Shown here one piece after another: positions 1 through 64,000 of a stretch of DNA of 64,000 nucleotides. Both the position numbers and the translations under genes were made by a program. The stretch covers positions 62,001-126,000 of the forward strand of contig NZ_MTSZ01000001.1 of the NCBI RefSeq assembly GCF_002118315.1, read 5' to 3'. Source of the stretch: Kiloniella majae. GTDB taxonomy: Bacteria > Pseudomonadota > Alphaproteobacteria > Kiloniellales > Kiloniellaceae. The notes beneath the pieces were generated by a model. The model saw nothing but the letters and a program-made list of their open reading frames with translations, was not told the origin of the DNA and made no database searches. Every line of letters begins with the position of its first letter. The first letter of the stretch is position 1.

Positions 1-461
1 TCAATTCGCTCAATGCCGAGACGCTCCTTAACCATATCAACATTATAACCAATACCCGTGGTGCCCCACATATAATTCACAGAATAAACATTACCCGGGT
101 CATATTTTTCGACGCGCTCGCTCACAACATCCCAAAGGTTGCCTTTGTTGGTCAGTTTTGATTGATCAAGTTTCTGGAAAACACCAGCCTGAATTTGGCG
201 GGCGAGAAAAGTACCGGACGGGACGACCACATCGTAACCGGAACTACCAGCAAGAAGTTTTGTTTCCAGAACATCATTTGAATCAAAAACATCATAGACC
301 ACTTTGATCCCGGTTTCTTTTTCAAAATCCGCAAGAATTTCTTCGTCAATATAATCTGACCAGTTAAAGACATTAACCACTTCTTCCGCACTGGCTTGGG
401 TACTCACAGCTAACCCAAGTGCCAGAACACTGGTCAGCAAACCATTTCCAATTTTTTTCAC
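1..461 (-). CDS. potF: PotF-like polyamine ABC transporter substrate-binding protein (partial, 3' end outside window)
   Basis: This is the N-terminal 153 residues of a periplasmic spermidine/putrescine-binding protein; the gene runs off the left edge. I placed the start at a GTG codon (459-461) because a GGAGG ribosome site (469-473) lies 7 bases before it. The product opens with a signal peptide (KK, then a hydrophobic stretch ending near TQASA), followed by VNVFNWSDYIDEEIL, the typical opening of PotD/PotF proteins, and later YDVVVPSGTFLARQIQAG. In the family the protein delivers polyamines to an ABC permease. It is the last gene seen of the leftward polyamine run, 89 bases after the aminotransferase, which fits uptake coupled to degradation. 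PotF (putrescine) is preferred over PotD by context only; specificity cannot be read from this fragment. Confidence 0.88.
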   Translation of the reverse strand, partial: MKKIGNGLLTSVLALGLAVSTQASAEEVVNVFNWSDYIDEEILADFEKETGIKVVYDVFDSNDVLETKLLAGSSGYDVVVPSGTFLARQIQAGVFQKLDQSKLTNKGNLWDVVSERVEKYDPGNVYSVNYMWGTTGIGYNVDMVKERLGIERI

Positions 462-490
462 GATGTAGCCTCCGTTATGTATATGTACCC

Positions 491-560
491 GGTAAAGTTA
501 TGTGGATATCAGTCTCATTTTTTGGATGAGTTATCAATATCCACTCCCAGTTATAACTTT
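491..560 (-). promoter_or_regulatory. Nested inverted repeat between the aminotransferase gene and potF
   Basis: Two stems are nested: AAAGTTAT (494-501) pairs with ATAACTTT (553-560), and immediately inside GTGGATAT (502-509) pairs with ATATCCAC (537-544). A further CTCAT/ATGAG stem (514-518, 526-530) sits in the loop. The outer arm overlaps the last codons of the aminotransferase. No T-run follows on the transcribed strand, so I read it as an mRNA-stabilising or attenuating hairpin that could raise potF expression relative to upstream genes, not as a simple terminator. Confidence 0.55.
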
Positions 561-1924
561 CCAAGATCTTTAGCTGTCAAATCAAGACAATATTTTACTT
601 TTTCCAACAACTCGTCAATTTCCGCCTTCGTCATGACCAATGGCGGCGAAAGAACCATCCGGTCTCCACAAGCCCTCATAATCAGGCCGTTGTTAAAACA
701 ATGATCGCGACAAATGTTACCGACTTCTGAACCATTTTCAAAGAGTTCACGGGTTTCCTTGTTTTTCACCATCACCATGCCGGCAACCAAGCCATAGCCA
801 ACAACTTCACCAATCAAAGGATGGTCTTCGAGTTCACGCAACCGCTTTTGGAAATAAGGGCCTGTTTCGTCCCGAACTCTGTCAACAATACCTTCATCGC
901 GCATAAGGCGAATATTTTCAATTGCCACAGCACAAGACGCAGGATGACCGGAATAGGTATAACCGTGATAGAACTCGCCACTTTTTTCAATAAGACTGTC
1001 GGCGACACGATCCCCAACCATCACAGCTGAGATTGGCAGGTAACCAGATGACATACCTTTTGCCATGGACATAAGGTCAGGCTTGATACCAAAGGTCTCA
1101 CTGCCGAACCAGTTTCCGGTACGACCAAATCCACAGATCACTTCATCAGCAACCAAAAGAATATCGTACTTTTCACAGATCCGTTGAATTTCTGGCCAAT
1201 AGGTTTCAGGTGGAACAATCACGCCACCAGCACCTTGAATTGGCTCACCAATAAAGGCAGCAACCTTTTCCGGCCCAACTTCTAAAATACGTTCTTCCAA
1301 TGCTTGTGCTGCTTTCAGTCCGAACTCTTCCGGTGTCAGGTCCCCGCCATCCTTGTACCAGTATGGTTGCATTATATGCTCGATCCCTGGCATCATAAGA
1401 CCGCTTTGCTCGTGCATAGGGTCCATTCCCCCAAGAGAGGCACCAGCCACCGTACTTCCGTGATAGGCATTGTTCCTGCTGATAATCACATTTCTGTCCG
1501 GTTGTCCTTCTACCTGCCAATAACGACGAACCAGACGAATGACTGTATCAACTGCTTCAGATCCGGAGTTTGCAAAAAACACCCTGTTCAAACCTTCTGG
1601 CGTAATTTCGGCCAAAAGCTGAGACAACTCGGTCGCAGGCGCATTTGTGGTCTGAAAAAAGGTATTGTAATAGGGAAGTTCCATCATCTGACGCTGTGCA
1701 GCATCAACCAGTTCCTTACGACCGTATCCAATATTCACACACCACAGGCCCGCCATCCCGTCAAGCACACGATTGCCATCAGAATCCCACAGATAAATGC
1801 CATCAGCTTTCGTAATAACGCGGGTGCCTTTTTCATTCAGGCTCTTGGTATCTGTAAAGGGATGCAAATGGTGCGCCCGATCCAGTTCCTGCCAATATTC
1901 GGTACTTTTATTTATATGGTTCAT
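551..1924 (-). CDS. spuC: Class III aminotransferase, putrescine/polyamine:pyruvate type (SpuC-like)
   Basis: The 457-residue product is a PLP-dependent class III (omega) aminotransferase. Seen: the cofactor-phosphate motif SGSEA (120-124), the aspartate pair VADE (259-261), the internal-aldimine lysine K289 in SMAKGMSSGY, and a C-terminal domain ending LSPPLVMTKAEID. Full length matches the family (about 450-460). SpuC-type enzymes transfer the amino group of putrescine or another diamine to pyruvate, giving 4-aminobutanal and alanine. The start ATG has GAGG 5 bases upstream. It lies 43 bases after the glutamine-synthetase-like gene and before a PotF-like gene, which supports a polyamine substrate. 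Related enzymes act on beta-alanine or other omega-amino acids, so the exact donor is inferred from context. Confidence 0.86.
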   Translation of the reverse strand: MNHINKSTEYWQELDRAHHLHPFTDTKSLNEKGTRVITKADGIYLWDSDGNRVLDGMAGLWCVNIGYGRKELVDAAQRQMMELPYYNTFFQTTNAPATELSQLLAEITPEGLNRVFFANSGSEAVDTVIRLVRRYWQVEGQPDRNVIISRNNAYHGSTVAGASLGGMDPMHEQSGLMMPGIEHIMQPYWYKDGGDLTPEEFGLKAAQALEERILEVGPEKVAAFIGEPIQGAGGVIVPPETYWPEIQRICEKYDILLVADEVICGFGRTGNWFGSETFGIKPDLMSMAKGMSSGYLPISAVMVGDRVADSLIEKSGEFYHGYTYSGHPASCAVAIENIRLMRDEGIVDRVRDETGPYFQKRLRELEDHPLIGEVVGYGLVAGMVMVKNKETRELFENGSEVGNICRDHCFNNGLIMRACGDRMVLSPPLVMTKAEIDELLEKVKYCLDLTAKDLGKL

Positions 1925-1967
1925 AACACCCTCTTAACTGCCGATCTCACAAACAAGATCATGGGCT

Positions 1968-3314
1968 CTATACATTAAGCAACAGATGTTCGCGTTCCCA
2001 CGAACTGATAACTTGATGGTAATTGTTGTATTCAACTTCTTTCGTTGCGCAGTGCGCTTCGACAAAACGATCACCCAACACATCTTTTATTGGCTTACAA
2101 TCCATCAACGCTGTGATCGCATCTGATAAATACAGCGGCAAACCACGTGGTAGAACATAAGCATTATCTTCGATTTTTGCCTCGGGAGTAAGGCCTTCCG
2201 TCATCCCCAAGTACCCACAAAGTAAGCTTCCTGCAATGGCGAGATAAGGATTAACATCTGACCCGCACAAGCGGTTCTCAACACGTCGGCTCTGTGGACC
2301 GGAATTGGGAACTCTGAACCCGCAACTCCGGTTATCAATTCCCCAATGCATATTTATCGGTGATTCATCATATCCAAAACGCCGATAAGAATTCACATTC
2401 GGGGCAAAAAACGGCATTGCTGCACTGGAATAGCGTTGCAGACCTGCGATGAAGTTGCCAAATAGCTCAGTCGCATTACCGTCTGCATCACTAAAGATAT
2501 TATTACCCGTTTTAGCATCGACCACAGAGTGGTGAATGTGCATTGAACTACCGGGCTCATCCTTCATTGGCTTAGCCATGAAAGTTGCATAAATATCATG
2601 AGACAAGGCCGTTTGCCGTACCGTGCGTTTGAAGAGAAAAACCTGATCGGCAAGTGACAAAGGGTCGCCATGCAGAAAGTTGATTTCAATCTGCGCAGCC
2701 CCGGCTTCGTGATTAAGTGTATCTATATCCAGCCCTTGGGCCTCACAATAATCATATACGTCTTCAAACACAGGATCGAATTCGTTCACCGCATCAATGC
2801 CGTAACACTGACGGGCGGTTTCAGGTCGCCCATTTTTACCGATGGGTGGCATCAAAGGCATATCCGGGTCAGTATTTTTTTGCACCAGATAGAATTCCAG
2901 CTCAGGAGCAATGACAGGCTCCCAACCTTTTTTCTCGTAAAGCCCCAGCACTGATCGAAGGATTTGACGGGCATAGAGGTCAACGGGTTTTCCATCGGGA
3001 TAAACACAATCACAAATGACCTGGGCTGTTGGCTCTTTATACCAGGGAACAGGACGTATTGTACTGGTATCAACTTCCAGAATGACGTCATGATCAGCAA
3101 TATCAACCCAAGTATCTTCTTCGGGCCATTCGCCGGTTATGGTTTGTGTAAAAATACTCTCAGGAAGACGATGTCCATTACTTCCAATGCCACGTAAGAA
3201 TTTTTCAGTGGGCAAGATCTTACCGCGTGGCACGCCTGAGATATCAGGTATCATGCACTCGACTTCCGTAATCTTTCGCTCTTTACACCACTGTTCTAAT
3301 TCTTCAAACGTCAT
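1968..3314 (-). CDS. puuA: Glutamine synthetase family protein, gamma-glutamylpolyamine synthetase-like (first copy)
   Basis: The 448-residue product has the glutamine synthetase fold: N-terminal beta-grasp domain (about 1-105, MIPDISGVPRGK) and catalytic domain with PELEFYL (E138/E140), GAAQIEIN, the ATP-site MHIHHSV, NSYRRF and a C-terminal NRSCGFRVP segment. In polyamine loci such proteins ATP-dependently join glutamate to putrescine or another amine, the first step of the gamma-glutamylated (Puu) route. It begins at an ATG preceded by AGGTGA, 79 bases after puuD and 43 bases before the aminotransferase on the same strand. A second, clearly different glutamine-synthetase-like gene starts at 4438, so the two probably differ in amine substrate; which prefers putrescine is not visible. 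Confidence 0.85.
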   Translation of the reverse strand: MTFEELEQWCKERKITEVECMIPDISGVPRGKILPTEKFLRGIGSNGHRLPESIFTQTITGEWPEEDTWVDIADHDVILEVDTSTIRPVPWYKEPTAQVICDCVYPDGKPVDLYARQILRSVLGLYEKKGWEPVIAPELEFYLVQKNTDPDMPLMPPIGKNGRPETARQCYGIDAVNEFDPVFEDVYDYCEAQGLDIDTLNHEAGAAQIEINFLHGDPLSLADQVFLFKRTVRQTALSHDIYATFMAKPMKDEPGSSMHIHHSVVDAKTGNNIFSDADGNATELFGNFIAGLQRYSSAAMPFFAPNVNSYRRFGYDESPINMHWGIDNRSCGFRVPNSGPQSRRVENRLCGSDVNPYLAIAGSLLCGYLGMTEGLTPEAKIEDNAYVLPRGLPLYLSDAITALMDCKPIKDVLGDRFVEAHCATKEVEYNNYHQVISSWEREHLLLNV

Positions 3315-3393
3315 AAATCACCTGTTCTATTGGATATCGGTTTCCTATACGAAATCCTGTTCTACTCACCGTCAACTCATTACCGCCTACTTG

Positions 3394-4149
3394 TTACCGT
3401 TGCTTGGCGCGTTCCCGGCAAGCATCCCCAAAAGCTTTAAAAATCTTGTTGGAGAACTCATTATTACTGGCGTTCCATTCCGGGTGCCACTGCACTGCCA
3501 GCGCAAATGCAGAAGCCCCGGAAACGCTGACGGCTTCAACCAGCCCATCTGGGGCATAAGCTTCAACCGTCAGCCCCTCTCCTAACCGATCAATGCCTTG
3601 AGCATGTACGGAATTAACTTTAACTGTCGGACCATTGTTTAACCCTGCCAGAATTCCGCCAGATACTAACTCAATATCGTGGGCCAGCGCGAAACGGTCT
3701 TCGATCGCTCCAGTCATATCAGCCCTGTGATCCATTTTTCCGGGTTGGTCCTGCACTTTCTGGAAAAGCGTGCCGCCAAAAACAACATTCAGCTCCTGAT
3801 ATCCTCGGCAGATCGCCAACATTGGGATGCCTCGTTCCAATACTTTTTTGATCAGCGGTAGTGTTGTGGCGTCTCGTGCGGGATCATGCAGAGTTCCTTC
3901 GTCGCTCTGCTCACCTGCATAGTGCCTGGGTTCAACATTTGAAGGGCTTCCCGTAAAAAGCATGCCATCCAGATGATCCAACAGAGCATCACTATCCAAT
4001 TGATCACCTAATGCAGGTATCCCAACTGGGATTACTTGCGCAACATTAGCACTAGCCTCGGAATAATATCGGCTTACACTATCGTACTCATTGCCGTTCT
4101 TGGGCATACGACAGGTGGAAACACCAACAAAGGCCTTACCAATACTCAT
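3394..4149 (-). CDS. puuD: Gamma-glutamyl-gamma-aminobutyrate hydrolase, class I glutamine amidotransferase fold
   Basis: The 251-residue product is a class I glutamine amidotransferase-like hydrolase of the PuuD type. With the chosen ATG (4147-4149, AAGG upstream) the nucleophile is Cys114 in AICRGYQELNV and the His/Glu of the triad sit in QWHPEW (about 222-224); an in-frame TTG 7 codons upstream is less likely. LFTGSPSNVEPRHY matches the family oxyanion/substrate loop. PuuD releases GABA from gamma-glutamyl-GABA in the cytoplasm, the last glutamyl step of the Puu pathway. It is the first gene of the leftward run and faces the rightward puu genes across a 288-base regulatory region. Confidence 0.88.
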   Translation of the reverse strand: MSIGKAFVGVSTCRMPKNGNEYDSVSRYYSEASANVAQVIPVGIPALGDQLDSDALLDHLDGMLFTGSPSNVEPRHYAGEQSDEGTLHDPARDATTLPLIKKVLERGIPMLAICRGYQELNVVFGGTLFQKVQDQPGKMDHRADMTGAIEDRFALAHDIELVSGGILAGLNNGPTVKVNSVHAQGIDRLGEGLTVEAYAPDGLVEAVSVSGASAFALAVQWHPEWNASNNEFSNKIFKAFGDACRERAKQR

Positions 4150-4437
4150 TTTCAAACTACCTTGACGCAAGTGATGATCGTTATTCTGAACAGAATGATA
4201 GTTCTCATTTAAAAAAAAGAGAACAGAAAAATTTATTTTTTTAAAAAATTAATAAGAAAATTTGCATATTATCATTTAATTACAGATAAATAACAAATGA
4301 TCAATATAACGAACAGCACTTAACTTGAATCCTGAAATTCAAACAAAAGAGTTCTTTTTATTGGACATCTCTTGACAAATATAAGCACAAGATGTGCATA
4401 ATCTTGAAAATTGCGTAAAATCTGGGCGATAAATAAA
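4150..4437. promoter_or_regulatory. Divergent puu promoter/operator region with a PuuR-like box
   Basis: This very AT-rich 288-base gap separates the leftward puuD run from the rightward puuA run. A sigma-70-like promoter reads rightward: TTGACA at 4372-4377, with TGCATA after 17 bases or CATAAT (4397-4402) after 19. At 4301-4315 TCAATATAACGAACA matches 12 of 15 positions of the E. coli PuuR recognition sequence AAAATATAATGAACA as I recall it. On the puuD side there are a perfect dyad ATTCTG-AA-CAGAAT (4183-4196) and GTTCTC/GAGAAC arms (4201-4206, 4219-4224). A PuuR-like gene lies in the rightward run, so repression of both arms is a reasonable inference. Confidence 0.6.
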
Positions 4438-5823
4438 ATGAACAATACAACCGATCATTATTCTGAACAGGCTGATTTTTTAGAGGCACATCCTGAAATT
4501 GGTTTGATTGAGCTTCTTATCGCAGATGGTAATGGCATTTTACGCGGCAAGCGTATTACACGTGATAAACTAGCATCTGTTTACAAAGAAGGTATTCTTC
4601 TTCCCGGGTCGATCTTTTGCCTCGATACGTCAGGGGCCAACGTAGAAGGTACTGGTTTGGTTTGGGCCAATGGTGATGCAGATCGTGTCTGTCATGTTGT
4701 CCCCGACACGTTAAAACCAGCTCCATGGCATAGAAAAGGCCTTGCACAGGTTCTATTGACCATGCACGAAGAAGATGGTTCCCCCTTCTTTGCGGATCCC
4801 CGTCACGTCCTCAAAGGCATTATCGATCGCTTCACCAAAATGGGCCTCAAGCCAGTTACGGCTGTTGAACTTGAATTCTACCTTATCGACAAAGATAGAA
4901 CCATGGCTGGTTACCCGCAACCTCCTGTATCACCGATTTCAGGATTACGGCATGCTCAGCCCGCAGTTTACGGCATTGACGAGCTTTATGATTTTGATGA
5001 CTTTCTCGACGAGGTTGCTGCAACAGCAAAAGCGCAAGGCATACCCGCCGACACCATGGTTGCGGAATATGCCCCCGGACAATATGAAGTCAACCTGCAC
5101 CATGTAGATGACCCTCTCCTTGCTTGCGATCAGGCTGTGTTGCTCAAACGCCTGATCAAACACGTCGCTCAACGTCACGGTATGGAAGCGACCTTTATGG
5201 CCAAGCCCTATACACAAGAATCAGGGAACGGCACCCATATCCACGTCAGCCTGCTGGACGACGACGGGAAAAATATCTTTCAGGGTAAAGGGACAGAAGA
5301 CGAAGAACGCCTGAGCGATGAAATAAAATGGGCGATGGGCGGCTTGTGTGATTCCATGGCAGAATCAATGGCACTTCTTGCCCCGAATGCGAATTCCTAT
5401 CGTCGTTTTCAGTTAGGTTCTTATGCCCCCCATACTCCTTGCTGGGGGATCAATAACAGAACGGTTGCCTTGCGTATTCCCGCTGGCCATCCTGCCGCAA
5501 CCCGGATTGAACACAGGTTAGCCGGCGCGGACGCCAGCCCACACCTTGTCATGTCAGCGGTTTTATCCGGTATACTCCATGGATTAGAGAATAAGATAGA
5601 TCCCGGCCCCCGGATTACAGGGAATGCCTATGAGGAAAAAGAAGCAACGCTGCCTAACATATGGCCAGATGCGATAGATATCTTTGAAAAGGCAGAGATA
5701 TTGCCAAAATACATGGGCAAAGAATTCTGTAACGTCTTTAGCATTTGCAGAAAAACCGAACGAGAGCGCTTCAACAGCCATATATCCCCTGTCGAATTTG
5801 ATTGGTACCTGAGGAGCGTTTGA
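4438..5823 (+). CDS. puuA: Glutamine synthetase family protein, gamma-glutamylputrescine synthetase-like (second copy)
   Basis: From the ATG at 4438 the product is 461 residues (an in-frame TTG 27 bases upstream is possible; neither has a strong ribosome site). It has a glutamine synthetase beta-grasp N-domain (IADGNGILRGKRI) and catalytic domain with VELEFYL, GQYEVNLHH, THIHVSL, NSYRRFQLG and NNRTVALRIP. In the family the enzyme makes gamma-glutamylputrescine from putrescine, glutamate and ATP. It is the first gene of the rightward run and is followed after 2 bases by the PuuB-like oxidase that would use its product, so this copy is the better PuuA candidate. Regulation through the upstream PuuR-like box is likely. 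Confidence 0.87.
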   Translation: MNNTTDHYSEQADFLEAHPEIGLIELLIADGNGILRGKRITRDKLASVYKEGILLPGSIFCLDTSGANVEGTGLVWANGDADRVCHVVPDTLKPAPWHRKGLAQVLLTMHEEDGSPFFADPRHVLKGIIDRFTKMGLKPVTAVELEFYLIDKDRTMAGYPQPPVSPISGLRHAQPAVYGIDELYDFDDFLDEVAATAKAQGIPADTMVAEYAPGQYEVNLHHVDDPLLACDQAVLLKRLIKHVAQRHGMEATFMAKPYTQESGNGTHIHVSLLDDDGKNIFQGKGTEDEERLSDEIKWAMGGLCDSMAESMALLAPNANSYRRFQLGSYAPHTPCWGINNRTVALRIPAGHPAATRIEHRLAGADASPHLVMSAVLSGILHGLENKIDPGPRITGNAYEEKEATLPNIWPDAIDIFEKAEILPKYMGKEFCNVFSICRKTERERFNSHISPVEFDWYLRSV

Positions 5824-5825
5824 TA

Positions 5826-7103
5826 ATGAACGATCAGGACTACACAAATTCCTATTATACAGCGAGTATGAACCAAAGCCATGATCGCCCAGAAATAACC
5901 GGAGAACATAGCTGCGATGTTTGCGTCATCGGCGGAGGCATGACCGGAACGTCAGCCGCGCTACACCTTGCTGAACGCGGGTATAAAGTTATCTTACTCG
6001 AGGCCAGTAAAATTTCATGGGGCGCGTCCGGGCGCAGCGGCGGCCAAATGATTATTGGCTACAATCAATCTTATCAAGACATAAAAAAGATGGTCGGTAA
6101 GGATGATGCCAGCAAACTTTGGAAAATGGGTGAAGAGGCCATGTCTCTTGCCAAAAATCAGATCAAGAAACACGCCATAGATTGCGATCTGGCATCCGGG
6201 CATTACCACGTCAGCACCAAACAACGTCATGTCGGAGAATTGGAAGAATATCTCGAGGATTTAGAATCAGCAGGTTACACAGGCTGTAAACTTCTTGATA
6301 AAAGCGAAATTCGCCAAAAAATTGACAGCGATAAATATCTATCAGGTATGTATGACCCAAATGGTGGTCACCTGCATCCCCTCAACTACACATTGGGATT
6401 GGCTGATGCCGCCAAAAAATCTGGCGCCACTCTCTACGAACACAGCCGCGTCATAAACATTGAGCACGAAAAATCACCAAGGGTCTATACGGATAAAGGT
6501 GTTGTGAACTGCAAACACGTTGCGCTTTGCACGAATGCCTACCTCGACGGTCTTGATAAAAAGCTAGACAACAAGATTATGCCCGTCGGCACTTATATTC
6601 TTGCCACAGAACCCCTATCAAAAGAAGAGGCCGCAAAGCTTATTCCAGATAACGCTGCGGTTGCCGATATTCTTTTTGTCCTCAACTACTACCGATTATC
6701 GGGCGATAGACGTATGCTTTTTGGTGGTGAGGTCAACTATTCAGGTAAAGCCCCGTCGGATATCGGTAAAATCATGCAAAAAACCATGCTTGAATATTTC
6801 CCTCAACTTGCATCAAAAAAAATCGATTATGCATGGGGTGGAAATGTCGCCATTACCGTCAACCGCCTTCCCCATTTTGGTAAACTGGCCGAAAGCACTT
6901 ACTTTGCCCATGGCTTTTCAGGTCATGGCGTTGTCTTGACAGGGTTGGCAGGAAAACTGATCGCCGAAGCTATTGCAGGATCGGAAGAACGCTTTGATGT
7001 ATTCAGCCGTATTCCGCATCAATCATTTCCTGGCGGGCGCTTATTAAGAACCCCTGCTCTGGTTTTGGCTATGGCTTATTATCGCCTAAGAGACCTACTA
7101 TAG
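5826..7103 (+). CDS. puuB: Gamma-glutamylputrescine oxidase-like FAD-dependent amine oxidase
   Basis: The 425-residue product is a DAO-type flavoprotein. Seen: dinucleotide-binding VCVIGGGMTGTSAALHLAERG near the N-terminus, the acidic strand end LLEAS, GASGRSGGQ that follows in PuuB proteins, and the C-terminal FAD contact FAHGFSGHGVVLTGLAGKLIAEA. The ATG at 5826 has GAGGAG 9 bases upstream, inside the end of the preceding gene; an in-frame TTG at 5802 is less likely. PuuB oxidises gamma-glutamylputrescine to gamma-glutamyl-gamma-aminobutyraldehyde with H2O2 release. The position directly after the glutamine-synthetase-like gene supports this. No PuuC-type aldehyde dehydrogenase is in the window; it must be encoded elsewhere. 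Confidence 0.86.
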   Translation: MNDQDYTNSYYTASMNQSHDRPEITGEHSCDVCVIGGGMTGTSAALHLAERGYKVILLEASKISWGASGRSGGQMIIGYNQSYQDIKKMVGKDDASKLWKMGEEAMSLAKNQIKKHAIDCDLASGHYHVSTKQRHVGELEEYLEDLESAGYTGCKLLDKSEIRQKIDSDKYLSGMYDPNGGHLHPLNYTLGLADAAKKSGATLYEHSRVINIEHEKSPRVYTDKGVVNCKHVALCTNAYLDGLDKKLDNKIMPVGTYILATEPLSKEEAAKLIPDNAAVADILFVLNYYRLSGDRRMLFGGEVNYSGKAPSDIGKIMQKTMLEYFPQLASKKIDYAWGGNVAITVNRLPHFGKLAESTYFAHGFSGHGVVLTGLAGKLIAEAIAGSEERFDVFSRIPHQSFPGGRLLRTPALVLAMAYYRLRDLL

Positions 7104-7152
7104 AGAAAATCCATTGAACGAGATAACTATTGAACGAGGTGAAACAGAACAG

Positions 7153-7701
7153 ATGTCAGCCAGTGTTGGAAAACGCCTAAAAGCACTCCGCGCCATGCAT
7201 GGCCTTTCACAGCGGGAACTTGCCCGACGTGCAGGCGTTACCAACAGCGCAATCTCTATGATTGAACAGGATCGCGTTAGCCCGTCTATCGACTCGCTAA
7301 CAAAAGTACTTGCTGGCTTTCCGGTCACCATGATCGAATTTTTCTCAATGGAGCCTGAGCAGGAAGAAAAGATCTTCTACGCCGAAGATGAATTGGTCGA
7401 AATGTCCGATGGCACTATGTCAGTTCGTCTGGTTGGCGCAGCCAAAAAAGATCGTAAAATGCGTGTATTACATGAAAAATATCCGCCCCATGGCGATACT
7501 GGTGAAAAGATGATCGTTCAAGAAGGTGAAGAAGCAGGCGTTATTATTCGCGGACAACTTGAGATCACTGTTGGTAATGAAATCAAAGTCCTCAATGCCG
7601 GTGAAGCCTATTACTTTAACACAGAAATTCCTCACCGCTTTCGAAACCCCGGGGACGAGGAATGCGAAGTCGTGAGTGCAGCGACACCTCCATCTTTCTA
7701 A
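7153..7701 (+). CDS. puuR: PuuR-like transcriptional repressor (XRE helix-turn-helix plus cupin)
   Basis: Starting at the ATG at 7153 (GAGGTGA upstream) the product has 182 residues, close to the E. coli PuuR length. An XRE helix-turn-helix occupies about residues 3-60 (GKRLKALRAMHGLSQRELARRAGVTNSAISMIEQ) and a cupin_2 beta-barrel the C-terminal half (EEAGVIIRGQLEITVGNE...GEAYYFNTEIPHRFRNPGDEE). PuuR represses the putrescine utilisation genes and is relieved by putrescine. The gene lies 49 bases after the oxidase and before agmatinase. The divergent control region at 4150-4437 has a sequence resembling the E. coli PuuR site. The in-frame TTG at 7114 would add 13 residues not expected in the family. 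Confidence 0.88.
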   Translation: MSASVGKRLKALRAMHGLSQRELARRAGVTNSAISMIEQDRVSPSIDSLTKVLAGFPVTMIEFFSMEPEQEEKIFYAEDELVEMSDGTMSVRLVGAAKKDRKMRVLHEKYPPHGDTGEKMIVQEGEEAGVIIRGQLEITVGNEIKVLNAGEAYYFNTEIPHRFRNPGDEECEVVSAATPPSF

Positions 7702-7755
7702 AACCCAACCTGCTATATTTTACAACAAGATAGAAGATCGTTCTGGAGACACAAC

Positions 7756-8724
7756 ATGACCGATATATCCGGTATCAATTCCGAAGGTGATAACGCCTTT
7801 ATGGCCAAAAGCCTACTGGGTACAGATGTTGAACCCATGTATTCCGGTGCAAATTCCTTTATGCGTCGTAAATACACCCGTGATCTTCGCGACGCAGATG
7901 TCGCCATCTCGGGCATCCCCTACGACTGTGCGACCACCGGTCGTTCAGGTACTCGGTTGGGCCCACAAGCTGTCAGAAAAGCCTCTGCCAACCTTGCCTG
8001 GGCACCGCATTTTCCTTCCGGGCTTGATGTGTTCGAAACCTTGGCCGTGGCAGATTACGGTGATCTGGTTTTTGATCCCGGCGAGCCAATGACCGTTCCC
8101 GATGCCATCGAAGCCCACGCAAAAGCAATTCTGGACACAAACACAGCGATGCTAACACTGGGCGGTGACCATTTTGTCACCTACCCCATCCTTAAGGCGC
8201 ACGCAGAAAAACACGGGCAACTCGCCTTGATCCAGATCGATGCCCATTCTGATACCTGGGAAGAAGATCAACAACGAATTGATCACGGCACGATGTTTTA
8301 TCATGCTGCCAAACAGGGAATTATTGACCCCGCGTCTTCTGCACAGGTCGGCATCCGCACCCACAATGACAAAACCCATGGCTTCAATATCATTCACGCC
8401 CCATGGGTCCATGAAAAAGGTCCTGAAGCTGTCGTTGCTGAGATCAAGCGTATCGTTGGCGATAGAAAGGCCTACCTCACGTTCGACATTGATAGCCTGG
8501 ACCCCGCCTTTGCACCTGGTACAGGAACACCAGTAAGTGGAGGCTTAACCCCACATCAGGCCCTGACAATACTTAGAGGCCTAGAAGGCATTAACATTGT
8601 CGGCGCCGATGTGGTCGAAGTATCCCCTGCCTATGATGTCAGCGACATTACCGCCCTTGCTGGCGCGACCATGGCTTTTGAAATGCTCTACCTGATGGCG
8701 GTACAAAAACAGAAAAAAGGATAA
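7756..8724 (+). CDS. speB: Agmatinase family ureohydrolase
   Basis: The 322-residue product is a ureohydrolase with all binuclear-manganese ligands: GGDH (136-139), DAHSD (162-166) and DIDSLDPAFAPGTGTP (D244, D246). Length and the GIPYDCATTGRSGTRLGP segment fit the agmatinase branch; guanidinobutyrase and related enzymes share these motifs, so substrate is inferred. Agmatinase splits agmatine into putrescine and urea, supplying putrescine to the upstream Puu enzymes. The start ATG has CTGGAG about 8 bases upstream. It closes the rightward polyamine run and is followed by a clear Rho-independent terminator at 8751. Confidence 0.86.
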   Translation: MTDISGINSEGDNAFMAKSLLGTDVEPMYSGANSFMRRKYTRDLRDADVAISGIPYDCATTGRSGTRLGPQAVRKASANLAWAPHFPSGLDVFETLAVADYGDLVFDPGEPMTVPDAIEAHAKAILDTNTAMLTLGGDHFVTYPILKAHAEKHGQLALIQIDAHSDTWEEDQQRIDHGTMFYHAAKQGIIDPASSAQVGIRTHNDKTHGFNIIHAPWVHEKGPEAVVAEIKRIVGDRKAYLTFDIDSLDPAFAPGTGTPVSGGLTPHQALTILRGLEGINIVGADVVEVSPAYDVSDITALAGATMAFEMLYLMAVQKQKKG

Positions 8725-8750
8725 GAGCGCCCACAAATAAAACCAACAGA

Positions 8751-8786
8751 ACAAGGGCACTCCACACGAAGTGCCCTTGTTTTTTA
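8751..8786 (+). terminator. Rho-independent terminator after speB
   Basis: An 11-bp perfect stem ACAAGGGCACT (8751-8761) / AGTGCCCTTGT (8770-8780) with an 8-base loop is followed by a run of T. It ends the rightward polyamine operon one base before the stop codon of the converging GNAT gene. Confidence 0.9.
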
Positions 8787-9215
8787 TCAATCTTTCGCCA
8801 ATGTCAGTTTCAGCGAAATCTCATTCGTTGGTTCATGGCAATAGCGATCAACTTCGACAAAGCCATAGAGATCGTAAAACCGTCGACCCACTTTGTTTTT
8901 CTCAAAGACCTCTACACTCAGAGAACCTTTCAACTTCACCACATGATTAACCAAAGCCCGGCCAAACCCCTTGCCATGAAATACCGGATCAAGGAACAAC
9001 GCCCCAATTTTATCATCGATGAGGGAAATGAAACCAACAGGATTTTGATCAAAAACCAAAACCCAGGTTTCAGCATTGGGAAGGTAAATATTCGGCATAT
9101 CTTTGGCGACCTGGGCGACAAATTCATCGCTCAGGAATGGATGACCAACTTTGTTTGCTTCGAACCAAATTTTAATTAGTGCTGCCGTATCGGCAATTTC
9201 GTACTTTCTAATCAT
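8787..9215 (-). CDS. GNAT family N-acetyltransferase, possible YjhQ-like antitoxin partner
   Basis: This 142-residue protein has a GNAT fold with acetyl-CoA loop motif HGKGFGRALVNHV (about 78-90) and the beta6/7 part VEVFEKNKVGRRFYDLYGF. The acceptor substrate is unknown. It sits 30 bases downstream of a YjhX-family gene on the same strand. In E. coli the YjhX toxin (TopAI, inhibitor of topoisomerase I) is paired with the neighbouring acetyltransferase YjhQ as antitoxin, so this gene may play that role. The E. coli protein is, as I recall, somewhat longer, so the pairing is inference from family and order rather than a close match. Confidence 0.75.
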   Translation of the reverse strand: MIRKYEIADTAALIKIWFEANKVGHPFLSDEFVAQVAKDMPNIYLPNAETWVLVFDQNPVGFISLIDDKIGALFLDPVFHGKGFGRALVNHVVKLKGSLSVEVFEKNKVGRRFYDLYGFVEVDRYCHEPTNEISLKLTLAKD

Positions 9216-9245
9216 AACAACATACTTCTTTCTAGCTTTACTGAT

Positions 9246-9503
9246 TTATCTGTTGTCCAGTTGAGATCTAACGGACCGTATACCTAATCGTGTAATTCGA
9301 TAGGGCTGTCCTTTTTGAGATTTCACAAAAGACCGCTTCCTCAGACGCTGAAAAACGCGATAGTTACAATCAGCAAGCACATGACCATCCCGCGTATAAC
9401 AAATTACCTTTGTAATTTTGCCATTTTCACCACGCTCATAGTGGATAGCCCCACCCTGAGCGAGAACGTGTAAAACACGCTGTTCATACTTTGAAATATT
9501 CAA
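9246..9503 (-). CDS. yjhX: YjhX/TopAI family protein (UPF0386), putative topoisomerase I inhibitor toxin
   Basis: The 85-residue product matches the YjhX family over its whole length: MNISKYEQRVLHVLAQGG at the start, the central CYTRDGHVLADCNYRVFQRL, and the diagnostic C-terminus GQPYRITRLGIRSVRSQLDNR. E. coli YjhX is the same length and binds topoisomerase I as a toxin. The gene precedes a GNAT gene in the same direction, the order of the known topAI-yjhQ module. Many alphaproteobacteria carry YjhX-family genes without proven toxicity, so the family call is strong and the toxin role is inferred. Confidence 0.85.
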   Translation of the reverse strand: MNISKYEQRVLHVLAQGGAIHYERGENGKITKVICYTRDGHVLADCNYRVFQRLRKRSFVKSQKGQPYRITRLGIRSVRSQLDNR

Positions 9504-9788
9504 TGGATTTTCGTTTTATGTGAGTACAGAAAAGGTATCGCTCAGCGCATAGCTTGAACGTTACAACCGTTTCAAATGTTCCCGAGGTTCAGGAACTAGC
9601 GGATTACCGCAATCTCTAACATAAAATCTCCGTAGGGCCTGTGCGGACAAAAAGATTGCACAGGCAAAGTATATCTAACAAAATCGATGTTTGCGAACAA
9701 GGTAGAAAACTTCATACATACCAAAATAAAAAAGGCGGTTATGAAAAATCATATCCGCCAGGAACAAAAACATCTCAACAAACATAAA
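9504..9788. other. 285-base intergenic stretch without a gene
   Basis: It contains the presumed promoter of the yjhX-GNAT pair, a perfect 8-bp inverted repeat GCCTGTGC/GCACAGGC (9637-9644, 9658-9665) with no T-run, and the terminator at 9727-9759. No supported open frame was found. Confidence 0.5.
9727..9759 (-). terminator. Rho-independent terminator after the NsrR-like gene
   Basis: On the minus strand a 10-bp stem (9734-9743 with 9750-9759, one mismatch, GGCGG/CCGCC base) is followed by TTTTTT. It lies 30 bases after the stop of the leftward Rrf2-family gene. Confidence 0.85.
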
Positions 9789-10229
9789 TTAGATAAATGA
9801 AATGCTTAATGCCTTTTGAAGTCCTTGTCGATTAGACATTAAGTCTTCCAAAGTATAACGAGACAGAACATCAAAAAAGGCGATAACAGCTTCGCCCAAA
9901 ATCCCCTGCAAACGGCAATAGCCATCAATCTGGCAGCAACCTTTTTCTTTATCAAAACATTCGACAATATCCAGGTTGTCTTCCATATCCCGGACCACAT
10001 CCCCCAGATTTATTTCTGCCGGAGACCGCGCAAGCAGCATGCCACCTTTTTTGCCGCGAATAGTTTTGAGATACCCGTCCTGAGAGAGTTGATTAACAAC
10101 TTTCATCAAATGGTTACGCGAAATGTCATAGCGTTCTGAAATTTCAGTAATCGTCGTTAACTCATCACCTTTTAGTCCAACAAAAATCAGAACACGTAGT
10201 GAATAGTCAGTATAGGTCGTAAGTCTCAT
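9789..10229 (-). CDS. nsrR: NsrR-like Rrf2 family transcriptional regulator
   Basis: The 146-residue product is an Rrf2-type winged helix regulator. MRLTTYTDYSLRVLIFVGL, the recognition region SRNHLMKVVNQLSQDGYLKTIRGKKGGM and NLGDVVRDMED closely follow NsrR. Cysteines at 91, 98, 99 and 105 correspond to the Fe-S ligands; the E. coli set is 91/96/102, so the C99-X5-C105 spacing is conserved and the first loop is a few residues longer. NsrR holds an Fe-S cluster, senses nitric oxide and represses NO-detoxification genes. No hmp, norB or similar target is adjacent; the gene stands alone with its own terminator. Iron or redox sensing (RirA/IscR branch) is a less likely alternative. Confidence 0.83.
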   Translation of the reverse strand: MRLTTYTDYSLRVLIFVGLKGDELTTITEISERYDISRNHLMKVVNQLSQDGYLKTIRGKKGGMLLARSPAEINLGDVVRDMEDNLDIVECFDKEKGCCQIDGYCRLQGILGEAVIAFFDVLSRYTLEDLMSNRQGLQKALSISFI

Positions 10230-10356
10230 TTCAGGCCAAACATCTCAAGCAACAGGTATTTCAACAAACATACAGTTAATATAAACACAAAATAGGGTCG
10301 CGCCATACGGAAAACAATAGGACAGGATGACGCTACCAAAATCAGGGCAATCTTAA

Positions 10357-11145
10357 TCAAGAAAAGATATCACGCGCCGTGTCTAACCACCCAAGTCCAG
10401 ATTTGGTGTCTGCCTTGGGCGTATATTCACACCCAATCCAGCCTTCGTATTTGGCCTTTAGCAATTCAGAGAATATCCAGCCATAGTTTATTTCTCCATC
10501 AGATGGCTCATGCCGGTCCGGCACACCTGCGATCTGAATGTGCCCCACATAGTCCATTTGATGGCGGATCAACACGGAAAGATCACCCTCCATAATCTGG
10601 GCGTGATACAGATCCATCTGTAGCTTGAGGTTCGGTGCGGCGATATGATCAATAATCTTTCGCGCCTGCGCTTGATGTGACAAAAGATATCCGGGGAAAG
10701 CCCTTGTATTCAAAGGCTCAATCAAGACCATAACATTTGCTGCCCTCGCCTGCTCGCAAGCATAAGCCAGATTTGCAAGATAAACTTCGAAACAGGCTTC
10801 CAACGTCTCACCTTCGGGGCAGATACCTGCCATAACGTGCAACTTGCGACAGTTTAAATGCTCGGCATATTCCAACGCCAGCTCAACACTTAGCTGAAAC
10901 TCGCCTTCCCGGCTAGGCAAAGCAGCAATCCCGCGCTCACCCTTTTCCCAATTACCAGCGGGAAGATTAAACAACACCTGCTCTAGACCTGTATCGTCCA
11001 GCCTCGCCTTTAAATCTTGTTTTGAGTATTCATAGGGAAACAGGAACTCAACACCCTCAAAGCCAGCCTCCCGTGCAGCTTTAAAGCGATCAAGAAAGGA
11101 AACTTCTGTAAAAAGCATGCTGAGATTAGCTGCGAAACGATACAT
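10357..11145 (-). CDS. hyi: Hydroxypyruvate isomerase-like TIM-barrel protein
   Basis: The 262-residue product has the xylose-isomerase-like TIM barrel of hydroxypyruvate isomerase: MYRFAANLSMLFTEVSFLDRF, GFEGVEFLFPYEY, FNLPAGNWEKGERGIA, metal/catalytic IEPLNTRAFPGYLL, MDLYHAQIMEGDL, HIQIAGVPDRHEPSDGEINY and GCEYTPKADT. The family interconverts hydroxypyruvate and tartronate semialdehyde; the related OtnI acts on 2-oxo-tetronates and looks similar. It follows the reductase gene by 15 bases on the same strand, and a tartronate-semialdehyde reductase plus Hyi is a classic glyoxylate/glycerate pairing. No glyoxylate carboligase was recognised here. Confidence 0.82.
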   Translation of the reverse strand: MYRFAANLSMLFTEVSFLDRFKAAREAGFEGVEFLFPYEYSKQDLKARLDDTGLEQVLFNLPAGNWEKGERGIAALPSREGEFQLSVELALEYAEHLNCRKLHVMAGICPEGETLEACFEVYLANLAYACEQARAANVMVLIEPLNTRAFPGYLLSHQAQARKIIDHIAAPNLKLQMDLYHAQIMEGDLSVLIRHQMDYVGHIQIAGVPDRHEPSDGEINYGWIFSELLKAKYEGWIGCEYTPKADTKSGLGWLDTARDIFS

Positions 11146-11160
11146 AGTATTAGCCTTAGT

Positions 11161-12069
11161 TTAATTAAGTTTTTCAACGGCCCGGATAAAACCAGCCTGA
11201 TCAAGATCACCTAGCCCACCATCGACCATTCCCTGCCACAAGGTCAACGCGGTTTCCAGCCCCGAGAGATGAAGGTCATAATGCTCTGACAACTCCACAG
11301 CCTGCACTACATCCTTGAGCTGGACAGTCGCCCTTGCCCCCGGTTCAAAGTCGCGTTCAATCATACGCTGGCCGTGCAATTCAAGGATACGGCTATCTGC
11401 AAAACCACCTAACAGAGCATTGCGAACCTTGGCTGGATCGGCACCTGCCCTTGATGCCAAGGTCAAAGCTTCGGCAACGGCATCTATTGTCATCGCGACG
11501 ATCATCTGATTAGCCGTCTTGGCAATCTGACCAGCACCAAGAGGTCCAACATGATTTATATTCTGACCAAGAACGTTGAAAAGTGGCAGAGCACGATGAA
11601 AATCATCATCTGCGCCACCAACCATAATTGAGAGAGCTCCCTGCTCCGCCCCGATGGCTCCGCCACTTACTGGTGCATCCAGATATTTAGCTTCTGCTTT
11701 TTCGATCTTTCCAGCAAGGATACGCGTATTCATGACCTGGGTCGTCCCCATATCAATCACCAGGGTACCGGGATCTATCGCCAATAACAGGCCTTGATCG
11801 CTACAAATTACCTGCTCAACAGCGTCTGTATCAGTTACGCAAATGATAATAAATCCGCCATCGATTTTTTGCGCAAGTTCCGCGGGTGTTTGGCAATAGA
11901 CTAGACCTCGCGCTTCATGCTCAGATGCTTTTTCACGTGTTCTGGAATGGATAAAGACCTCTGCCCCATCATCATGCAAACGCTTGGCAAAGTGCCAGCC
12001 CATTTTTCCGAGACCGACAACGCCCACCTTGATACCGGAAAGAGAAAGAGATTCAGAAGACCCAGTCAT
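11161..12069 (-). CDS. NAD(P)-dependent beta-hydroxyacid dehydrogenase, tartronate semialdehyde reductase-like
   Basis: From the ATG at 12069 the product is 302 residues (an upstream in-frame TTG is unlikely). It has the 3-hydroxyisobutyrate dehydrogenase architecture: Rossmann motif VGVVGLGKMGWHFAKRL, substrate motif DAPVSGGAIGAEQGALSIMVGG, and the catalytic lysine segment GAGQIAKTANQMIVA. GarR/GlxR members reduce tartronate semialdehyde to glycerate; 3-hydroxyisobutyrate or succinic semialdehyde are alternative substrates in this family. The hyi-like gene lies 15 bases downstream, which favours the tartronate semialdehyde role. A GlxA/AraC regulator lies 82 bases upstream in the same direction. 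Confidence 0.82.
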   Translation of the reverse strand: MTGSSESLSLSGIKVGVVGLGKMGWHFAKRLHDDGAEVFIHSRTREKASEHEARGLVYCQTPAELAQKIDGGFIIICVTDTDAVEQVICSDQGLLLAIDPGTLVIDMGTTQVMNTRILAGKIEKAEAKYLDAPVSGGAIGAEQGALSIMVGGADDDFHRALPLFNVLGQNINHVGPLGAGQIAKTANQMIVAMTIDAVAEALTLASRAGADPAKVRNALLGGFADSRILELHGQRMIERDFEPGARATVQLKDVVQAVELSEHYDLHLSGLETALTLWQGMVDGGLGDLDQAGFIRAVEKLN

Positions 12070-12151
12070 ACACAAAACAATCTAACAGCTGTTTATTCCT
12101 AAACATTCTGAAAGGCTTATCCAACAAGGTCAAAATAAATTAGCTTGCTCA

Positions 12152-13153
12152 TTAACTCACGCGCGCAAGGCGATCTTCACGAGGGGTTGATCCAAAATAT
12201 CCCCTGTACGCACGCGAGAAGTATGAAAAAGATGTAAAGCCACAGGCAATAGCAACCTCACTCACGGGTAAGGCCGTTTGCCGCAGGAGTGCGCGGGCTC
12301 TCTTTAATCTCAAACGTTTGTAATATCGCTTGGGGCTGCAACCGAGATGGCGGGCAAAAAGACGTTCAATCTGACGCTTGGAGCTGCCGATTTCTTTCGC
12401 TATTTCTTCTGCCGTCAACAAGACTTCCAAATTCTCTTCCATTATGCGGACCGCTTCGGCCAACTTACCCGAGAGCTTCTGTAAAGTAAGATTGCGTTGA
12501 CGCAAAGGAATAGAAGCCCCGCCCCTGACTTCATAGTTAAAGGCCTCAGCAACTTGCCCCGCAACATCTGTCCCACATTGGTGCTCAATAATATTAAGGA
12601 TCAAGTCCAGACAAGCAGCTTTCCCGGTGCAGGTAATGCGTTTTCTATCCCAGGAAAAGAGCGCGTCCTGTAACTCAACAGAAGGATATAGTTCCTTGAA
12701 ACTGTCGTGATATGCCCAGGGAACAGCACATTGATAGCCGTTCAACAAGCCCGCACTTGCAAGTTCATAACAAGCCCCACCAACAGCACCGACATAAACA
12801 CTCTGTCGATCAAGACGTTTTAGCCAATTTACAAAATAGTCGGATTTGCCCGTCCGGACACCCCATTCACCAAATACAAGGGCGAGATCAATAGATTCAT
12901 CATCGCCCACAGCCATATCCGGTTGCAAGATAAAGCCATCTTCGAGATCAATTGCCTGCCCATCCATTGTTGCAATACGCCAATGAAAAGCAGCATAACC
13001 AGCAACAGCATTTGCTGTTTTTAAAGCCTGAATAGTCAGGCTGGTATCCAACGAAGCTGTACCAGGAAGAACAACAAAGACCACCCGCTGTAAATCTCTC
13101 CGCGGTGCTTTTCTCTTTATCTGTGGTTCTGCACTATACACTTTCAAATGCAT
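12152..13153 (-). CDS. GlxA family transcriptional regulator (DJ-1/PfpI domain plus AraC helix-turn-helix)
   Basis: I chose the ATG at 13153 (GGGAGG 5 bases upstream), giving 333 residues, typical of the family; an in-frame GTG at 13219 has no ribosome site. Residues about 20-190 form a DJ-1/PfpI-like amidotransferase domain, and the C-terminus carries two AraC helix-turn-helix motifs (LTAEEIAKEIGSSKRQIERLFARHLG and LPVSEVAIACGFTSFSYFSRAYRGYFGSTPRE). At the DJ-1 nucleophile elbow the usual Cys position reads Gly (GAVGGACYELA), with a Cys three residues later. Such proteins activate amine, amino acid or betaine catabolism genes; the reductase and hyi genes downstream are the likely targets. 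Two near-identical palindromes lie upstream at 13268-13311. Confidence 0.85.
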   Translation of the reverse strand: MHLKVYSAEPQIKRKAPRRDLQRVVFVVLPGTASLDTSLTIQALKTANAVAGYAAFHWRIATMDGQAIDLEDGFILQPDMAVGDDESIDLALVFGEWGVRTGKSDYFVNWLKRLDRQSVYVGAVGGACYELASAGLLNGYQCAVPWAYHDSFKELYPSVELQDALFSWDRKRITCTGKAACLDLILNIIEHQCGTDVAGQVAEAFNYEVRGGASIPLRQRNLTLQKLSGKLAEAVRIMEENLEVLLTAEEIAKEIGSSKRQIERLFARHLGCSPKRYYKRLRLKRARALLRQTALPVSEVAIACGFTSFSYFSRAYRGYFGSTPREDRLARVS

Positions 13154-13267
13154 CAATGCCTCCCTTTCCTGACAGCCGTCTCCCTCTGTTTTTGGGTTCT
13201 CAGCTTTTGGCTTTTTCACTATCTAAAAAAATTATGCAGCATCCTGCGTTTTTCGCCAAACAAACAT

Positions 13268-13311
13268 ATAAAGAAATCTTTATGCAGTCAACAAAATAAA
13301 GAATTCTTTAT
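13268..13311. promoter_or_regulatory. Two 16-bp palindromes upstream of the GlxA-type regulator gene
   Basis: ATAAAGAAATCTTTAT (13268-13283) and ATAAAGAATTCTTTAT (13296-13311) are two copies of the same palindrome, the second perfect and the first with one mismatched pair, 28 bp apart start to start. They lie 115-160 bases before the chosen start codon, where an operator for autoregulation or for another dimeric regulator would be expected. Confidence 0.6.
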
Positions 13312-13447
13312 ATGTTACGTTTTATTACTTTTAATACTTAAATATCAAATAGATATAGGCAATATACAATCTAATTTTTAAAGTTAAGCAGAGAAAAATA
13401 GATTTATAAGCGACTCATTTTCACTTATTTGCGCCCACACTTTACTC

Positions 13448-13921
13448 TTATAAGTATGCCCAGGAACTGAAGGTTGCTGCCTGTCCCTTCTTATGCGCAT
13501 CCAAATTATCACTCCCGACAACCGGTGGTACAGTCCAGATTATTGCCTTCTGGATTAAGAATCTCTTCCCTGAACTGGATATTCTAATTCCTGTATAGTT
13601 ATCAAAATAGCCTTTCTCTTTGGCTTGATCCAACATAGCAGCGCGATCATCACGAAATTCAGGCTCTGCTGTTTTACGTGAAGGTGTCTTTGTAAAATCT
13701 TTCCAAGCCATTTCCCATAGATTAAGGGCTGTTAAATTCCCGTAATTGAGAACAGGGTCATCACCACCATTGTGCGACACCACAACAAATGGTGCTTCGA
13801 ATAATTGCAGCCCCAAGCTCTTATCTTTTTCGGCTTTGATTAAATCTTTTCCCGTAACAATCTTAAAGCTGCCTACTAGTCTTTTGGCATGCTGCTCTTG
13901 GAATTCACTGATTCTTGTCAC
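13448..13921 (-). CDS. MEKHLA domain protein
   Basis: The 157-residue product matches bacterial MEKHLA-domain proteins along its length: LFEAPFVVVSHNGGDDPVLNYGN, ALNLWEM, PSRKTAEPEFRDDRA, GYFDNYTGIRISSSGKRFLI and the end GQAATFSSWAYL. MEKHLA is a PAS-like fold also found in plant HD-ZIP III regulators; in bacteria it stands alone and its role is not established. It is a single gene leftward of and divergent from the cold-shock gene, with no obvious partner. Confidence 0.82.
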   Translation of the reverse strand: MTRISEFQEQHAKRLVGSFKIVTGKDLIKAEKDKSLGLQLFEAPFVVVSHNGGDDPVLNYGNLTALNLWEMAWKDFTKTPSRKTAEPEFRDDRAAMLDQAKEKGYFDNYTGIRISSSGKRFLIQKAIIWTVPPVVGSDNLDAHKKGQAATFSSWAYL

Positions 13922-14318
13922 CTTGAATATTTTCCTTTGATTTAAATTTTAAAGAATAATTCTATTAAAATTTCTCTCCAAATAGTTGTGAAAACAACAG
14001 AAACCAAATTAATCCTTGCTTAAAATCATAATATTTCAAATAATATATGCATACGATTATTATCTTATTTTTCAAATGGGCCACCAGCTGACAAGAGAAT
14101 GCCGTACATGGTGTTACTCAAAACTTTAATATGCCCAAATCCCGATAATACTTGACTTTTCTCTAAATTCGTAGATAAAGCTACTATGGTTTTAAAAGTC
14201 CCGGCCTCCTCTGCCTGCCCTACACTGGTCACTAAAGAAGATTCCCGGCCTTGCCGAACCCTTTACCAACGGCTGATTTTGGCTGTCACACAAGATAAGT
14301 AATTAGGAGTCTCTTTAA
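13922..14318. promoter_or_regulatory. 397-base divergent upstream region of the MEKHLA and cold-shock genes
   Basis: No gene is seen here. The half next to the MEKHLA gene is very AT-rich; the half next to the cold-shock gene is more GC-rich (about 14190-14280) and may be a long structured 5' leader, as is usual for cspA-type mRNAs. I could not establish a defined fold by eye. Confidence 0.4.
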
Positions 14319-14528
14319 ATGGCGACTGGCGTAGTAAAATGGTTTAACTCCACTAAAGGTTTTGGCTTTATCGAGCCTGATGCTGGTGGGGATGATGCTT
14401 TTGTTCATATTTCTGCTGTAGAACGTGCAGGCCTACAAGGTTTGAACGAAGGCCAACGTGTTGAGTTCGAACTAGAACGCGGCCGTAACGGCAAAATGGC
14501 TGTCTCATCAATCGCGGTTGCTGAGTAA
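14319..14528 (+). CDS. csp: CspA-family cold-shock protein
   Basis: The 69-residue product is a complete cold-shock domain: [18 protein letters not shown] carries RNP-1 (KGFGFI) and [13 protein letters not shown] carries RNP-2, followed by the usual [18 protein letters not shown] strand. These proteins bind single-stranded RNA/DNA and act as RNA chaperones in the cytoplasm. The start has AGGAG (14305-14309) 9 bases upstream. It is a single-gene unit with its own terminator; whether it is cold-induced cannot be read from the sequence. Confidence 0.95.
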
Positions 14529-14570
14529 GTCATTTTACAATCATTAATTTGATTGTTATGCAAAAGATTA

Positions 14571-14598
14571 AAGGGTACCGACTAGGTACCCTTTTTTC
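14571..14598 (+). terminator. Rho-independent terminator after the cold-shock gene
   Basis: A perfect 9-bp stem AAGGGTACC (14571-14579) / GGTACCCTT (14585-14593) with a 5-base loop runs into TTTTTT. Confidence 0.92.
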
Positions 14599-14769
14599 AT
14601 GCCTGATTTTTAAATACTGCCGTATAAACTAAGTCCACTAAACAAATCAGACCAAATAGAATCGGGCAGTTACATCTTTACGATAACGCTGAACGCCCAG
14701 ATTGTTTTTGGACCATTCAGATTCTTACCTCCCCAAAAACATTTTAGTATAAAAGTCTTAGGATTCGCG

Positions 14770-16398
14770 TTATTCCCAGACGTTTGGCACCTTCATATGT
14801 ATAAGGGCTGGCTTGCCACTATTCCTTGCCTGCTCAAATGCTTCTGGAAACTGATCTGCATTATCTACAGTAGCACCAAACCCACCATAAGCGCGTGCAA
14901 GAGCTGCAAAATCCGGGTTGTTCAAGCGAGTTGAAATAACGCGGTTCGGGTATTCTCGTTCCTGATGCATTCGAATCGTTCCAAAACATCCATTATCAAC
15001 CACGATAATGATGACATTGGCACCATACTGAACCGCAGTTGCAATTTCCTGCCCATTCATCATAAAGCAACCATCCCCCGCCAACGTCACGACAACTCTG
15101 TCGGGCTCTGCTATCTTGGCACCGATACCCGCCGGAACGCCATATCCCATCGCACCGGAAGTCGGTGCCAACTGGCTTGGATAGGAAGAAAACTGATAAA
15201 ATCGCTGCCCCCAGATGGTATAGTTCCCCGCGCCATTGGTAATAATCGCATCATCCGGTAAATTTTCCCTCAGATAGCTGCTGATTTTGTGCATTGGAAA
15301 GTCTTTGATGCCAGCTTCCTCTGCAATAAAAGCCTCATAATCAGCACGAGCCTCGGCAAGCATTGCCTTCCAAACAGGCGCGTCAACAGGTTCAAGGCCT
15401 AACGCTGCTTTGGTAAAAGCAGTCAAATCGCTCAAGATCGCCAATTCTGCATTAAAAACACGGTTAAGTTCCTCTGCACCGGGCAAAACATGCACAAGCT
15501 TTTGTTTGGTATTCGGGCTATCCAACAAGCTGTATCCACTGGTTGTCATTTCCCCCAAACGCGGACCGACAACAATCAGAAGATCACTATCTTTTACCCG
15601 TGCAGCAAGCTTTGGGTTGGGCGCAATACCAACTTCGCCGATATATTGAGCGTGATGGTTGTCAAAAGCATCCTGCCTGCGGAAAGCACAGGCAACAGGT
15701 AGATGATTTTTTTCGGCAAAGGACGTTATATTTTGGCTGGCTTCTTTTGACCAACCACCACCACCAATGAGTAACAAAGGTTTTTGCGCCTCCCCCAACA
15801 ACGATCTGAAATCATCCATACCTTCGGGTCTAGGTGCGGAGGCTACCTTTTTATAGGCCGGAGTATCTGCAACTGTTGCCATTTCAGTCAACATATCTTC
15901 GGGCAACGCCAACACCACAGGCCCCGGTCGCCCGGACATGGCAGTATGGAAAGCGCGATTAAGATATTCAGGGATACGATCAGCCGTTTCAATCTGAGCT
16001 ACCCATTTCGCCATTTCGCCGAACATGCGACGATAATCAATTTCCTGAAAAGCTTCCCGATCTTCCTGATCTCGTGCGACTTGACCAATAAACAAAATCA
16101 TCGGCGTGGAATCCTGATAGGCGGTATGAACACCTATAGAGGCATTGGTTGCCCCCGGCCCTCGTGTCACAAAACAGATCCCCGGTGTCCCTTTCAACTT
16201 TCCATAGGCTTCGGCCATATAGGCTGCGCCACCTTCTTGCCGACAGGTCACAACATTGATGTCTTTGGTTAAATCATACAGACCATCCAGAACAGCCAGA
16301 TAGCTCTCGCCCGGCACACAAAAAACCGTATCCACACCGTGTGCTTGCAGGCCCTGAGCCAGAATTTCTCCGCCTGAACGTTCCTTTAGATTTACCAT
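14770..16398 (-). CDS. Thiamine diphosphate-dependent enzyme, acetolactate synthase large-subunit-like
   Basis: From the ATG at 16398 (AGGA 8 bases upstream) the product is 542 residues with the three TPP-enzyme domains: N-terminal pyrimidine-binding domain with the catalytic glutamate in CRQEGGAAYMAEAYG (near residue 55), central domain about 190-330, and C-terminal pyrophosphate domain with LAGDGCFMMNGQE. It resembles the acetolactate synthase/benzoylformate decarboxylase superfamily, but no regulatory subunit gene (ilvH) is adjacent. It lies 59 bases after a class III CoA-transferase and downstream of glutaryl-CoA dehydrogenase on the same strand, suggesting a 2-oxoacid decarboxylase or carboligase in a catabolic route. 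The substrate is not determined. Confidence 0.8.
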   Translation of the reverse strand: MVNLKERSGGEILAQGLQAHGVDTVFCVPGESYLAVLDGLYDLTKDINVVTCRQEGGAAYMAEAYGKLKGTPGICFVTRGPGATNASIGVHTAYQDSTPMILFIGQVARDQEDREAFQEIDYRRMFGEMAKWVAQIETADRIPEYLNRAFHTAMSGRPGPVVLALPEDMLTEMATVADTPAYKKVASAPRPEGMDDFRSLLGEAQKPLLLIGGGGWSKEASQNITSFAEKNHLPVACAFRRQDAFDNHHAQYIGEVGIAPNPKLAARVKDSDLLIVVGPRLGEMTTSGYSLLDSPNTKQKLVHVLPGAEELNRVFNAELAILSDLTAFTKAALGLEPVDAPVWKAMLAEARADYEAFIAEEAGIKDFPMHKISSYLRENLPDDAIITNGAGNYTIWGQRFYQFSSYPSQLAPTSGAMGYGVPAGIGAKIAEPDRVVVTLAGDGCFMMNGQEIATAVQYGANVIIIVVDNGCFGTIRMHQEREYPNRVISTRLNNPDFAALARAYGGFGATVDNADQFPEAFEQARNSGKPALIHMKVPNVWE

Positions 16399-16457
16399 CA
16401 ATTTTTCCTGTCCAACTTTTTGATTTTATTTTGCTAATTCGCTTTTAATCTTCTTAA

Positions 16458-17729
16458 TTATGCAATGGCCCCGATGCTTCGCAGCTTTTCAATATCACTC
16501 TTTTCCGTGCCAAGAATATCACTGAGCACTTCGTCTGTGTGCTGCCCCAACATTGGCGGAGAAAGTTCAGCACCAGACTTGGCTTGCCCATATTTGATAG
16601 GCGTAGAAACCAATTTCTGCTGGGCACCATCCGGATGCGTATATTCCTTGAGAATGCCGCGTTGCTGCATATGTGGGTCAGCAAAAACCTGTGAAAGATC
16701 ATTAATGGGTCCACAGGGCACTTTCACTGTTTCAAGGGATGAAATCCAATACTCTGTTGGCTTGTCCTTCAATATTCTTTGAACAAAAGGAACAAGCTGC
16801 TCTCTGTTTTCAACTCTTGCTGAGTTTGTTTTGTACTTTGGATCGTTAGCAAGCTCTAAGCACCCCGCAACACCACAAAAAGCTTCGAACTGACGGTCAT
16901 TACCAACAGCCAAAATCATGTAGCCGTCTGAGGTTTCAAAAACTTCATAGGGCGAAATATTGGGATGAGCATTCCCTCTGCGATGCGGCACCTTTCCAGA
17001 AACCAGATAGTTCGTAGCCTGATTGGCCAACATCGCCGCCTGACAATCCATCAAGGCAATATCAATATGATCGCCTCGGCCTGTTCGTTCCCGCTTGAAT
17101 AGTGCGGCAAGAATACCCGTAACCCCATACATCCCACTGAACAGATCAACAACAGCAACACCGACTTTCATCGGTTGCCGGTCAGCCTCACCAGTGATGC
17201 TCATCAAGCCGCCCATGCCCTGTATCATCAGGTCATAGCCCGCCTTGTCCGCATAGGGACCTTCCTGACCAAAACCCGTAATAGAACAGTAAATGAGTTT
17301 GGGGTTTATCTTTGACAGACTTAGATAATCAAGGCCGAACTTTTTAAGACCGCCGACCTTAAAATTTTCAATAACGATATCGCAATGAAGAGCAAGATCC
17401 TGAAGGATTTTCTGTCCCTCTGGCTTTGTCATATCCACAGCCAGAGATCGTTTCCCCCGATTGGCAGACATATAATAAGCAGACTCTTGCGTATTTTCGC
17501 CCGCCGAAGTCTTTACAAAAGGAGGCCCCCAGGCACGGGTATCATCCCCGCAACCTGGACGCTCTACCTTGATCACATCACATCCCAAATCAGCCAATGT
17601 CTGACCAACCCAGGGACCGGCTAGTACACGTGACAGATCAAGAACCCTAATCCCCTCCAATGGCATATCCTCATGGGGTACGTCATTATGGGGCATATCA
17701 TCTTTCTGACTATCAGAAGGCTTTGTCAC
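16458..17729 (-). CDS. Class III (CaiB/BaiF family) CoA-transferase, possibly glutarate CoA-transferase
   Basis: The 423-residue product is a family III CoA-transferase: GIRVLDLSRVLAGPWVGQTLADLGCDVIKVERPGCGDDTRAWGPP opens the fold, and the likely catalytic aspartate is D166 in GYDLMIQGMGGLMSITG. The frame opens at a GTG (17729) without a strong ribosome site; ATG codons at 17696 and 17666 are alternatives and would trim a hydrophilic leader. The gene starts 36 bases after glutaryl-CoA dehydrogenase. In other bacteria and in human (SUGCT) a family III enzyme transfers CoA from succinyl-CoA to glutarate, so glutarate activation is the best inference. Confidence 0.83.
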   Translation of the reverse strand: MTKPSDSQKDDMPHNDVPHEDMPLEGIRVLDLSRVLAGPWVGQTLADLGCDVIKVERPGCGDDTRAWGPPFVKTSAGENTQESAYYMSANRGKRSLAVDMTKPEGQKILQDLALHCDIVIENFKVGGLKKFGLDYLSLSKINPKLIYCSITGFGQEGPYADKAGYDLMIQGMGGLMSITGEADRQPMKVGVAVVDLFSGMYGVTGILAALFKRERTGRGDHIDIALMDCQAAMLANQATNYLVSGKVPHRRGNAHPNISPYEVFETSDGYMILAVGNDRQFEAFCGVAGCLELANDPKYKTNSARVENREQLVPFVQRILKDKPTEYWISSLETVKVPCGPINDLSQVFADPHMQQRGILKEYTHPDGAQQKLVSTPIKYGQAKSGAELSPPMLGQHTDEVLSDILGTEKSDIEKLRSIGAIA

Positions 17730-17765
17730 CGCTATGAATCCCGTGTCTTACATAAAGGTCCGATT

Positions 17766-18953
17766 TTACATAAAAGCCTGTAAGCCAGTTTGTGCCCGTC
17801 CAAGAATTAGCGCGTGCACATCATGGGTTCCTTCGTAAGTATTTACGGCCTCCAAATTCATCACGTGCCGGATGACATGAAACTCATCAGACACCCCGTT
17901 ACCGCCATGCATATCGCGAGCTGTTCTGGCAATTTCCAATGACTTGCCACAGGAATTGCGTTTGATCATGGAAATAAGTTCTGGTGCGATCTTGCCATCG
18001 TCAAACAACTGACCTGCACGCACACAGCCCTGTAAACCCAAAGAAATTTCGGTTTGCATATCGGCAAGTTTTTTCTGTACCAACTGGGTCTGCGCCAAAG
18101 GGCGACCAAACTGTTTCCGATCCAGCGTATATTGACGCGCCGCATGCCAACAAAATTCAGCGGCACCCAATGCTCCCCATGCAATGCCGTAACGCGCACG
18201 GTTAAGACACCCAAAAGGCCCTTTAAGACCCGTAACTTCCGGGAACATATTTTCTTCAGGAACAAACACATTATCCATAACGATCTCACCCGTTACAGAC
18301 GCACGCAGACTAAACTTGCCTTCGATCTTTGGTGTGGAAAGACCTTCCGTGCCTCGTTCCAGAACGAAACCACGGATGATGCCTTCGTCATTTTTGGCCC
18401 AGACCACCATGACATCGGAAATCGGTGAGTTCGTGATCCACATCTTCGCGCCAGACAGCTCGTAACCGCCCTCAACTTTGCGCGCACGGGTTTTCATGCC
18501 GCCGGGATCAGACCCTGCATCCGGTTCCGTCAAACCGAAACAACCGACATATTCACCCGTCGCCAGCTTTGGCAGATACTTTTGCTTCTGTTCTTCTGAT
18601 CCATAAGCATAGATCGGGTGCATCACCAAAGAAGATTGAACCGACATGGCAGAACGATAGCCACTGTCCACCCGTTCAATTTCGCGGGCAATCAGACCAT
18701 AACTGGTATAGCTGACACCTGCACAACCGTAACCGTCAATCGTCGCGCCCAAAAAGCCAAGTTCGCCCATTTCACTCATAATGTCGCGATCAAAGTTCTC
18801 GTGACGGTTTGCTTCCAGAATACGCGGCATCAGCTTGTCTTGAGCGTAATCCCGTGCGCTATCCCTGACCATGCGCTCTTCTTCATTCAACTGAACGTCT
18901 AACAGGAACGGATCTTCCCAATCGAATTTTCCAAGTTTAGCAGATGCAGACAT
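17766..18953 (-). CDS. gcdH: Glutaryl-CoA dehydrogenase
   Basis: The 395-residue product is an acyl-CoA dehydrogenase of the glutaryl-CoA branch: [22 protein letters not shown] at the start, [27 protein letters not shown], and near the C-terminus the catalytic glutamate E374 in [20 protein letters not shown]. The enzyme oxidises and decarboxylates glutaryl-CoA to crotonyl-CoA using FAD in lysine, tryptophan or glutarate breakdown. It is first in a leftward run with the CoA-transferase and TPP enzyme, and faces a LysR regulator across 271 bases, the common gcdH/gcdR layout. Confidence 0.93.
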
Positions 18954-19224
18954 GTTCTTCTTTCCGAGCTATTCGCGGCACATGAAGTGCCTTAAGATTT
19001 ATGGAGCCAGTTATTTGATCATTGATTACCCCACAGAGTTTAATCAACAAGCAATGCCCCATTTTTTAGTAGATGCTGTTCAATCTAAGTTTATTGTCCC
19101 TTGTGATAAGATTAAAGGCCAACGATTATTTTTCCAAACATCATTCATTAAACTCATGACTATTACATCAAATAGCTGTACTGTCGCATGAATAATTCTT
19201 TGTCAGATATCTGAGCTTTATAAC
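18954..19224. promoter_or_regulatory. Divergent promoter region between gcdH and its LysR regulator
   Basis: This 271-base gap holds no supported gene. It must carry both promoters and LysR-type binding sites. A palindromic AGATATCT lies at 19206-19213 just before the regulator start, but I found no convincing T-N11-A operator by eye. Confidence 0.45.
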
Positions 19225-20130
19225 GTGATATACCGATACGTCCCTTCCCTGACCGCCCTGCGCACTTTCGAATCTTCCGCAAGGCACATGAGCTTTACGA
19301 AAGCTGCCGAAGAATTGAATGTGACGCAAAGCGCCGTCAGTCGGCAAATCAGACAATTGGAAGATGAGCTGGGCATTCGACTTTTTGAACGCGTCCGGCA
19401 AAGACTAGTCCTCACCGAAGCTGGCGCAAGCTATGTTCAGGAGGTAAGAAAAGGCCTCGACCAACTTAAATCAGCAACCCTTAACCTGTTGGCTTATCAG
19501 GGTGTTGGCGGTGAGCTATTACTGGCGTGTTTGCCGACCTTCGGTAGTCGATGGCTCATCCCGCGTTTGGGACGTTTTACGTCGCAACATCCCGAAATCA
19601 ATGTGAACCTCGTCACACGGATCGAAGCTTTTAATTTTGAGAGTGAAGACATTGATGCCGCCATCTATTTTGGGGATAGTAACTGGCCCGGAACAATATC
19701 TGATAAACTCATGGGCGAAGAGATGATCCCGGTCTGTAGCCCTTCTCTGTTGGAAGATGTGGGCTCTATAGAAACACCCGGTGACCTCAGCCATCATACC
19801 TTGCTACAGCTTCGTTCCAGACCCTATGCCTGGCAAGAATGGCTCAAGGGCAAGGAAACACAGGATATCAATCCCGCTGCAGGCCCCAAGTTCGAACAGT
19901 TCCACATGATTATCAATGCGGCTCTCACAGGCCTTGGCGTCGCCCTGTTACCTGCATTCCTGATCAAAGAAGAACTGAGCAAAGGCCTTCTGACCCAGCT
20001 TTTTGATGACAGTATCCGTGGTAAGAATGCTTACTACCTCGTCTATCCCGAAAACAAGCGCGGCCTGCCACGCCTGCAAACTTTCCGCCGATGGCTGTTA
20101 CGGGAAGCCGCCCGGCACGAAAAGAAATAA
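19225..20130 (+). CDS. LysR family regulator, GcvA/GcdR type
   Basis: The 301-residue product starts at GTG with VIYRYVPSLTALRTFESSARHMSFTKAAEELNVTQSAVSRQIRQLEDELG, the winged helix domain of the GcvA-like LysR branch, then a periplasmic-binding-protein-like effector domain (about 90-295) with the characteristic IEAFNFESEDIDAAIYFGDSNWPG. It is divergent from gcdH, the layout in which GcdR-type regulators activate glutaryl-CoA dehydrogenase genes. The ligand (probably glutarate or glutaryl-CoA) is inferred from context. Confidence 0.87.
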   Translation: MIYRYVPSLTALRTFESSARHMSFTKAAEELNVTQSAVSRQIRQLEDELGIRLFERVRQRLVLTEAGASYVQEVRKGLDQLKSATLNLLAYQGVGGELLLACLPTFGSRWLIPRLGRFTSQHPEINVNLVTRIEAFNFESEDIDAAIYFGDSNWPGTISDKLMGEEMIPVCSPSLLEDVGSIETPGDLSHHTLLQLRSRPYAWQEWLKGKETQDINPAAGPKFEQFHMIINAALTGLGVALLPAFLIKEELSKGLLTQLFDDSIRGKNAYYLVYPENKRGLPRLQTFRRWLLREAARHEKK

Positions 20131-20141
20131 GCTTTTGCTCC

Positions 20142-20252
20142 CTAGACAAGAAACTCTAGGAATAACCAGATATACAAAGGCATAGGAACAAGCACCCAGA
20201 TCAGGCTGATGGTCAGGGCTTTGATCAGTAACTTATCTACTTCTAAAGGCAT
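20142..20252 (-). CDS. 36-residue single-pass membrane protein, function unknown
   Basis: This short frame starts at ATG 20252 with an excellent ribosome site (GGAGAG about 5 bases upstream) and ends with TAG at 20142. It encodes MPLEVDKLLIKALTISLI then WVLVPMPLYIWLFLEFLV: a short charged N-terminus and one long hydrophobic helix. It lies 83 bases after a 73-residue membrane protein gene on the same strand, so the two are probably co-transcribed and may form a small membrane complex. No family was recognised. The strong ribosome site and purely membrane composition argue against chance. Confidence 0.6.
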   Translation of the reverse strand: MPLEVDKLLIKALTISLIWVLVPMPLYIWLFLEFLV

Positions 20253-20335
20253 TTTTCTCTCCTTTTTTCAGTGTTTTCGTCAGTGGGCCACCAGTGCTTA
20301 AAGAGGTCATTACTGACCATAAGCAATTGATACTA

Positions 20336-20557
20336 TTATGTTGCCAATCCATACACGTACACGACGGTTCCCGCATACACAGTCGTCAACCCAACAACGA
20401 TGGCCCACTTGGCATTGGCAATAAAAAATCGGACCAGCGGATCTTTTCTGGGAAAGGCCGCCTTCTCCCCTTCTTTGACAAAACCAGCTATCAACAGGAT
20501 ATAATTCACAAACCAAAAGGCTGTAAAAAGCTCGGCTGCTAAAACAACATATGCCAT
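20336..20557 (-). CDS. 73-residue two-helix membrane protein, function unknown
   Basis: The start ATG (20557) has AAAGGAG 6 bases upstream. The product has two predicted transmembrane helices (about 3-26, VVLAAELFTAFWFVNYILLI, and 50-71, WAIVVGLTTVYAGTVVYVYG) joined by a charged loop EGEKAAFPRKDPLVRF. I do not recognise the family. A 9-bp inverted repeat lies 33 bases upstream of the start and a short hairpin with a weak T-run (GGTCA/TGACC, 20305-20318) lies between it and the 36-residue frame. Possible roles are a small transporter accessory or a respiratory-chain small subunit, but nothing in the sequence decides. Confidence 0.7.
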   Translation of the reverse strand: MAYVVLAAELFTAFWFVNYILLIAGFVKEGEKAAFPRKDPLVRFFIANAKWAIVVGLTTVYAGTVVYVYGLAT

Positions 20558-20872
20558 AAGCTTCTCCTTTAATGTGTCTTTATTCTTTAAACATGTATTT
20601 TATATACATGTTATATAATTAAACTCAACAGCAGATATTCGTATTGGTCAAAATGCCGCAGTCGTGACCTCTATTTATTGGATATATCGAACTGAATTTA
20701 TAATTCTGAATTCGCTTTGAGAGCGAACAATTGTTCACTCTGCCAATTAAGGCTTAACTGATCGTACAAATAGGTGTTAATACTGGAGCGAAGAAGATTC
20801 AAAGGCATAAGCTATAATAGAAACTGAACTTTCGAACTATTTGTTTTAGTTCATTATCGAGACATTATTTCT
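20558..20872. promoter_or_regulatory. 315-base gap with a 9-bp inverted repeat operator candidate
   Basis: AACATGTAT-TTTAT-ATACATGTT (20590-20612) is a perfect dyad with 9-bp arms, 33 bases upstream of the 73-residue membrane protein gene on the minus strand, a position suited to an operator. The remainder (20613-20872) is AT-rich; I saw no gene or other structure in it. Confidence 0.55.
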
Positions 20873-21325
20873 ATGAAAATTAAACAGCACGAAGATATTA
20901 AAGACATTTTTTCTATCTTTCATGATGGAGTTATATCAGCTTCATCACTTCATGATGAGAGCATTATATTGGACATAGAAATACAATATCTATCTGAAAG
21001 GATTAACCCGGAATATACAGGTTTCAAAGTTTCTCTCTATGGCTTTTGTGATGTCGAATTCTCTACTTGGCCAAGTGATTTAAAGTCGGATCCTGAAAAA
21101 ATTACAGACATAAAGTCGATCTTCAAACCGGAGCTAGAAATATTAAGGGCAAACATCAAAAACAATAAAATCGAAGTGGTTTGCAACCAACATTCTCATG
21201 AATATGATTACTGCGGTGGAGTATTATTGTTTACCCTTAATTCGGCTGAGGTCCAAGATGCCTCAGGCAAATTTTATTCGATTGAGGATTTAGACACATT
21301 ATGTACAAATTATTGGAATAAGTAG
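20873..21325 (+). CDS. Hypothetical protein, low-GC orphan
   Basis: The frame encodes 150 residues with no signal peptide or membrane segment: MKIKQHEDIKDIFSIFHDGVIS, a mixed beta-rich body and a C-terminal YSIEDLDTLCTNYWNK. The FHDG...L-x-I-E-I-x-Y-L pattern resembles small hypothetical proteins often found as immunity or accessory genes, but I cannot assign a family. It is clearly richer in A and T than its neighbours and has no strong ribosome site, both compatible with recent acquisition. It stands between the small membrane genes and the FAD oxidases without an operon link. Confidence 0.6.
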   Translation: MKIKQHEDIKDIFSIFHDGVISASSLHDESIILDIEIQYLSERINPEYTGFKVSLYGFCDVEFSTWPSDLKSDPEKITDIKSIFKPELEILRANIKNNKIEVVCNQHSHEYDYCGGVLLFTLNSAEVQDASGKFYSIEDLDTLCTNYWNK

Positions 21326-21384
21326 GCAAAGTAAGAAAAATTAATGCCCCTCCTCGCCTCCTTTTAAAAAGCTAATTGCACGCC

Positions 21385-22725
21385 ATGAAATACCTTTATG
21401 ATATGCACGCCTTCTCTGCCCAAAATCATGCGCAGAGCTATTGGCGGGATACAGCGCCAAAGTTAGCGGATTTTCCCAGCCTATCAGATGATACCAAATG
21501 TGAAGTGGCTGTTATCGGCAGTGGGTACACAGGCATGATGGCGGCCTATCGCTTGGCAACGAAGTATCAGATTGATGTGAAGATCTTTGAGGCCGCGCAG
21601 CCCGGTTGGGGGGCTTCGGGGCGTAATGGTGGCTTTTGTTGTATGGGGTCGACGAAGCTCAGTTATCAGCAGATGATCCGGCGGTACGGGCTAGAGGCGA
21701 CACAAGATTTCTTTGCGGCGCAAAAGCAATCTGTTGCCTTTGTGAAGTCTTTTCTGGAAACCCATAACATTGATGCAGATGTTACGGGTAATGGAGAGAT
21801 TGAGCTGGCCCATAAGACTAACCGCATGGTTGATCTTCGACAGGAACAAGACTTTCTGGCTCAAACCTTTGGTCACAAAACGCACCTTTTATCCCCGGAT
21901 CAACTAAACGAAATGGGCTTGGCCGGTGATTTTCATGGCGGTCTTCATAATCCCACCGGATTTGGTCTTCACCCGCTAAAGTATGCCAGAGGGTTAGCCC
22001 GTCTTTTACGCGATACAGGTATTGAAATTTTTGGCAACAGCCCTGTGACCAAGTGGGAAAAGCATATTGATGGTCATCATCTTCATACGCCCCAAGGCAT
22101 TGTAAAAGCCAATCACGTTATCATGGCTACAAATGGCTATACGGCAGAAAACTTATCGACCAATGCATCCGGAAAATTACTCCCGGCCCTTTCATCCATT
22201 TTGGTAACCCGTCCATTAAGTCAACAGGAACAGCAGGATCAAGGCTGGAGCAACACAACAACGGTCTATGACAGCCGTATTTTGCTTCATTATTTCCGTT
22301 TACTACCTGATGGACGCTTTCTCTTTGGCGGGCGCGGCGGAACGGATAGCTCAGCCAAAGGAGAAAAGTTAGCAGAAAAAAGAGTTAGGGAAGATTTTAA
22401 AAAGCTTTTTCCTGCATGGTCTCATGTTGAGCACACACATTTTTGGCAAGGGTTTATTTGCCTCGCCAATGATCTTGTTCCCTATATTGGCCCAATCAAT
22501 AAAGACAAGACCGCTTGGACTTCACTTGCGTATCACGGTAATGGTGTGGCCATGTCAGGTTGGGCGGGAAGTGCTTTGGCAGATGAAATTGCGGGTGACA
22601 GAACCCAGAGCAAGCTACCAACCGTCTTTACCAAACGTTTCAATAAATTCCCTTTGCCTGCGCTACGTTTGCAATATTTAAAAGCAGCCTATGCCTTCTA
22701 TCAAATCAAAGATGAATGGCTTTAA
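21385..22725 (+). CDS. FAD-dependent amine oxidoreductase (DAO/PuuB-like), first of a tandem pair
   Basis: From the ATG at 21385 the product has 446 residues; a TTG three codons upstream and an ATG at 21403 are alternatives, with no clear ribosome site. Motifs are those of the DAO superfamily: VAVIGSGYTGMMAAYRLA, IFEAAQPGWGASGRNGGFCCMGS, and C-terminal AYHGNGVAMSGWAGSALADEIAG. It resembles the gamma-glutamylputrescine oxidoreductase branch and is distantly similar to the gene at 5826. It is followed 36 bases later by a second DAO gene. The amine substrate is unknown; a polyamine or N-methylated amino acid derivative is plausible. Confidence 0.82.
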   Translation: MKYLYDMHAFSAQNHAQSYWRDTAPKLADFPSLSDDTKCEVAVIGSGYTGMMAAYRLATKYQIDVKIFEAAQPGWGASGRNGGFCCMGSTKLSYQQMIRRYGLEATQDFFAAQKQSVAFVKSFLETHNIDADVTGNGEIELAHKTNRMVDLRQEQDFLAQTFGHKTHLLSPDQLNEMGLAGDFHGGLHNPTGFGLHPLKYARGLARLLRDTGIEIFGNSPVTKWEKHIDGHHLHTPQGIVKANHVIMATNGYTAENLSTNASGKLLPALSSILVTRPLSQQEQQDQGWSNTTTVYDSRILLHYFRLLPDGRFLFGGRGGTDSSAKGEKLAEKRVREDFKKLFPAWSHVEHTHFWQGFICLANDLVPYIGPINKDKTAWTSLAYHGNGVAMSGWAGSALADEIAGDRTQSKLPTVFTKRFNKFPLPALRLQYLKAAYAFYQIKDEWL

Positions 22726-22761
22726 AGATCATCCCTAAAGAACAAGAAACAAGTAGCAATA

Positions 22762-24042
22762 ATGACCTATCCTGATACCTATTACAGTCGGACAGCGGTT
22801 GAACATGCAACCTATCCCCCTCTCACACAAAATCTGGAAACAGATGTCTGCATCATCGGTGGCGGTCTGGCGGGGCTAAGCTGTGCACTGGAACTTCTTA
22901 ACAAGGGAAAGTCCGTAACAATCCTAGAGGCGAACCGGGTAGCATGGGGCGCATCAGGGCGCAATGGCGGCTTTGTTTCATCGGGCTTTGCAGGCGGTCA
23001 GGCCATTGTGGAAAAACGGCTGGGCATTGATAAGGCGCGCGACGTTTTTGCCTTGTCATTGGAAGGCGTGAATATGGTTCGAGATAATATCGCCGACCTA
23101 AAGCTGGAAGAGGTTAACCCAAGCCCCGGTATGTTGTCCGTCATACGCTATAACGATCCGGATGGCATGAAACAACACTGCGATTATATGGCAAAACAGT
23201 ATGACTATCCGCTGGATTATTTATCTCAAGACGACCTGCAGGAAAAATTCAAGACCACGCGTTACTACCAAGGCAACTTTGACAAGGGTGCATTTCATTT
23301 CCAACCACTAAATTATTGTCTCGGCCTCGCAAGGGAAATCACAAACAAAGGTGGTCTTATCTTTGAAAACAGTGAAGCCATTGAAATGAAACTCGATGGT
23401 CCAACAAAAGAAATTCACACGGCAAATGGTCATATAAAAACAAAAGACGTTGTTCTCTGCGGTGGTGGCTATTCCGGAGGTGTTTTTGATCGCCTCAGAC
23501 GTGCGTTACTTCCAATCGCAACTTATGTTGTTGTCACCGAAAAACTTGGAACCCGCGTTCATGATCTGGTGAAGACCAGTGCTGCGATCCTAGATGATCG
23601 CCAGGCATCGGACTATTACCGCATCATAGACGAAGACCGTTTGCTTTGGGGCGGCCGGATCACAACCAGAACAAGCCAGCCCAAGCGCCTCGCCCAACTG
23701 TTGAAACAAGATATTACAAACGTCTATCCGGAATTGGCAGACGTGAAAATTGATATGGCCTGGACGGGTTTGATGGCCTATGCCCGCCACAAGATGCCTT
23801 ACATTGGTGAATTAAAGTCCGGCGTCTGGTCCTGTACCGCTTTTGGCGGGCACGGTATGAACACAGCCCCTATTGGGGGACGTCTTGTTGCCGAGGGTAT
23901 AGCCCAAACATCTGACCGCCATAAGCTTTTCAAAGCGTTTGATCTGGAATGGAACGGCGGGATATTTGGTCCTCTGGCCGCACAGAGTGTTTATTGGGGC
24001 ATGAGAATATCAGACCGATGGCGTGAGGCTACGTCACGTTAA
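22762..24042 (+). CDS. FAD-dependent amine oxidoreductase (DAO/PuuB-like), second of a tandem pair
   Basis: The 426-residue product repeats the same DAO design as its upstream neighbour: VCIIGGGLAGLSCALELLNKG, ILEANRVAWGASGRNGGFVSSG, and C-terminal FGGHGMNTAPIGGRLVAEGIA. The two proteins are paralogues but far from identical, so they may act on successive or related amines. The start ATG lies 36 bases after the first gene, consistent with one transcript. It converges on a DeoR-type repressor gene with a 7-base gap. No glutamine-synthetase-like partner is adjacent to this pair. Confidence 0.83.
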   Translation: MTYPDTYYSRTAVEHATYPPLTQNLETDVCIIGGGLAGLSCALELLNKGKSVTILEANRVAWGASGRNGGFVSSGFAGGQAIVEKRLGIDKARDVFALSLEGVNMVRDNIADLKLEEVNPSPGMLSVIRYNDPDGMKQHCDYMAKQYDYPLDYLSQDDLQEKFKTTRYYQGNFDKGAFHFQPLNYCLGLAREITNKGGLIFENSEAIEMKLDGPTKEIHTANGHIKTKDVVLCGGGYSGGVFDRLRRALLPIATYVVVTEKLGTRVHDLVKTSAAILDDRQASDYYRIIDEDRLLWGGRITTRTSQPKRLAQLLKQDITNVYPELADVKIDMAWTGLMAYARHKMPYIGELKSGVWSCTAFGGHGMNTAPIGGRLVAEGIAQTSDRHKLFKAFDLEWNGGIFGPLAAQSVYWGMRISDRWREATSR

Positions 24043-24049
24043 TCCAGAT

Positions 24050-24808
24050 TTAAGTCGCGATTAAAGTTTCAACCCCGGCTTCCTCAAGGGCATCCTGAAG
24101 TTCTTGAGGTGGTTCTCTATCGGTTACCAGAAGATCCATATCACCCAAATTGGAAATATGGACAATCCCTTTGCGCTCGAACTTTGTGTGATCAACGGCA
24201 ACGATTACACGTTCAGAACGCTCCATGACAGCCTGACAAAATTCTTTTTCGCTGAGCCGGAAATCCATCAAGCCAGCGGGACTAACTGCACCAATAGCAA
24301 ACACAGCTGTCTTGACCTGAAATGTCTTGATAAATTCAATTGCCGTAGGTCCCACAGAGGCTGCATCGTCTGTACGCAACAAACCACCCGCCATATACAC
24401 TTCGTTGCCTTCGCCACTCACCAGTGTGCGGGAAATTTCTGCAGAGTTTGTCAGAATAACCAAATCGCTGTGATCGCATAACGCTCTCGCAACATAGTTG
24501 GTGGTCGATCCCGGATGTAAAAATACTGTTTCACCATCTTCGATCATGCGGGAAACCGCGGTGGCAATCTTGACTTTCGCGTCCATATTTTCCTGCATAC
24601 GCATATGGAACGGCGGCTCTTTGATGTCATCCGGCATGGTTACCTTGCCGTGAGTTTTAATGACAAGCCCCTTCGCAACCATAGGCTTGATATCACGTCT
24701 TATTGTTTCTTCCGAAACCGAAAGAGACGTCGCAATTTCAGATATGGCACAGGTGCCCTTTAAACGAATTGCGCGTAAAATTTCTTGCTGGCGAGACGAA
24801 GCAGACAT
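24050..24808 (-). CDS. DeoR family transcriptional regulator
   Basis: I chose the ATG at 24808 (GGGG 7 bases upstream), giving 252 residues; an in-frame GTG at 24832 is less likely. Residues about 1-57 form the DeoR winged helix (SSRQQEILRAIRLKGTCAISEIATSLSVSEETIRRDIKPMVAKG) and the rest is the DeoRC sensor domain with FLHPGSTTNYVARAL and AIGAVSPAGLMDFRLSEKEFCQAVMERS. Members bind phosphorylated sugars or related effectors. The effector and targets are unclear; a dyad ATTTC-AA-GAAAT (24859-24870) upstream may be an autoregulatory site. It converges with the tandem oxidase genes, so it is not obviously their regulator. Confidence 0.83.
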   Translation of the reverse strand: MSASSRQQEILRAIRLKGTCAISEIATSLSVSEETIRRDIKPMVAKGLVIKTHGKVTMPDDIKEPPFHMRMQENMDAKVKIATAVSRMIEDGETVFLHPGSTTNYVARALCDHSDLVILTNSAEISRTLVSGEGNEVYMAGGLLRTDDAASVGPTAIEFIKTFQVKTAVFAIGAVSPAGLMDFRLSEKEFCQAVMERSERVIVAVDHTKFERKGIVHISNLGDMDLLVTDREPPQELQDALEEAGVETLIAT

Positions 24809-24858
24809 GATGACCCCAAAAGATAAATTCACTACCTTTATGCCGCTCGAACAACTTC

Positions 24859-24870
24859 ATTTCAAGAAAT
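24859..24870. promoter_or_regulatory. Short dyad upstream of the DeoR gene
   Basis: ATTTC-AA-GAAAT is a perfect 5-bp dyad about 50 bases before the DeoR start codon. It has the same N2-centred design as the dyads upstream of ugpB, but different arms. It may be an operator; it is short enough to be chance. Confidence 0.35.
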
Positions 24871-24961
24871 AAGCTTAAATAACCACAAAAATCCCAATTT
24901 TTTGTGTTTTCAATTGCAAAGACTATTCCATTTAGATCTTTCTTACAGGGGCAAATTTCCC

Positions 24962-27454
24962 TTACTCGGTTTTTTCTGGTTTTGGCTTTTCTGGCTTAGG
25001 TTCCTCTGTTGATGGTTCCTCTGCCTCTTCTGATTTTATATTCTCTTCTTTTGGCATCTGATCTATTGCCTTCGAAAGACCAGAGACCTGTTTGATATAC
25101 ACATCCTGTTGCGGGAAGGGTATTTCAATATCTGCTTCCTGAAAGGCCTTGCGAATAGAAAATCTCAGGTCACTGGCAATACTCATTTTATTTTCAATAT
25201 CTTTCAGGAAACACCTGAGCTCAAAATCCAACGAGCTGGCGCCAAAATCCATGAAAAGTACGTAAGGTTCTGGACGGGACAGAACACCGGGATGCTCCGT
25301 CGCAATCCTGGTCAAAATCTCTCTCACCTTCTCTTCATCAGCGTCATATGAAACACCGATACGCACTTCCAGTCGGCCAAGTTTACTTTTATGGGTCCAA
25401 TTCTTCATTGTCCCGGAAATAAGATCAGAGTTCGGGATAATGACGGATGCACGATCAAAGGTTTCTATTTCAGTTGCCCGGACTTTGATTTTTTTGACGT
25501 GCCCTTCTTCATTTCCGACAACAACCCAATCCCCTTGTTTGATGGGGCGTTCAAATATCAAAATCAAGCCTGAGACAAAGTTGTTTACAATAGACTGCAA
25601 ACCAAAACCAATACCGACAGAAAGCGCACCCGCGACAATCGCAATATTGGATAGATCAAGCCCCGCCGCAGAAACCCCGATTAATACGGCGAGGCCAAGA
25701 CCTGCATAACCAACAGATGCTTTAATGGCATTGCGCACCCCTGAATCAAGTTTTGTCTTAGGCAAAAGACGTTCATCAAGAACATTCGCAAAAACCTTTG
25801 TAAGCGCGAGCATGCCAATAAAGAGCATGCCGGCAACAGCTATATCAATCAGAGATATCCTGACTTCACCCAGTTTAAACCCGGTCAATGCGGCCTGGAT
25901 AATGCCAAAGAGGCGCTGCCCACTCATGCCCCAAATCAACAGGGTTCCAATAATGCCGAATACGATCAGAGCACAGCCAACGCACAGCACAATCCAGAAG
26001 CCAAGCCGATCCGCCCCGTCATCGTCCAGTGACAGAATATTTCTGAGACTGCGACCGATATCCGCCTTGCCCGACAGTTCATAATGCGCAACCTCATGTA
26101 CAATCACGTGTATCAAGAGCAACAGCAGAAAAAGTTCCAACGTCGCAACAAGGTTGAAAACCGCAAAATGTGCCATGGGAATAAAGCCGATAAAGGCCGC
26201 AGCGATCATTATGGACATAAAAGCAACAATCGTCTTCCGAAACCTCGACCATAGCATTGAGACGCGGCTAATTTCCTCGGGCACTTCACCTGCGAGCTTC
26301 CATAAACTTTTCCTGTGCAAAAGGATCACAAGAATTGCCATGGTTGTTGCCGTAAAAAAGCTTCCCAAAAGATGTTGGCTGGCAGAGGCGTGCACGATTT
26401 CATTCACAACCCGGATCAACAAATCAACAGAAAAGGTGAAGGCAATAATAATCGCAATAATACGCACCTGTTGAGCCGCAGGGATCGCCATGGCAAGAAC
26501 ACGCCAGGAAGAACGCGCAGGAAAGAGCGTTGCTTTTGTTATTGCTTCTGCAATGGTAATGAAAAGCAGGCCAAGAATAATGGCTTCGACCATTTTTTCT
26601 ATCTCAGGATCCAGGATATCACCCCAGACCAAAGTGCCAGCAACCAAGATCAAGAGTGTTACAGGTATTAAGGCCCGCTTTAATGCGTTCAAAGATGCCG
26701 CCAAAACCCTTTTGTGATAATCAGGGCGCACAATGTCTGCTTGCACCCCATAGCGCCGCCTCATAACGCGTAATATCAACGAGGAAACAAAGGCAGCCGC
26801 AAGAACAATGATCCATAAGGGAATCACTTCTTCCCACTCAACCTTCGCCCCCGCTGTATTCAGGGCAAGCTCAAGCTGGATAAAAAAGATTTCCCAGTCT
26901 GTCCCGCTTAATTCAAAAGCCTCGCCCCATAATGAACGGGAAATAGGAACAGGTCCCCTGCTAAACACTTCATCAACAAATCGCTGCCGTTCGATCTTGT
27001 TAAATCTTCCGACAAGCTCATCCACACGCGGAGCAATCAATTCAGCCTGTTTTATCTGACTGCTGACAACCGACAGTTCAGTTTCAAGGTTCTGCCGGAT
27101 CATAACGATCTGCTCGGTCTCGGGCGTTTGATTTTGCTCCGGAACGGGTCCAAGACCTTTTAATTGTTTTGTCAGCTGGCTTTGGATCGGCTGTAGCTGA
27201 GAAATAAAGTCTCTTGATTGTATGCGAACCTGATCCAGATCGTCACGAATGCTTTCAAAATCACTTTGAGTAAGGTCACCACGTTCTAAATCTTGCGTTT
27301 TTTCATAGAGTGCCAACTCCCACGTAGAGAGCGCCTCATCAAACTTTTGGCGCAACTCATCATTGGCAACAACTGATGACGCGACAGCAAGAGAGAAAAA
27401 ACAGATGCAAAAAAGTGACAATGCCTTTTGAAACATTGTGGTTATTATTTTCAT
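24962..27454 (-). CDS. Large MscS-family mechanosensitive channel with periplasmic DUF3772-type domain
   Basis: From the ATG at 27454 the product has 830 residues. It carries a signal peptide (FCICFFSLAVASSVVA), a periplasmic coiled-coil-rich region of about 200 residues with DUF3772 character, roughly ten membrane helices, then the MscS core: GIGFGLQSIVNNFVSGLILIFERPIKQGDWVVVGNEEGHVKKIKVRATEIETFDRASVIIPNSDLISGTMKNW pattern (about residues 625-700, gate helix TM3 and beta domain). The C-terminus is a charged tail with repeated PKPEKPKPEKTE. Such channels release solutes on hypo-osmotic shock. It is a single-gene unit; the 27.5 kb gap separates it from the divergent ABC operon. Confidence 0.88.
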   Translation of the reverse strand: MKIITTMFQKALSLFCICFFSLAVASSVVANDELRQKFDEALSTWELALYEKTQDLERGDLTQSDFESIRDDLDQVRIQSRDFISQLQPIQSQLTKQLKGLGPVPEQNQTPETEQIVMIRQNLETELSVVSSQIKQAELIAPRVDELVGRFNKIERQRFVDEVFSRGPVPISRSLWGEAFELSGTDWEIFFIQLELALNTAGAKVEWEEVIPLWIIVLAAAFVSSLILRVMRRRYGVQADIVRPDYHKRVLAASLNALKRALIPVTLLILVAGTLVWGDILDPEIEKMVEAIILGLLFITIAEAITKATLFPARSSWRVLAMAIPAAQQVRIIAIIIAFTFSVDLLIRVVNEIVHASASQHLLGSFFTATTMAILVILLHRKSLWKLAGEVPEEISRVSMLWSRFRKTIVAFMSIMIAAAFIGFIPMAHFAVFNLVATLELFLLLLLIHVIVHEVAHYELSGKADIGRSLRNILSLDDDGADRLGFWIVLCVGCALIVFGIIGTLLIWGMSGQRLFGIIQAALTGFKLGEVRISLIDIAVAGMLFIGMLALTKVFANVLDERLLPKTKLDSGVRNAIKASVGYAGLGLAVLIGVSAAGLDLSNIAIVAGALSVGIGFGLQSIVNNFVSGLILIFERPIKQGDWVVVGNEEGHVKKIKVRATEIETFDRASVIIPNSDLISGTMKNWTHKSKLGRLEVRIGVSYDADEEKVREILTRIATEHPGVLSRPEPYVLFMDFGASSLDFELRCFLKDIENKMSIASDLRFSIRKAFQEADIEIPFPQQDVYIKQVSGLSKAIDQMPKEENIKSEEAEEPSTEEPKPEKPKPEKTE

Positions 27455-27828
27455 AAAATTCAATTCTCAAATTCGGGTCTTAAATTCAGGCAAACTATTT
27501 GAACGAAACTATATCATATCTATAATTAGGAAAGATATCTTACCCACATATTACAATATAGACAAAACCAAGAACAATAAGTCCACTATCCATTACCACT
27601 AAATACCAATTATCCACCAAAAGGCACATGTAAAAAACAAGATCAACCATAAGTAAAATCGATTCAATAGCTTGAATTCCTAGAAAAACCTTGGAGTTGC
27701 ATTTTGTCTTTTATTTGACCAATTTTTGTAGTTATAGTTTCATATGAAGGCTATAAATGGTTCAAATGAACCCGGCACAACGGGTCTAATTTATTCTTTC
27801 GATGCTTTACCCACAGGGAGTTATCTCT
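27455..27828. promoter_or_regulatory. Divergent region with two phased TTCA-N2-TGAA dyads upstream of ugpB
   Basis: This gap holds no supported gene. Near ugpB two dyads share the same half-sites: TTCATATGAA (27739-27748) and GGTTCA-AA-TGAACC (27759-27772; inner TTCAAATGAA at 27761-27770). Their centres are 22 bp apart, two turns of the helix, and they lie 57-90 bases before the chosen ugpB start. That is the design expected of a dimeric or tetrameric repressor such as the DeoR protein encoded at the end of the same operon. The left part (27455-27720) is AT-rich without visible structure. Confidence 0.6.
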
Positions 27829-29133
27829 ATGTTAAAACGTACTCTTACGGCCATTGGCGCATTTTCGTGCCTGGCAACAATCAGCGTGGCAAATGCTGCG
27901 ACTGAAGTTCAATGGTGGCACGCTATGGGCGGTCGCCTAGGCGAAGTTGTTGACGAAATTGCCGTTAAATACAACGCAAGCCAAAGTGAATATAAACTCG
28001 TACCAACTTACAAAGGTGGTTACGAAGACACAATGACTGCTGGTATTGCAGCATTCCGCGCCAAGCAGCAGCCTCATATTCTTCAGATTTTTGATGCCGG
28101 TGCAGCAACAATCATCAATGCCAAAGGCGCGACAGTTGCTGTTGCTGACCTGATGGCAGAGCACGGTGCAGGCTTTAACAAAGAAGATTACCTCGCAGGT
28201 GTGCGTAACTTCTATGCTGATTCCGATGGCAAAATGATCGGCATGCCGTTCAATTCTTCCACACCTTTGTTGTATTACAACAAAGAAGCTTTCAAAAAAG
28301 CTGGCATCGCAAACCCACCCAAAACCTGGGAAGAGTTTGAAGCAATCGCTCCCAAGCTAAAAGAAGCTGGATACATTGCCCTCGCACAAAGTCACAGCCC
28401 ATGGATTTTTACTGAAAACTTCCATAGCCGTCACAACCTTCAGATGGCAACAGCGAACAACGGCTATGACAGTACAGATGTAAAAATCATGTACAACAAC
28501 CCAGAACTGAAAATGCACTGGGGCAAAGTAAAAGAATGGTTGGACAAAGGTTGGTACGGTTATTATGGCCGCGCATGGGGTGACAACCAGGATGCGTTCA
28601 TCCAGCAGAAAACAGCTATGTGGCTCGGTTCATCAGGATCTTTTGGTGGCCTGACAAAGAGTGCTGAATTTGAGTTCGGCGGTTCTTTCCTCCCATACTG
28701 GAAGTCAATCGTGGATGAGCCTAAAGGTACTTTCATCGGTGGTGCAGCCCTTTTCGCAATGTCTGGTCATGACGACGAAGAATACAAAGGTGTTGCAGAC
28801 TTCATGAAGTTCCTGACCAGCCCGGAAATGCAATATTTCTGGCACAAAGAAACTGGTTATGTTCCGATCACCAATGCTGCTTATGATCTTGCAAAGAATG
28901 ATGGTTACTACAAAACAACACCAGACGCTGAAATCGGTATTCTTCAGCTGAACCAGCCTGGTGGTGACTGGACAAAAGGCTATCGCCTTGGTTACTACGT
29001 TCAGATCCGTGAAGTTCTCTACAAACACTATGATGATATTTTCGCTGGAAAATCATCTGTTGACGATGCTTTCGCTAAAATCGAAGAAGAAAGCAACGAT
29101 CTGCTAGAGCGCTTTAACGCGACTTATAACTAA
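27829..29133 (+). CDS. ugpB: UgpB-like ABC transporter substrate-binding protein
   Basis: From the ATG at 27829 (GGGAG 8 bases upstream) the product has 434 residues with a signal peptide cleaved near SVANA/ATEV. The mature protein is a family 1 solute-binding protein closely resembling UgpB: VQWWHAMGGRLGEVVDEIAVKYNAS, PFNSSTPLLYYNKEAFKKAG, PKTWEEFE, and a C-terminal GYRLGYYVQIREVLYKHYDDIFAGK. UgpB binds sn-glycerol 3-phosphate or glycerophosphodiesters in the periplasm. It is the first gene of a complete importer operon, separated from the permease genes by a strong hairpin, which fits higher expression of the binding protein. Confidence 0.88.
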   Translation: MLKRTLTAIGAFSCLATISVANAATEVQWWHAMGGRLGEVVDEIAVKYNASQSEYKLVPTYKGGYEDTMTAGIAAFRAKQQPHILQIFDAGAATIINAKGATVAVADLMAEHGAGFNKEDYLAGVRNFYADSDGKMIGMPFNSSTPLLYYNKEAFKKAGIANPPKTWEEFEAIAPKLKEAGYIALAQSHSPWIFTENFHSRHNLQMATANNGYDSTDVKIMYNNPELKMHWGKVKEWLDKGWYGYYGRAWGDNQDAFIQQKTAMWLGSSGSFGGLTKSAEFEFGGSFLPYWKSIVDEPKGTFIGGAALFAMSGHDDEEYKGVADFMKFLTSPEMQYFWHKETGYVPITNAAYDLAKNDGYYKTTPDAEIGILQLNQPGGDWTKGYRLGYYVQIREVLYKHYDDIFAGKSSVDDAFAKIEEESNDLLERFNATYN

Positions 29134-29141
29134 GACCTGAT

Positions 29142-29181
29142 GATGAGCGGCGATCTAACTGATCGTCGCTCATCGTTTTTA
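29142..29181 (+). terminator. Strong intra-operon hairpin between ugpB and ugpA
   Basis: A 14-bp stem (29142-29155 with 29161-29174, one G-T pair) and a 5-base loop TAACT is followed by GTTTTTA. It looks like a partial terminator or 3' stabiliser that would leave more ugpB mRNA than permease mRNA. Confidence 0.8.
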
Positions 29182-29221
29182 CGATGTTTATTATCGACGA
29201 ATATGGAGCGCGCTTTCTGCT

Positions 29222-30100
29222 ATGAAACGAGTTCAATTTAGCCACAGCCCGATACCCTATCTGTTTATCGCTCCACAAATTATTATCATTTGTATATTTT
29301 TTCTGTGGCCCGCTGCTCAGGCCATATACCAATCATTTTTACTGGAAGATGCCTTTGGCCTTTCTTCACAGTTTGTCTGGTTCAAAAACTATAAAGATAC
29401 AATCCTGACGGACGCATGGCTTCAATCCGCAGGCTTTACACTTGTTTTTTCTTTTCTGGTGACCTTCCTCTCCCTCGCCCTTGCCATGTTATTGGCAGTA
29501 AAGGCAAACGAGGTCATACAGGGTGCCCGTACATATAAAACCATGTTGATGTGGGCCTATGCGATCGCCCCGCCTGTTGCTGGTTTGATGGGTAACCTGA
29601 TGTTTAACCCGCTGATTGGTGATCTCTACTATTTCCTGAACGCCATGGGATGGGACTTTAACCATAAACTTGATTCATTTGATGCCGGTTTTGTTGTTGT
29701 ACTCATCGCCGTTTGGAAACAGGTCAGCGTAAACTTTATTTTCTTCCTGTCCGGTCTTCAGGGTATACCTAAATCAGTTATTGAAGCTGCAACAATCGAC
29801 TGTAAAAGTAATTTGCGCCGTTTCTGGACCATGACGTTCCCTCTTCTGGCGCCGACAACCTTCTTTCTTGTCGTTATCAACATCACCTACGCTTTCTTTG
29901 AAACCTTCGGTATCATCGATACTACAACAGGTGGCGCACCGGGCGGATCAACCAGTACACTTGTTTACAAAGTTTTCACGGACGGCTTCCGAGGAAACGA
30001 TCTCGGTGGGTCTTCAGCCCAATCTGTTGTTCTGATGCTTATGGTTCTGGCACTGACTGTCATCCAGTTCCGTTTCATTGAACGCAAAGTTCATTACTAG
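29222..30100 (+). CDS. ugpA: UgpA-like ABC transporter permease
   Basis: The 292-residue product is an inner-membrane MalF-type permease with six expected helices, beginning YLFIAPQIIIICIFFLWPAAQAIYQSF. The cytoplasmic EAA loop that contacts the ATPase reads SVIEAATIDCKSNLRRFWTMTFPLLAP (about 188-215). It pairs with the next gene to form the translocation pore. The position after ugpB and before ugpE and ugpC, with GGAG upstream of the start, supports a glycerol-3-phosphate-type importer. Confidence 0.9.
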   Translation: MKRVQFSHSPIPYLFIAPQIIIICIFFLWPAAQAIYQSFLLEDAFGLSSQFVWFKNYKDTILTDAWLQSAGFTLVFSFLVTFLSLALAMLLAVKANEVIQGARTYKTMLMWAYAIAPPVAGLMGNLMFNPLIGDLYYFLNAMGWDFNHKLDSFDAGFVVVLIAVWKQVSVNFIFFLSGLQGIPKSVIEAATIDCKSNLRRFWTMTFPLLAPTTFFLVVINITYAFFETFGIIDTTTGGAPGGSTSTLVYKVFTDGFRGNDLGGSSAQSVVLMLMVLALTVIQFRFIERKVHY

Positions 30101-30111
30101 GAGGGATCAGA

Positions 30112-30966
30112 ATGTTGAAGCTCAGTTGGCATGCGATCTCGGGACACTTGATCCTTATTCTTGGAGCAATTTTTATGACAGCGCCCGTTTGGGTTGCTTT
30201 TATGTCATCAACCCATTCCGCGGAAACACTATTCAGAGAAGGCCTTCAGGCATGGCCAGGCGGCCACTTTTTCGAAAATTACAATGAAGTATTATTTGTC
30301 GAAGGTGGCGTAATGAAACGCGTCACTGCCAGCATGATGCTCTGGAATAGTTTGTTATTAGGAATTGGTTTTGCCATTGGTAAGGTTGTCATCTCCACAT
30401 TAGCAGCCTACGCGATTGTTTATTTCAGATTTAGACTCGCTGCGCCTTTGTTCTGGATCATATTCATGACCCTTCTCTTGCCCCTAGAGGTCAGAATTAT
30501 TCCTTCTTACGAAGTGGTCGCGGGCATGGGGTTACTGGATACTCACACAGGATTGATTCTGCCGCTTATTGCCTCTGCAACCGGAACATTTTATTTCCGT
30601 CAATTTTATAAATCAGTCCCTGAAGAACTTCTGGAAGCAGCGCGTCTGGATGGTGCAAATGCCTGGCAGTTCTTTATTGATATTCTGGTTCCTATTTCCA
30701 AAACAATGATCGCTGCAATCCTGATCATCATGTTTGTTGTTGGTTGGAACCAGTATCTGTGGCCACTGATCATGACAACGAATGAAGACAATTACACCTT
30801 GGTCATCGGCATCAAGCAGATTTATCAAGTATTGTCAGAGGGGGGAGAACTCCCTCAATTCCAAAAAGCATATGCCCTGACCATTCTGGCTACCCTGCCC
30901 CCTGTGCTTGTGGTGCTGGTATTCCAGAGCTGGTTTGTTAAAGGTTTGGTAGAAAGTGAAAAATAA
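30112..30966 (+). CDS. ugpE: UgpE-like ABC transporter permease
   Basis: The 284-residue product is a MalG-type permease. The EAA motif reads EELLEAARLDGANAWQFFIDILVPISKTMIAA (about 170-200), and GWNQYLWPLIMTTNEDNYTLVIGI is typical of UgpE. GGAGG sits 7 bases before the ATG, and the stop overlaps the start of ugpC (ATAATGG), so the two are translationally coupled. Together with UgpA it forms the membrane channel. Confidence 0.91.
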   Translation: MLKLSWHAISGHLILILGAIFMTAPVWVAFMSSTHSAETLFREGLQAWPGGHFFENYNEVLFVEGGVMKRVTASMMLWNSLLLGIGFAIGKVVISTLAAYAIVYFRFRLAAPLFWIIFMTLLLPLEVRIIPSYEVVAGMGLLDTHTGLILPLIASATGTFYFRQFYKSVPEELLEAARLDGANAWQFFIDILVPISKTMIAAILIIMFVVGWNQYLWPLIMTTNEDNYTLVIGIKQIYQVLSEGGELPQFQKAYALTILATLPPVLVVLVFQSWFVKGLVESEK

Positions 30967-32042
30967 TGGCCGAAGTTAAGCTCACCAATGTTAATAAAGT
31001 GTACTCAAACGGTGCCCACGCCGTCAGAGGCGTTAACATGGAAATTGCCGACGGTGAATTTATCGTATTCGTTGGCCCAAGTGGTTGTGGTAAATCTACA
31101 CTGTTACGCATGGTCGCAGGACTGGAGACGGTTACAGAAGGTGATCTCTATATTGATGAAAATCGCATCAATGATGTCTCCCCGGCTGAACGTAACGTGG
31201 CTATGGTTTTCCAGAACTATGCCCTTTACCCACATATGACTGTTCGCGGGAATATGTCTTACGGTTTGAAAAACCGTGGTGATTCCAAAGAAGAAATCGA
31301 ACAGAAAGTTATTGCTGCGGCAAAGACACTGCATATTGAAGACTTTTTGGACAGACAACCTAACCAGCTTTCAGGTGGACAGAGACAGCGTGTTGCGATG
31401 GGCCGCGCGATTGTCAGAAATCCGAAGGTATTCTTGTTTGACGAGCCTTTAAGTAACCTTGATGCAAAGCTTCGTGTACAGATGCGCATCGAGATTAAAA
31501 AGCTTCAACGCAAAATGGGTGTCACCAGTATCTACGTTACCCACGACCAGACAGAAGCCATGACATTGGCTGATCGTCTCGCCGTTATTAACAATGGTCA
31601 GATAGAGCAAATGGGTAAACCTATTGAGCTGTATAAAGATCCTAAAACGCTCTTTGTTGCCAGCTTTATTGGCTCCCCCCAGGTAAACCTGATTTCTGTA
31701 AGGTACGATGGCAAGTTCCTAAAATCCGGCTCCTTGGAGATCGATGGATTTGAAGGTTTACCAATCGCAGAAGAACTTGTTTTGGGGCTGCGTCCTGAAC
31801 ATCTTCGCATTGATGACCAAGGTAAACTGGCAATGAAAATTGACCTTGTTGAACAACATGGTGCTGATAACCTTGTGTATGGTTCCCTTGAAGGAGCCAA
31901 AAACGAGGATGGCGATGATCTCGAACTATGTTTGCGCCTCAATCAGGGCCAAGAGCCTTCCATTGGTGAGACAATCAATCTTAGCTACGATCACAGCAAC
32001 GCGCTTGTTTTCAGCAAAGAAACAGGTAAACGTTTGATCTAA
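30966..32042 (+). CDS. ugpC: UgpC-like ABC transporter ATPase
   Basis: The 358-residue product is a CUT1-type ATPase: Walker [10 protein letters not shown], signature [16 protein letters not shown], Walker [17 protein letters not shown]-loop [14 protein letters not shown], and a C-terminal TOBE/MalK-like regulatory domain (about 240-358). It energises the UgpAE importer from the cytoplasmic face. The start overlaps the stop of ugpE by one base. A DeoR-type repressor gene follows after 54 bases. Confidence 0.92.
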
Positions 32043-32096
32043 CCTCTTCTTACTGGTCGGAAAATATTGGCCGAATAAAACGGACATCATCTGGAT

Positions 32097-32861
32097 ATGC
32101 GTCTGAGCGAGAGACAAAACCAAATACTGGAATGGACCAGCCGGGAAGATGCCTTGAGCATTGAAGACCTGTCCAACCATTTTCAGTTGAGTACTCAAAC
32201 CATTCGCAAGGATATTAACGCACTCTGCGAAACCGGATTGCTCAGACGTGTGCATGGTGGTGTCTGTTTGCCTTCGGCGATCGAAAATCTGTCTTTCAAT
32301 ACCAGACAGGTTATGAACGCAAAGAACAAAGATGAAATAGCGCAAGCTGTTGCGGACCAGATACCGGATGGCTCAACAATTTTTCTGGGTATCGGAACAA
32401 CCGTTGGTTCTGTCGCCAATGCCTTGTTGAAGTTTCAGAATTTACGTGTTCTGACTAACAACCTCAAAGCAGCGGCTATTCTTTGTAATAATGAGAATAT
32501 TGATACTCATGTCTCAGGTGGACGCTTGAGACAAAGTGACCACGATTTGGTCGGCGTTGAAACCATCCGCTTCTTTTCCTCTTTCAAGGCAGATTACGCC
32601 ATCGTCGGGACAGGCGGATTGGACCCAGCTTATGGCATGATGGATTTCAAACCTGACGAGGCCTATGTCACCCAATCCATTTTGGAAAACAGCCGTAAAA
32701 AAATTCTTGTCGCGGACAATACAAAGTGGAACAGACCAGCAAACGTAAAGGTCGCATCCTTCAAGGATCTCGATCTGATGGTGACTGATCTACTACCCGA
32801 CGATAATGTTCGTGTGCAGCTGGAACTTTCCAAACTAAAAATAAAAGAGTGTAGTGCCTAA
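32097..32861 (+). CDS. DeoR family repressor (GlpR-like) closing the ugp operon
   Basis: The 254-residue product has a DeoR helix-turn-helix (RQNQILEWTSREDALSIEDLSNHFQLSTQTIRKDINALCETGLLRRVHGGV) and the DeoRC effector domain with FLGIGTTVGSVANALL, GTGGLDPAYGMMDFKPDEAYVTQSILENSRKKILVADNTKWNRPA. This strongly resembles GlpR, which senses glycerol 3-phosphate, the presumed transported solute. It is encoded 54 bases after ugpC in the same direction and is the natural candidate to bind the two dyads upstream of ugpB. It converges with the next gene with a 5-base gap. Confidence 0.86.
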   Translation: MRLSERQNQILEWTSREDALSIEDLSNHFQLSTQTIRKDINALCETGLLRRVHGGVCLPSAIENLSFNTRQVMNAKNKDEIAQAVADQIPDGSTIFLGIGTTVGSVANALLKFQNLRVLTNNLKAAAILCNNENIDTHVSGGRLRQSDHDLVGVETIRFFSSFKADYAIVGTGGLDPAYGMMDFKPDEAYVTQSILENSRKKILVADNTKWNRPANVKVASFKDLDLMVTDLLPDDNVRVQLELSKLKIKECSA

Positions 32862-32866
32862 ACCTT

Positions 32867-33640
32867 CTACATCAGCGGGATTGAATCTTTCCCAAGGTGC
32901 TTCACCCATACTTCCTTGATCACACCGCTCTCAAGTAATTGCAGAAATTTGGCATTAAATGCTTCAATCATCCCGTGTCCCCGTGGGTGTTTTTTTGAAA
33001 TAATGAGATGTTCGGTTGAAATGTTTAGAGGGATCTCCGCTTCAGAAATCATATTGACAGCTTCGCCTTTCCACAGTCGACGTGCAGTCGCCCAGGCAAC
33101 GGAGGAACTCAAGACGACAAAATCAGCGCGTCCAGAGGCCAGCCGCTCTAGACAGCCATCAACGCTTTCAGCGTTGAAACGATTGATCTGTCCCGTTTCA
33201 ATCAAGTCAACAAGTTCAACTTCTGTCTTATACCCCAGAGGCTCACAGTTCGTAAGACCAATTAAATCCTCGGGCTTTGTATAAGGTTTTGCCTGTCCAC
33301 GCCTTTGAAAAATACTCAATTTTATTTTATGTACAGGGTGTGAAAAATAAAATTTCTCTGCCCGCTCATTGGTGTGTGCATAGGGAAAGGTCGCATCACT
33401 TTTCAGGCTATCGACCCGCTTAAGGGCTCGGTTCCATGGATAAAACCCGAGCGATGGCTGATAGCCTATTTCTGAAAAGACCAGAGAGACAATTTCTGTT
33501 ATCACACCGCCATTTAACGAGTCCGGGCTTGCATAGGGCGCATAGTCCAAACCCGTCACTAACTTCACCTCTTTTGACCAGGTTGTTATAGCCCATGTAA
33601 GACTATGAAATAGCACAACAAAGAAGATCAATAACTTCAT
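32867..33640 (-). CDS. Periplasmic family 3 solute-binding protein (amino-acid type)
   Basis: From the ATG at 33640 the product has 257 residues: a signal peptide (LLIFFVVLFHSLTWA) followed by a family 3 binding domain (VKLVTGLDYAPYASPDSLNGGVITEIV, PWNRALKRVDSLKSDATFPYAHTNERAEKFYFSHP, GRADFVVLSS). There is no permease or ATPase nearby, so it is an orphan binding protein of a type common in Rhodospirillales and Vibrionales, possibly with a sensory or non-transport role. It has its own promoter region at 33641-33769, which carries nothing else I can identify. Confidence 0.78.
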   Translation of the reverse strand: MKLLIFFVVLFHSLTWAITTWSKEVKLVTGLDYAPYASPDSLNGGVITEIVSLVFSEIGYQPSLGFYPWNRALKRVDSLKSDATFPYAHTNERAEKFYFSHPVHKIKLSIFQRRGQAKPYTKPEDLIGLTNCEPLGYKTEVELVDLIETGQINRFNAESVDGCLERLASGRADFVVLSSSVAWATARRLWKGEAVNMISEAEIPLNISTEHLIISKKHPRGHGMIEAFNAKFLQLLESGVIKEVWVKHLGKDSIPLM

Positions 33641-33769
33641 CAAGCGCCTAACAAAAGATTATCTCGTGTTTAAGAATAGCGATAAGAAGTAAAATTATAC
33701 TAAATGAACCTATCATAAAAAAAGCCCTGCCAAATATGACAAAGCTTTCAATACAAGATTTATATAGAA

Positions 33770-34123
33770 TTAAGCCTCAACAAGCCCAACACGGCGCCCA
33801 TCAGGATCATTAAAAAGACCGATTGTCGGACCACCGGGAATATCCATTGCCTCTAAAACAATGCTTCCACCTTTTTCAACGGCCAGTTTTAATGTGTCCT
33901 CAACAGAGGGCACTTCAACATAAAAAGTCAGATGACCACCTGTATCAGCCATATCTTCACCAATACCACCGTTAATACCCTTATCATCACTTTCAGTATC
34001 AACCATGCCGTAGTTCATAGGGTTATCAGCATCAATATCCCATCCAAAGAGATCGCCGTAAAAAGCCTGTGCCTTCTCTGCGTCTTCAGAAATAATTTCA
34101 AAATGTACGACGGGGCATCCCAT
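33770..34123 (-). CDS. VOC (glyoxalase/bleomycin resistance) superfamily protein
   Basis: The 117-residue product has the paired beta-alpha-beta-beta-beta units of the VOC fold: CPVVHFEIISEDAEKAQAFYGDLFGW, GGHLTFYVEVPSVEDTLKLAVEKGG and the end IGLFNDPDGRRVGLVEA. Members bind metal and act on diverse small molecules; the specific role is unknown. AAGGA lies 7 bases before the start. It may be transcribed with the SRPBCC and ArsR genes upstream on the same strand (61-base gap), a frequent association. Confidence 0.8.
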   Translation of the reverse strand: MGCPVVHFEIISEDAEKAQAFYGDLFGWDIDADNPMNYGMVDTESDDKGINGGIGEDMADTGGHLTFYVEVPSVEDTLKLAVEKGGSIVLEAMDIPGGPTIGLFNDPDGRRVGLVEA

Positions 34124-34184
34124 TTATTTTTCCTTCTTATATTTTATAGCTGTTTCGTATTACATAATGCCAAATTAGTCAGCT

Positions 34185-34673
34185 TTATTCCTTGCCAAGA
34201 ACATCATCCAGACAGTCGTAAGAACTTTCCCATCCCTGACGGTGTTGGTTACACTGCTCCGCATCTGCAAAGATCCTTTGGGAAAATTCCATCAAGGTTT
34301 TCTCGCCCTCGTCATGCAATAGTATTGTCACCTCTGTCTCGTGCCCTCGAATACCGTCATCTCCGATCCAGGCCCAGGTAAAGGCCAGCTTGTAAGGGTC
34401 TTCAACTTCCTTATAAACACCTCCTACCCGATTAGAGGAACAATCACCCCCTGTATTTTCCAACGTTGTTTGCCACTGACCGCCAACACGCAAATCGATT
34501 TCACAGTGACTGCAATCACATCCCTTTGGGCCCCACCAGGTTTTAAATATCTCTGGCTGGGTCAGCGCTTTAAAAACAATGTTTCTGGGCGCAGCAAAGC
34601 GTCGCGTAATTTCCAACGCCAAATCAGAAGAACCTGTATCTGAAAGATATTCTGGACTTTTATGTTCCGCCAT
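34185..34673 (-). CDS. SRPBCC/AHSA1 domain protein
   Basis: The 162-residue product carries an activator-of-Hsp90-homology/START-like domain: LEITRRFAAPRNIVFKALTQPEIFKTWWGPKGC, DLRVGGQWQTTL, VYKEVEDPYKLAFTWAW and TLMEFSQRIFADAEQCNQHRQGWESSYDCLDDVL. Such proteins bind hydrophobic ligands and are very often paired with an ArsR regulator, as here: its ATG directly follows the ArsR stop codon (TAA ATG), so translation is coupled. Ligand unknown. Confidence 0.86.
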   Translation of the reverse strand: MAEHKSPEYLSDTGSSDLALEITRRFAAPRNIVFKALTQPEIFKTWWGPKGCDCSHCEIDLRVGGQWQTTLENTGGDCSSNRVGGVYKEVEDPYKLAFTWAWIGDDGIRGHETEVTILLHDEGEKTLMEFSQRIFADAEQCNQHRQGWESSYDCLDDVLGKE

Positions 34674-35018
34674 TTACTTCGCGCCCTCTTCGGAATGATC
34701 CTTACCCACCATCGCCTTCAACGTATCGTCAAGCTGTGCAAAGCTGTCTTCCCAGAAGTGGCTGTAATGTTCCAGCCACTCAGAAGCACCTTTCAAAGGC
34801 TTTTCCTGCAAAATACAGCGACGTAACTGGCCGTCTTTCTCTTTACGGATAAGCCCGGATCGTTCGAGTATCTTGAGATGCTTTGTGATAGCTGGCGCAG
34901 ACATTTCAAACGGCATAGCCAGCTCGCCCACTGTTGCCTCCCCCCTCGACAGCCTCAACAAAATGGCTCGTCGCGTAGAGTCAGACAATGCAAAGAATGT
35001 ATCGCTTAAATTATCCAT
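34674..35018 (-). CDS. ArsR family transcriptional regulator
   Basis: The 114-residue product is a winged helix ArsR protein: FFALSDSTRRAILLRLSRGEATVGELAMPFEMSAPAITKHLKILERSGLIRKEKDGQLRRCIL. The metal-binding cysteines of ArsR/CadC types are absent, which places it in the large group linked to SRPBCC genes. It precedes and is coupled to the SRPBCC gene and probably represses this small operon. The signal is unknown. Confidence 0.87.
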   Translation of the reverse strand: MDNLSDTFFALSDSTRRAILLRLSRGEATVGELAMPFEMSAPAITKHLKILERSGLIRKEKDGQLRRCILQEKPLKGASEWLEHYSHFWEDSFAQLDDTLKAMVGKDHSEEGAK

Positions 35019-35104
35019 ACCTTAACCGAAAAGAAAATTAACCCATTAGTTAAATAATATATTTCCAAACTCACGTCAAACAAATCACAATATTCACTCG
35101 GAAA

Positions 35105-36481
35105 TTACATCTGAAATTTTGTTGCCTGCGGCATACTATTGAGAAGCTCGACAACAGCTGTAAGAGACTGTTGCAAAAGAGCATCGTCAATATTCGTGAG
35201 ATTGATGCGTACGCCTGATGGTGCAGAAACCGGATCAACTGCGAAAAGACTTGAAGGTGAAACCCTGACCCCTCGTAACCCGAGAGTTTCAGCAAACTCT
35301 TCGGCTTTCCAGGTATCCTTCAAAGGGATCCAGAGATGAGACGTCGCGTCATTATAGCTATAGGGAATATCTTCAAGGCAAGCAGCCGCCTGCCTGAGCA
35401 AGTTAGCTGTTATCGCATTGCGCTGTACCTCCAACTCACTCGCTGTGCCATCTTTGATCCAATGGCATGCGACTTCAGCCATTAGCGGTGGAGCCATCCA
35501 ACTGGTCGTTTGACTTGCCGCCAAAAACTGAGACAACAGTCCCTGCGGCGGCATTAGCGTTCCAACCCGCAGTCCCGGCGAAATGGTTTTCGACAAACTA
35601 CTGATATAGACGGTACGTTCAGGATTAGATGCTGCAATTGGCTTGAAGTTCGATTTTGGGCTTCGCGGATTGACGTCATCTTCAATAACAAAGAAACCGT
35701 ATTGATCCGCCATCTTTGCTATTTCGGTAATCCTCGCTTCAGACATCGTTGCCGTGGTTGGATTATGAGCAAAGGGCATACAATAAAGAGCTTTGACAGA
35801 ATTTCTGAGGCAAGCTTGCTCAACAGATTGGGGAACCAAACCACCTTCGTCCAGCGCAACAGGAACCAGATTAATGCCAAAGAAACGTGCATAGTTTTTG
35901 ATACCTGGATAGGAAAGCTCTTCAACCAACACAGTATCACCGGGTGATGTCAACGCCCCCAAAGCTGCGGTTAGTGCCTGCTGTGCTCCGCCAGTAATAA
36001 TTAAGCGCTCGGGATTAGCATTGAACCCTCGACCACCGAGCCATTCACATAAAACTTCACGGTGTCGCAATAGCCCCTGGCTTTGGCCATACTCGAGCAT
36101 ACCATCAAGGTTACTATCCTTGCCAATCTCAATCAGTGAACGTCGTAATTGCGCTTCCAGATTAATAAAGGGCGGCGTGTTTCGACTAAGGTCAACAGCG
36201 CCTGTTTCATCTAATGCATCCTGCTTATGCTGCTCATGCTCCCTATGGGCGCGAACAAAACTCCCCCGGCCCGTTTGCTTGACAAGCAAGCCTCGCTGTT
36301 CCGCAAGGTCATAGGCGCGTAAGACAGTCCCCACAGTAACACCGAGTTCATCAGCAAGCTCTCGCATTGGGGGAAGTTTTTCCCCTTCAACAAGGCGTCC
36401 CTGCTCGATATCAAGCGCCAGACAATCCGTTATTGCGCGATAGACCGATAGTTTAGGATCAAGATTTTGTGGCATCCACAT
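35105..36481 (-). CDS. MocR-type GntR/aminotransferase regulator, PdxR-like
   Basis: The 458-residue product fuses a GntR winged helix (about 10-75, GEKLPPMRELADELGVTVGTVLRAYDLAEQRGLL) to a fold-type I aminotransferase domain, with the PLP lysine in YISSLSKTISPGLRVG and YGFFVIEDDVNP upstream. MocR proteins bind PLP as effector; PdxR members control vitamin B6 synthesis. It is divergent from a pdxJ gene, separated by 103 bases holding phased AACAAT repeats, which makes control of pdxJ the natural inference. GabR or TauR-type function would be expected next to GABA or taurine genes, which are absent here. Confidence 0.85.
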   Translation of the reverse strand: MWMPQNLDPKLSVYRAITDCLALDIEQGRLVEGEKLPPMRELADELGVTVGTVLRAYDLAEQRGLLVKQTGRGSFVRAHREHEQHKQDALDETGAVDLSRNTPPFINLEAQLRRSLIEIGKDSNLDGMLEYGQSQGLLRHREVLCEWLGGRGFNANPERLIITGGAQQALTAALGALTSPGDTVLVEELSYPGIKNYARFFGINLVPVALDEGGLVPQSVEQACLRNSVKALYCMPFAHNPTTATMSEARITEIAKMADQYGFFVIEDDVNPRSPKSNFKPIAASNPERTVYISSLSKTISPGLRVGTLMPPQGLLSQFLAASQTTSWMAPPLMAEVACHWIKDGTASELEVQRNAITANLLRQAAACLEDIPYSYNDATSHLWIPLKDTWKAEEFAETLGLRGVRVSPSSLFAVDPVSAPSGVRINLTNIDDALLQQSLTAVVELLNSMPQATKFQM

Positions 36482-36584
36482 TGTTACCCCAACAATGTTT
36501 TTATTGACTAGAACAATAATAAGAACATTATTCTACAGAATACTACAACAATTTATATTGTTACCATAACAATATGAGGAAAAA
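36482..36584. promoter_or_regulatory. MocR/pdxJ divergent control region with phased AACAAT repeats
   Basis: AACAAT occurs four times in one orientation at 36491, 36512, 36547 and 36568, spaced 21, 35 and 21 bp. The third is part of a perfect dyad AACAAT-TTAT-ATTGTT (36547-36562), and TTGTT-ACCCC-AACAA (36481-36495) forms another. MocR regulators are known to bind direct repeats about two helical turns apart, so these are good candidate sites. Confidence 0.68.
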
Positions 36585-37325
36585 ATGACTGTTCTAAGCA
36601 TCAACCTAAACAAAATTGCCCTGTTGCGTAACCAGCGTGACATTGACTACCCCAGTGTTACCGGTATGGCGAAAGTTGCCTTGGCCGCAGGTGCAGGCGG
36701 TATCACAGTCCATCCAAGACCGGACCAACGACATACCCGCAAATCTGATGTTTACGACCTGTCCAAGATGCTGCGCGAAGAATATGGTGCGCACATAGAA
36801 TTCAATATAGAAGGTAATCCGACCGAAGAATTCATGGAACTTGTCGCCGATACCAAACCAGAGCAAGTCACACTGGTGCCAGACGATCCGGACCAAAATA
36901 CATCTGATCATGGCTGGGATATCCACAATAACAAAGACAGACTAAAAGAGATCGTCGATCGTCTTCATGCACAAAATGCACGCGTATCCGTTTTTATCGA
37001 TCATGATCCTGATGTTGCCCTTGCTGCGGCAGAGATAGGTGCTGACCGTGTCGAGCTTTATACCGGCCCTTACTACGAATGTTTCTTTCGGGATGATCGG
37101 GAACAGGTACTTTCCAAATACAAAAACACAGCGATTGCTGCCCGTGATTCAGGCCTCGGCGTTAATGCTGGTCATGACCTAAATCTCGATAATCTCGCTC
37201 ATTTTTTACAAGCCATTCCCTGGACAGACGAAGTGTCTATCGGCCATGCACTCACCGCAGATGCCCTGATCTACGGAATGGATGGCGCGATCAAGGCTTA
37301 TCTGGCTGAGATCGAAAAGAAATGA
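36585..37325 (+). CDS. pdxJ: Pyridoxine 5'-phosphate synthase
   Basis: The 246-residue product is a PdxJ TIM barrel: SINLNKIALLRNQRDIDYPSV, GGITVHPRPDQRHTRKSDV, EFNIEGNPTEEFM, TLVPDDPDQNTSDHGWDI, VSVFIDHDP, RVELYTGPY, VNAGHDLNLDNL and VSIGHALTADALIYG. PdxJ condenses 1-deoxy-xylulose 5-phosphate with 3-amino-2-oxopropyl phosphate to pyridoxine 5'-phosphate. Compared with E. coli the N-terminal NIDHIA reads NLNKIA, a variant seen in other PdxJ groups. AGGA precedes the start. It stands apart from recO/acpS, its usual neighbours, and is divergent from a MocR gene, so it may be a separately regulated copy. Confidence 0.88.
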   Translation: MTVLSINLNKIALLRNQRDIDYPSVTGMAKVALAAGAGGITVHPRPDQRHTRKSDVYDLSKMLREEYGAHIEFNIEGNPTEEFMELVADTKPEQVTLVPDDPDQNTSDHGWDIHNNKDRLKEIVDRLHAQNARVSVFIDHDPDVALAAAEIGADRVELYTGPYYECFFRDDREQVLSKYKNTAIAARDSGLGVNAGHDLNLDNLAHFLQAIPWTDEVSIGHALTADALIYGMDGAIKAYLAEIEKK

Positions 37326-37337
37326 TGGTTGAATAAG

Positions 37338-37387
37338 GTGCCTGACTGTTTAGGCTAGGCTATAGCTATACAGTCAAGCATCTTTTA
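37338..37387 (+). terminator. Probable terminator after pdxJ
   Basis: TGACTGT (37343-37349) pairs with ACAGTCA (37370-37376), extended by GTGC/GCAT with one mismatch (37338-37341, 37378-37381), then CTTTT. The loop is long (20 bases), so the call is moderate. Confidence 0.55.
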
Positions 37388-37448
37388 GATTAGACTTCTG
37401 GCTTATAAAGAACTTACTGCGACCAGACTCTTTGAGACATAAAACCAA

Positions 37449-37880
37449 ATGACTTCCAGATCGTTGCCAGATAATGTCGCTCCTGCATATGACAAATACC
37501 CTGTCACCATACGCAAAAAGCTCCTCAACCTCAGAAAAATGATACTGGATACAGCAGCCAGCATTTCTGAGGTTGGACCTATTGAGGAAACTCTAAAATG
37601 GGGACAGCCAAGTTTTCTGACATCAAAGTCCAAAAGCGGAACGACAATAAGGATTGATCAAACCAAGGAAGGTCAGGGACAATACGCTCTTTATGTTCAT
37701 TGCCAAACCAACTTGCTTGACCAGTTTCGTGAACTCTATCCAACCGAGTTTATCTATAGCGGTAATAGGGCAATCCTGTTCAATGAGAAAGATGACGTAG
37801 CAGAGCACGCACTACAGCACTGTATCTCTCTGGCTCTAACCTATCATCTGAAAAAGAAATTAATCAGAGATACTTTGTGA
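37449..37880 (+). CDS. DUF1801 domain protein
   Basis: The 143-residue product matches DUF1801: YDKYPVTIRKKLLNLRKMILDTAA, EETLKWGQPSFLT, GTTIRIDQTKEGQGQYALYVHCQTNLLDQFRELYP and FIYSGNRAILF. The fold is YdhG-like; function is not established. Its end overlaps the end of the converging CsoR-type gene by 17 bases. Confidence 0.8.
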   Translation: MTSRSLPDNVAPAYDKYPVTIRKKLLNLRKMILDTAASISEVGPIEETLKWGQPSFLTSKSKSGTTIRIDQTKEGQGQYALYVHCQTNLLDQFRELYPTEFIYSGNRAILFNEKDDVAEHALQHCISLALTYHLKKKLIRDTL

Positions 37881-38130
37881 TCTCTTTCAACTCATCTAGG
37901 GTTTGATTGGATCGCGCATCTTGATCTTTTTGCCCCAAACAGTGATCAATATGATCGTGGATCAAGAGCCTCTTCGCTTTGACTACGGCTTTTTCAACGG
38001 CATATAACTGTTGAGCAACCTCAACACAGGATCGTTCATCTTCCAGCATTTCCATAATTTTATGCATATGGCCATGCGCCCGCTTAAGACGGTTTATAAC
38101 CTGTTTATGGGATGTGTGCTGTGTTGACAT
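37864..38130 (-). CDS. CsoR/RcnR/FrmR family metal- or formaldehyde-sensing repressor
   Basis: The 88-residue all-helical product begins HKQVINRLKRAHGHMHKIMEMLEDERSCVEVAQQLYAVEKAV and has C35, H60 and C64. This Cys-His-Cys set matches the Cu(I)/Ni-type ligands of CsoR (Cys36, His61, Cys65) better than RcnR (His64) or FrmR (no ligand at 64). Such tetramers repress metal efflux genes in the absence of metal. No efflux pump or copper chaperone is adjacent, so the target is elsewhere. The 3' end overlaps the converging DUF1801 gene by 17 bases. Confidence 0.82.
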   Translation of the reverse strand: MSTQHTSHKQVINRLKRAHGHMHKIMEMLEDERSCVEVAQQLYAVEKAVVKAKRLLIHDHIDHCLGQKDQDARSNQTLDELKEITKYL

Positions 38131-38189
38131 ATATTCTGCCGTCTCATCTAAATGGTTATTCTGCTTACCAAGATTTTACCACAACATAA

Positions 38190-38222
38190 AGAAAAAGCCT
38201 GAGACGAAACCGCTCCGGCTTT
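38190..38222 (-). terminator. Terminator of the DUF4129-to-membrane-protein operon
   Basis: On the minus strand AAAGCC (38217-38222) and GGCTTT (38194-38199) form a stem extended by GAG/CTC, followed by TTTTC. It lies 24 bases after the last gene of the long leftward operon. Confidence 0.75.
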
Positions 38223-38245
38223 CCTTATTTATACCTGAATAGTTC

Positions 38246-39016
38246 TCAATCAAATACAGAGGCAATCTCGCCAGAAGAAACACCTTCTTTGCTATTGCGA
38301 AGATTGTTGTAGGTCACAGCACCGACAATCAAGAAAAATGTCGTTGTAAGAACCTGAATCAAGGTTGAAATAACAATAGCGATGGTATTCAAACTCGTAC
38401 CAACAAAGAAAATCGTAATAAAGTTACTAATAAACCCGAGAACAATCGCAATAACCATAATGGCTAGGAAAAGCCCCAGTATAGACCAGCGATTACCTTT
38501 GGTAAGGTCAGCGCTTCGTCTCAGGCTGGCAAAGATACCCGGGCGTTCAACAACCACAACTGGGATCACAACAAAAAAGCATATAGCCGCAAAGATTCCG
38601 GGAACAACCAGTAATACAGTACCAATAAGAATGATAATGTAAGCCAAAAGGCCGGATAGAATTACAGGAATCAAAACACTCAGGCTCTTGGACAGGCACT
38701 CACCAATACTAATATTGCGTCCAGTGATATCCAGAAAAACCCCGTAAACAACGGCAGAGGCAGAGGCAAACGAAAGAATTGTTGAAACAATTGCAATCCA
38801 AATGAACTGGTTGCCAAAACTATTAAAGGCAGCTTCCGGGTTTTCAACACTGGCTGTTAATAAACCAGAAGATACAGACCAGATCAGCATTGGTAATTGA
38901 AAGATCAATACCAATAGATTCAAAGGAACAAAACGTTTCAGGAAAACACTAAACGTCGTGCCTAACGTGTCGCCAATACTAAATTGGCCAACAACGTTCT
39001 CATTCAGATTACTCAT
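38246..39016 (-). CDS. Multi-pass membrane protein, paralogue of the upstream gene
   Basis: The 256-residue product has about six hydrophobic segments and the pattern VVYGVFLDITGRNISIGECLSKSLSVLIPVIL...VPGIFAAICFFVVIPVVVVERPGIFASLRRSADLTKGNRWSILGLFL. This resembles YciC-like and glycerophosphodiesterase-type membrane domains, where the ...R-S-..L-T-KG-..W segment is conserved. Function unknown. It is the last gene of the long operon and is clearly related to the preceding gene (same V-P-G, P-V-x-V-V-E-x-P-G-I motifs and similar C-terminus EIASVFD/QVASIFE), so a tandem duplication is likely. Confidence 0.78.
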   Translation of the reverse strand: MSNLNENVVGQFSIGDTLGTTFSVFLKRFVPLNLLVLIFQLPMLIWSVSSGLLTASVENPEAAFNSFGNQFIWIAIVSTILSFASASAVVYGVFLDITGRNISIGECLSKSLSVLIPVILSGLLAYIIILIGTVLLVVPGIFAAICFFVVIPVVVVERPGIFASLRRSADLTKGNRWSILGLFLAIMVIAIVLGFISNFITIFFVGTSLNTIAIVISTLIQVLTTTFFLIVGAVTYNNLRNSKEGVSSGEIASVFD

Positions 39017-39112
39017 ATTACCCCCTCAGATAATAAATCAACTTTTTAAAAACTAAAACGAGTGCACTCTATCTCAGAGTGTAATTAACTTCAACAATCA
39101 GTGCTTTTTAGA

Positions 39113-39886
39113 TCACTCAAAAATAGACGCCACTTGCTCTTTTGTTGGACCTTCTTGTAGCTGGCGGAGCTCAATATAGGTAAAGGCACTTACAATAAGC
39201 CAATAAGCAGCTACAGCAGAGTTTATTATCTCTTCAACAACAAAATAAACAGGTGCAGAAAGCAATTCTTCGAAGAGAACAGTTCCATATGAAAAAACAA
39301 CAGTTATAAAAATTGAAATCAGCAATAACCCAGTCAGAGGCCAACGACTACCCCGCGATAATTCACAACTCCGTTTTATACTCTTAATAATGCCCGGCTG
39401 TTCAACAACGATCACAGGAATAGCAACCGCCAATAGAACCATGGCATACACTCCCGGAACAATTAATAGAGCAAGTCCAAGATAAAACGAAACAACCGTG
39501 ATAACTCCGATAGCCAAGACAGGAACGAAACGAGACAAACTACTCAATACACATTCCAGCATCGATATTTGCTTATTGGAAATATGCAAGAAAACACCGT
39601 AAACAACAGAAGCCTCAGCCAGAAACAACGGTAATATCAATAATAGATAAAGAGTAGCGTGTTCATACCAATCCATGTCTACCGCAGGGTTTTCCAGATC
39701 TAATAGATAATGACCTGAAAAAAAGGACCATATAATAAAAGGAATTTTGAACAAAAAAGTCAGGGTCGTAAAAAACCAAAACTTATTAGAGAAGAAAACG
39801 ACGGAACCTTTCTTTAAAACGTTACCCAGATTTAAAGAACCATTTCCCCAATTATTTTCCAGTTTCACATCATTATCATTTATCAT
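39113..39886 (-). CDS. Multi-pass membrane protein, paralogue of the downstream gene
   Basis: From the ATG at 39886 (GGGA 8 bases upstream) the product has 257 residues; a TTG start further upstream is less likely. It shows the same membrane topology and motifs as its neighbour: VVYGVFLHISNKQISMLECVLSSLSRFVPVL, LLIVPGVYAMVLLAVAIPVIVVEQPGIIKSIKRSCELSRGSRWPLTGLLL. The start overlaps the end of the RDD gene by 11 bases, indicating translational coupling. Function unknown; it probably works with the MoxR/DUF58 system upstream. Confidence 0.78.
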   Translation of the reverse strand: MINDNDVKLENNWGNGSLNLGNVLKKGSVVFFSNKFWFFTTLTFLFKIPFIIWSFFSGHYLLDLENPAVDMDWYEHATLYLLLILPLFLAEASVVYGVFLHISNKQISMLECVLSSLSRFVPVLAIGVITVVSFYLGLALLIVPGVYAMVLLAVAIPVIVVEQPGIIKSIKRSCELSRGSRWPLTGLLLISIFITVVFSYGTVLFEELLSAPVYFVVEEIINSAVAAYWLIVSAFTYIELRQLQEGPTKEQVASIFE

Positions 39887-40934
39887 GTTTATTTTCCCGG
39901 CGAACACCAAAGAGCATCTTGGCTTCAAGCCTTTTACGCAGCGCAGCGTAATAAGCTTTTAGAAAAGCTTTGTCACTTTGTGTGCTTCCTGCTTTGTGGC
40001 CTTTCCAATAGAATGAAGATGTCTCGGACTTTGGCGGTTCAACCCATTTGATCTTCGCTTTTATACGTTCTGTAACTTCCTTGATCGTTTTGGGCGCTAC
40101 CTCTGGTTTTCGCAATAACTCTTCCAGGGTTTGTAATTCGTAGATACCATAAGCATCAACCTGCTCATCCGAGAAGCTGTATAATTCCTTTTGCCCTGCC
40201 TTACTCGCCCCTAACTTATCTGAAAGCTTTTTGGTTCCGGACCCGAGGATATCTTTGTCTTGAACAATATCCCCTAACAGATTTGTTTTCGGTATTTTGA
40301 CAACCCAGGTTCCGGCAATCATATCCCCTGCTCTCAAGCGATCCTTGTTAAAGAAAGGAAGGAAAATGAAAACGCCAAGCCAAACCCAAATCAAGAGATC
40401 AATGAGGCCATCATATCCGGATGCAAAAGGAGAAAAGAGCATCGAAATCGGCAAGAAGAGTTCCAGTTCACGCATGAGGTTTCGCGCAAAAACGGCATCG
40501 GGTTTTAACTGTCCCCCGTAACGATCAACAACCCTGATCCCCAGAGCACGTTTCCCCGGCGTTCGTCCTTGCCATTTAATTTCAAAGAAACTGAAATAGA
40601 AATTATACCAAAGAAACAAAAGGACAGTGACAAAAGAAAAGAGAACATAGAGGAACTCTTCCTTTTCAAGAAAATTTTCCCAAATACCAGAGAAAAGAAA
40701 CCCGAGGATTATCAATAGCGGCAAGCCGTATACAATCATCAGATCCAGTAATACAGCAGCCAAACGGTCCCCGCGAGAAGCCAGCTGAAAGCTGACTGGA
40801 ACACCTTCGGGGGTAATCACGCGCCGCCAGTGACTTTTCTCTTTTTCGGCTTTAGCCTTGATTTGCTTCTTGTTTGATCCAGACATTTGTAATGAAGGCG
40901 CCTTTGAAGAAGAAGTCGTCACTGTCTTTTGCAT
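39876..40934 (-). CDS. RDD family membrane protein
   Basis: The 352-residue product contains an RDD domain (about 45-205): FQLASRGDRLAAVLLDLMIVYGLPLLI, WQGRTPGKRALGIRVVDRYGGQLKPDAVFARNLMRELELFLP and RLRAGDMIAGTWVVK, with three to four membrane helices, then a cytoplasmic tail of about 130 charged residues ending RKRLEAKMLFGVRRENKHDK. RDD proteins are of mostly unknown function; some are linked to Na+/H+ exchange. The start overlaps the SpoIIM-like gene by 16 bases and the end overlaps the next gene, so it is an integral part of this operon. Confidence 0.86.
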   Translation of the reverse strand: MQKTVTTSSSKAPSLQMSGSNKKQIKAKAEKEKSHWRRVITPEGVPVSFQLASRGDRLAAVLLDLMIVYGLPLLIILGFLFSGIWENFLEKEEFLYVLFSFVTVLLFLWYNFYFSFFEIKWQGRTPGKRALGIRVVDRYGGQLKPDAVFARNLMRELELFLPISMLFSPFASGYDGLIDLLIWVWLGVFIFLPFFNKDRLRAGDMIAGTWVVKIPKTNLLGDIVQDKDILGSGTKKLSDKLGASKAGQKELYSFSDEQVDAYGIYELQTLEELLRKPEVAPKTIKEVTERIKAKIKWVEPPKSETSSFYWKGHKAGSTQSDKAFLKAYYAALRKRLEAKMLFGVRRENKHDK

Positions 40935-41926
40935 ATTTTACGCCCCCAATAGCCAAAATACGCCCCCCAGAACGCAAGCATAGAGCCACCAATAAGAAAG
41001 CGTGTCGATGTATCCGTTATCCACTGGCGTCCAAAACCTTCTAGTATTGCCGCAATCAAAAGCATAAGAACGGCCCCAATCACAATTTTTGCCGCTTGCC
41101 GCCCTTCGTGTGCAAGGTTTGAAAGTCTGGATTTCCGCCCGGGCATAATCATCCCCTTGGCAAGTCCAAGCCCACCAGCACCACACAAAATAATCGCCAA
41201 CAGTTCGGTCGTACCATGAATAAACAACCAGCCAGCAACATCCACGCCTAAACCACGGCTACTGTAGAGGGCGACAAATGAGCCCAGGGTAAGACCGTTA
41301 TAAAAAATTAGGATAATCGTTGGCACTCCGAGAGCGAACCCGAGTGCAAAAGAAAACATGCCAACAGACGAATTGTGCGAGAACAGAGATGACGCAAAAA
41401 CATTTAACTCATGAGCCTCAATGTCAGCACCGTCATACAAACCTTTTCGTAGATCCTCTGTCGCACTGGCCGGCGTACGACCGCTGGACATCCCATCGCT
41501 TACAATGGTGTAATACCATTCTTCATTTGTAATCGTCAGATAATAGGCGATAAGCGCGGCAATAAGCATGATAATAGTTGTCAGTAGTATGCGCCAACGC
41601 GCATTCCAAACAGCCGCAGGTAATTCTTCAAACAGGAATTTGAAAACAGTTCCTCCGAAACTGGCATGCACCCCATAGATACAGAAATATGCCCGCGTCG
41701 AGAGAAGCTCAAGATATTCAAGCAAGTTACGATCTAACGAAACACCTCGGGCAACAGACAAAGAGGAAAGTGTAAATCGATAAAGATTTGGCAGACGCAT
41801 CAACTGATCTGCATCCAATGATTTGACACCCTTCTTTTCAATCTTTTCCACCAGATCCTGAAGCTCTTTCCAGGAAGCTTCCCGTTCTTTACGAAACTGG
41901 GAACTTTTCAGCACAGTATCCGACAT
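40919..41926 (-). CDS. SpoIIM-like (DUF95) membrane protein
   Basis: The 335-residue product has a soluble N-terminal region (about 1-100) and then a membrane domain of the stage II sporulation protein M family: FASSLFSHNSSVGMFSFALGFALGVPTIILIFYNGLTLGSFVALY, GWLFIHGTTELLAIILCGAGGLGLAKGMIMPG and AAILEGFGRQWI. SpoIIM acts in peptidoglycan remodelling in sporulating Bacillus, but DUF95 homologues in non-sporulating Gram-negatives accompany MoxR/DUF58 genes, as here, with unknown function. It lies 18 bases after the DUF58 gene. Confidence 0.87.
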   Translation of the reverse strand: MSDTVLKSSQFRKEREASWKELQDLVEKIEKKGVKSLDADQLMRLPNLYRFTLSSLSVARGVSLDRNLLEYLELLSTRAYFCIYGVHASFGGTVFKFLFEELPAAVWNARWRILLTTIIMLIAALIAYYLTITNEEWYYTIVSDGMSSGRTPASATEDLRKGLYDGADIEAHELNVFASSLFSHNSSVGMFSFALGFALGVPTIILIFYNGLTLGSFVALYSSRGLGVDVAGWLFIHGTTELLAIILCGAGGLGLAKGMIMPGRKSRLSNLAHEGRQAAKIVIGAVLMLLIAAILEGFGRQWITDTSTRFLIGGSMLAFWGAYFGYWGRKICKRQ

Positions 41927-41944
41927 TATATCAGTCTCTCCATA

Positions 41945-43261
41945 TCAGATAAGCTCCTGATGCTTTATCGCCAGATAACGCTCAACAAGATCAGCACTCA
42001 ATGAATCTGCCGGGGCCTGAATACAATGTACCCCGAGACGACGTAACCGCTCAAACACAACCCGCCGATCTCTCAGGAAATCATCAGCAACAACTGACTT
42101 GGCAATATCATTTACAGAATGAGGTTTTCTTTCGGCAACCTCTGCAAGTTCACGATCTTCCAACGTGACAAAAATAATCAAGTGACGTTTGGCGATCCGG
42201 GTTACATTTTCAATCATCAGCTCTGCTGTAACTGTATCGACAAAATCTGTATAGAGTACGATGAGTGATCTGCGTTGCAGCTTGCCAGCAAGATGAGAAA
42301 GTCCCAGCGTAAAGTTAGTTTCATTATGCTGGTAATCCAGCTCTGCACAATTTGATTGTAGATGGCTAAAGGCCTGATGTCCGCCCAAAGGTTTTGCAAG
42401 CCGTCTCACCTTGGCATCAAAACCATAAAGGCCAACCTTATCCCCGCCCCTAAGAGCCATAAACCCCAACAGTAATCCAGCATTGATCATATGATCCAGC
42501 TGCGGCAAGCCATCAATAGGTCTCGTCATCAGATGGCCTGTATCGAAAGCCAGAATAACATTATGATTTCGTTCGACCTGAAATTCCTTACAGACCAATT
42601 TTCGATGTCGCGCGGAATGCTTCCAGTCAATAGAACGCAGGTCATACCCAGGCTGATATTCGCGCAAGGCATCAAACTCGGTGCCGTCGCCACGTTGTTG
42701 TTGCACCTTTGTCCCGTGAAACGCATCGCGACTATCAATCTGTAATGCCGCAGTCTTTACGGCATGTACGTTTGGTACAATCGATACTTCGTGCCCCAGG
42801 CCCCACTTTGTCTGACGAACAATCAACCCCCAAGGGCTATACCACTTGAGCCATAAGTTGGTTATCTTGGCTTTCCCTCGGCGCTTTACAACAAGAGGAA
42901 AGGCCAGTTCACCAACTGCCTTTTGATCCAGACGATCAATAATTACAGGAGCGGCCTTTTTAAGATACTCAATCTCCACATCCAGCAATGCTGTTACACC
43001 AAATGCCCGAAGGCGACTGGAAATTGTGAGCGAGAAGAACGCATAGTCTTCGTGCCCGGCATAGAGTATTTGCGGGATATTTTGCGAAAGAGCTATTCGA
43101 TTTGGCCCCAATGAATTCAGGGCATCAAAGCCAATGAGCAAAAGGGCCAGGAACAAATAAACCACACCAAACAGCCACAGTCCCTCATCCCAAACAATCA
43201 GAACAAGGCTGAGGGGTATTCCCAGCGAAATAAGAAGGGCACTACGAAGCGTTGGTCTCAT
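41945..43261 (-). CDS. DUF58 (von Willebrand A-like) domain protein
   Basis: The 438-residue product has two N-terminal membrane helices and the DUF58 domain: EFDALREYQPGYDLRSIDWKHSARHRKLVCKEFQVERNHNVILAFDTGHLM, then LDHMINAGLLLGFMALRGGDKVGLYGFDAKV and RRSLIVLYTDFVDTVTAELM. The DxGxxM segment is a MIDAS-like remnant. DUF58 proteins pair with MoxR ATPases, here coupled by a one-base stop/start overlap (TAATG), and are thought to act in assembly or maturation of membrane or periplasmic complexes. Confidence 0.88.
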   Translation of the reverse strand: MRPTLRSALLISLGIPLSLVLIVWDEGLWLFGVVYLFLALLLIGFDALNSLGPNRIALSQNIPQILYAGHEDYAFFSLTISSRLRAFGVTALLDVEIEYLKKAAPVIIDRLDQKAVGELAFPLVVKRRGKAKITNLWLKWYSPWGLIVRQTKWGLGHEVSIVPNVHAVKTAALQIDSRDAFHGTKVQQQRGDGTEFDALREYQPGYDLRSIDWKHSARHRKLVCKEFQVERNHNVILAFDTGHLMTRPIDGLPQLDHMINAGLLLGFMALRGGDKVGLYGFDAKVRRLAKPLGGHQAFSHLQSNCAELDYQHNETNFTLGLSHLAGKLQRRSLIVLYTDFVDTVTAELMIENVTRIAKRHLIIFVTLEDRELAEVAERKPHSVNDIAKSVVADDFLRDRRVVFERLRRLGVHCIQAPADSLSADLVERYLAIKHQELI

Positions 43262-44217
43262 TATCTCGGGGCAGCTGTCTGTTCCAGAATTTCACGAATA
43301 ACATTATTTGTCCGTGTTCCTTCAATCTCTGCACTTGGCGCCAGAACAACACGATGATGCAATCCGGGAATAGCTACAAACTTCACATCATCAGGAATAA
43401 CATAGTCCCGTCCCTGTAAAGCTGCATATGCTCTGGAAGCAGCCGCCAGCATCGTTGCAGATCTTGGTGATCCACCGAATTGAAGTGCAGGATGTTCACG
43501 CGTGGCACGGACAACAGATACGATATAGTTGGTTATATCCGGGCTTAATCTAATTTTGGCAACCAGTGCTCTCATCTCTTCCAGCTTGTCCAAATCAGCG
43601 ATACCCTTCATACCAAATTCATCCAGCTTTGGCATTGATGTCTGATGGCCATGCATTGCAACAATCGACCGTTCCTCAGCTTCACTGGGGTATTCCAAAA
43701 CGTGCTTGAACATAAAACGGTCTAACTGAGCTTCCGGCAGGGGATAAGTTCCCTGCTGTTCAATAGGGTTTTGAGTTGCAATCACTAAAAATCCTGCGCC
43801 AAGATCATGGCTGGTGCCGTCAATTGTTACGGATCGTTCACTCATAGCTTCGAGCAAGGCAGATTGTGTTTTAGGCGGTGTTCTGTTGATTTCGTCCGCC
43901 AAAAGCAAATCAGTAAAGATAGGTCCTTTGGTGAGTGAAAACTCATTGGTCTGAAAATTAAACAAGTTGGTACCTAGCACATCACCCGGCATAAGATCAG
44001 GCGTAAACTGGATACGACCAAACTTTAAATTTAAGGCTTTTGAAAAGGAACGAACCAACAGCGTTTTACCTGTTCCCGGCACACCTTCCAACAAAAGGTG
44101 CCCCTTACACAAAAGGCTGACCAGCATCAGATCCAATGCGCCTTCTTGTCCGACAATTGTACGGCGAACTTCCGTCTTCAAACCTTCACTAATGGTCCGG
44201 ATATCATCCAGTTCCAT
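43261..44217 (-). CDS. MoxR family AAA+ ATPase
   Basis: The 318-residue product is a MoxR ATPase: Walker [28 protein letters not shown], Walker [25 protein letters not shown], sensor 1 [22 protein letters not shown] and C-terminal [31 protein letters not shown]. MoxR proteins act as chaperone-like ATPases with von Willebrand A partners, here the DUF58 protein immediately downstream. The start overlaps the end of the DUF4350 gene by 14 bases. Confidence 0.93.
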
Positions 44218-45460
44218 GCAGCATCTCCTGTTTCCATCTATGGATATTCTGTGCTGCGCGAATGGCAGCTAAAACGTTAAATGTATTTGCTTGGTATAAA
44301 TCTTCTGCTGTCTTGATAACTTCGCTACTGCTCATTTCAACACCACGCGCGTAACCAACACGATCAAGCCACTGCAAAAGTTCATATGATTCCAAATTCT
44401 TCGGCGCATGCAAGTTCATAGCAACAGATTGCAAAGATCTGTCCACGTACTGTTTGAGCATCAATGCCCCGTGCCCGCCAAAAGCAAGAAGCTCAGCTGT
44501 GTTTCCAATTAAAAATTCTTTGCCTGCCTGATACTCTTTATTACTTCGCTCAGGTGATCCAAATCGGGTAAAGCTACTCCATGCGAGAAACAGAACCGAT
44601 ACAGCAACCAACAAAGTGACAACAGCAAAAGGAAATTCGAACATCTTTTGCCATAAACTTGGCTCTGACGCATAACCATGAGATGTTTCATCAATGATTA
44701 CGCCACCGGTTTTACCATGTGTAAGTTCATTGATGACACTAACAATAAAGGCAGCATTTCCAGCGTTATCCAGACCATGATTTGACAGGATATCCGGATC
44801 ACTTAACACCCAGGTACGATCAATGTCATAGAAAAAATCTGACTGAATGACTTCGGCTAAAAGAATACCCTGATCATTATAAACTAGTGGACGTAAAACA
44901 TCTGTATTTTCAGCAATCAACTGCGGTGCAAGTACAGATAGCTGCTGATCCAGAGAAAATAACTCAGAATCCCAAGTGAAATTTTCAGCGGTTAGAGTAA
45001 CGTCATTTCGGACCAGTTCCAGATCACCATCAACATAATCCAGAATATCTTGTACCTGCCCTGATTGACGTAACTCCATTTCTTTGACCCAGCGGCTATT
45101 TTGCGGGTCCGGACGGACATCCCATTTAGGCAAAACAATCAATGATCCGACACCGCTAAAACCTGTCAGAGTATTCGATAATCCAGATGCCGATTGCGGT
45201 TCGATCACCAGTTTGACGTCAGAAAAATTAAACCCGCCACGAATTTCTCGACTAATCCTTGTCCGAAAATTCATTTTTTGCAGAAGTTTGGTAAAGGCTT
45301 TATGGCCAACAGCGGACTCAGAATAGGAATTGGCCCCGTAGGAATTCAGCTTAACGAGCTTGTCCTGATAGATAGAAGCAACAAAAGCGCCCAAAAACGA
45401 AAGCATTCCAATCACGACCAACCACAACAGGGTACGCTTTGAAAAGACCCGATCGTCCAT
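44204..45460 (-). CDS. DUF4350 domain membrane protein
   Basis: The 418-residue product has an N-terminal membrane helix ([21 protein letters not shown]), a periplasmic DUF4350 domain of about 240 residues with [35 protein letters not shown] and [25 protein letters not shown], a second helix ([17 protein letters not shown]), and a cytoplasmic tail. DUF4350 genes typically sit beside MoxR and DUF58 genes; the domain may be a degenerate GATase-like sensor. One-base overlap with the DUF4129 gene and 14-base overlap with MoxR show co-translation. Confidence 0.85.
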
Positions 45461-46383
45461 TATGCCCCTCCCTGCTGAGAAACAGTTTGATGACTTGATG
45501 TCATGCTTTCAGGCATCAAAAAAATTTGAAATGCTTCACGGCACGATGAGAATTCTTCTGGTCCAGCCGAACGTCCGCCAAATTCGGTTAACTCTTCGGC
45601 GTTTACGATAACAGACATTTTTTTCTTGATATCAGCTGGTAGCCAATCTGCCTGTAAAATCTCTCTATTCGTCAAAGCATCGGGTAACGTCGTGTGGTAA
45701 CTTTCTTTGACGTGTTTCAGGCAACACAAAAGAATGGCCCGAATTGCAGCTTCGAAGTGCCCTTGCCGCGCCAATTCATCCGCATGGTCAAGTGTTTCCT
45801 TACTCAATTCATCTGAAATGCGCGTCACTCTGGCATAGGAGTTCGCCTCGTCTTCAACGACTGTTTTATTCTGCGGTCGCCGCTTTAGATCGCTGAAATA
45901 GCGATAGGCAGCTTTAGCGAGCAAGACCACAACAACAACCAGGAAGCCATAAAGAATGATCTTCCCTAAAAACTCCAATGCCGAGAGGTCAAAGGGTTCA
46001 GAATCTTCTTTTTTCTTCTCTGGTACCTTCTTTTCGACCTTCTCGGTCTTTACATCAAAAGGCGGTTCACTTTGGTAACGATCTCCGGAATAGATATCTT
46101 CAATTGCCTCATCGGCAGCTCCATTGATTGCGCCATCACTTGATTGCGCAACAGCACCAGATGGAACAAGGGATAACGCCCCCAAGTTCAACAACAGAAA
46201 CAAAGAGCCTACCAGAATATATCTTTGGATATTCAGACATCGACAGTGCGATATCGTATTTCTAACTAAAAAAAGCAAAAGATAAGGACCCCCACACAGC
46301 CTTATCAAGTCGATGATACTTTGGCAGACGTTAATCTGCTTGAAACGAGAATAAGTTATAAAATAGTAACCAGTACGCACCAA
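45460..46383 (-). CDS. DUF4129 domain membrane protein, start uncertain
   Basis: The frame allows up to 307 residues. The C-terminal cytoplasmic part (about 195-300) is DUF4129-like: DELARQGHFEAAIRAILLCCLKHV, TNREILQADW and ELTEFGGRSAGPEEFSSCREAFQIFL. Before it come a signal or membrane segment (YILVGSLFLLLNLGALSLVPSG), a charged periplasmic stretch and one membrane helix. No ATG is available in frame near the N-terminus; the open frame begins with TTG/GTG at 46378-46383, and a TTG within CTTTTGCTT near 46272 with GGGGG upstream is an alternative. It is the first gene of the MoxR/DUF58 operon. Confidence 0.78.
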   Translation of the reverse strand: MVRTGYYFITYSRFKQINVCQSIIDLIRLCGGPYLLLFLVRNTISHCRCLNIQRYILVGSLFLLLNLGALSLVPSGAVAQSSDGAINGAADEAIEDIYSGDRYQSEPPFDVKTEKVEKKVPEKKKEDSEPFDLSALEFLGKIILYGFLVVVVVLLAKAAYRYFSDLKRRPQNKTVVEDEANSYARVTRISDELSKETLDHADELARQGHFEAAIRAILLCCLKHVKESYHTTLPDALTNREILQADWLPADIKKKMSVIVNAEELTEFGGRSAGPEEFSSCREAFQIFLMPESMTSSHQTVSQQGGA

Positions 46384-46492
46384 AACCTTGACGAGAATTC
46401 AACGCAGAATGGCACAGCCACAAGAATAGTGTCCATAGTTTTTTTCGACCTGACAGGACAATGAAAAGAATTGCTGTTACAGCTCGTTATTA

Positions 46493-47044
46493 TTACTGGG
46501 GATTGTAGTCAATAATCTGATCAAAAGTCTTCAGACCGTCCAGCGTGCGGGCCACAATAAGCCCCCCTTCCAGCAACGCCAAAAGTTTCAGGGCTTCGCT
46601 TTGTGCACTGTCTTCAGAATAGGCGCTTGCCTTATCAGATAGAAAGACACGGGTAAGCCAGGACATATTTTGATCAAAGAAGGCCTTGGATTTCATCATC
46701 ACGTTATCTGGGAGTGATGAGATCTCGGCCCCTAACATACCGCAGAGACACATTTGTTCCCCCGCAGCGTAAGAAGACCGAAAGGCTTCTTTATAGCGCC
46801 GAACCTGTTCCATTGCGGGATAGGCATCAGCGTCCCCCAGACTTTCTATAAAGCGTTCGGTGTATCGTTGCGTGACCGCGACGCCCAAATCCGCCTTGGA
46901 GGGAAAATGATAGTGAATACTGGCTGTCTTGATGCCAATTTCGGCAGAGATATCGCGAAAGCTAAAGGCGTTATAGCCACGTGTACGAATGTAGTCTTCT
47001 GCAATGTCCATAATTGCCGATGCCGTTTTTGATCTTTCGCTCAT
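46493..47044 (-). CDS. TetR family transcriptional regulator
   Basis: The 183-residue product has a TetR helix-turn-helix (residues about 8-55: SAIMDIAEDYIRTRGYNAFSFRDISAEIGIKTASIHYHFPSKADLG) and an all-helical ligand domain with CLCGMLGAEISSLP typical of the NemR/AcuR-like group. It is divergent from the cupin gene across a gap with two related operator-like dyads, suggesting it represses itself and the cupin gene. The paired cysteines in MCLCGM could serve in electrophile sensing as in NemR; that is inference. Confidence 0.87.
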   Translation of the reverse strand: MSERSKTASAIMDIAEDYIRTRGYNAFSFRDISAEIGIKTASIHYHFPSKADLGVAVTQRYTERFIESLGDADAYPAMEQVRRYKEAFRSSYAAGEQMCLCGMLGAEISSLPDNVMMKSKAFFDQNMSWLTRVFLSDKASAYSEDSAQSEALKLLALLEGGLIVARTLDGLKTFDQIIDYNPQ

Positions 47045-47075
47045 TTATCTCTCTTAATTTAGCTTATAGTCCAGC

Positions 47076-47160
47076 TTACCTATTAATTGATAGATAATCC
47101 CTTGACGTTTCTTTTTAAAGACATAAATGATAAACATTACAAATTACCTACTCATAGGTA
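47076..47160. promoter_or_regulatory. Two TTACCTA-type operator candidates between the TetR and cupin genes
   Basis: TACCTA-CTCA-TAGGTA (47145-47160) is a perfect 6-bp dyad with a 4-base centre, the usual TetR-family design. TTACCTATTAATTGATAG (47076-47093) starts with the same half-site and forms an imperfect dyad. The first overlaps the cupin leader, the second is 32 bases from the TetR start, so both genes could be repressed. Confidence 0.62.
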
Positions 47161-47176
47161 TATGACGGAGAGCACG

Positions 47177-47839
47177 ATGCGCATCAATGCTGATTTCACG
47201 AAACCTGTTGAACTACATCCTTCGGATACAAGCCTGTCGCCTTCTCCGGCACCGGGGGTTAACAGGACGATGCTTGACCGCATTGGCGATGAGGTCGCAC
47301 GCGCAACAACGATTGTGCAGTTCGATCGCGACAAGTATTTCCCGGAACATAGCCACGATGGCGGCGAAGAGTTCTTTGTGCTTGAGGGAACCTTCTCTGA
47401 TCAGTACGGCGACTTTCCCGCCGGGACCTATGTGCGCAATCCGATTGGCACCAGCCACTCTCCCCATACAGTCGAGGGTTGCACCATCTTTGTGAAGCTC
47501 TGGCAGTTTGATAAAAACGATGCGGAACAAAAGTCCGTGAACACAAACAACAAAAGCTTTTGGACAGAAGGTTGTCACAAAGGACAGACAGTTCTGAACC
47601 TGCATGAGTTCGAGAGCGAAAAAGTCACCCTGCAAAAATGGGATGTGGGTTCCAACGCAACACTGACCACCCCGGACAAAGGCATGGAAGTTCTGGTCGT
47701 TACCGGTGAGCTACAGTCCAATGGCCGAACTTTTCCCAAAAGATCATGGTTGCGCTATCCAGCCGGAACAGAGATCAGCTACGATTTCACAAAAGACACA
47801 ACGCTGCTGGTTAAAACAGGACATATTGAAGAAGCTTAA
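47177..47839 (+). CDS. Double-cupin protein, ChrR-like
   Basis: I chose the ATG at 47177 (GGAG 6 bases upstream), giving 220 residues; an ATG at 47162 and a TTG at 47087 are in frame. The protein has two cupin halves: an N-terminal one with metal-ligand pattern EHSHDGGEEFFVLEGTFSDQYGDFPAGTYVRNPIGTSHSPHTVEG, resembling the anti-ECFsigma factor ChrR cupin, and a C-terminal one without the histidines (TTPDKGMEVLVVTGELQSNGRTFPKRSWLRYPAGTEI). No sigma-factor-binding domain is present. It may be a small-molecule oxygenase or binding protein controlled by the divergent TetR regulator. Confidence 0.8.
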   Translation: MRINADFTKPVELHPSDTSLSPSPAPGVNRTMLDRIGDEVARATTIVQFDRDKYFPEHSHDGGEEFFVLEGTFSDQYGDFPAGTYVRNPIGTSHSPHTVEGCTIFVKLWQFDKNDAEQKSVNTNNKSFWTEGCHKGQTVLNLHEFESEKVTLQKWDVGSNATLTTPDKGMEVLVVTGELQSNGRTFPKRSWLRYPAGTEISYDFTKDTTLLVKTGHIEEA

Positions 47840-48171
47840 TCTGTTGGTCTAGCTCTTCCTCCTGTTTTTTTGGTGCCACCTTTTAGCCCATGAATCTTAT
47901 TGCTGAACCTTTTATTTGACGGATTGTTTAATAAAGCTTTTCATGCCGTAAGCAGAAATGGCTCCCCGCCTTTTTGCACATTGTAATCAAAGACGAAGCT
48001 TGACGCCTATAGGGCTCCGATAACGAAAAAATCTGAAAACACTCCACAAACAATTAATGCCCGCAAGAAACCAGAAATTCACCCCTCCCTATTGAAGTAG
48101 AACCAGAAAGCGATCAGAGTAACCCTCTGAACAGTTTTAAGCCTTTTGCCCTCTCGTTTCTCAGGTACCCC
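47840..48171. other. 332-base intergenic stretch without a recognised gene
   Basis: I see no supported gene, terminator or repeat element here. The last 60 bases carry the leader of the downstream desulfhydrase-like gene (CAGG 7 bases before its ATG). Confidence 0.4.
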
Positions 48172-49170
48172 ATGCTCACCGAATTCAATTCATCTGTGCC
48201 GCTGGCCTTCACCCCGACGCCCCTACATCTTTTAAGTAAGTTATCAAAAGAACTAAACGGGCCAGAGATCTTTATCAAACGGGATGACTGCACAGGCCTT
48301 GCCGGGGGCGGCAATAAAACCCGCAAGCTTGAGTTTCTGATTGCGGATGCGCTCGACAAGGAAGCAACCTGTGTGATTACGGCTGGTGGCCTGCAATCCA
48401 ACCATGTTCGACAGACTGCTGCCGCAGCGGCACGTTACGGGTTAAAGTGTCATCTCGTTCTGGTGCGAAATGTTGACTGGCAAGATCCGGCTTACCAGAC
48501 ATCAGGGAACCTTGTTCTCGACAAGTTGCTCGGCGCCGAGATTGCTATTCATCCCGGCGGCTCTGACCGGGACCGCATTATGGACGAATTGGCATCGGAT
48601 ATGACAGAAGCTGGCGAAACGCCCTATATCATTCCCGTTGGCGGCTCTAATGCAGTTGGCGCCCTTGGCTATGCCAGTGCCCTGATGGAAATTCACGAAC
48701 AGTGCCGCAGCTTGGGCCTCAGCCCCAAAGCGCTTTACCACGCCACATCCAGCGGCGGAACGCAAGCTGGCCTCATTGCCGGCATGATCACCTTGAAACG
48801 TCCCTTCCCTATTCTCGGGGTAGAAGTTGATGGAGACCCCGCGCCAGTTACAGACGCCATCAAGTCTATTGTGCCGGAAACGCTGGAGCGCCTTGGTCGG
48901 TTCGAGACTTGGGACCCAGAACAGGACTTGCAGGTGATAACGGGCTATGGCGGCAGTAACTATGGCATTCCATCTGAAGCAGGAAACGAAGCCATTGAAC
49001 TGCTCGCCAGAACCGAAGGTATATTGCTGGACCCCGTCTATTCCGGCAAAGCCTTTGCTGGCCTTGTCGATCATATCAGACAGGGCCGATTGACCAAAAG
49101 CGATACAGTGATCTTCCTCCACACGGGCGGTGCTCAGGCACTTGGGGCTTACCCTTCCCTCTTCACCTAA
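48172..49170 (+). CDS. dcyD: D-cysteine desulfhydrase / ACC deaminase family protein
   Basis: The 332-residue product is a fold-type II PLP enzyme: FTPTPLHLLSKLSKELNGPEIFIKRDDCTGLAGGGNKTRKLEFLIADAL with the PLP lysine at K49, QSNHVRQTAAAAARYGLKCHLVL, PVGGSNAVGALGYASALMEI, SSGGTQAGLIAGM and C-terminal FLHTGGAQALGAYP. DcyD breaks D-cysteine into pyruvate, sulfide and ammonia; ACC deaminase is the close alternative and active-site discrimination was not attempted. It stands as a single gene followed by repeat copy A. Confidence 0.83.
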   Translation: MLTEFNSSVPLAFTPTPLHLLSKLSKELNGPEIFIKRDDCTGLAGGGNKTRKLEFLIADALDKEATCVITAGGLQSNHVRQTAAAAARYGLKCHLVLVRNVDWQDPAYQTSGNLVLDKLLGAEIAIHPGGSDRDRIMDELASDMTEAGETPYIIPVGGSNAVGALGYASALMEIHEQCRSLGLSPKALYHATSSGGTQAGLIAGMITLKRPFPILGVEVDGDPAPVTDAIKSIVPETLERLGRFETWDPEQDLQVITGYGGSNYGIPSEAGNEAIELLARTEGILLDPVYSGKAFAGLVDHIRQGRLTKSDTVIFLHTGGAQALGAYPSLFT

Positions 49171-49176
49171 TTCACG

Positions 49177-49278
49177 TAGTTAATCATCTTAACCCTTTCT
49201 CTTCGTTGCTTCATCCTTCATGTAGGTTACCTACACTTCTCTCTTCACGCCTTGAGCAAAGATTAATTTGAATAACTA
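49177..49278 (+). repeat. TAG...CTA inverted-repeat element, copy A
   Basis: A 102-bp intergenic element 6 bases after the desulfhydrase-like gene. The ends TAGTTAATCATCTTAA and the reverse complement of TTAATTTGAATAACTA match at 13 of 16 positions. The centre carries TGTAGGT-T-ACCTACA (49221-49235) followed by CTCTTCACGCCTTGA. Confidence 0.8.
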
Positions 49279-49317
49279 TACAAATTTGAACCGCTATAAA
49301 GACCGAAAGATAAAAAG

Positions 49318-49968
49318 ATGAAACGAGTTTGTTTTCTGGGCGCATCTGTCATGGAGGGTATGGGCGATGAAGCGCGGCTGGGAATGCCCGGACGCCTCGC
49401 CCTCTTGGAAACAGATAGCAGCGAAAACTTTATCCACTATAACCTGGGTGTCAGAGGGCAAACGCTCAAGGAAATATCAGATCGGGCCGCAGCTGAATGT
49501 CAGGCACGATTTAAAGATGCAAAGGACTTTATTGTCTTTGCCACGGGGTCTAACGATTTCGCCCTTATCGAAAGTGGTATACCCCAAAAACCTATGCCGA
49601 GAACACCACGCCGTAGAGCCATGAACAACTTCAAAGCCCTGATGACAGAGCTTTCAGAAATCGCCCCCTTGCTTGTCTTTGGCCCGACACCTGTTGATGA
49701 AAGCAAGCTGCCCTTTTTCTCGACAGTATCTAATATGAATTTTGACTTCAAAAACGCGGAACTGGCCAGCGGTTCAGCAGAATACAGTGCGATCTGTCAG
49801 GACCTGAACATCCCCTATATCAATATGCACAAAGCCCTGAGCGCGAGCGATGATTTCATGGCCGGACTGACAGAGAATGACGGTCTGCATTCAACCGGAA
49901 AAGGCTATCAGGCCATGGCAGAAATCGTGCAATCTTCGCCCCATTGGCAGGGCCTGATTCAGGCCTAA
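49318..49968 (+). CDS. SGNH/GDSL family hydrolase
   Basis: The 216-residue product has the SGNH hydrolase blocks: block I FLGASVMEG (nucleophile Ser), block II GVRGQT, block III TGSNDF, and block V ENDGLHSTGKGYQAMA (Asp and His). The family covers esterases, lipases and acyl-thioesterases; no signal peptide is visible, so it is probably cytoplasmic. Substrate unknown. It stands between repeat copies A and B, each a few dozen bases or less away, and has no operon partner. Confidence 0.85.
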   Translation: MKRVCFLGASVMEGMGDEARLGMPGRLALLETDSSENFIHYNLGVRGQTLKEISDRAAAECQARFKDAKDFIVFATGSNDFALIESGIPQKPMPRTPRRRAMNNFKALMTELSEIAPLLVFGPTPVDESKLPFFSTVSNMNFDFKNAELASGSAEYSAICQDLNIPYINMHKALSASDDFMAGLTENDGLHSTGKGYQAMAEIVQSSPHWQGLIQA

Positions 49969-49971
49969 ACA

Positions 49972-50084
49972 TAGTCGTCTAACTTAACTTTTTCTTCCAA
50001 TATCTCACAGGCTGTTTCATCACTCATGTAGGTCACCTACACGTCGCGCTTTACGCCTTAAGCTAAAATTAAGTTAGACAACTA
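49972..50084 (+). repeat. TAG...CTA inverted-repeat element, copy B
   Basis: A 113-bp element 3 bases after the SGNH gene. Its ends are the best preserved of the family: TAGTCGTCTAACTTAACTTT against the reverse complement of AAATTAAGTTAGACAACTA, with 2 mismatches in 20. Central TGTAGGT-C-ACCTACA lies at 50027-50041, followed by CTTTACGCCTTAAG. Confidence 0.85.
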
Positions 50085-50191
50085 TTCCAAACACCTCGAT
50101 TTATGAGGCTACAGAGTTCAGGAACTTCCGACAACGCGCCGCCAAATAAAATAGCCCTAACTAAAGCAGCCCCAATTAAAACAGCTAGGGG

Positions 50192-50650
50192 CTAAATTGG
50201 TAATTCCAGACCACGTTTGACGTTTTCCATCACAACGGTGGTAGTGAATTCCTGTATTGCCGGGTTGTCAAAAAACACCCGCTTGGTGAAGCTGTCATAG
50301 GTTGTCATGTTTTCCGCTGTGACGATCAACAAAAAGTCAAAAGCCCCGGTTACGTTGTAACACTGCTGAATTTCAGGTTCGGCAAGGAATTGGACCGTTA
50401 ACTTCTTCAACATTTCTGCGTGGCAACGCTCGATAATTACCTGCACAATCAGGGTCAGGTTATGGTTTGAAACATCGGGGTTGATCACCGCAATTTCTTT
50501 TTCGATGGCCCCCATATCGCGCAAGCGTTTAATACGGCGTTGACATGCGGTCGCGGACAGACCAACCTGCTCCGCAATGCTATCTGATTTAAGGCGGGAA
50601 TTTTCCTGTAATAATCTCAGGATAGCTTTGTCGAAATTATCTATTTTCAT
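50192..50650 (-). CDS. Lrp/AsnC family transcriptional regulator
   Basis: The 152-residue product has an AsnC helix-turn-helix (DNFDKAILRLLQENSRLKSDSIAEQVGLSATACQRRIKRLRDMGAIEKEIAVIN) and a RAM ligand domain (VIIERCHAEMLKKLTVQFLAEPEIQQCYNVTGAFDFLLIVTAENMTTYDSF). Such proteins bind amino acids and form octamers. It is divergent from an EamA exporter gene, a common pairing in which the regulator controls amino acid export. A perfect TTTTGC-A-GCAAAA dyad (50797-50809) lies in the gap. Confidence 0.9.
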   Translation of the reverse strand: MKIDNFDKAILRLLQENSRLKSDSIAEQVGLSATACQRRIKRLRDMGAIEKEIAVINPDVSNHNLTLIVQVIIERCHAEMLKKLTVQFLAEPEIQQCYNVTGAFDFLLIVTAENMTTYDSFTKRVFFDNPAIQEFTTTVVMENVKRGLELPI

Positions 50651-50900
50651 CTTGGTCTTTATGTTGGTCTGTCTTTGAAGTGGTCTGGCTCAAGCTAATC
50701 AGAGGGGCAACACTAATCTGTTGCGGCTTCCAGTTACAGGTCGAAAAAACGCTTCGATTTCTATTTGTTGCAGTTTTTTGATCTGGAAACCACTTATTTT
50801 GCAGCAAAACGATGCAAATAATCAGCTATGGTTAAGATAATAAACACTAAGTACTGGCTTTTTCAGTTTCAGGTTAATTTTTGAGTATCAGGTAACGGGT
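50651..50900. promoter_or_regulatory. Divergent lrp/eamA control region
   Basis: The 250-base gap carries TTTTGC-A-GCAAAA (50797-50809), a perfect 6-bp dyad about 90 bases before the EamA start, and nearby repeats of the half-site (GTTGCAG, GATGCAAA). This fits an Lrp-type operator. No gene is seen. Confidence 0.5.
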
Positions 50901-51815
50901 ATGGATCAGGTTTTAAAAGCAGAGCAAAGCACACTGACAATGGGTATTATCTACGGCCTGATGGCTGCTCTGTTGTGGGGGGCGTGGCCTGTGGTATCCA
51001 GCCTCGGTCTTCAGAACCAGACCCTGACGCCATATGATATTACGGCCCTGCGCTTTGGGGTGGCGGGCACCATCCTTCTACCCCTGATCCTCAAACGTGG
51101 TTTCAAAGGCATCGGCTTGCCTGGCGGGCTTCTTTTTGCCTTCGGAGCTGGCGCGCCCTATATGCTGCTCACTGTGACAGGACTTAACTTTGCCCCGGCA
51201 AGTCACATGGGGATCATTGCGCCAAGCTGCATGATGACCCTGTCTACAATTGGCGGCTGGTTTATCCTTGGGGATCGCCCCGACAGAAACCGTTTGCTCG
51301 GTCTGGGGGTTATTATCCTCGGCGTTGCCCTGCTCGGTTGGTCAGGTCTGGCGATGGCGGGTGATAACCAGTGGATGGGACACCTGTTGTTTGTCGCCGG
51401 GGGTGGCTGTTGGGCGTGCTATACGGTAGGCACAAAGTATTTCAAGGCAGATCCACTCCACGCCACAGCCTTGGTTGCCGTGCTTTCCATGGTGATTTAC
51501 CTGCCGCTCTACTTTATCTTTGGCGATCCACAGATCTTTGTTGCACCGATCAAAGAAACCCTGTTTCAGGCCGCTTTCCAAGGCATCGGTTCTGCTGTTC
51601 TCGCCCTGCTGTTCTATACCAAGGCAGTTGCCTTGCTCGGCGCAGCAAAGGGCGCAGTCTTCGCCGCACTGGTCCCCGGTATAGCCGTTATTCTTGCCCT
51701 GCCCGTTCTTGGTGAAATCCCGACGACCATAGAGATCATTGGCGTCAGTATTGTGACCATCGGCATGATCGGTGCGCTTGGCCTTATTAAGGGCAACAAA
51801 AAGAAGAGTACCTGA
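50901..51815 (+). CDS. EamA/DMT family transporter
   Basis: The 304-residue product has ten hydrophobic segments in two repeated EamA domains (about 10-150 and 160-297), with GLMAALLWGAWPVVSSLGLQ at the start, LGVIILGVALLGW, and GAAKGAVFAALVPGIAVILALPVLGEIPT in the second half. DMT exporters move amino acids or other metabolites out of the cell. The divergent Lrp-type regulator suggests an amino acid substrate. The last ten codons are duplicated just beyond the stop (see 51785-51841). Confidence 0.88.
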   Translation: MDQVLKAEQSTLTMGIIYGLMAALLWGAWPVVSSLGLQNQTLTPYDITALRFGVAGTILLPLILKRGFKGIGLPGGLLFAFGAGAPYMLLTVTGLNFAPASHMGIIAPSCMMTLSTIGGWFILGDRPDRNRLLGLGVIILGVALLGWSGLAMAGDNQWMGHLLFVAGGGCWACYTVGTKYFKADPLHATALVAVLSMVIYLPLYFIFGDPQIFVAPIKETLFQAAFQGIGSAVLALLFYTKAVALLGAAKGAVFAALVPGIAVILALPVLGEIPTTIEIIGVSIVTIGMIGALGLIKGNKKKST

Positions 51816-51841
51816 TTAAAAACAACAAAAAGAAGAGTGCT
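51785..51841 (+). repeat. 29-bp tandem duplication of the EamA gene 3' end
   Basis: CAACAAAAAGAAGAGT occurs at 51794-51809 and again at 51823-51838, inside a longer imperfect copy with a period of 29 bp. The first copy encodes the C-terminus LIKGNKKKST and stop; the second, after the stop, would encode LIKNNKKKSA and stop. It is a small duplication that left the gene intact. Confidence 0.7.
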
Positions 51842-51846
51842 TAAAG

Positions 51847-51874
51847 GTGGTGTGGCACCACGCCCCCTTTTTTT
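51847..51874 (+). terminator. Probable terminator after the EamA gene
   Basis: GTGGTG-TGG-CACCAC (51847-51861) is followed by GCCCCC and seven T residues. The six-base gap between the stem and the T-run makes it atypical, though AAAG/CTTT could close the base. Confidence 0.6.
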
Positions 51875-51943
51875 GATCTATTTGCGTCAGGAAAATTCGT
51901 CGCTTTTAGAGAAGCAGTATTCCGAGTAAATTGCTAGGTCATA

Positions 51944-52045
51944 TAGCAGTAAAACTAAACGATCAATCAGCGTTATGTCATCGCTCGTGTAGGTCAGCTA
52001 CACTTCGCTCTTTACGCCTTGATTAAAAGTTCGTTTTCGCGACTA
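51944..52045 (+). repeat. TAG...CTA inverted-repeat element, copy C
   Basis: A 102-bp copy between the EamA and hydantoinase genes, and the most diverged: terminal repeats match at about 10 of 17 positions. The centre reads GTGTAGGTCAGCTACAC (51987-52003), one base off the perfect hairpin, followed by CTCTTTACGCCTTGA. Confidence 0.72.
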
Positions 52046-52055
52046 TTAACTCTTT

Positions 52056-54107
52056 ATGGCTCAGGTATTTTCAGGGAATTATTCGGGAATGTTGTTAGGT
52101 ATTGATACGGGTGGCACCTATACGGATGCGGTTCTTTTCACAGAAGAAGGCGGTGTGCTGCGGACCGCCAAGTCACTGACAACCAAACACGACCTGTCCA
52201 TCGGCATCTGTGATGCGGTCAACCGGATTATGGATCGCGAAGGCGACCAGATCCGCATGGTATCCCTGTCCACCACCCTTGCCACCAACGCCATTGTCGA
52301 AGCTCATGACAGCCCGGTCTGTCTGATCATGATCGGCTATGACAAGGGGTCACTCGACCGATCCAACCTCGGCACCGCCATTGGCAAGAACCCCTATGTC
52401 TTTATTGATGGCGGGCATACACCCCTGGGGGATGAGCAATCCCCGCTGGATATCGACGCAGTGAAACGGGCCATTGACGAACACGCCCCAAATGTATCCG
52501 CCTTTGCGGTTGCGGGCTATTTCTCGGTGCGCAATGCATCCCACGAAGAAGCCGTCCGCAACCTGATACTGGAAAAGACAGACCGCCCGGTGACCTGTGC
52601 CCACGAACTGTCATCGGGGCTGGATGCCCCGCGCCGCGCCCTCACCGCATTCCTGAATGCACAGTTGATCCCGCAACTGCATCAGCTGATCCATTCCGTC
52701 GATATCATGTTACAGGAAAAGGGCATCAAGGCCCCCGTGATGGTGGTCAAGGGCGACGGGTCACTGATATCTGCGCAAACCGCGCTGGAACGTCCGGTTG
52801 AAACTATTCTGTCCGGTCCTGCAGCCTCTGTGGTCGGGGCCAAGTATCTCTCTGGCGCCAGCGATGTCTTTGTGGTCGATATGGGCGGCACCACCACCGA
52901 TATCGCGATCTTGATGGATGGCGAACCCAAACTCAGCGAAGAAGGCGCCAACGTCGGCGGCTGGCGCACCATGGTCAAGGCCGTCGCCGTCAGCACCTAT
53001 GGACTGGGCGGCGACAGTGAAGTCGCCCTCAACCGCCCTAAAAAGGGCCTTACTATTGGTCCTCGACGGGCTTATCCCATTAGTCTGTTGGCGCAACAAC
53101 ACCCCGGGGTTCTGGGAGAACTACAACAACAGCTCCGTAATGATCGCATTGGCGAGCACGACGGGCGCTTTGCCCTGAAGCTGCGCGAACTCAACACCGC
53201 CCTGACCAGCCTGTCTCGGCTGGAGCTGGAAATATGGGAAAGTCTGGCCGATGGCCCCGTTGCCCTGAACAAGTTACTGGAACGTCCGGCCATGGCTGGC
53301 CCCTTGCAACGATTGATTGATCGCGGCCTCGTGATTAATGCGGGCCTAACCCCAAGTGACAGCAGCCATATACTGAACAAACAAAACAACTGGACCCGCG
53401 ATGGCGCCCTGCTCTGCGCGCAACTGTTTTTAAGACAATCCCAGCGCGATAATTACCTGTTGGGCGTCACCCCCGATGACCTTGCGGAAATGATTTATCA
53501 ACAAACAATCGTTCAGGCGGGTAAAACCATTCTCGATACTGCCTTTATCGAAGAAAACATTCCGCAGATGACCAATACCCAAAGTCTGGGCATGGCCCTG
53601 CTGGACAATGCGCTGCGAAACAAAGCAGATACCGATAAAGGCGACAGCAAAGGCACCTCTCCCCTTTTGGACTTTACCGTCAAACTGGGCAGAGGCATTG
53701 TGGCAACGGGCGCGCCGTCAGCCATCTATTACCCGGAAATCACCGCGCGCCTGAACACCGAACTGAACCTGCCGGAAAACGCCGATGTGTCAAACGCAGT
53801 CGGTGCCGTTTGCGGCGGCGTTGTCCAGAAATACACCGTCATGATCTCCTCCCCCGAAAAGGGCCGCTTCCGCACCCATATGGGCACCGAGCAAAAGAAC
53901 TTCACCGTCGCGCAAGACGCCATCGACTACGCCAAATCCCACGCAGAAGAAAAGGCCTATCAAATGGCAGAGGAAAGCGGTGCCACAGATATCATCGTAG
54001 AGGTCGACCAGTTCGATAAAATCATCACCGACGCCGGCGGCGACCAACTCTTCATCGAAAGCGCTATTATTGCAACGGCGAAGGGGCGGCCTGTTTTGAT
54101 GGGCTGA
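52056..54107 (+). CDS. Hydantoinase/oxoprolinase A-subunit family protein, without a B-subunit neighbour
   Basis: The 683-residue product has the Hydant_A_N domain (GIDTGGTYTDAVLFTEEGG, LSTTLATNAIVEAH) and the hydantoinase A ATPase-like domain (SGPAASVVGAKYLSG, VVDMGGTTTDIAILMDGEP, STYGLGGDSEV). The middle and C-terminal regions (about 330-683) differ from classical HyuA and include a possible winged-helix-like stretch (LELEIWESLADGPVALNKLLERPAMAGPLQRLIDRGLV). A later ATG at 52089 would start closer to the conserved domain. Classical enzymes need a HyuB partner; none is adjacent, so this belongs to a stand-alone type of unknown substrate. Sequence is notably GC-rich. Confidence 0.83.
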   Translation: MAQVFSGNYSGMLLGIDTGGTYTDAVLFTEEGGVLRTAKSLTTKHDLSIGICDAVNRIMDREGDQIRMVSLSTTLATNAIVEAHDSPVCLIMIGYDKGSLDRSNLGTAIGKNPYVFIDGGHTPLGDEQSPLDIDAVKRAIDEHAPNVSAFAVAGYFSVRNASHEEAVRNLILEKTDRPVTCAHELSSGLDAPRRALTAFLNAQLIPQLHQLIHSVDIMLQEKGIKAPVMVVKGDGSLISAQTALERPVETILSGPAASVVGAKYLSGASDVFVVDMGGTTTDIAILMDGEPKLSEEGANVGGWRTMVKAVAVSTYGLGGDSEVALNRPKKGLTIGPRRAYPISLLAQQHPGVLGELQQQLRNDRIGEHDGRFALKLRELNTALTSLSRLELEIWESLADGPVALNKLLERPAMAGPLQRLIDRGLVINAGLTPSDSSHILNKQNNWTRDGALLCAQLFLRQSQRDNYLLGVTPDDLAEMIYQQTIVQAGKTILDTAFIEENIPQMTNTQSLGMALLDNALRNKADTDKGDSKGTSPLLDFTVKLGRGIVATGAPSAIYYPEITARLNTELNLPENADVSNAVGAVCGGVVQKYTVMISSPEKGRFRTHMGTEQKNFTVAQDAIDYAKSHAEEKAYQMAEESGATDIIVEVDQFDKIITDAGGDQLFIESAIIATAKGRPVLMG

Positions 54108-54295
54108 TGGGGGTCGCAAAACATCATCATAGGTTGTATTTTCAGTATTTTCCTATACTGTTTGATTTGTTATTGGAACGTCTGCTTCCAACCCATAGCG
54201 GTCCTCATCGTTCAGATGGCAGAACGACAACTATGCATACAAAGTTACTGTCGCCCTATAAATGTGCTAAGGTAGCAAAATAGAAGGAGATCAAT

Positions 54296-54667
54296 GTGGT
54301 GCTCATCCGTGCTTGTCCAATTCTTCCAAGTTCTGATTTTGAGACGACGAAAAAATTCTACAGCGATTTAGGATTCGAGTTTGGGTCTGAATATCTCGAA
54401 GAAGGATATTTGATCCTTCATCGAGATAAGATTGAGTTGCATTTTTTCAAGTCCCCTCAACATGTTGCAGAAACTTCAGATCATGGTGTTTTTGTCAGGG
54501 TTGATGACGCTAGCGTTCTTTCCAACGAATACAAAGCTCTAAATTTACCAGTTGAAGGCATCCCGCGGTTTACGGAAGCCGAAAACAAACCTTGGGGTAT
54601 TTGCGAGCTAGCAGTCATCGACACTGATGGCAACTTGATTCGAGTAGGTCACATTATGGATACCTGA
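54296..54667 (+). CDS. VOC superfamily protein, bleomycin-resistance-like
   Basis: The 123-residue product starts at a GTG with AAGGAGA 5 bases upstream. It has the bleomycin resistance protein layout: ACPILPSSDFETTKKFYSDLGFEFGSEYLEEGYLILHRDKIELHFF, then DHGVFVRVDDASVLSNEYKALN and WGICELAVIDTDGNLIRVGHIM. These dimeric proteins sequester bleomycin-type drugs; without experiment it is only a family assignment. It is a single gene in a 680-base gap, more AT-rich than the hydantoinase gene before it. Confidence 0.8.
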   Translation: MVLIRACPILPSSDFETTKKFYSDLGFEFGSEYLEEGYLILHRDKIELHFFKSPQHVAETSDHGVFVRVDDASVLSNEYKALNLPVEGIPRFTEAENKPWGICELAVIDTDGNLIRVGHIMDT

Positions 54668-54780
54668 TCTGGTAAGTTTGGGCTCAGAGTTGTCGTTCGC
54701 TTCGAATTCAACTAACTTCCGCTTCTGGCACTAAGCAGCTAAAAAACATACTGTAACCGTCCCAGAACAAACTTTTACCA

Positions 54781-55320
54781 TCACCCCAAAATCACACCGC
54801 TTGTCACTCCACTAATCATCGCCCCGGTATTAATCGGGTGGTATATTGGCATTGGCGGGCGGGTGGCGTTTTCGACCCTTCGGTGGATCCATTGTCGGTC
54901 TTCCATGCGTCGTAGGGACTGTGACAAGGCGCGGTCTGTGATGGTGGATAGATTGCGCTTGATCTCACTGAATTGACTTGGCTTTTGTAGGGTTGCCAGA
55001 ACGGGCAAGGTCCAGGATCTGCGTATCAAGTCCTGCTCTGATTCTTCCGAAACATCCAGAATTTTACTCGCCATTTCGGCTGCGACTTTGCCCAGCGGGG
55101 TCAGGCGGAATTCCGGGCGCAGGGGGTGCCCGTGGCCGGGGTTGCGTTCCAACAGGCCGATATTGATCAGATGATCCATACTTTGTGCGAAGGCCGTTCG
55201 GCTTGCGCCCGTTGCGCTCAGCAAGGGGGCTTGCCGCCCCGGAACGCCAGCGTGGAGCTTTGCAAGGATGGGCAGCGCCCATGCCCGTGATGTGATGTTG
55301 ACAAATACATTTATGTCCAT
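54781..55320 (-). CDS. Double HxlR-type winged-helix transcriptional regulator
   Basis: The 179-residue product appears to hold two HxlR-like winged helices in tandem: residues about 8-80 (SRAWALPILAKLHAG...GASRTAFAQSMDHLINIGLLERNPGHGHPLRPEFRLTPLG) and about 98-168 (RRSWTLPVLATLQKPSQFSEIKRNLSTITDRALSQSLRRMEDRQWIHRRV). The W-x-LP-x-L-x-L pattern recurs in both. HxlR proteins usually form dimers; here one chain may supply both DNA-binding units. It is divergent from a VOC gene, with a dyad in the gap. Confidence 0.82.
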   Translation of the reverse strand: MDINVFVNITSRAWALPILAKLHAGVPGRQAPLLSATGASRTAFAQSMDHLINIGLLERNPGHGHPLRPEFRLTPLGKVAAEMASKILDVSEESEQDLIRRSWTLPVLATLQKPSQFSEIKRNLSTITDRALSQSLRRMEDRQWIHRRVENATRPPMPIYHPINTGAMISGVTSGVILG

Positions 55321-55324
55321 AAAG

Positions 55325-55337
55325 TATAGTTACTATA
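55325..55337. promoter_or_regulatory. TATAGT-T-ACTATA dyad between the HxlR-type gene and a VOC gene
   Basis: A perfect 6-bp dyad around one base, 5 bases from the HxlR-type start codon and 68 from the VOC start. HxlR-family operators commonly contain GTA...TAC arms, as here (AGTATAGTTACTAT). It overlaps the regulator leader, suggesting autorepression. Confidence 0.55.
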
Positions 55338-55404
55338 TTTTAAGAAGACAAGAAAGCCCTAAAGGAAAAACCCCGGAAATGAAAAGCTCAGTAAAGGAAA
55401 AGAT

Positions 55405-55779
55405 ATGTCGCTCGTAAATTTGAATGAAATGATCACAATTGCAATGTCGGTCACTGACCGTCACAAAAGTGCGGATTGGTACCAGGAAATGCTCGGCTTT
55501 GAGCTTATGTATCATGCGGATGAAGCCGGCTGGTCAGAGATTAGAACCAACACACAAAACGTGACAATCGGTCTGGGCGAACACACAAAACCGGCACCGG
55601 GAAACTGTGTTCCTGTGTTTGGCATTCCTGACCTTGATGCCGCACGGGGCAAGATGGAAGATGCCGGCGTTCGATTTGATGGCCCAACAGACGTGGTTGA
55701 AGGCATGGTCAAAACGGCGACCTTTTATGACCCCGACAACAATGCGCTTATGCTTGCCGAAGATATATCAGGGGATTGA
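55405..55779 (+). CDS. VOC superfamily (glyoxalase-like) protein
   Basis: The 124-residue product has two VOC modules: ITIAMSVTDRHKSADWYQEMLGFELMYHADEAGWSEIRTN and PVFGIPDLDAARGKMEDAGVRFDGPTDVVEGMVKTATFYDPDNNALMLAED. A metal-binding role is likely, substrate unknown. GGAAA sits upstream of the start. It is divergent from the double HxlR-type regulator, which probably controls it. Confidence 0.82.
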   Translation: MSLVNLNEMITIAMSVTDRHKSADWYQEMLGFELMYHADEAGWSEIRTNTQNVTIGLGEHTKPAPGNCVPVFGIPDLDAARGKMEDAGVRFDGPTDVVEGMVKTATFYDPDNNALMLAEDISGD

Positions 55780-55921
55780 TCTGGGGCTGTGGGCTGATAG
55801 GCCTTAGGCCTCGTTCTTTTTGAGGCTATTCTCTGAACTTCTTTATTGGAGCTCGTTATCAGGGCCAGTATGGGCGGCGAACCACCCTATACTGGCCACC
55901 CCATATTGGCCGATAATTTTC
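55780..55921. other. Intergenic hairpins between the VOC and quinone reductase genes
   Basis: GGCCAGTAT (55863-55871) pairs perfectly with ATACTGGCC (55889-55897), extended inward by GGG/CCC, and a third related copy CCATATTGGCC follows at 55901-55911. A smaller GCCTC/GAGGC hairpin lies at 55808-55826. Neither is followed by a T-run; they may act as bidirectional transcript ends for the converging genes. Confidence 0.5.
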
Positions 55922-56926
55922 TTATAGTTCTATAACAACTTTACCAACGGCGTTACCACTTGTCAGATGGCTATAGGCTTCGTTCACATCCATGAAGCCA
56001 AAATGATTTGGATCCACCAAAGGTGTCAGCCCCCCTTGATCCACAATCTCTGCAAGGGTGGATAAGGCAATGTTATGGTCCTCGCGCTTATGATTGTGCA
56101 ACATTGGAATAAGCATAAACACCACATGAAGGGACAGACCTTTAAAATGTGCCGGAGTTAAATCAAGCTCTGTCATCGCAACGGTTGTTGCAACGTTGCC
56201 GTTTAGTGATGCAGCTTCAAAAGAATTAAGCATGTTAGGCCCGCCAACGGTGTCAAAAACAACATCGAAACCAGCGCCTTTGGTATATTGAGCCACATAA
56301 TCAGAAACGGCTTCTTCCCGGAAATCAATGGCCGTTGCGCCATAGCCTCTAATCGCGTCAAGCTGTTCCGTGCCGGTTCCTGTGGCGTAAACATCTGCGC
56401 CAAAATATTTTGCAAGCTGAACAACAACATGTCCAACACCACCAGCGCCGCCGTGAACAAGGATCATTTGCCCGTTTTTGGCCCCTGCACGCTTTAGACC
56501 TTCAAGTGCCGTAATACCAACCAGAGGAAGCGCAGCGGCTTCGCGCATGGACAGACCTTTAGGCTTACGAGCAATCAAATTAGCATCAGCAAGTATGAAT
56601 TCCGCTAAGGCCCCTTGCAATTCAGCAAGACCGCCCGCACAGCCATACACTTCATCACCGATGGTATACTCTGTTACCCCTTCGCCGACAGCCTCTACCG
56701 TTCCAGCAAAATCCATTCCAAGAACAGCAGGTAAGTCGGGTGCTATGGGTAAGTTTTCTTGCCCCATTTCCCGGATCATCGTATCGACGGTATTAACGCT
56801 TGTTGCAGAAACTCGGACGATTACGTGGCCAGGCTTAAGTTCTGGGGTTGGTATGTCTGCTTGTTCAAATTTAGCATTCTCACCGTAACTATTAAGAATC
56901 ATTGCTTTCATAAGTTGGGTTTTCAT
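55922..56926 (-). CDS. Zinc-independent medium-chain reductase, quinone oxidoreductase family
   Basis: From the second ATG (56926; GGAG 7 bases upstream; an ATG one codon earlier also possible) the product has 334 residues. It has the MDR GroES-like domain (KAMILNSYGENAKFEQADIPTPELKPGHVIVRVSATSVNTVD) and a Rossmann domain with LVHGGAGGVGHVVVQLAKYFGADVYATG. The zinc-binding cysteines of alcohol dehydrogenases are absent, placing it with quinone/enone reductases that use NADPH. It is a single gene; a divergent regulator is not adjacent. Confidence 0.85.
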   Translation of the reverse strand: MKTQLMKAMILNSYGENAKFEQADIPTPELKPGHVIVRVSATSVNTVDTMIREMGQENLPIAPDLPAVLGMDFAGTVEAVGEGVTEYTIGDEVYGCAGGLAELQGALAEFILADANLIARKPKGLSMREAAALPLVGITALEGLKRAGAKNGQMILVHGGAGGVGHVVVQLAKYFGADVYATGTGTEQLDAIRGYGATAIDFREEAVSDYVAQYTKGAGFDVVFDTVGGPNMLNSFEAASLNGNVATTVAMTELDLTPAHFKGLSLHVVFMLIPMLHNHKREDHNIALSTLAEIVDQGGLTPLVDPNHFGFMDVNEAYSHLTSGNAVGKVVIEL

Positions 56927-57052
56927 CATTTGGCTCCAAAGGTTTATCTAGAGCCAATCTAATCACTATCAAAATAGATATAAATGACATTTAAAAGAAT
57001 TCAGTATTCGTAATATCTATATAATCAAGCATGAGACATTTGACGTCTTAGA

Positions 57053-57661
57053 TCAGGAATAGGTCATCCGGAACGTAAGGCAGATGCGCTCGCCAGTTGG
57101 CTTGTTGGTCTTGGGGATCTGATGCAGCCAGTAGTGTTGGGTTTCGCCCTTCATCAATAACAGATTGCCCGCTTTCAGGTTGATATCGAACGGCAAGGTC
57201 GCGCCTGATTTTGGCTTGAATTGAAAAATCCGATCTCCGCCAAAGCTGAGCGAGGCGATGGCCGGGTTTGTGCCCAACTCTGCTTCGTCATCCGCATGCC
57301 ACGCGACGCTATCACGCTCGTGACGGTAGAGATTGCAAAGCGCGCTGTTATAGGTAAACCCGGTTAAGTGTTCCACCCGTTGCTTAAGGCTTAACAGCAA
57401 AGGCGTCATCGGCCTTGCCGGCATGTGCAGACGCGAATAGGTATAGTCCGAATCCCCGTACCATTGCTGTAAACGGGGGATCGGCACGGTCCGACCATGG
57501 AGGGAGATATGCGCTTGCTGCCAATCCAGGTCGGCTTTCAGCAGCTCAAAAATCTCTGCACTTTCATCAGTCGAATAGGCATTGGGAAAACAGGAAATAT
57601 CGGCTTGTGGGGCAGGATAGTGAATCACCTTCGTATCCGGTGTGTCCGGTGTATCTGGCAA
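57053..57661 (-). CDS. alkB: AlkB-like 2-oxoglutarate/Fe(II) dioxygenase
   Basis: The product is about 202 residues if translation starts at the TTG at 57661, which has GGGGGAGG 5 bases upstream; an in-frame GTG at 57676 is the alternative. It is an AlkB-family dioxygenase: NLYRHERDSVAWHADDEAELG (iron ligands His and Asp), ASLSFGGDRIFQFK, GETQHYWLHQIPK (second His) and GERICLTFR (2-oxoglutarate arginine). AlkB enzymes demethylate N1-methyladenine and N3-methylcytosine in DNA or RNA. The N-terminus has a short DTP repeat. It lies about 30 bases after the HTH gene, probably in one transcript. Confidence 0.86.
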   Translation of the reverse strand: MPDTPDTPDTKVIHYPAPQADISCFPNAYSTDESAEIFELLKADLDWQQAHISLHGRTVPIPRLQQWYGDSDYTYSRLHMPARPMTPLLLSLKQRVEHLTGFTYNSALCNLYRHERDSVAWHADDEAELGTNPAIASLSFGGDRIFQFKPKSGATLPFDINLKAGNLLLMKGETQHYWLHQIPKTNKPTGERICLTFRMTYS

Positions 57662-57690
57662 TCTACCCTCCCCCACTTAGCGTAACGAAC

Positions 57691-58299
57691 CTATGAAGTG
57701 GCTGTCTCTTCTGCGTCAGTGTCTTCCTCGAAAACCTCTTCCTCGACGGGCTCTTCCTCTGCTGCCTCGGTCTTTACTGCTTCGGCTTTTACTGTCTGGG
57801 ACTCTATAGTTTCTGTCTTGACAGTTTCTGCCCAGGCGAGACGGTTGGCTTCGCTATCTTCCTTGTCCCCAAGAAAGTTCTGATAACTATCGGGATCGAA
57901 GGTGACGGGAGCCAATATGATGCCTTCTCTTTTAAGCTCTATGCGTGCGCGGGTAATAACCGTGCTGTAGAGCTTGTGATAGCGAAATAGCTTGAAGAAG
58001 TCCGGCTTCCATTCTTTAAACACTTTATTGCCGAGGTAACGTATAACGGGAACGCTTTCGGGCTTGCCCTTCGCTTCGACGATATCGTCAACGGTTGCCA
58101 TAAGGTCTTCGACATAATCCTCGATCGATTCTTCGAGTTTGAGTAGTTCTGTGGCCTTTTCATCAGGAATTTCGGACTTTCCCTGTACCCAGCTAAAAAG
58201 ATCTCGTGCCGGGACTCTGAGAACGCCAGCGGCCTCGCGGTGGGTCATGCCCATTCCAAAGATAATATCATCCATCTGATCTGGTGTAAGTTTTGACAA
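57691..58299 (-). CDS. Helix-turn-helix protein with acidic C-terminal tail
   Basis: The 202-residue product has an N-terminal XRE-like helix-turn-helix (TPDQMDDIIFGMGMTHREAAGVLRVPARDLFSWVQGKSEIPDEKATELLKLEE, about 5-57), a central conserved domain (VIRYLGNKVFKEWKPDFFKLFRYHKLYSTVITRARIELKREGIIL), and a low-complexity tail from about 155 on, rich in Glu with repeated TVK.E units. No known family was recognised. It lies just upstream of the AlkB-like gene on the same strand and may regulate it or act in the same process. Confidence 0.72.
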   Translation of the reverse strand: MSKLTPDQMDDIIFGMGMTHREAAGVLRVPARDLFSWVQGKSEIPDEKATELLKLEESIEDYVEDLMATVDDIVEAKGKPESVPVIRYLGNKVFKEWKPDFFKLFRYHKLYSTVITRARIELKREGIILAPVTFDPDSYQNFLGDKEDSEANRLAWAETVKTETIESQTVKAEAVKTEAAEEEPVEEEVFEEDTDAEETATS

Positions 58300-58573
58300 T
58301 TTGTAACGTCCTGTTTTGTATAGGTATTGCTAAAACAACGTAAACAGTAATAGCAATAAGGTTAGCAGGCCTCACCCGTGTTGAAATCAAAGGTATGGTA
58401 TGAGACCCAATCGTTCTGGCGCCTGTGTAGCATGATCTGGCAGATTATGAACATATTATTTCAAAAGAGTTATGGCGACGGCCAAAGGATAAGCCACAAA
58501 TAAGAAAATGCTTCTTATCTCTCTGCTTATGACGCAAAAATTTTAATGTGCCACAATTATATCCACAATCCTA
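58300..58573. other. Intergenic stretch upstream of the HTH/AlkB pair
   Basis: 274 bases with no gene or recognisable signal beyond the presumed promoter of the leftward HTH gene near 58310-58370. The PilZ gene ends at its right edge. Confidence 0.35.
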
Positions 58574-58990
58574 TTACCTCAACCGCCCCAGAACGATCTT
58601 TTCCAGCGTATTAAAGTCTTTGTTGCCGATGTTCACAAAGCGGGCGCCGAGCTTTCCGTGGTCGGCATCGGCACGGCGGATTTCGATATCGATCAAAAAG
58701 GGATCAGCTTTTTTCAGCAGGATTTCGAGGCTGACGATATCACCGACTTTAAGGCCCAATCCTTCGATATCCAGCTTTTCACCGTCGTCAACGATAACAT
58801 CCATATCGCCGTATTCTTCAAGGTCAGTTTCTTCCCCCTTGATGCCAACCCCGCCCGGACTGATATCATTAATGGTCACGCGCACGCCCTTGAGAATGGC
58901 ATCCAGTCCCTTTAACTTTGCGGCAAGTTTCACTGCGCGGCGATGGTCGCGTCTTCTTTCTTTACTATAAACCGCTACTACCTTCGCCAT
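58574..58990 (-). CDS. PilZ domain protein (putative c-di-GMP effector)
   Basis: The 138-residue product has the PilZ c-di-GMP binding motifs: the arginine switch RRDHRRAVKL near the N-terminus (about residues 13-22) and DISPGGVGI (about 42-50), followed by the beta-barrel. PilZ proteins alter motility, polysaccharide synthesis or other outputs on binding c-di-GMP. The downstream partner is unknown. It is a single gene, divergent from the FemAB-like gene, with repeat copy D in the gap. Confidence 0.87.
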   Translation of the reverse strand: MAKVVAVYSKERRRDHRRAVKLAAKLKGLDAILKGVRVTINDISPGGVGIKGEETDLEEYGDMDVIVDDGEKLDIEGLGLKVGDIVSLEILLKKADPFLIDIEIRRADADHGKLGARFVNIGNKDFNTLEKIVLGRLR

Positions 58991-59012
58991 AAAATCTTAA
59001 ATCCCATCATTC

Positions 59013-59114
59013 TAGTCATCCAATCTAACTCTTTCTTATCGTTGTTTCATCGTTCGTGTAGGTCACCTACACGTCTCTCTTCACGCCTTAAGTAAAAGCT
59101 AGGTTTAATGACTA
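59013..59114 (+). repeat. TAG...CTA inverted-repeat element, copy D
   Basis: A 102-bp copy between the PilZ and FemAB-like genes. Terminal repeats match at 19 of 25 positions (left end TAGTCATCCAATCTAACTCT). The centre CGTGTAGGT-C-ACCTACACG (59055-59073) is a perfect 9-bp hairpin, followed by CTCTTCACGCCTTAAG. Confidence 0.85.
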
Positions 59115-59232
59115 ACGTTAAAAGTTGCATAAGAATAGCACGAATATATCGGGAAATCATTTACAAAGCCATAGATAAAGCATTAAGGATAATAGATGAT
59201 TCGCCAAAAAAATAGCTAACAACAGCTCTTCT

Positions 59233-60267
59233 ATGCCTCAAAAACAGACGTCACAAAAACAGACCAAACCAACCGCCAAAGCATCAGGCACATCACCGGA
59301 CGCAAAGGTATTGGATATCAAGTGGAACGACGTTTCCGTGCGCCAGTGGCGGGACCTCGTGCGCAAGGCAGAGCAATCAAACCTGTTGCAAAGCTGGCCC
59401 TATGCACAAGCCGTCTTGTTGACCGAACGTCTGGTCGGAAAATTTGCCACCATTTACTGGCAGGGGCGAATTGTCGGTATCTGTCAGGTGCTGGAACAAA
59501 AGCTGTTGGGCGTATTTCACAAGGTACGGCTCTATCGCGGGCCGCTGTGGCTGGAACCCAATATCCCGCAAGAGGTTCACGAATTCTTCTGGGCGGAAAT
59601 CCAGAAACGCTATCCCGCACGTCCCTGGCGGTTTCGATACTTCCTGCCGGAAATGCCGGATACAGAAGAAAACCGTGCCTTGCTGGCGAAGTTTGACCTC
59701 AACCCTATTCAGACCGATGGCTATTCATCGATCTGGCTGGACCTGACTCAGCCCGAAGAAACCCTGCGCGCGAACCTGAAACAGAACTGGCGCAATACCC
59801 TTAACCAGTCAGAGAAAAAAGGCCTGTCACTCGATCTGGATACTGAGGGCAAGCACCTGAACTGGCTGTTGAAACTCAGCGAGATGGACAAGATCCTCAA
59901 GGAATTCAAAGGTCCAAGCCCCGCGTTGGTTGCGCACCTGAAACGCTTTACCAAAGACCGGGGTGATTTCCTGTTGATGCGTGCCTTACAAAATCCTCAA
60001 AAAGGCCAAGATAAAGAAGCTGTCGGTGCCATTCTGTTGTTCCTGCACGAAGGCAGCGCAACCTATCTGGTGGGGTGGAACTCGCAGGAAGGACGCGATG
60101 CCCGTGCGCACAATTACCTGTTGTGGAATGCCCTGTTAGAGCTGAAAAAGCGTGACGTCAAATGGCTAGATCTCGGCGGGATCAACCCCGATGACGCCAA
60201 GGGCGTCACCTATTTCAAAAAAGGCCTCGGTGGCACCCCCTTTACCCTCGTCGGCAGCTACAACTAG
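59233..60267 (+). CDS. FemAB-like GNAT-fold acyltransferase
   Basis: The 344-residue product has two GNAT-like halves as in FemAB/BioF2-type acyltransferases: SNLLQSWPYAQAVLLTERLVGKFATIYWQGRIVGICQVLEQK, LYRGPLWLEPN, then LKQNWRNTLNQSEKKGLSLDL and GAILLFLHEGSATYLVGWNSQEGRDARAHNYLLWNALLELKKRDVKWLDLGGINPDDAKGVTYFKKGLGG. FemAB enzymes add amino acids from aminoacyl-tRNA to lipid II in Gram-positives; Gram-negative relatives serve in capsule, exopolysaccharide or lipid modification. Role here unknown. No ribosome site is evident. Confidence 0.82.
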   Translation: MPQKQTSQKQTKPTAKASGTSPDAKVLDIKWNDVSVRQWRDLVRKAEQSNLLQSWPYAQAVLLTERLVGKFATIYWQGRIVGICQVLEQKLLGVFHKVRLYRGPLWLEPNIPQEVHEFFWAEIQKRYPARPWRFRYFLPEMPDTEENRALLAKFDLNPIQTDGYSSIWLDLTQPEETLRANLKQNWRNTLNQSEKKGLSLDLDTEGKHLNWLLKLSEMDKILKEFKGPSPALVAHLKRFTKDRGDFLLMRALQNPQKGQDKEAVGAILLFLHEGSATYLVGWNSQEGRDARAHNYLLWNALLELKKRDVKWLDLGGINPDDAKGVTYFKKGLGGTPFTLVGSYN

Positions 60268-60343
60268 GTGGCGAGAGACACTGTCTGGTTATAACGACTT
60301 CTAACTATAACCGATTTACTCTTCCATCTATTTAACTGTTCAA

Positions 60344-60459
60344 TAGTTGCTATACTTGATTTCTGTTCAAGGCGTGAAGAGAGACGTGTAGGCGACCTAC
60401 ACGAACGATGAAACAACCCATGAGATAATTTGGGGAACAGGAGTTAAGTAGAGTCACTA
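60344..60459 (-). repeat. TAG...CTA inverted-repeat element, copy E, overlapping a gene end
   Basis: A 116-bp copy in the opposite orientation. Terminal repeats match at 13 of 19 positions; the centre CGTGTAGGC-G-ACCTACACG (60385-60403) is a 9-bp hairpin with one mismatched pair. Its right end reaches into the YeeE/YedE-like gene and encodes that protein's last residues S-D-S-T and the TAA stop (60444-60446). Confidence 0.82.
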
Positions 60460-61613
60460 TAGGCTTTTCGGATGCGGACGCCGATCATGTTTCCGGCAAG
60501 CGCTGCGAACAGCCACACCCAGCCGTGTACACTGCCCGATGCAACGCCGCTGAAAAAAGCACCAATGTTACAGCCGTAGGCCAAACGGGCGCCATAACCC
60601 AGCATCAGGCCGCCAATCAGGGCCGTGATAATGCCTTTGGACGTGACGTTCTGTGACTTGCCAAACTTTCCGGCCAGAACCGCCGCGCTCATGGCCCCGG
60701 CGACAATACCGATATTGGTAGCAGAGGCATCGCTTTTAAACAGCGACCGGTCAAGGGCCGCCATCCGCCCGGACCAATAGGGAATGTCGGACAGATCCGC
60801 GCCAAAGAAAGACACCATCTTCCCACCCCAAAGCGTAATACCAGAGGTAATACCCCATGGATGCCCCAGTAGTGCCAGCATAGCGAAGTTCAGCAAGGCC
60901 AGTGCCACAGCGCCCAAAACCAGCGGCCATGGCCCTTCGGCCATACGTTTGAACAGAGGTATCTTGGGTGTGCACTCTGCCTCTTCCAGCATAAAATTTT
61001 TGTTTTCGACCCTGCGGACAAAGAGGTAGAGCACACCAAAGACGATCAGATGCAAGATCAAAGCCTGTTCCCATCCCCAGAGGTTCACCATGGATACGGC
61101 TTTCCACTTGGGCAGCGTGTGCCAGAACGGCAGATGCACCGTTGCAATGACCGACCCCAGCATAAAAGTAATCAAGGTCACTACCATACGGATACTGCCG
61201 CCGCCTACGGTAAAGAGGGTTCCACTGGCACAACCACCCGCGATTTGCATCCCAATGCCAAAGACAAAGGCCCCGACCACAACACCCGTTCCCGCCGGAG
61301 CCACAAAGCCCGATGCCCTGTGTCCGAGAATGGTCCCGCTATCAAGCACCGGAAAGAAAAGCGTCACCACAACCGCAAGCATGACAATCTGTGCCTTGAG
61401 CCCTGCCCCCCAACGCTCGGTCAGGAAACGTCGCCATGCCGAGGTAAAGCCGAAGGCCGCGTGATAAAGGCTAATGCCGAGGGCAATACCTAACCCCGTC
61501 GCGATTGTTGATCGCTGCCCCATATAAAAATACAGCACAACAAGCGCCAACAAAGAGATCGCCAGTGGCAAATACTTGTTTGGAGAGAAAACCTGGCTTG
61601 TTTGCGCTTGCAT
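60444..61613 (-). CDS. YeeE/YedE (TsuA-like) family sulfur-compound transporter
   Basis: The 389-residue product has about nine to ten membrane helices and two halves with the family cysteine motifs: FGIGMQIAGGCASGTLFTVGGGS (about 118-140) and GYGARLAYGCNIGAFFSGVASGSVHGW (about 337-365). TsuA members take up thiosulfate through persulfide relay on conserved cysteines; others import sulfite or selenium compounds. A TsuB/rhodanese-type partner is not adjacent. The C-terminus (last four residues and stop) is encoded by the terminal repeat of copy E. Confidence 0.85.
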   Translation of the reverse strand: MQAQTSQVFSPNKYLPLAISLLALVVLYFYMGQRSTIATGLGIALGISLYHAAFGFTSAWRRFLTERWGAGLKAQIVMLAVVVTLFFPVLDSGTILGHRASGFVAPAGTGVVVGAFVFGIGMQIAGGCASGTLFTVGGGSIRMVVTLITFMLGSVIATVHLPFWHTLPKWKAVSMVNLWGWEQALILHLIVFGVLYLFVRRVENKNFMLEEAECTPKIPLFKRMAEGPWPLVLGAVALALLNFAMLALLGHPWGITSGITLWGGKMVSFFGADLSDIPYWSGRMAALDRSLFKSDASATNIGIVAGAMSAAVLAGKFGKSQNVTSKGIITALIGGLMLGYGARLAYGCNIGAFFSGVASGSVHGWVWLFAALAGNMIGVRIRKAYSDST

Positions 61614-61920
61614 TAAATAGTCCGTTTTATGAGGTTGGGCGATCAGGTTTCGTAGCTGATTTTGAGCTTATCATACCTAGTACTCATCCCTTTTCCTTTC
61701 ACAATTTTGTCAGACGGCTGTGTCCGACCTGTGAACTGCGTTTGAACACAGAGACAAAAAGCAGAGCTATTCTGCTAGTTTGAGCCAGCACGCGCCTTAT
61801 CACGGTGATCACAACCACCTAAAACACTAAGGTTTGACATCTTTTGTGCACTGGAAATTGCCCCCCAATGCATGCCATATGGAATTCAAGAATTTATTGA
61901 ATCTGCTATGGAGGCACCCC
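61614..61920. other. Intergenic region between the YeeE/YedE-like and TTC38-like genes
   Basis: Divergent promoters are expected here. An in-frame extension of the TTC38-like gene to 61834 exists but lacks a ribosome site. I see no other feature. Confidence 0.35.
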
Positions 61921-63309
61921 GTGTTGTTTGATTGTCGTGGACACGCAGTAACAGCTTTGAATCAAAACGCCGTTGATCACTTTGACAATACAGTCTCCCT
62001 CTTTCTTGCCCATTCAAAGAAAACACCCGATGCTCTTGGCCTGACACTGGCCGCTGATCCGCAAATGGTTCTGGCGTTGATTGCCAAAGGTTTTTTCTAC
62101 AAGATGCTGGCCAAGGTCGAAACCGACCCCGTAGCACTGGAAGCCCTGTTCAAAGCAAAGCTGTCGGTTAGAGAACGCGGCGCAAACCACCGTGAAAGCG
62201 AACTACTAACAGCTCTGGAAGAATGGTGTTACGGCAATCTGGATAAAGCAATCCTCAGATTGGATGCCTTACTTGATGACTATCCTCTTGATGCCCTGAG
62301 CGTCAAGATTACCCACGCCTGTCAGTTTATTCGCGGGCAAAACCACGGAATGCGGGCCTCGACCACCAAAATCATGAGTTCATGGAACGAAGGTGTTCGC
62401 GACTACGGCTTTATTCTGGGCTGTCACAGTTTTGGTCTGGAAGAAACCGGATCTTACGCAGAAGCAGAAAAAACTGGCAAACGCGGTGTCGAGATTGCCC
62501 CGAACGATGCATGGGGCACCCACGCAGTTGGCCACGTTCTGGAAATGTCCAACCGTCCGTCCGAAGGTATTAACTGGCTGAAACAGTACCAGAATGAATG
62601 GGAGAACTGTAACAACTTCTCGTACCATATGCATTGGCACATGGCGTTGTTCCATCTGGAACTGGGGCAAAAGGACGAAGTTCTTCGCCTGTATGATTCC
62701 TATATCCGTAAGGATCACACCGATGATTTCCGCGATATCAGCAACGGCGTGTCCCTGCTCTATCGTCTGGAGCTAGAGGGCGTCAACGTCGGCAATCGCT
62801 GGGAAGAAATGGCTAAGCTATCCGCCAATCACGTCAACGATCACAGCCTGGCCTTTGCCGATGCACACTATCTTCTCGCCATCCTGAGCAGTGGCAATAC
62901 CAAAGCTGCGGACGCCTTTATTGAGACCATGCGCGAGAAAGCCCAGGGCGAAGGCACGACACAGGAAATCTTCCGCAACTTCGGCATGCCCTTGGCAAAA
63001 GCTATCCATGCCTGCAAAACTGGAAATGATGCACAATGCGTTGATCATCTGCTGCCCGTCTTTGATGATCTGCAACAGATCGGCGGCAGCCACGCCCAGC
63101 GCGACGTGTTCCACAGGCTCCTGATTGATGCATCTATCAGGGCAGAGCGATACTCAACGGCCAAAGACCTTCTCAACACCCGCCTGAAACAACGCCCGGA
63201 AAACCCTTGGGCTATGAAAAGGCTGGCAAAAATTCAAACCGCTGCAAAAGTTGAGAAAACATCAGTAAAAAGTGAACATAAAGAACTGGCTTCAACACCA
63301 GCGCAGTAA
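61921..63309 (+). CDS. TTC38-like tetratricopeptide repeat protein
   Basis: I chose the GTG at 61921 because GGAGG lies 6 bases upstream and the product then begins MLFDCRGHAVTALNQNAVDHFDNTVSLFLAHS, as TTC38-family proteins do; ATG 61879 and TTG 61834 are in frame. The 462 residues are helical TPR-like repeats, including YAEAEKTGKRGVEIAPNDAWGTHAVGHVLEMSNRPSEGINWLKQYQNEWENCNNFSYHMHWHMALFHLELGQ, a strongly conserved core. The C-terminal 25 residues are a charged tail. Function in bacteria is unknown; TPRs mediate protein-protein contact. Confidence 0.83.
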   Translation: MLFDCRGHAVTALNQNAVDHFDNTVSLFLAHSKKTPDALGLTLAADPQMVLALIAKGFFYKMLAKVETDPVALEALFKAKLSVRERGANHRESELLTALEEWCYGNLDKAILRLDALLDDYPLDALSVKITHACQFIRGQNHGMRASTTKIMSSWNEGVRDYGFILGCHSFGLEETGSYAEAEKTGKRGVEIAPNDAWGTHAVGHVLEMSNRPSEGINWLKQYQNEWENCNNFSYHMHWHMALFHLELGQKDEVLRLYDSYIRKDHTDDFRDISNGVSLLYRLELEGVNVGNRWEEMAKLSANHVNDHSLAFADAHYLLAILSSGNTKAADAFIETMREKAQGEGTTQEIFRNFGMPLAKAIHACKTGNDAQCVDHLLPVFDDLQQIGGSHAQRDVFHRLLIDASIRAERYSTAKDLLNTRLKQRPENPWAMKRLAKIQTAAKVEKTSVKSEHKELASTPAQ

Positions 63310-63352
63310 TCAATCAATTCCAGATATACACGAAAAGACATTATTCACCTGA

Positions 63353-63383
63353 AAAAGGCCCGGCTTGAAGCAGGGTCTTTTTA
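63353..63383 (+). terminator. Rho-independent terminator after the TTC38-like gene
   Basis: AAAAGGCCC (63353-63361) pairs with GGGTCTTTT (63373-63381, one G-T pair), loop of 11 bases, running into T residues. Confidence 0.82.
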
Positions 63384-63482
63384 ATTCTTCCTGCACTGTA
63401 TGTCATCCGCATATCTCCATCCGCAGGCATCTATCAATTTCTTTCTCTTGTCTGTAAAATGGTAAAAGAGGGAGACAAAAAA

Positions 63483-63866
63483 ATGCATGAATTTGAAAAC
63501 ATCAACTGGATAGCCGTTCTGGTCGGAACAGTGGTTTCTTTTTTACTAGGATGGGTGTGGTACAGCCCGCTTTTGTTCGTGGAGAAATGGGCAGAAGGGT
63601 CCGGTGTAGAACTTGGCAGCGTAGATAAAATGCCTGTCTTTGCCATGGTCACGCAGATACTGGCGCTTTTGGTGCTATCTGTCGTCATCGCGATCACAGC
63701 AAGTAACAATGCGCTCTTTACCGCGCTGCTCGCCATATTGGCAGTTGCACTGTTTATTGCCTCTACAGGTAGCTTTGTCCTCAAATCAACCTATGCCATA
63801 ATGGTTGATTTCTTTTATATCCTGCTGGCTGGTACCGTGATGATTGCCGCACAGAGTTTCCTTTAG
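63483..63866 (+). CDS. DUF1761 small membrane protein
   Basis: From the ATG at 63483 (GGGAG 8 bases upstream; an ATG at 63459 is in frame) the product has 127 residues and four membrane helices, matching DUF1761: INWIAVLVGTVVSFLLGWVWYSPLLFVEKWAEGSG at the start, then three more hydrophobic segments. Function unknown. It is a single gene at the right end of the window; the last 134 bases after it show nothing recognisable. Confidence 0.83.
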   Translation: MHEFENINWIAVLVGTVVSFLLGWVWYSPLLFVEKWAEGSGVELGSVDKMPVFAMVTQILALLVLSVVIAITASNNALFTALLAILAVALFIASTGSFVLKSTYAIMVDFFYILLAGTVMIAAQSFL

Positions 63867-64000
63867 GCCCGCTCGTTTTAATCAAGGCTTATCTGGTGAA
63901 AATTGGCTAGTGATCCGAGCATAAACAGCTGAACGAAAATAAGTTCACTTCTGTCTTTTAATCAAATACGTCAGCTCCTAAGAACACAAAATAGAGTTTC

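Follow-up and report, generated by a model that had tools for sequence, protein, structure and literature searches.

Five inverted repeats and their distribution in Kiloniella

The window, i.e. the whole 64-kb stretch of Kiloniella DNA analysed here, contains five short inverted repeats, each starting with TAG and ending with CTA, four on the forward strand and one on the reverse strand, just where the original prediction had placed them. Copies 1 (49177..49278), 3 (51944..52045) and 4 (59013..59114) are 102 bp long, lie on the forward strand and have their cores at 49196..49260, 51963..52027 and 59032..59096, respectively; copy 2 (49972..50084, forward strand, core 50001..50066) has 113 bp and copy 5 (60344..60459, reverse strand, core 60366..60423) 116 bp, both carrying an extra insert, which in copy 2 is of the AATATCTCACAG type. 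The core, as in copy 1, has the order inner stem P2, box A (in Kiloniella about GTTGTTTCATCGTTC), central hairpin, box B (about TTCTCTCTTCACGCCTT) and P2'. A core pattern derived from the five copies gave five matches at 0 mismatches in the window, namely those copies, and none in 100 dinucleotide shuffles. With model R1, for which copy 4 is the top match, no sixth copy was found in the 64-kb window at E ≤ 0.01; the remaining matches are mirror-strand matches of copies 2 and 4.

Their confinement to the right of the window holds within the window but not for the genome, where model R2 (E ≤ 0.01) finds the family at 14 distinct places (16 matches, two of them mirror matches). As scoring covered 150 of the 896 first-look candidates, 14 may be a lower bound. 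The copies thus recur across the genome; their absence elsewhere had been named beforehand as an outcome that would speak against the prediction. Five of the 14 genome copies lie within 11.3 kb, and none of 200 000 random placements was as tight. The family is present in seven of the nine genus genomes analysed, with elements of ~90–130 bp (102–116 bp in the window). Nearly all copies (57 of 60) lie outside ORFs of ≥100 aa, and, by crude ORF calls, they are found between 29 tandem, 15 convergent and 12 divergent gene pairs; within the tandem pairs the element has the same orientation as the genes in 13 cases and the opposite one in 16, i.e. without a clear bias.

By flank matching within the genus we obtained 18 groups of common sites, some species being without a copy at some of them; groups P and Q are less sure, since the flank match stops short of the element at one end or at both, and one locus (L085), the left flank of which resembles site G, was not assigned to any group. 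For the copies in the window, site F (copy 1) is common to G001 and not found in G005, site E (copy 2) is common to G001, G005 and G007, site C (copy 3) is common to G001 and not found in G005 and G004, site A (copy 4) is also occupied in G001, G004 and G005, and site B (copy 5) is common to G004 and G005, with G001 lacking the copy. Elements at the same places in distant species had been reckoned by the original prediction as a sign of conserved leaders. Within the genus, elements at the same places do exist in part; however, they vary in orientation and in where they lie with respect to genes, and empty sites exist.

Insertion at TA and the search for a mover

At one young copy, in G001, the filled site reads TA-[TAG...CTA]-TA, and the orthologous empty sites show a single TA in four of four sister species; this base-level reading comes from one insertion, the flanks at other sites being too diverged. 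The TA expected at both ends is indeed duplicated, but the duplicate is an extra TA outside TAG...CTA, and the TA of TAG is the element's own. The repeats have terminal inverted repeats and are short, non-coding, multicopy and dispersed, as is general for TA-specific MITEs. Because of the single-TA empty sites, the dispersal over the genome and the presence or absence between species at common regions, we regard them as a TA-inserting, MITE-like element rather than as a gene leader; as had been suggested, a small mobile element is present here in five copies. Copies decay after insertion. At site D, G001 carries a newer element in place of an older one, and elsewhere a 54-bp copy with its centre deleted was observed (L062, 2001–2054).

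An IS630-family element with matching ends (TAGTYGTTTAACTTAA for Kiloniella), which was to be looked for as the parent, was not found: in the nine genomes of the genus the end pattern, at up to 3 mismatches, occurs only in pairs ~100 bp apart or singly, and no autonomous element with matching ends was detected. DDE_3, the IS630-type transposase, was not found in the genome of the window, and the end check covered its strongest copy in the genus, in G001, which is broken and without matching ends; two partial DDE_3 copies occur in G002, a genome without elements. Among 18 chosen core-bearing genomes elsewhere, DDE_3 scores over the cut-off in four. By description only, the repeats can be likened to RUP of Streptococcus pneumoniae, which shares the TA target; RUP has 107 bp, IS630-Spn1 has been proposed as its mover, and no functional DNA motif is reported for it there (PMC2229807, section 5), whereas the Kiloniella repeats are without a matching IS630.

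A conserved core and its recurrence beyond the genus

When 60 copies are compared, the core is more alike than the ends. In the predicted fold, the terminal inverted repeats enclose the inner stem P2, and two unpaired, conserved strands flank a short hairpin at the centre. In comparison with shuffles, all five window copies except copy 3 fold better on at least one strand (z below −2). RNAalifold predicted no pairs on the 60-row alignment A4. Both core stems covary: in 82 cells both sides had changed, whereas shuffles gave 25.0 and sliding the structure gave 23 or fewer. This count was made on core alignment A6 with a structure named by the analyst; A6 holds 31 of 40 excised cores, nine deleted, redundant or poorly aligned ones having been omitted by hand (L116, L142, L148, L149, L150, L160, L169, L170 and L173), so that the structure is somewhat favoured.

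The core is also found far outside the genus. Model R2 detects it in 15 of 385 genomes, 12 of them from other families of the class, and R3, a covariance model built on 31 cores from Alphaproteobacteria, has matches in 73 of the 398 Pseudomonadota genomes searched, 64 of which belong to other classes (its matches in the window include the cores of copies 2 and 5, G000:C1:112001-112066 and G000:C1:122366-122423). Of 23 R3 loci examined, 22 of which are outside the class, 11 lie in TA-bounded inverted repeats (12/16 or better), as compared to 3 of 92 displaced centres. The structured centre is found again in mobile repeats of other proteobacteria. The larger TA-bounded inverted repeats around the R3 matches are not part of model R3.

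These results bear on an ordinary IS630-derived MITE, i.e. an internally deleted IS of which only the ends matter and the core is a neutral leftover. The TA target, the inverted ends and the 54-bp copy would fit such an origin, but it is the centre and not the ends that recurs between distant families, and the parent IS was not found in the genomes of the genus, which makes this reading rather unlikely. Indeed, the suspicion that more than a bare MITE is needed to account for the conserved strands is borne out by the recurrence of the core in other families and classes and by the covariation of both stems.

We consider it very improbable that the repeats are cis-regulatory RNAs or leaders, riboswitch-like or protein-binding, serving adjacent genes. 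The folding of four window copies and the covarying stems would agree with this, as would sites A and B, where the core changed less than the flanks (0.07 versus 0.11 and 0.04 versus 0.22, respectively). However, place and orientation relative to the genes (by crude ORF calls) are not fixed, and the clean TA insertion and the empty sites largely refute it already. Furthermore, the change rates in common copies are 0.13–0.15 for the core, 0.13–0.18 for the ends and 0.14–0.16 for the flanks; the core is thus not slower than either of the others, and a function kept after insertion is not indicated in general. At 17 sites, with one pair of common copies taken from each, 24 changes coincide in the two arms where 14.7 were expected, and 4 of 5000 shuffles attained 24 (rate differences between positions uncontrolled). 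Pairing is preserved in 11 of the 24 and is broken by 57 one-sided changes; compensatory change within the common copies is thereby weakly suggested. Left out of the arm-change and rate counts were site R, because of its poor ends, and, for site D, the row of G001, where the newer element stands. Neither did Rfam assign a family: no match reached the gathering score in the window, and a search of 49100–52100 at E up to 5 gave one chance match at 49605–49760, outside the elements. Searching five further loci (L125, L126, L127, L056 and L108) gave one weak match, off the element in L127 (cow-rumen-1, 24.3 bits, cut-off 53.4), and 17 loci (cores, ERIC, Correia and Cupriavidus) gave only rRNA, tRNA and V_AS5, the last on ERIC. 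Also very improbable is a single-stranded element transposing in folded form with the help of an HUH/Y1-type enzyme (as REP/IS200) or a site-specific recombinase (as attC), to which the strong predicted hairpins with boxes in unpaired positions might point, since a 2-bp TA duplication with inverted ends is expected of a DDE enzyme rather than of Y1.

Relation to ERIC and Correia elements

ERIC (also IRU or RU-1; Enterobacterales and Vibrio; ~127 bp) resembles the Kiloniella repeats in its TA ends and in the order P2, box A, hairpin, box B, P2', and differs in its longer central hairpin and its different ends; the ERIC consensus has GCGTTG...CGCTCA as box A and ...GCCGCCTT in box B. With a profile trained without ERIC, the E. 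coli K-12 ERIC copy comes first among 908 candidates in 40 kb, with a score reached by 0 of 400 permuted profiles (1 of 400 for the alpha-only profile). For the three better-kept ERIC copies, in which layout and boxes are both present, 0, 0 and 1 of 400 permuted profiles did as well; for the diverged copies of Rahnella and of a K. pneumoniae plasmid the numbers are 35 and 157 (alpha-only 14 and 239), i.e. not significant, and for the K-12 REP control 29 and 66. Model R3 gives no match to ERIC, and in layout-free tests four of five ERIC copies are not significant. In box tests, whole-element dinucleotide shuffles reached the observed sum in 40, 64, 5, 34 and 18 of 150 cases for ERIC (Correia 36, Cupriavidus 6, same design), loop-only shuffles with the alpha profile in 37, 37, 33, 382 and 1961 of 3000 (Correia 112, Cupriavidus 88), and the other-class profile gave 11, 3, 8, 1035 and 1047 of 4000 (Correia 79, Cupriavidus 35). 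Taken together, there is good evidence for a common core with intact ERIC copies and weak evidence with decayed ones.

Correia elements (NEMIS; Neisseria) resemble the Kiloniella repeats in their TATAG...CTATA ends and a central hairpin, and have a putative box A starting with GGCGTTG and a putative box B ending with CGCCTT. Three of them rank 1–3 of 885 in 40 kb, with 2 of 18 permuted scans equal or better and a third nearly so; at the locus, 11 of 400 permuted profiles were equal or better (alpha-only 10 of 400), which is only suggestive of a common core. In other-class genomes we found TA-bounded TAGGG...CCCTA elements with near-perfect ends (e.g. L192, 270 bp), in which the core is the second of two inner hairpins; they are longer than the Kiloniella repeats and have unrelated ends, and we know of no name under which they have been published. 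By its description, the 101-bp repeat R178 of P. fluorescens was considered beside them. In a literature search covering few subscription papers, we found no publication on the Kiloniella repeats and, in the text available, no statement of a core common to ERIC, Correia and alphaproteobacterial elements.

The explanation that we consider highly probable as a whole is a family of non-autonomous mobile elements, inserting at and duplicating a TA dinucleotide, with a transposase acting in trans and a cis-acting core. Each copy can fold as a long hairpin and would be cut by an IS630/Tc1-mariner-type transposase, now missing or unrecognised. Between families it is the ends that diverge, whereas the core persists; we therefore take the core, to a greater degree than the outer ends, to be the likely cis-acting part, presumably recognised by a protein (the transposase or a host factor). 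The core would most likely be the heart of the ERIC repeats too. Whether ERIC, probably Correia, the TAGGG-type and the Kiloniella repeats form one ancient Pseudomonadota-wide superfamily, the folded core being read as a single strand by a common factor and the ends being free, we regard as evenly balanced. Such free ends would explain why end comparison has failed to reveal a parent transposon of ERIC or Correia, for which we know of neither parent nor mover. For decades, ERIC and Correia elements have served for typing, and their effects on mRNA have been studied. Conservation of the core across classes directs the search to a core-binding protein rather than to an IS with the same ends, and with the model such repeats can be detected in genomes other than those of the known hosts. 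V_AS5 scored 48.1 bits on the E. coli ERIC copy (cut-off 96) and was listed neither for the window nor for 49100–52100 at E up to 5, so that Rfam scores no ERIC similarity there. Our data suggest that a mobile repeat underlies some RNA records, such as V_AS5 of Rfam.

Repeat copies in the window and in the genus

The original prediction placed five repeats at 49177-49278, 49972-50084, 51944-52045, 59013-59114 and 60344-60459, one of them reversed, and the window sequence confirms these positions, the TAG...CTA ends and the imperfect inverted repeats; the first four copies are on the forward strand and the fifth on the reverse strand. A core pattern derived from the five copies (inner stem P2, box A, central hairpin, box B, P2') has exactly five matches in the window and none in 100 shuffles, and the first covariance model (R1) found no further copies there at E<=0.01. 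The cluster is real, as its density was reached by 0 of 200,000 random placements. In the homologous region of G001, G004, G005 and G007 the sets of copies partly differ from one another. This ~11-kb region (window 49177-60459; stretches L065, L080, L086 and L098) accumulates insertions at partly different sites in five Kiloniella genomes and is an insertion hotspot. A subfamily (e.g. 49972-50084 and 60344-60459) carries an additional ~11-14 nt of the AATATCTCATGG type 5' of box A; this stretch is longer in L065 2823 and L098 2001. Separately, window 51782-51838 contains a 28-nt near-duplicate (86%), the second copy of which spans the stop codon of an EamA transporter gene.

Scanning named genomes with the pattern returned five stretches, all from Kiloniella (K. 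litopenaei, K. spongiae, strain EL199 and one MAG). The window's own genome belongs to this genus too, and there the dispersed family occupies at least 14 distinct places, a count based on scoring 150 of the 896 candidates from a first look. The second model (R2) detects copies in the same seven of nine genus genomes as R1, G002 and G003 having none.

Insertion at TA, decay and the search for a partner

We found 18 groups of sites common to at least two species, judged on both flanks (groups P and Q less surely), and at some of these the element is absent in other species. The MITE reading of the original prediction implied a single TA at empty sites, and this is what four orthologues (G004, G000, G005, G007) contain: ...CCAAAAGA-TA-ACCG.... 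The filled site in G001 reads ...CCAAAAGA-TA-[TAG...CTA]-TA-ATCG..., so that this young copy (L067 2001-2104) is an inserted 104-bp element plus a 2-bp TA duplication. The alternative of regulatory leaders conserved at identical places has in its favour that sites are partly common to species, but the empty sites and a mixed gene context speak against it. Among 60 copies at >=44 bits (three with overlapping ORFs and one without a right neighbour dropped), the neighbouring gene pairs were tandem in 29 cases, convergent in 15 and divergent in 12, and in tandem pairs the copy ran in the same direction 13 times and in the opposite direction 16 times; the gene calls simply took the longest ORF and are locally wrong, e.g. 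at 59013, where a wrong-strand ORF lies over a PilZ gene. The Kiloniella repeats are most probably mobile elements and not leaders.

Once inserted, the parts of the element decay alike: over 42 ortholog pairs at 17 sites, divergence was 0.145 in box A, 0.136 in box B, 0.175 and 0.134 in the ends, and 0.139 and 0.156 in the flanks. The core is better kept than the flanks at sites A, B and J, and worse at H and M; L062 is a 54-bp copy lacking the centre. At L065 ~4665-4830 (G001), the remnant of an older element abuts a newer one whose end is the old element's end in relatives, an arrangement that probably arose by replacement or by recombination between copies.

The TA insertion resolved to the base, the copies, their decay and the covarying core described below are established, mobility itself being read from sequence comparison. 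A putative TA-cutting DDE enzyme would be supplied in trans, and the core may be the recognised or exposing part. An IS630-family transposase with matching ends, the expected partner, was not found in the nine genus genomes by end-pattern and DDE_3 searches, with the ends inspected for the G001 copy. The end pattern (<=3 mismatches) gave only pairs spaced ~100 bp apart or single occurrences, and the IS630-type domain DDE_3 (PF13358) was above cut-off in two of the nine genomes, G001 (one broken copy without matching ends) and G002 (two partial copies), and was not found in the window's own genome. Elsewhere, six of 18 selected core-bearing genomes had a DDE_3 match, four of them above cut-off. 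With no such partner at hand, the link to IS630 therefore comes from the target only.

The core beyond Kiloniella

The strands beside the central hairpin, already described as conserved, are indeed more alike than the ends in 60 Kiloniella copies, and the core recurs in other families. In the sister genus g4 (G016, G011), it is embedded in a larger element, likewise bounded by TA, that has different ends and an additional hairpin. These ~290-bp elements (L125 and L126 in G016, L127 in G011) have outer inverted repeats (CTAGGTTGAGGACTCATATTC in G016) and two inner hairpins, the core being the second; they share a three-way-junction layout with L192, an element of 270 bp whose TAGGGTCTGTTCCCGC ends are perfect. 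R2 had matches at E<=0.001 in 15 of 385 genomes of the class; 12 of these belong to other families, and several are multicopy (eight in G376, five in G080).

The third model (R3) was built from 31 of 40 alphaproteobacterial cores, nine of them from Kiloniella. Both stems covary, with 82 cells changed on both sides compared to 25.0 in shuffles and at most 23 when slid, a comparison somewhat favoured because the structure was picked by eye from the same sequences. R3 matched 73 of 398 phylum genomes at E<=0.001 (rough E-values), 64 of them outside the class, where the top score was 53.6 bits. Support from features outside R3 comes from TA-bounded inverted repeats round the matches: of the 23 of 29 loci with long flanks (22 outside the class), 11 reach >=12/16 and eight reach 14/16 (displaced centres: 3/92 and 0/92), and 12 have none at threshold. 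In a partly different set, 17 of 34 loci reach 12/16 (two rows being the same place). One core match (L203 1501-1565) lies in an rRNA operon spacer between two tRNA genes, and a second place in that genome scores equally. G170 and G237 (same class, 1.2-1.4 Mb) contain 12 and nine matches, which are at best candidate Rickettsia palindromic elements.

Comparison with ERIC and Correia

ERIC (Enterobacterales, Vibrio) and Correia/NEMIS (Neisseria), whose sequences were checked by search, are both ordered P2, box A, hairpin, box B, P2', like the Kiloniella core. A scanner trained on cores from alphaproteobacteria and other classes, with ERIC and Correia left out, placed an ERIC copy 1st among the 908 candidates of a 40-kb stretch of E. 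coli K-12; in a Neisseria stretch of the same length, three Correia copies took ranks 1-3 among 885. With 18 permuted profiles, ERIC never attained its true score (best 31.2 versus 43.3), yet still came 1st in two; Correia was equalled or beaten with two of the 18 profiles, and a third still placed its copies 2-4. Such high ranks persist because any strong hairpin profits from the stem terms. At single loci, the permutations out of 400 reaching the score numbered 0, 0 and 1 for better-kept ERIC copies, 35 and 157 for diverged ones, 11 for Correia, five for a Cupriavidus element and 29 for a REP control; an alpha-only profile gave 0, 1, 1, 14 and 239 (ERIC), 10 (Correia), four (Cupriavidus) and 66 (REP). 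Simpler tests of likeness gave weaker results, and R3 does not detect ERIC. ERIC likely belongs with the Kiloniella-type core, and Correia may do so. PMC2267715 describes V. cholerae ERIC as shortened by erosion of the ends, and a search that retrieved no more of NEMIS than its central 46 bp; both fit a core outlasting the ends.

The Rfam family V_AS5 (RF02818, termed a Vibrio antisense RNA) matches an E. coli ERIC (L174 259-382, 48.1 bits) and may therefore be an ERIC copy. The Neisseria gonorrhoeae record NZ_CP119140.1 (L175, L211) is filed as a plasmid; its size of 2.17 Mb suggests a chromosome.
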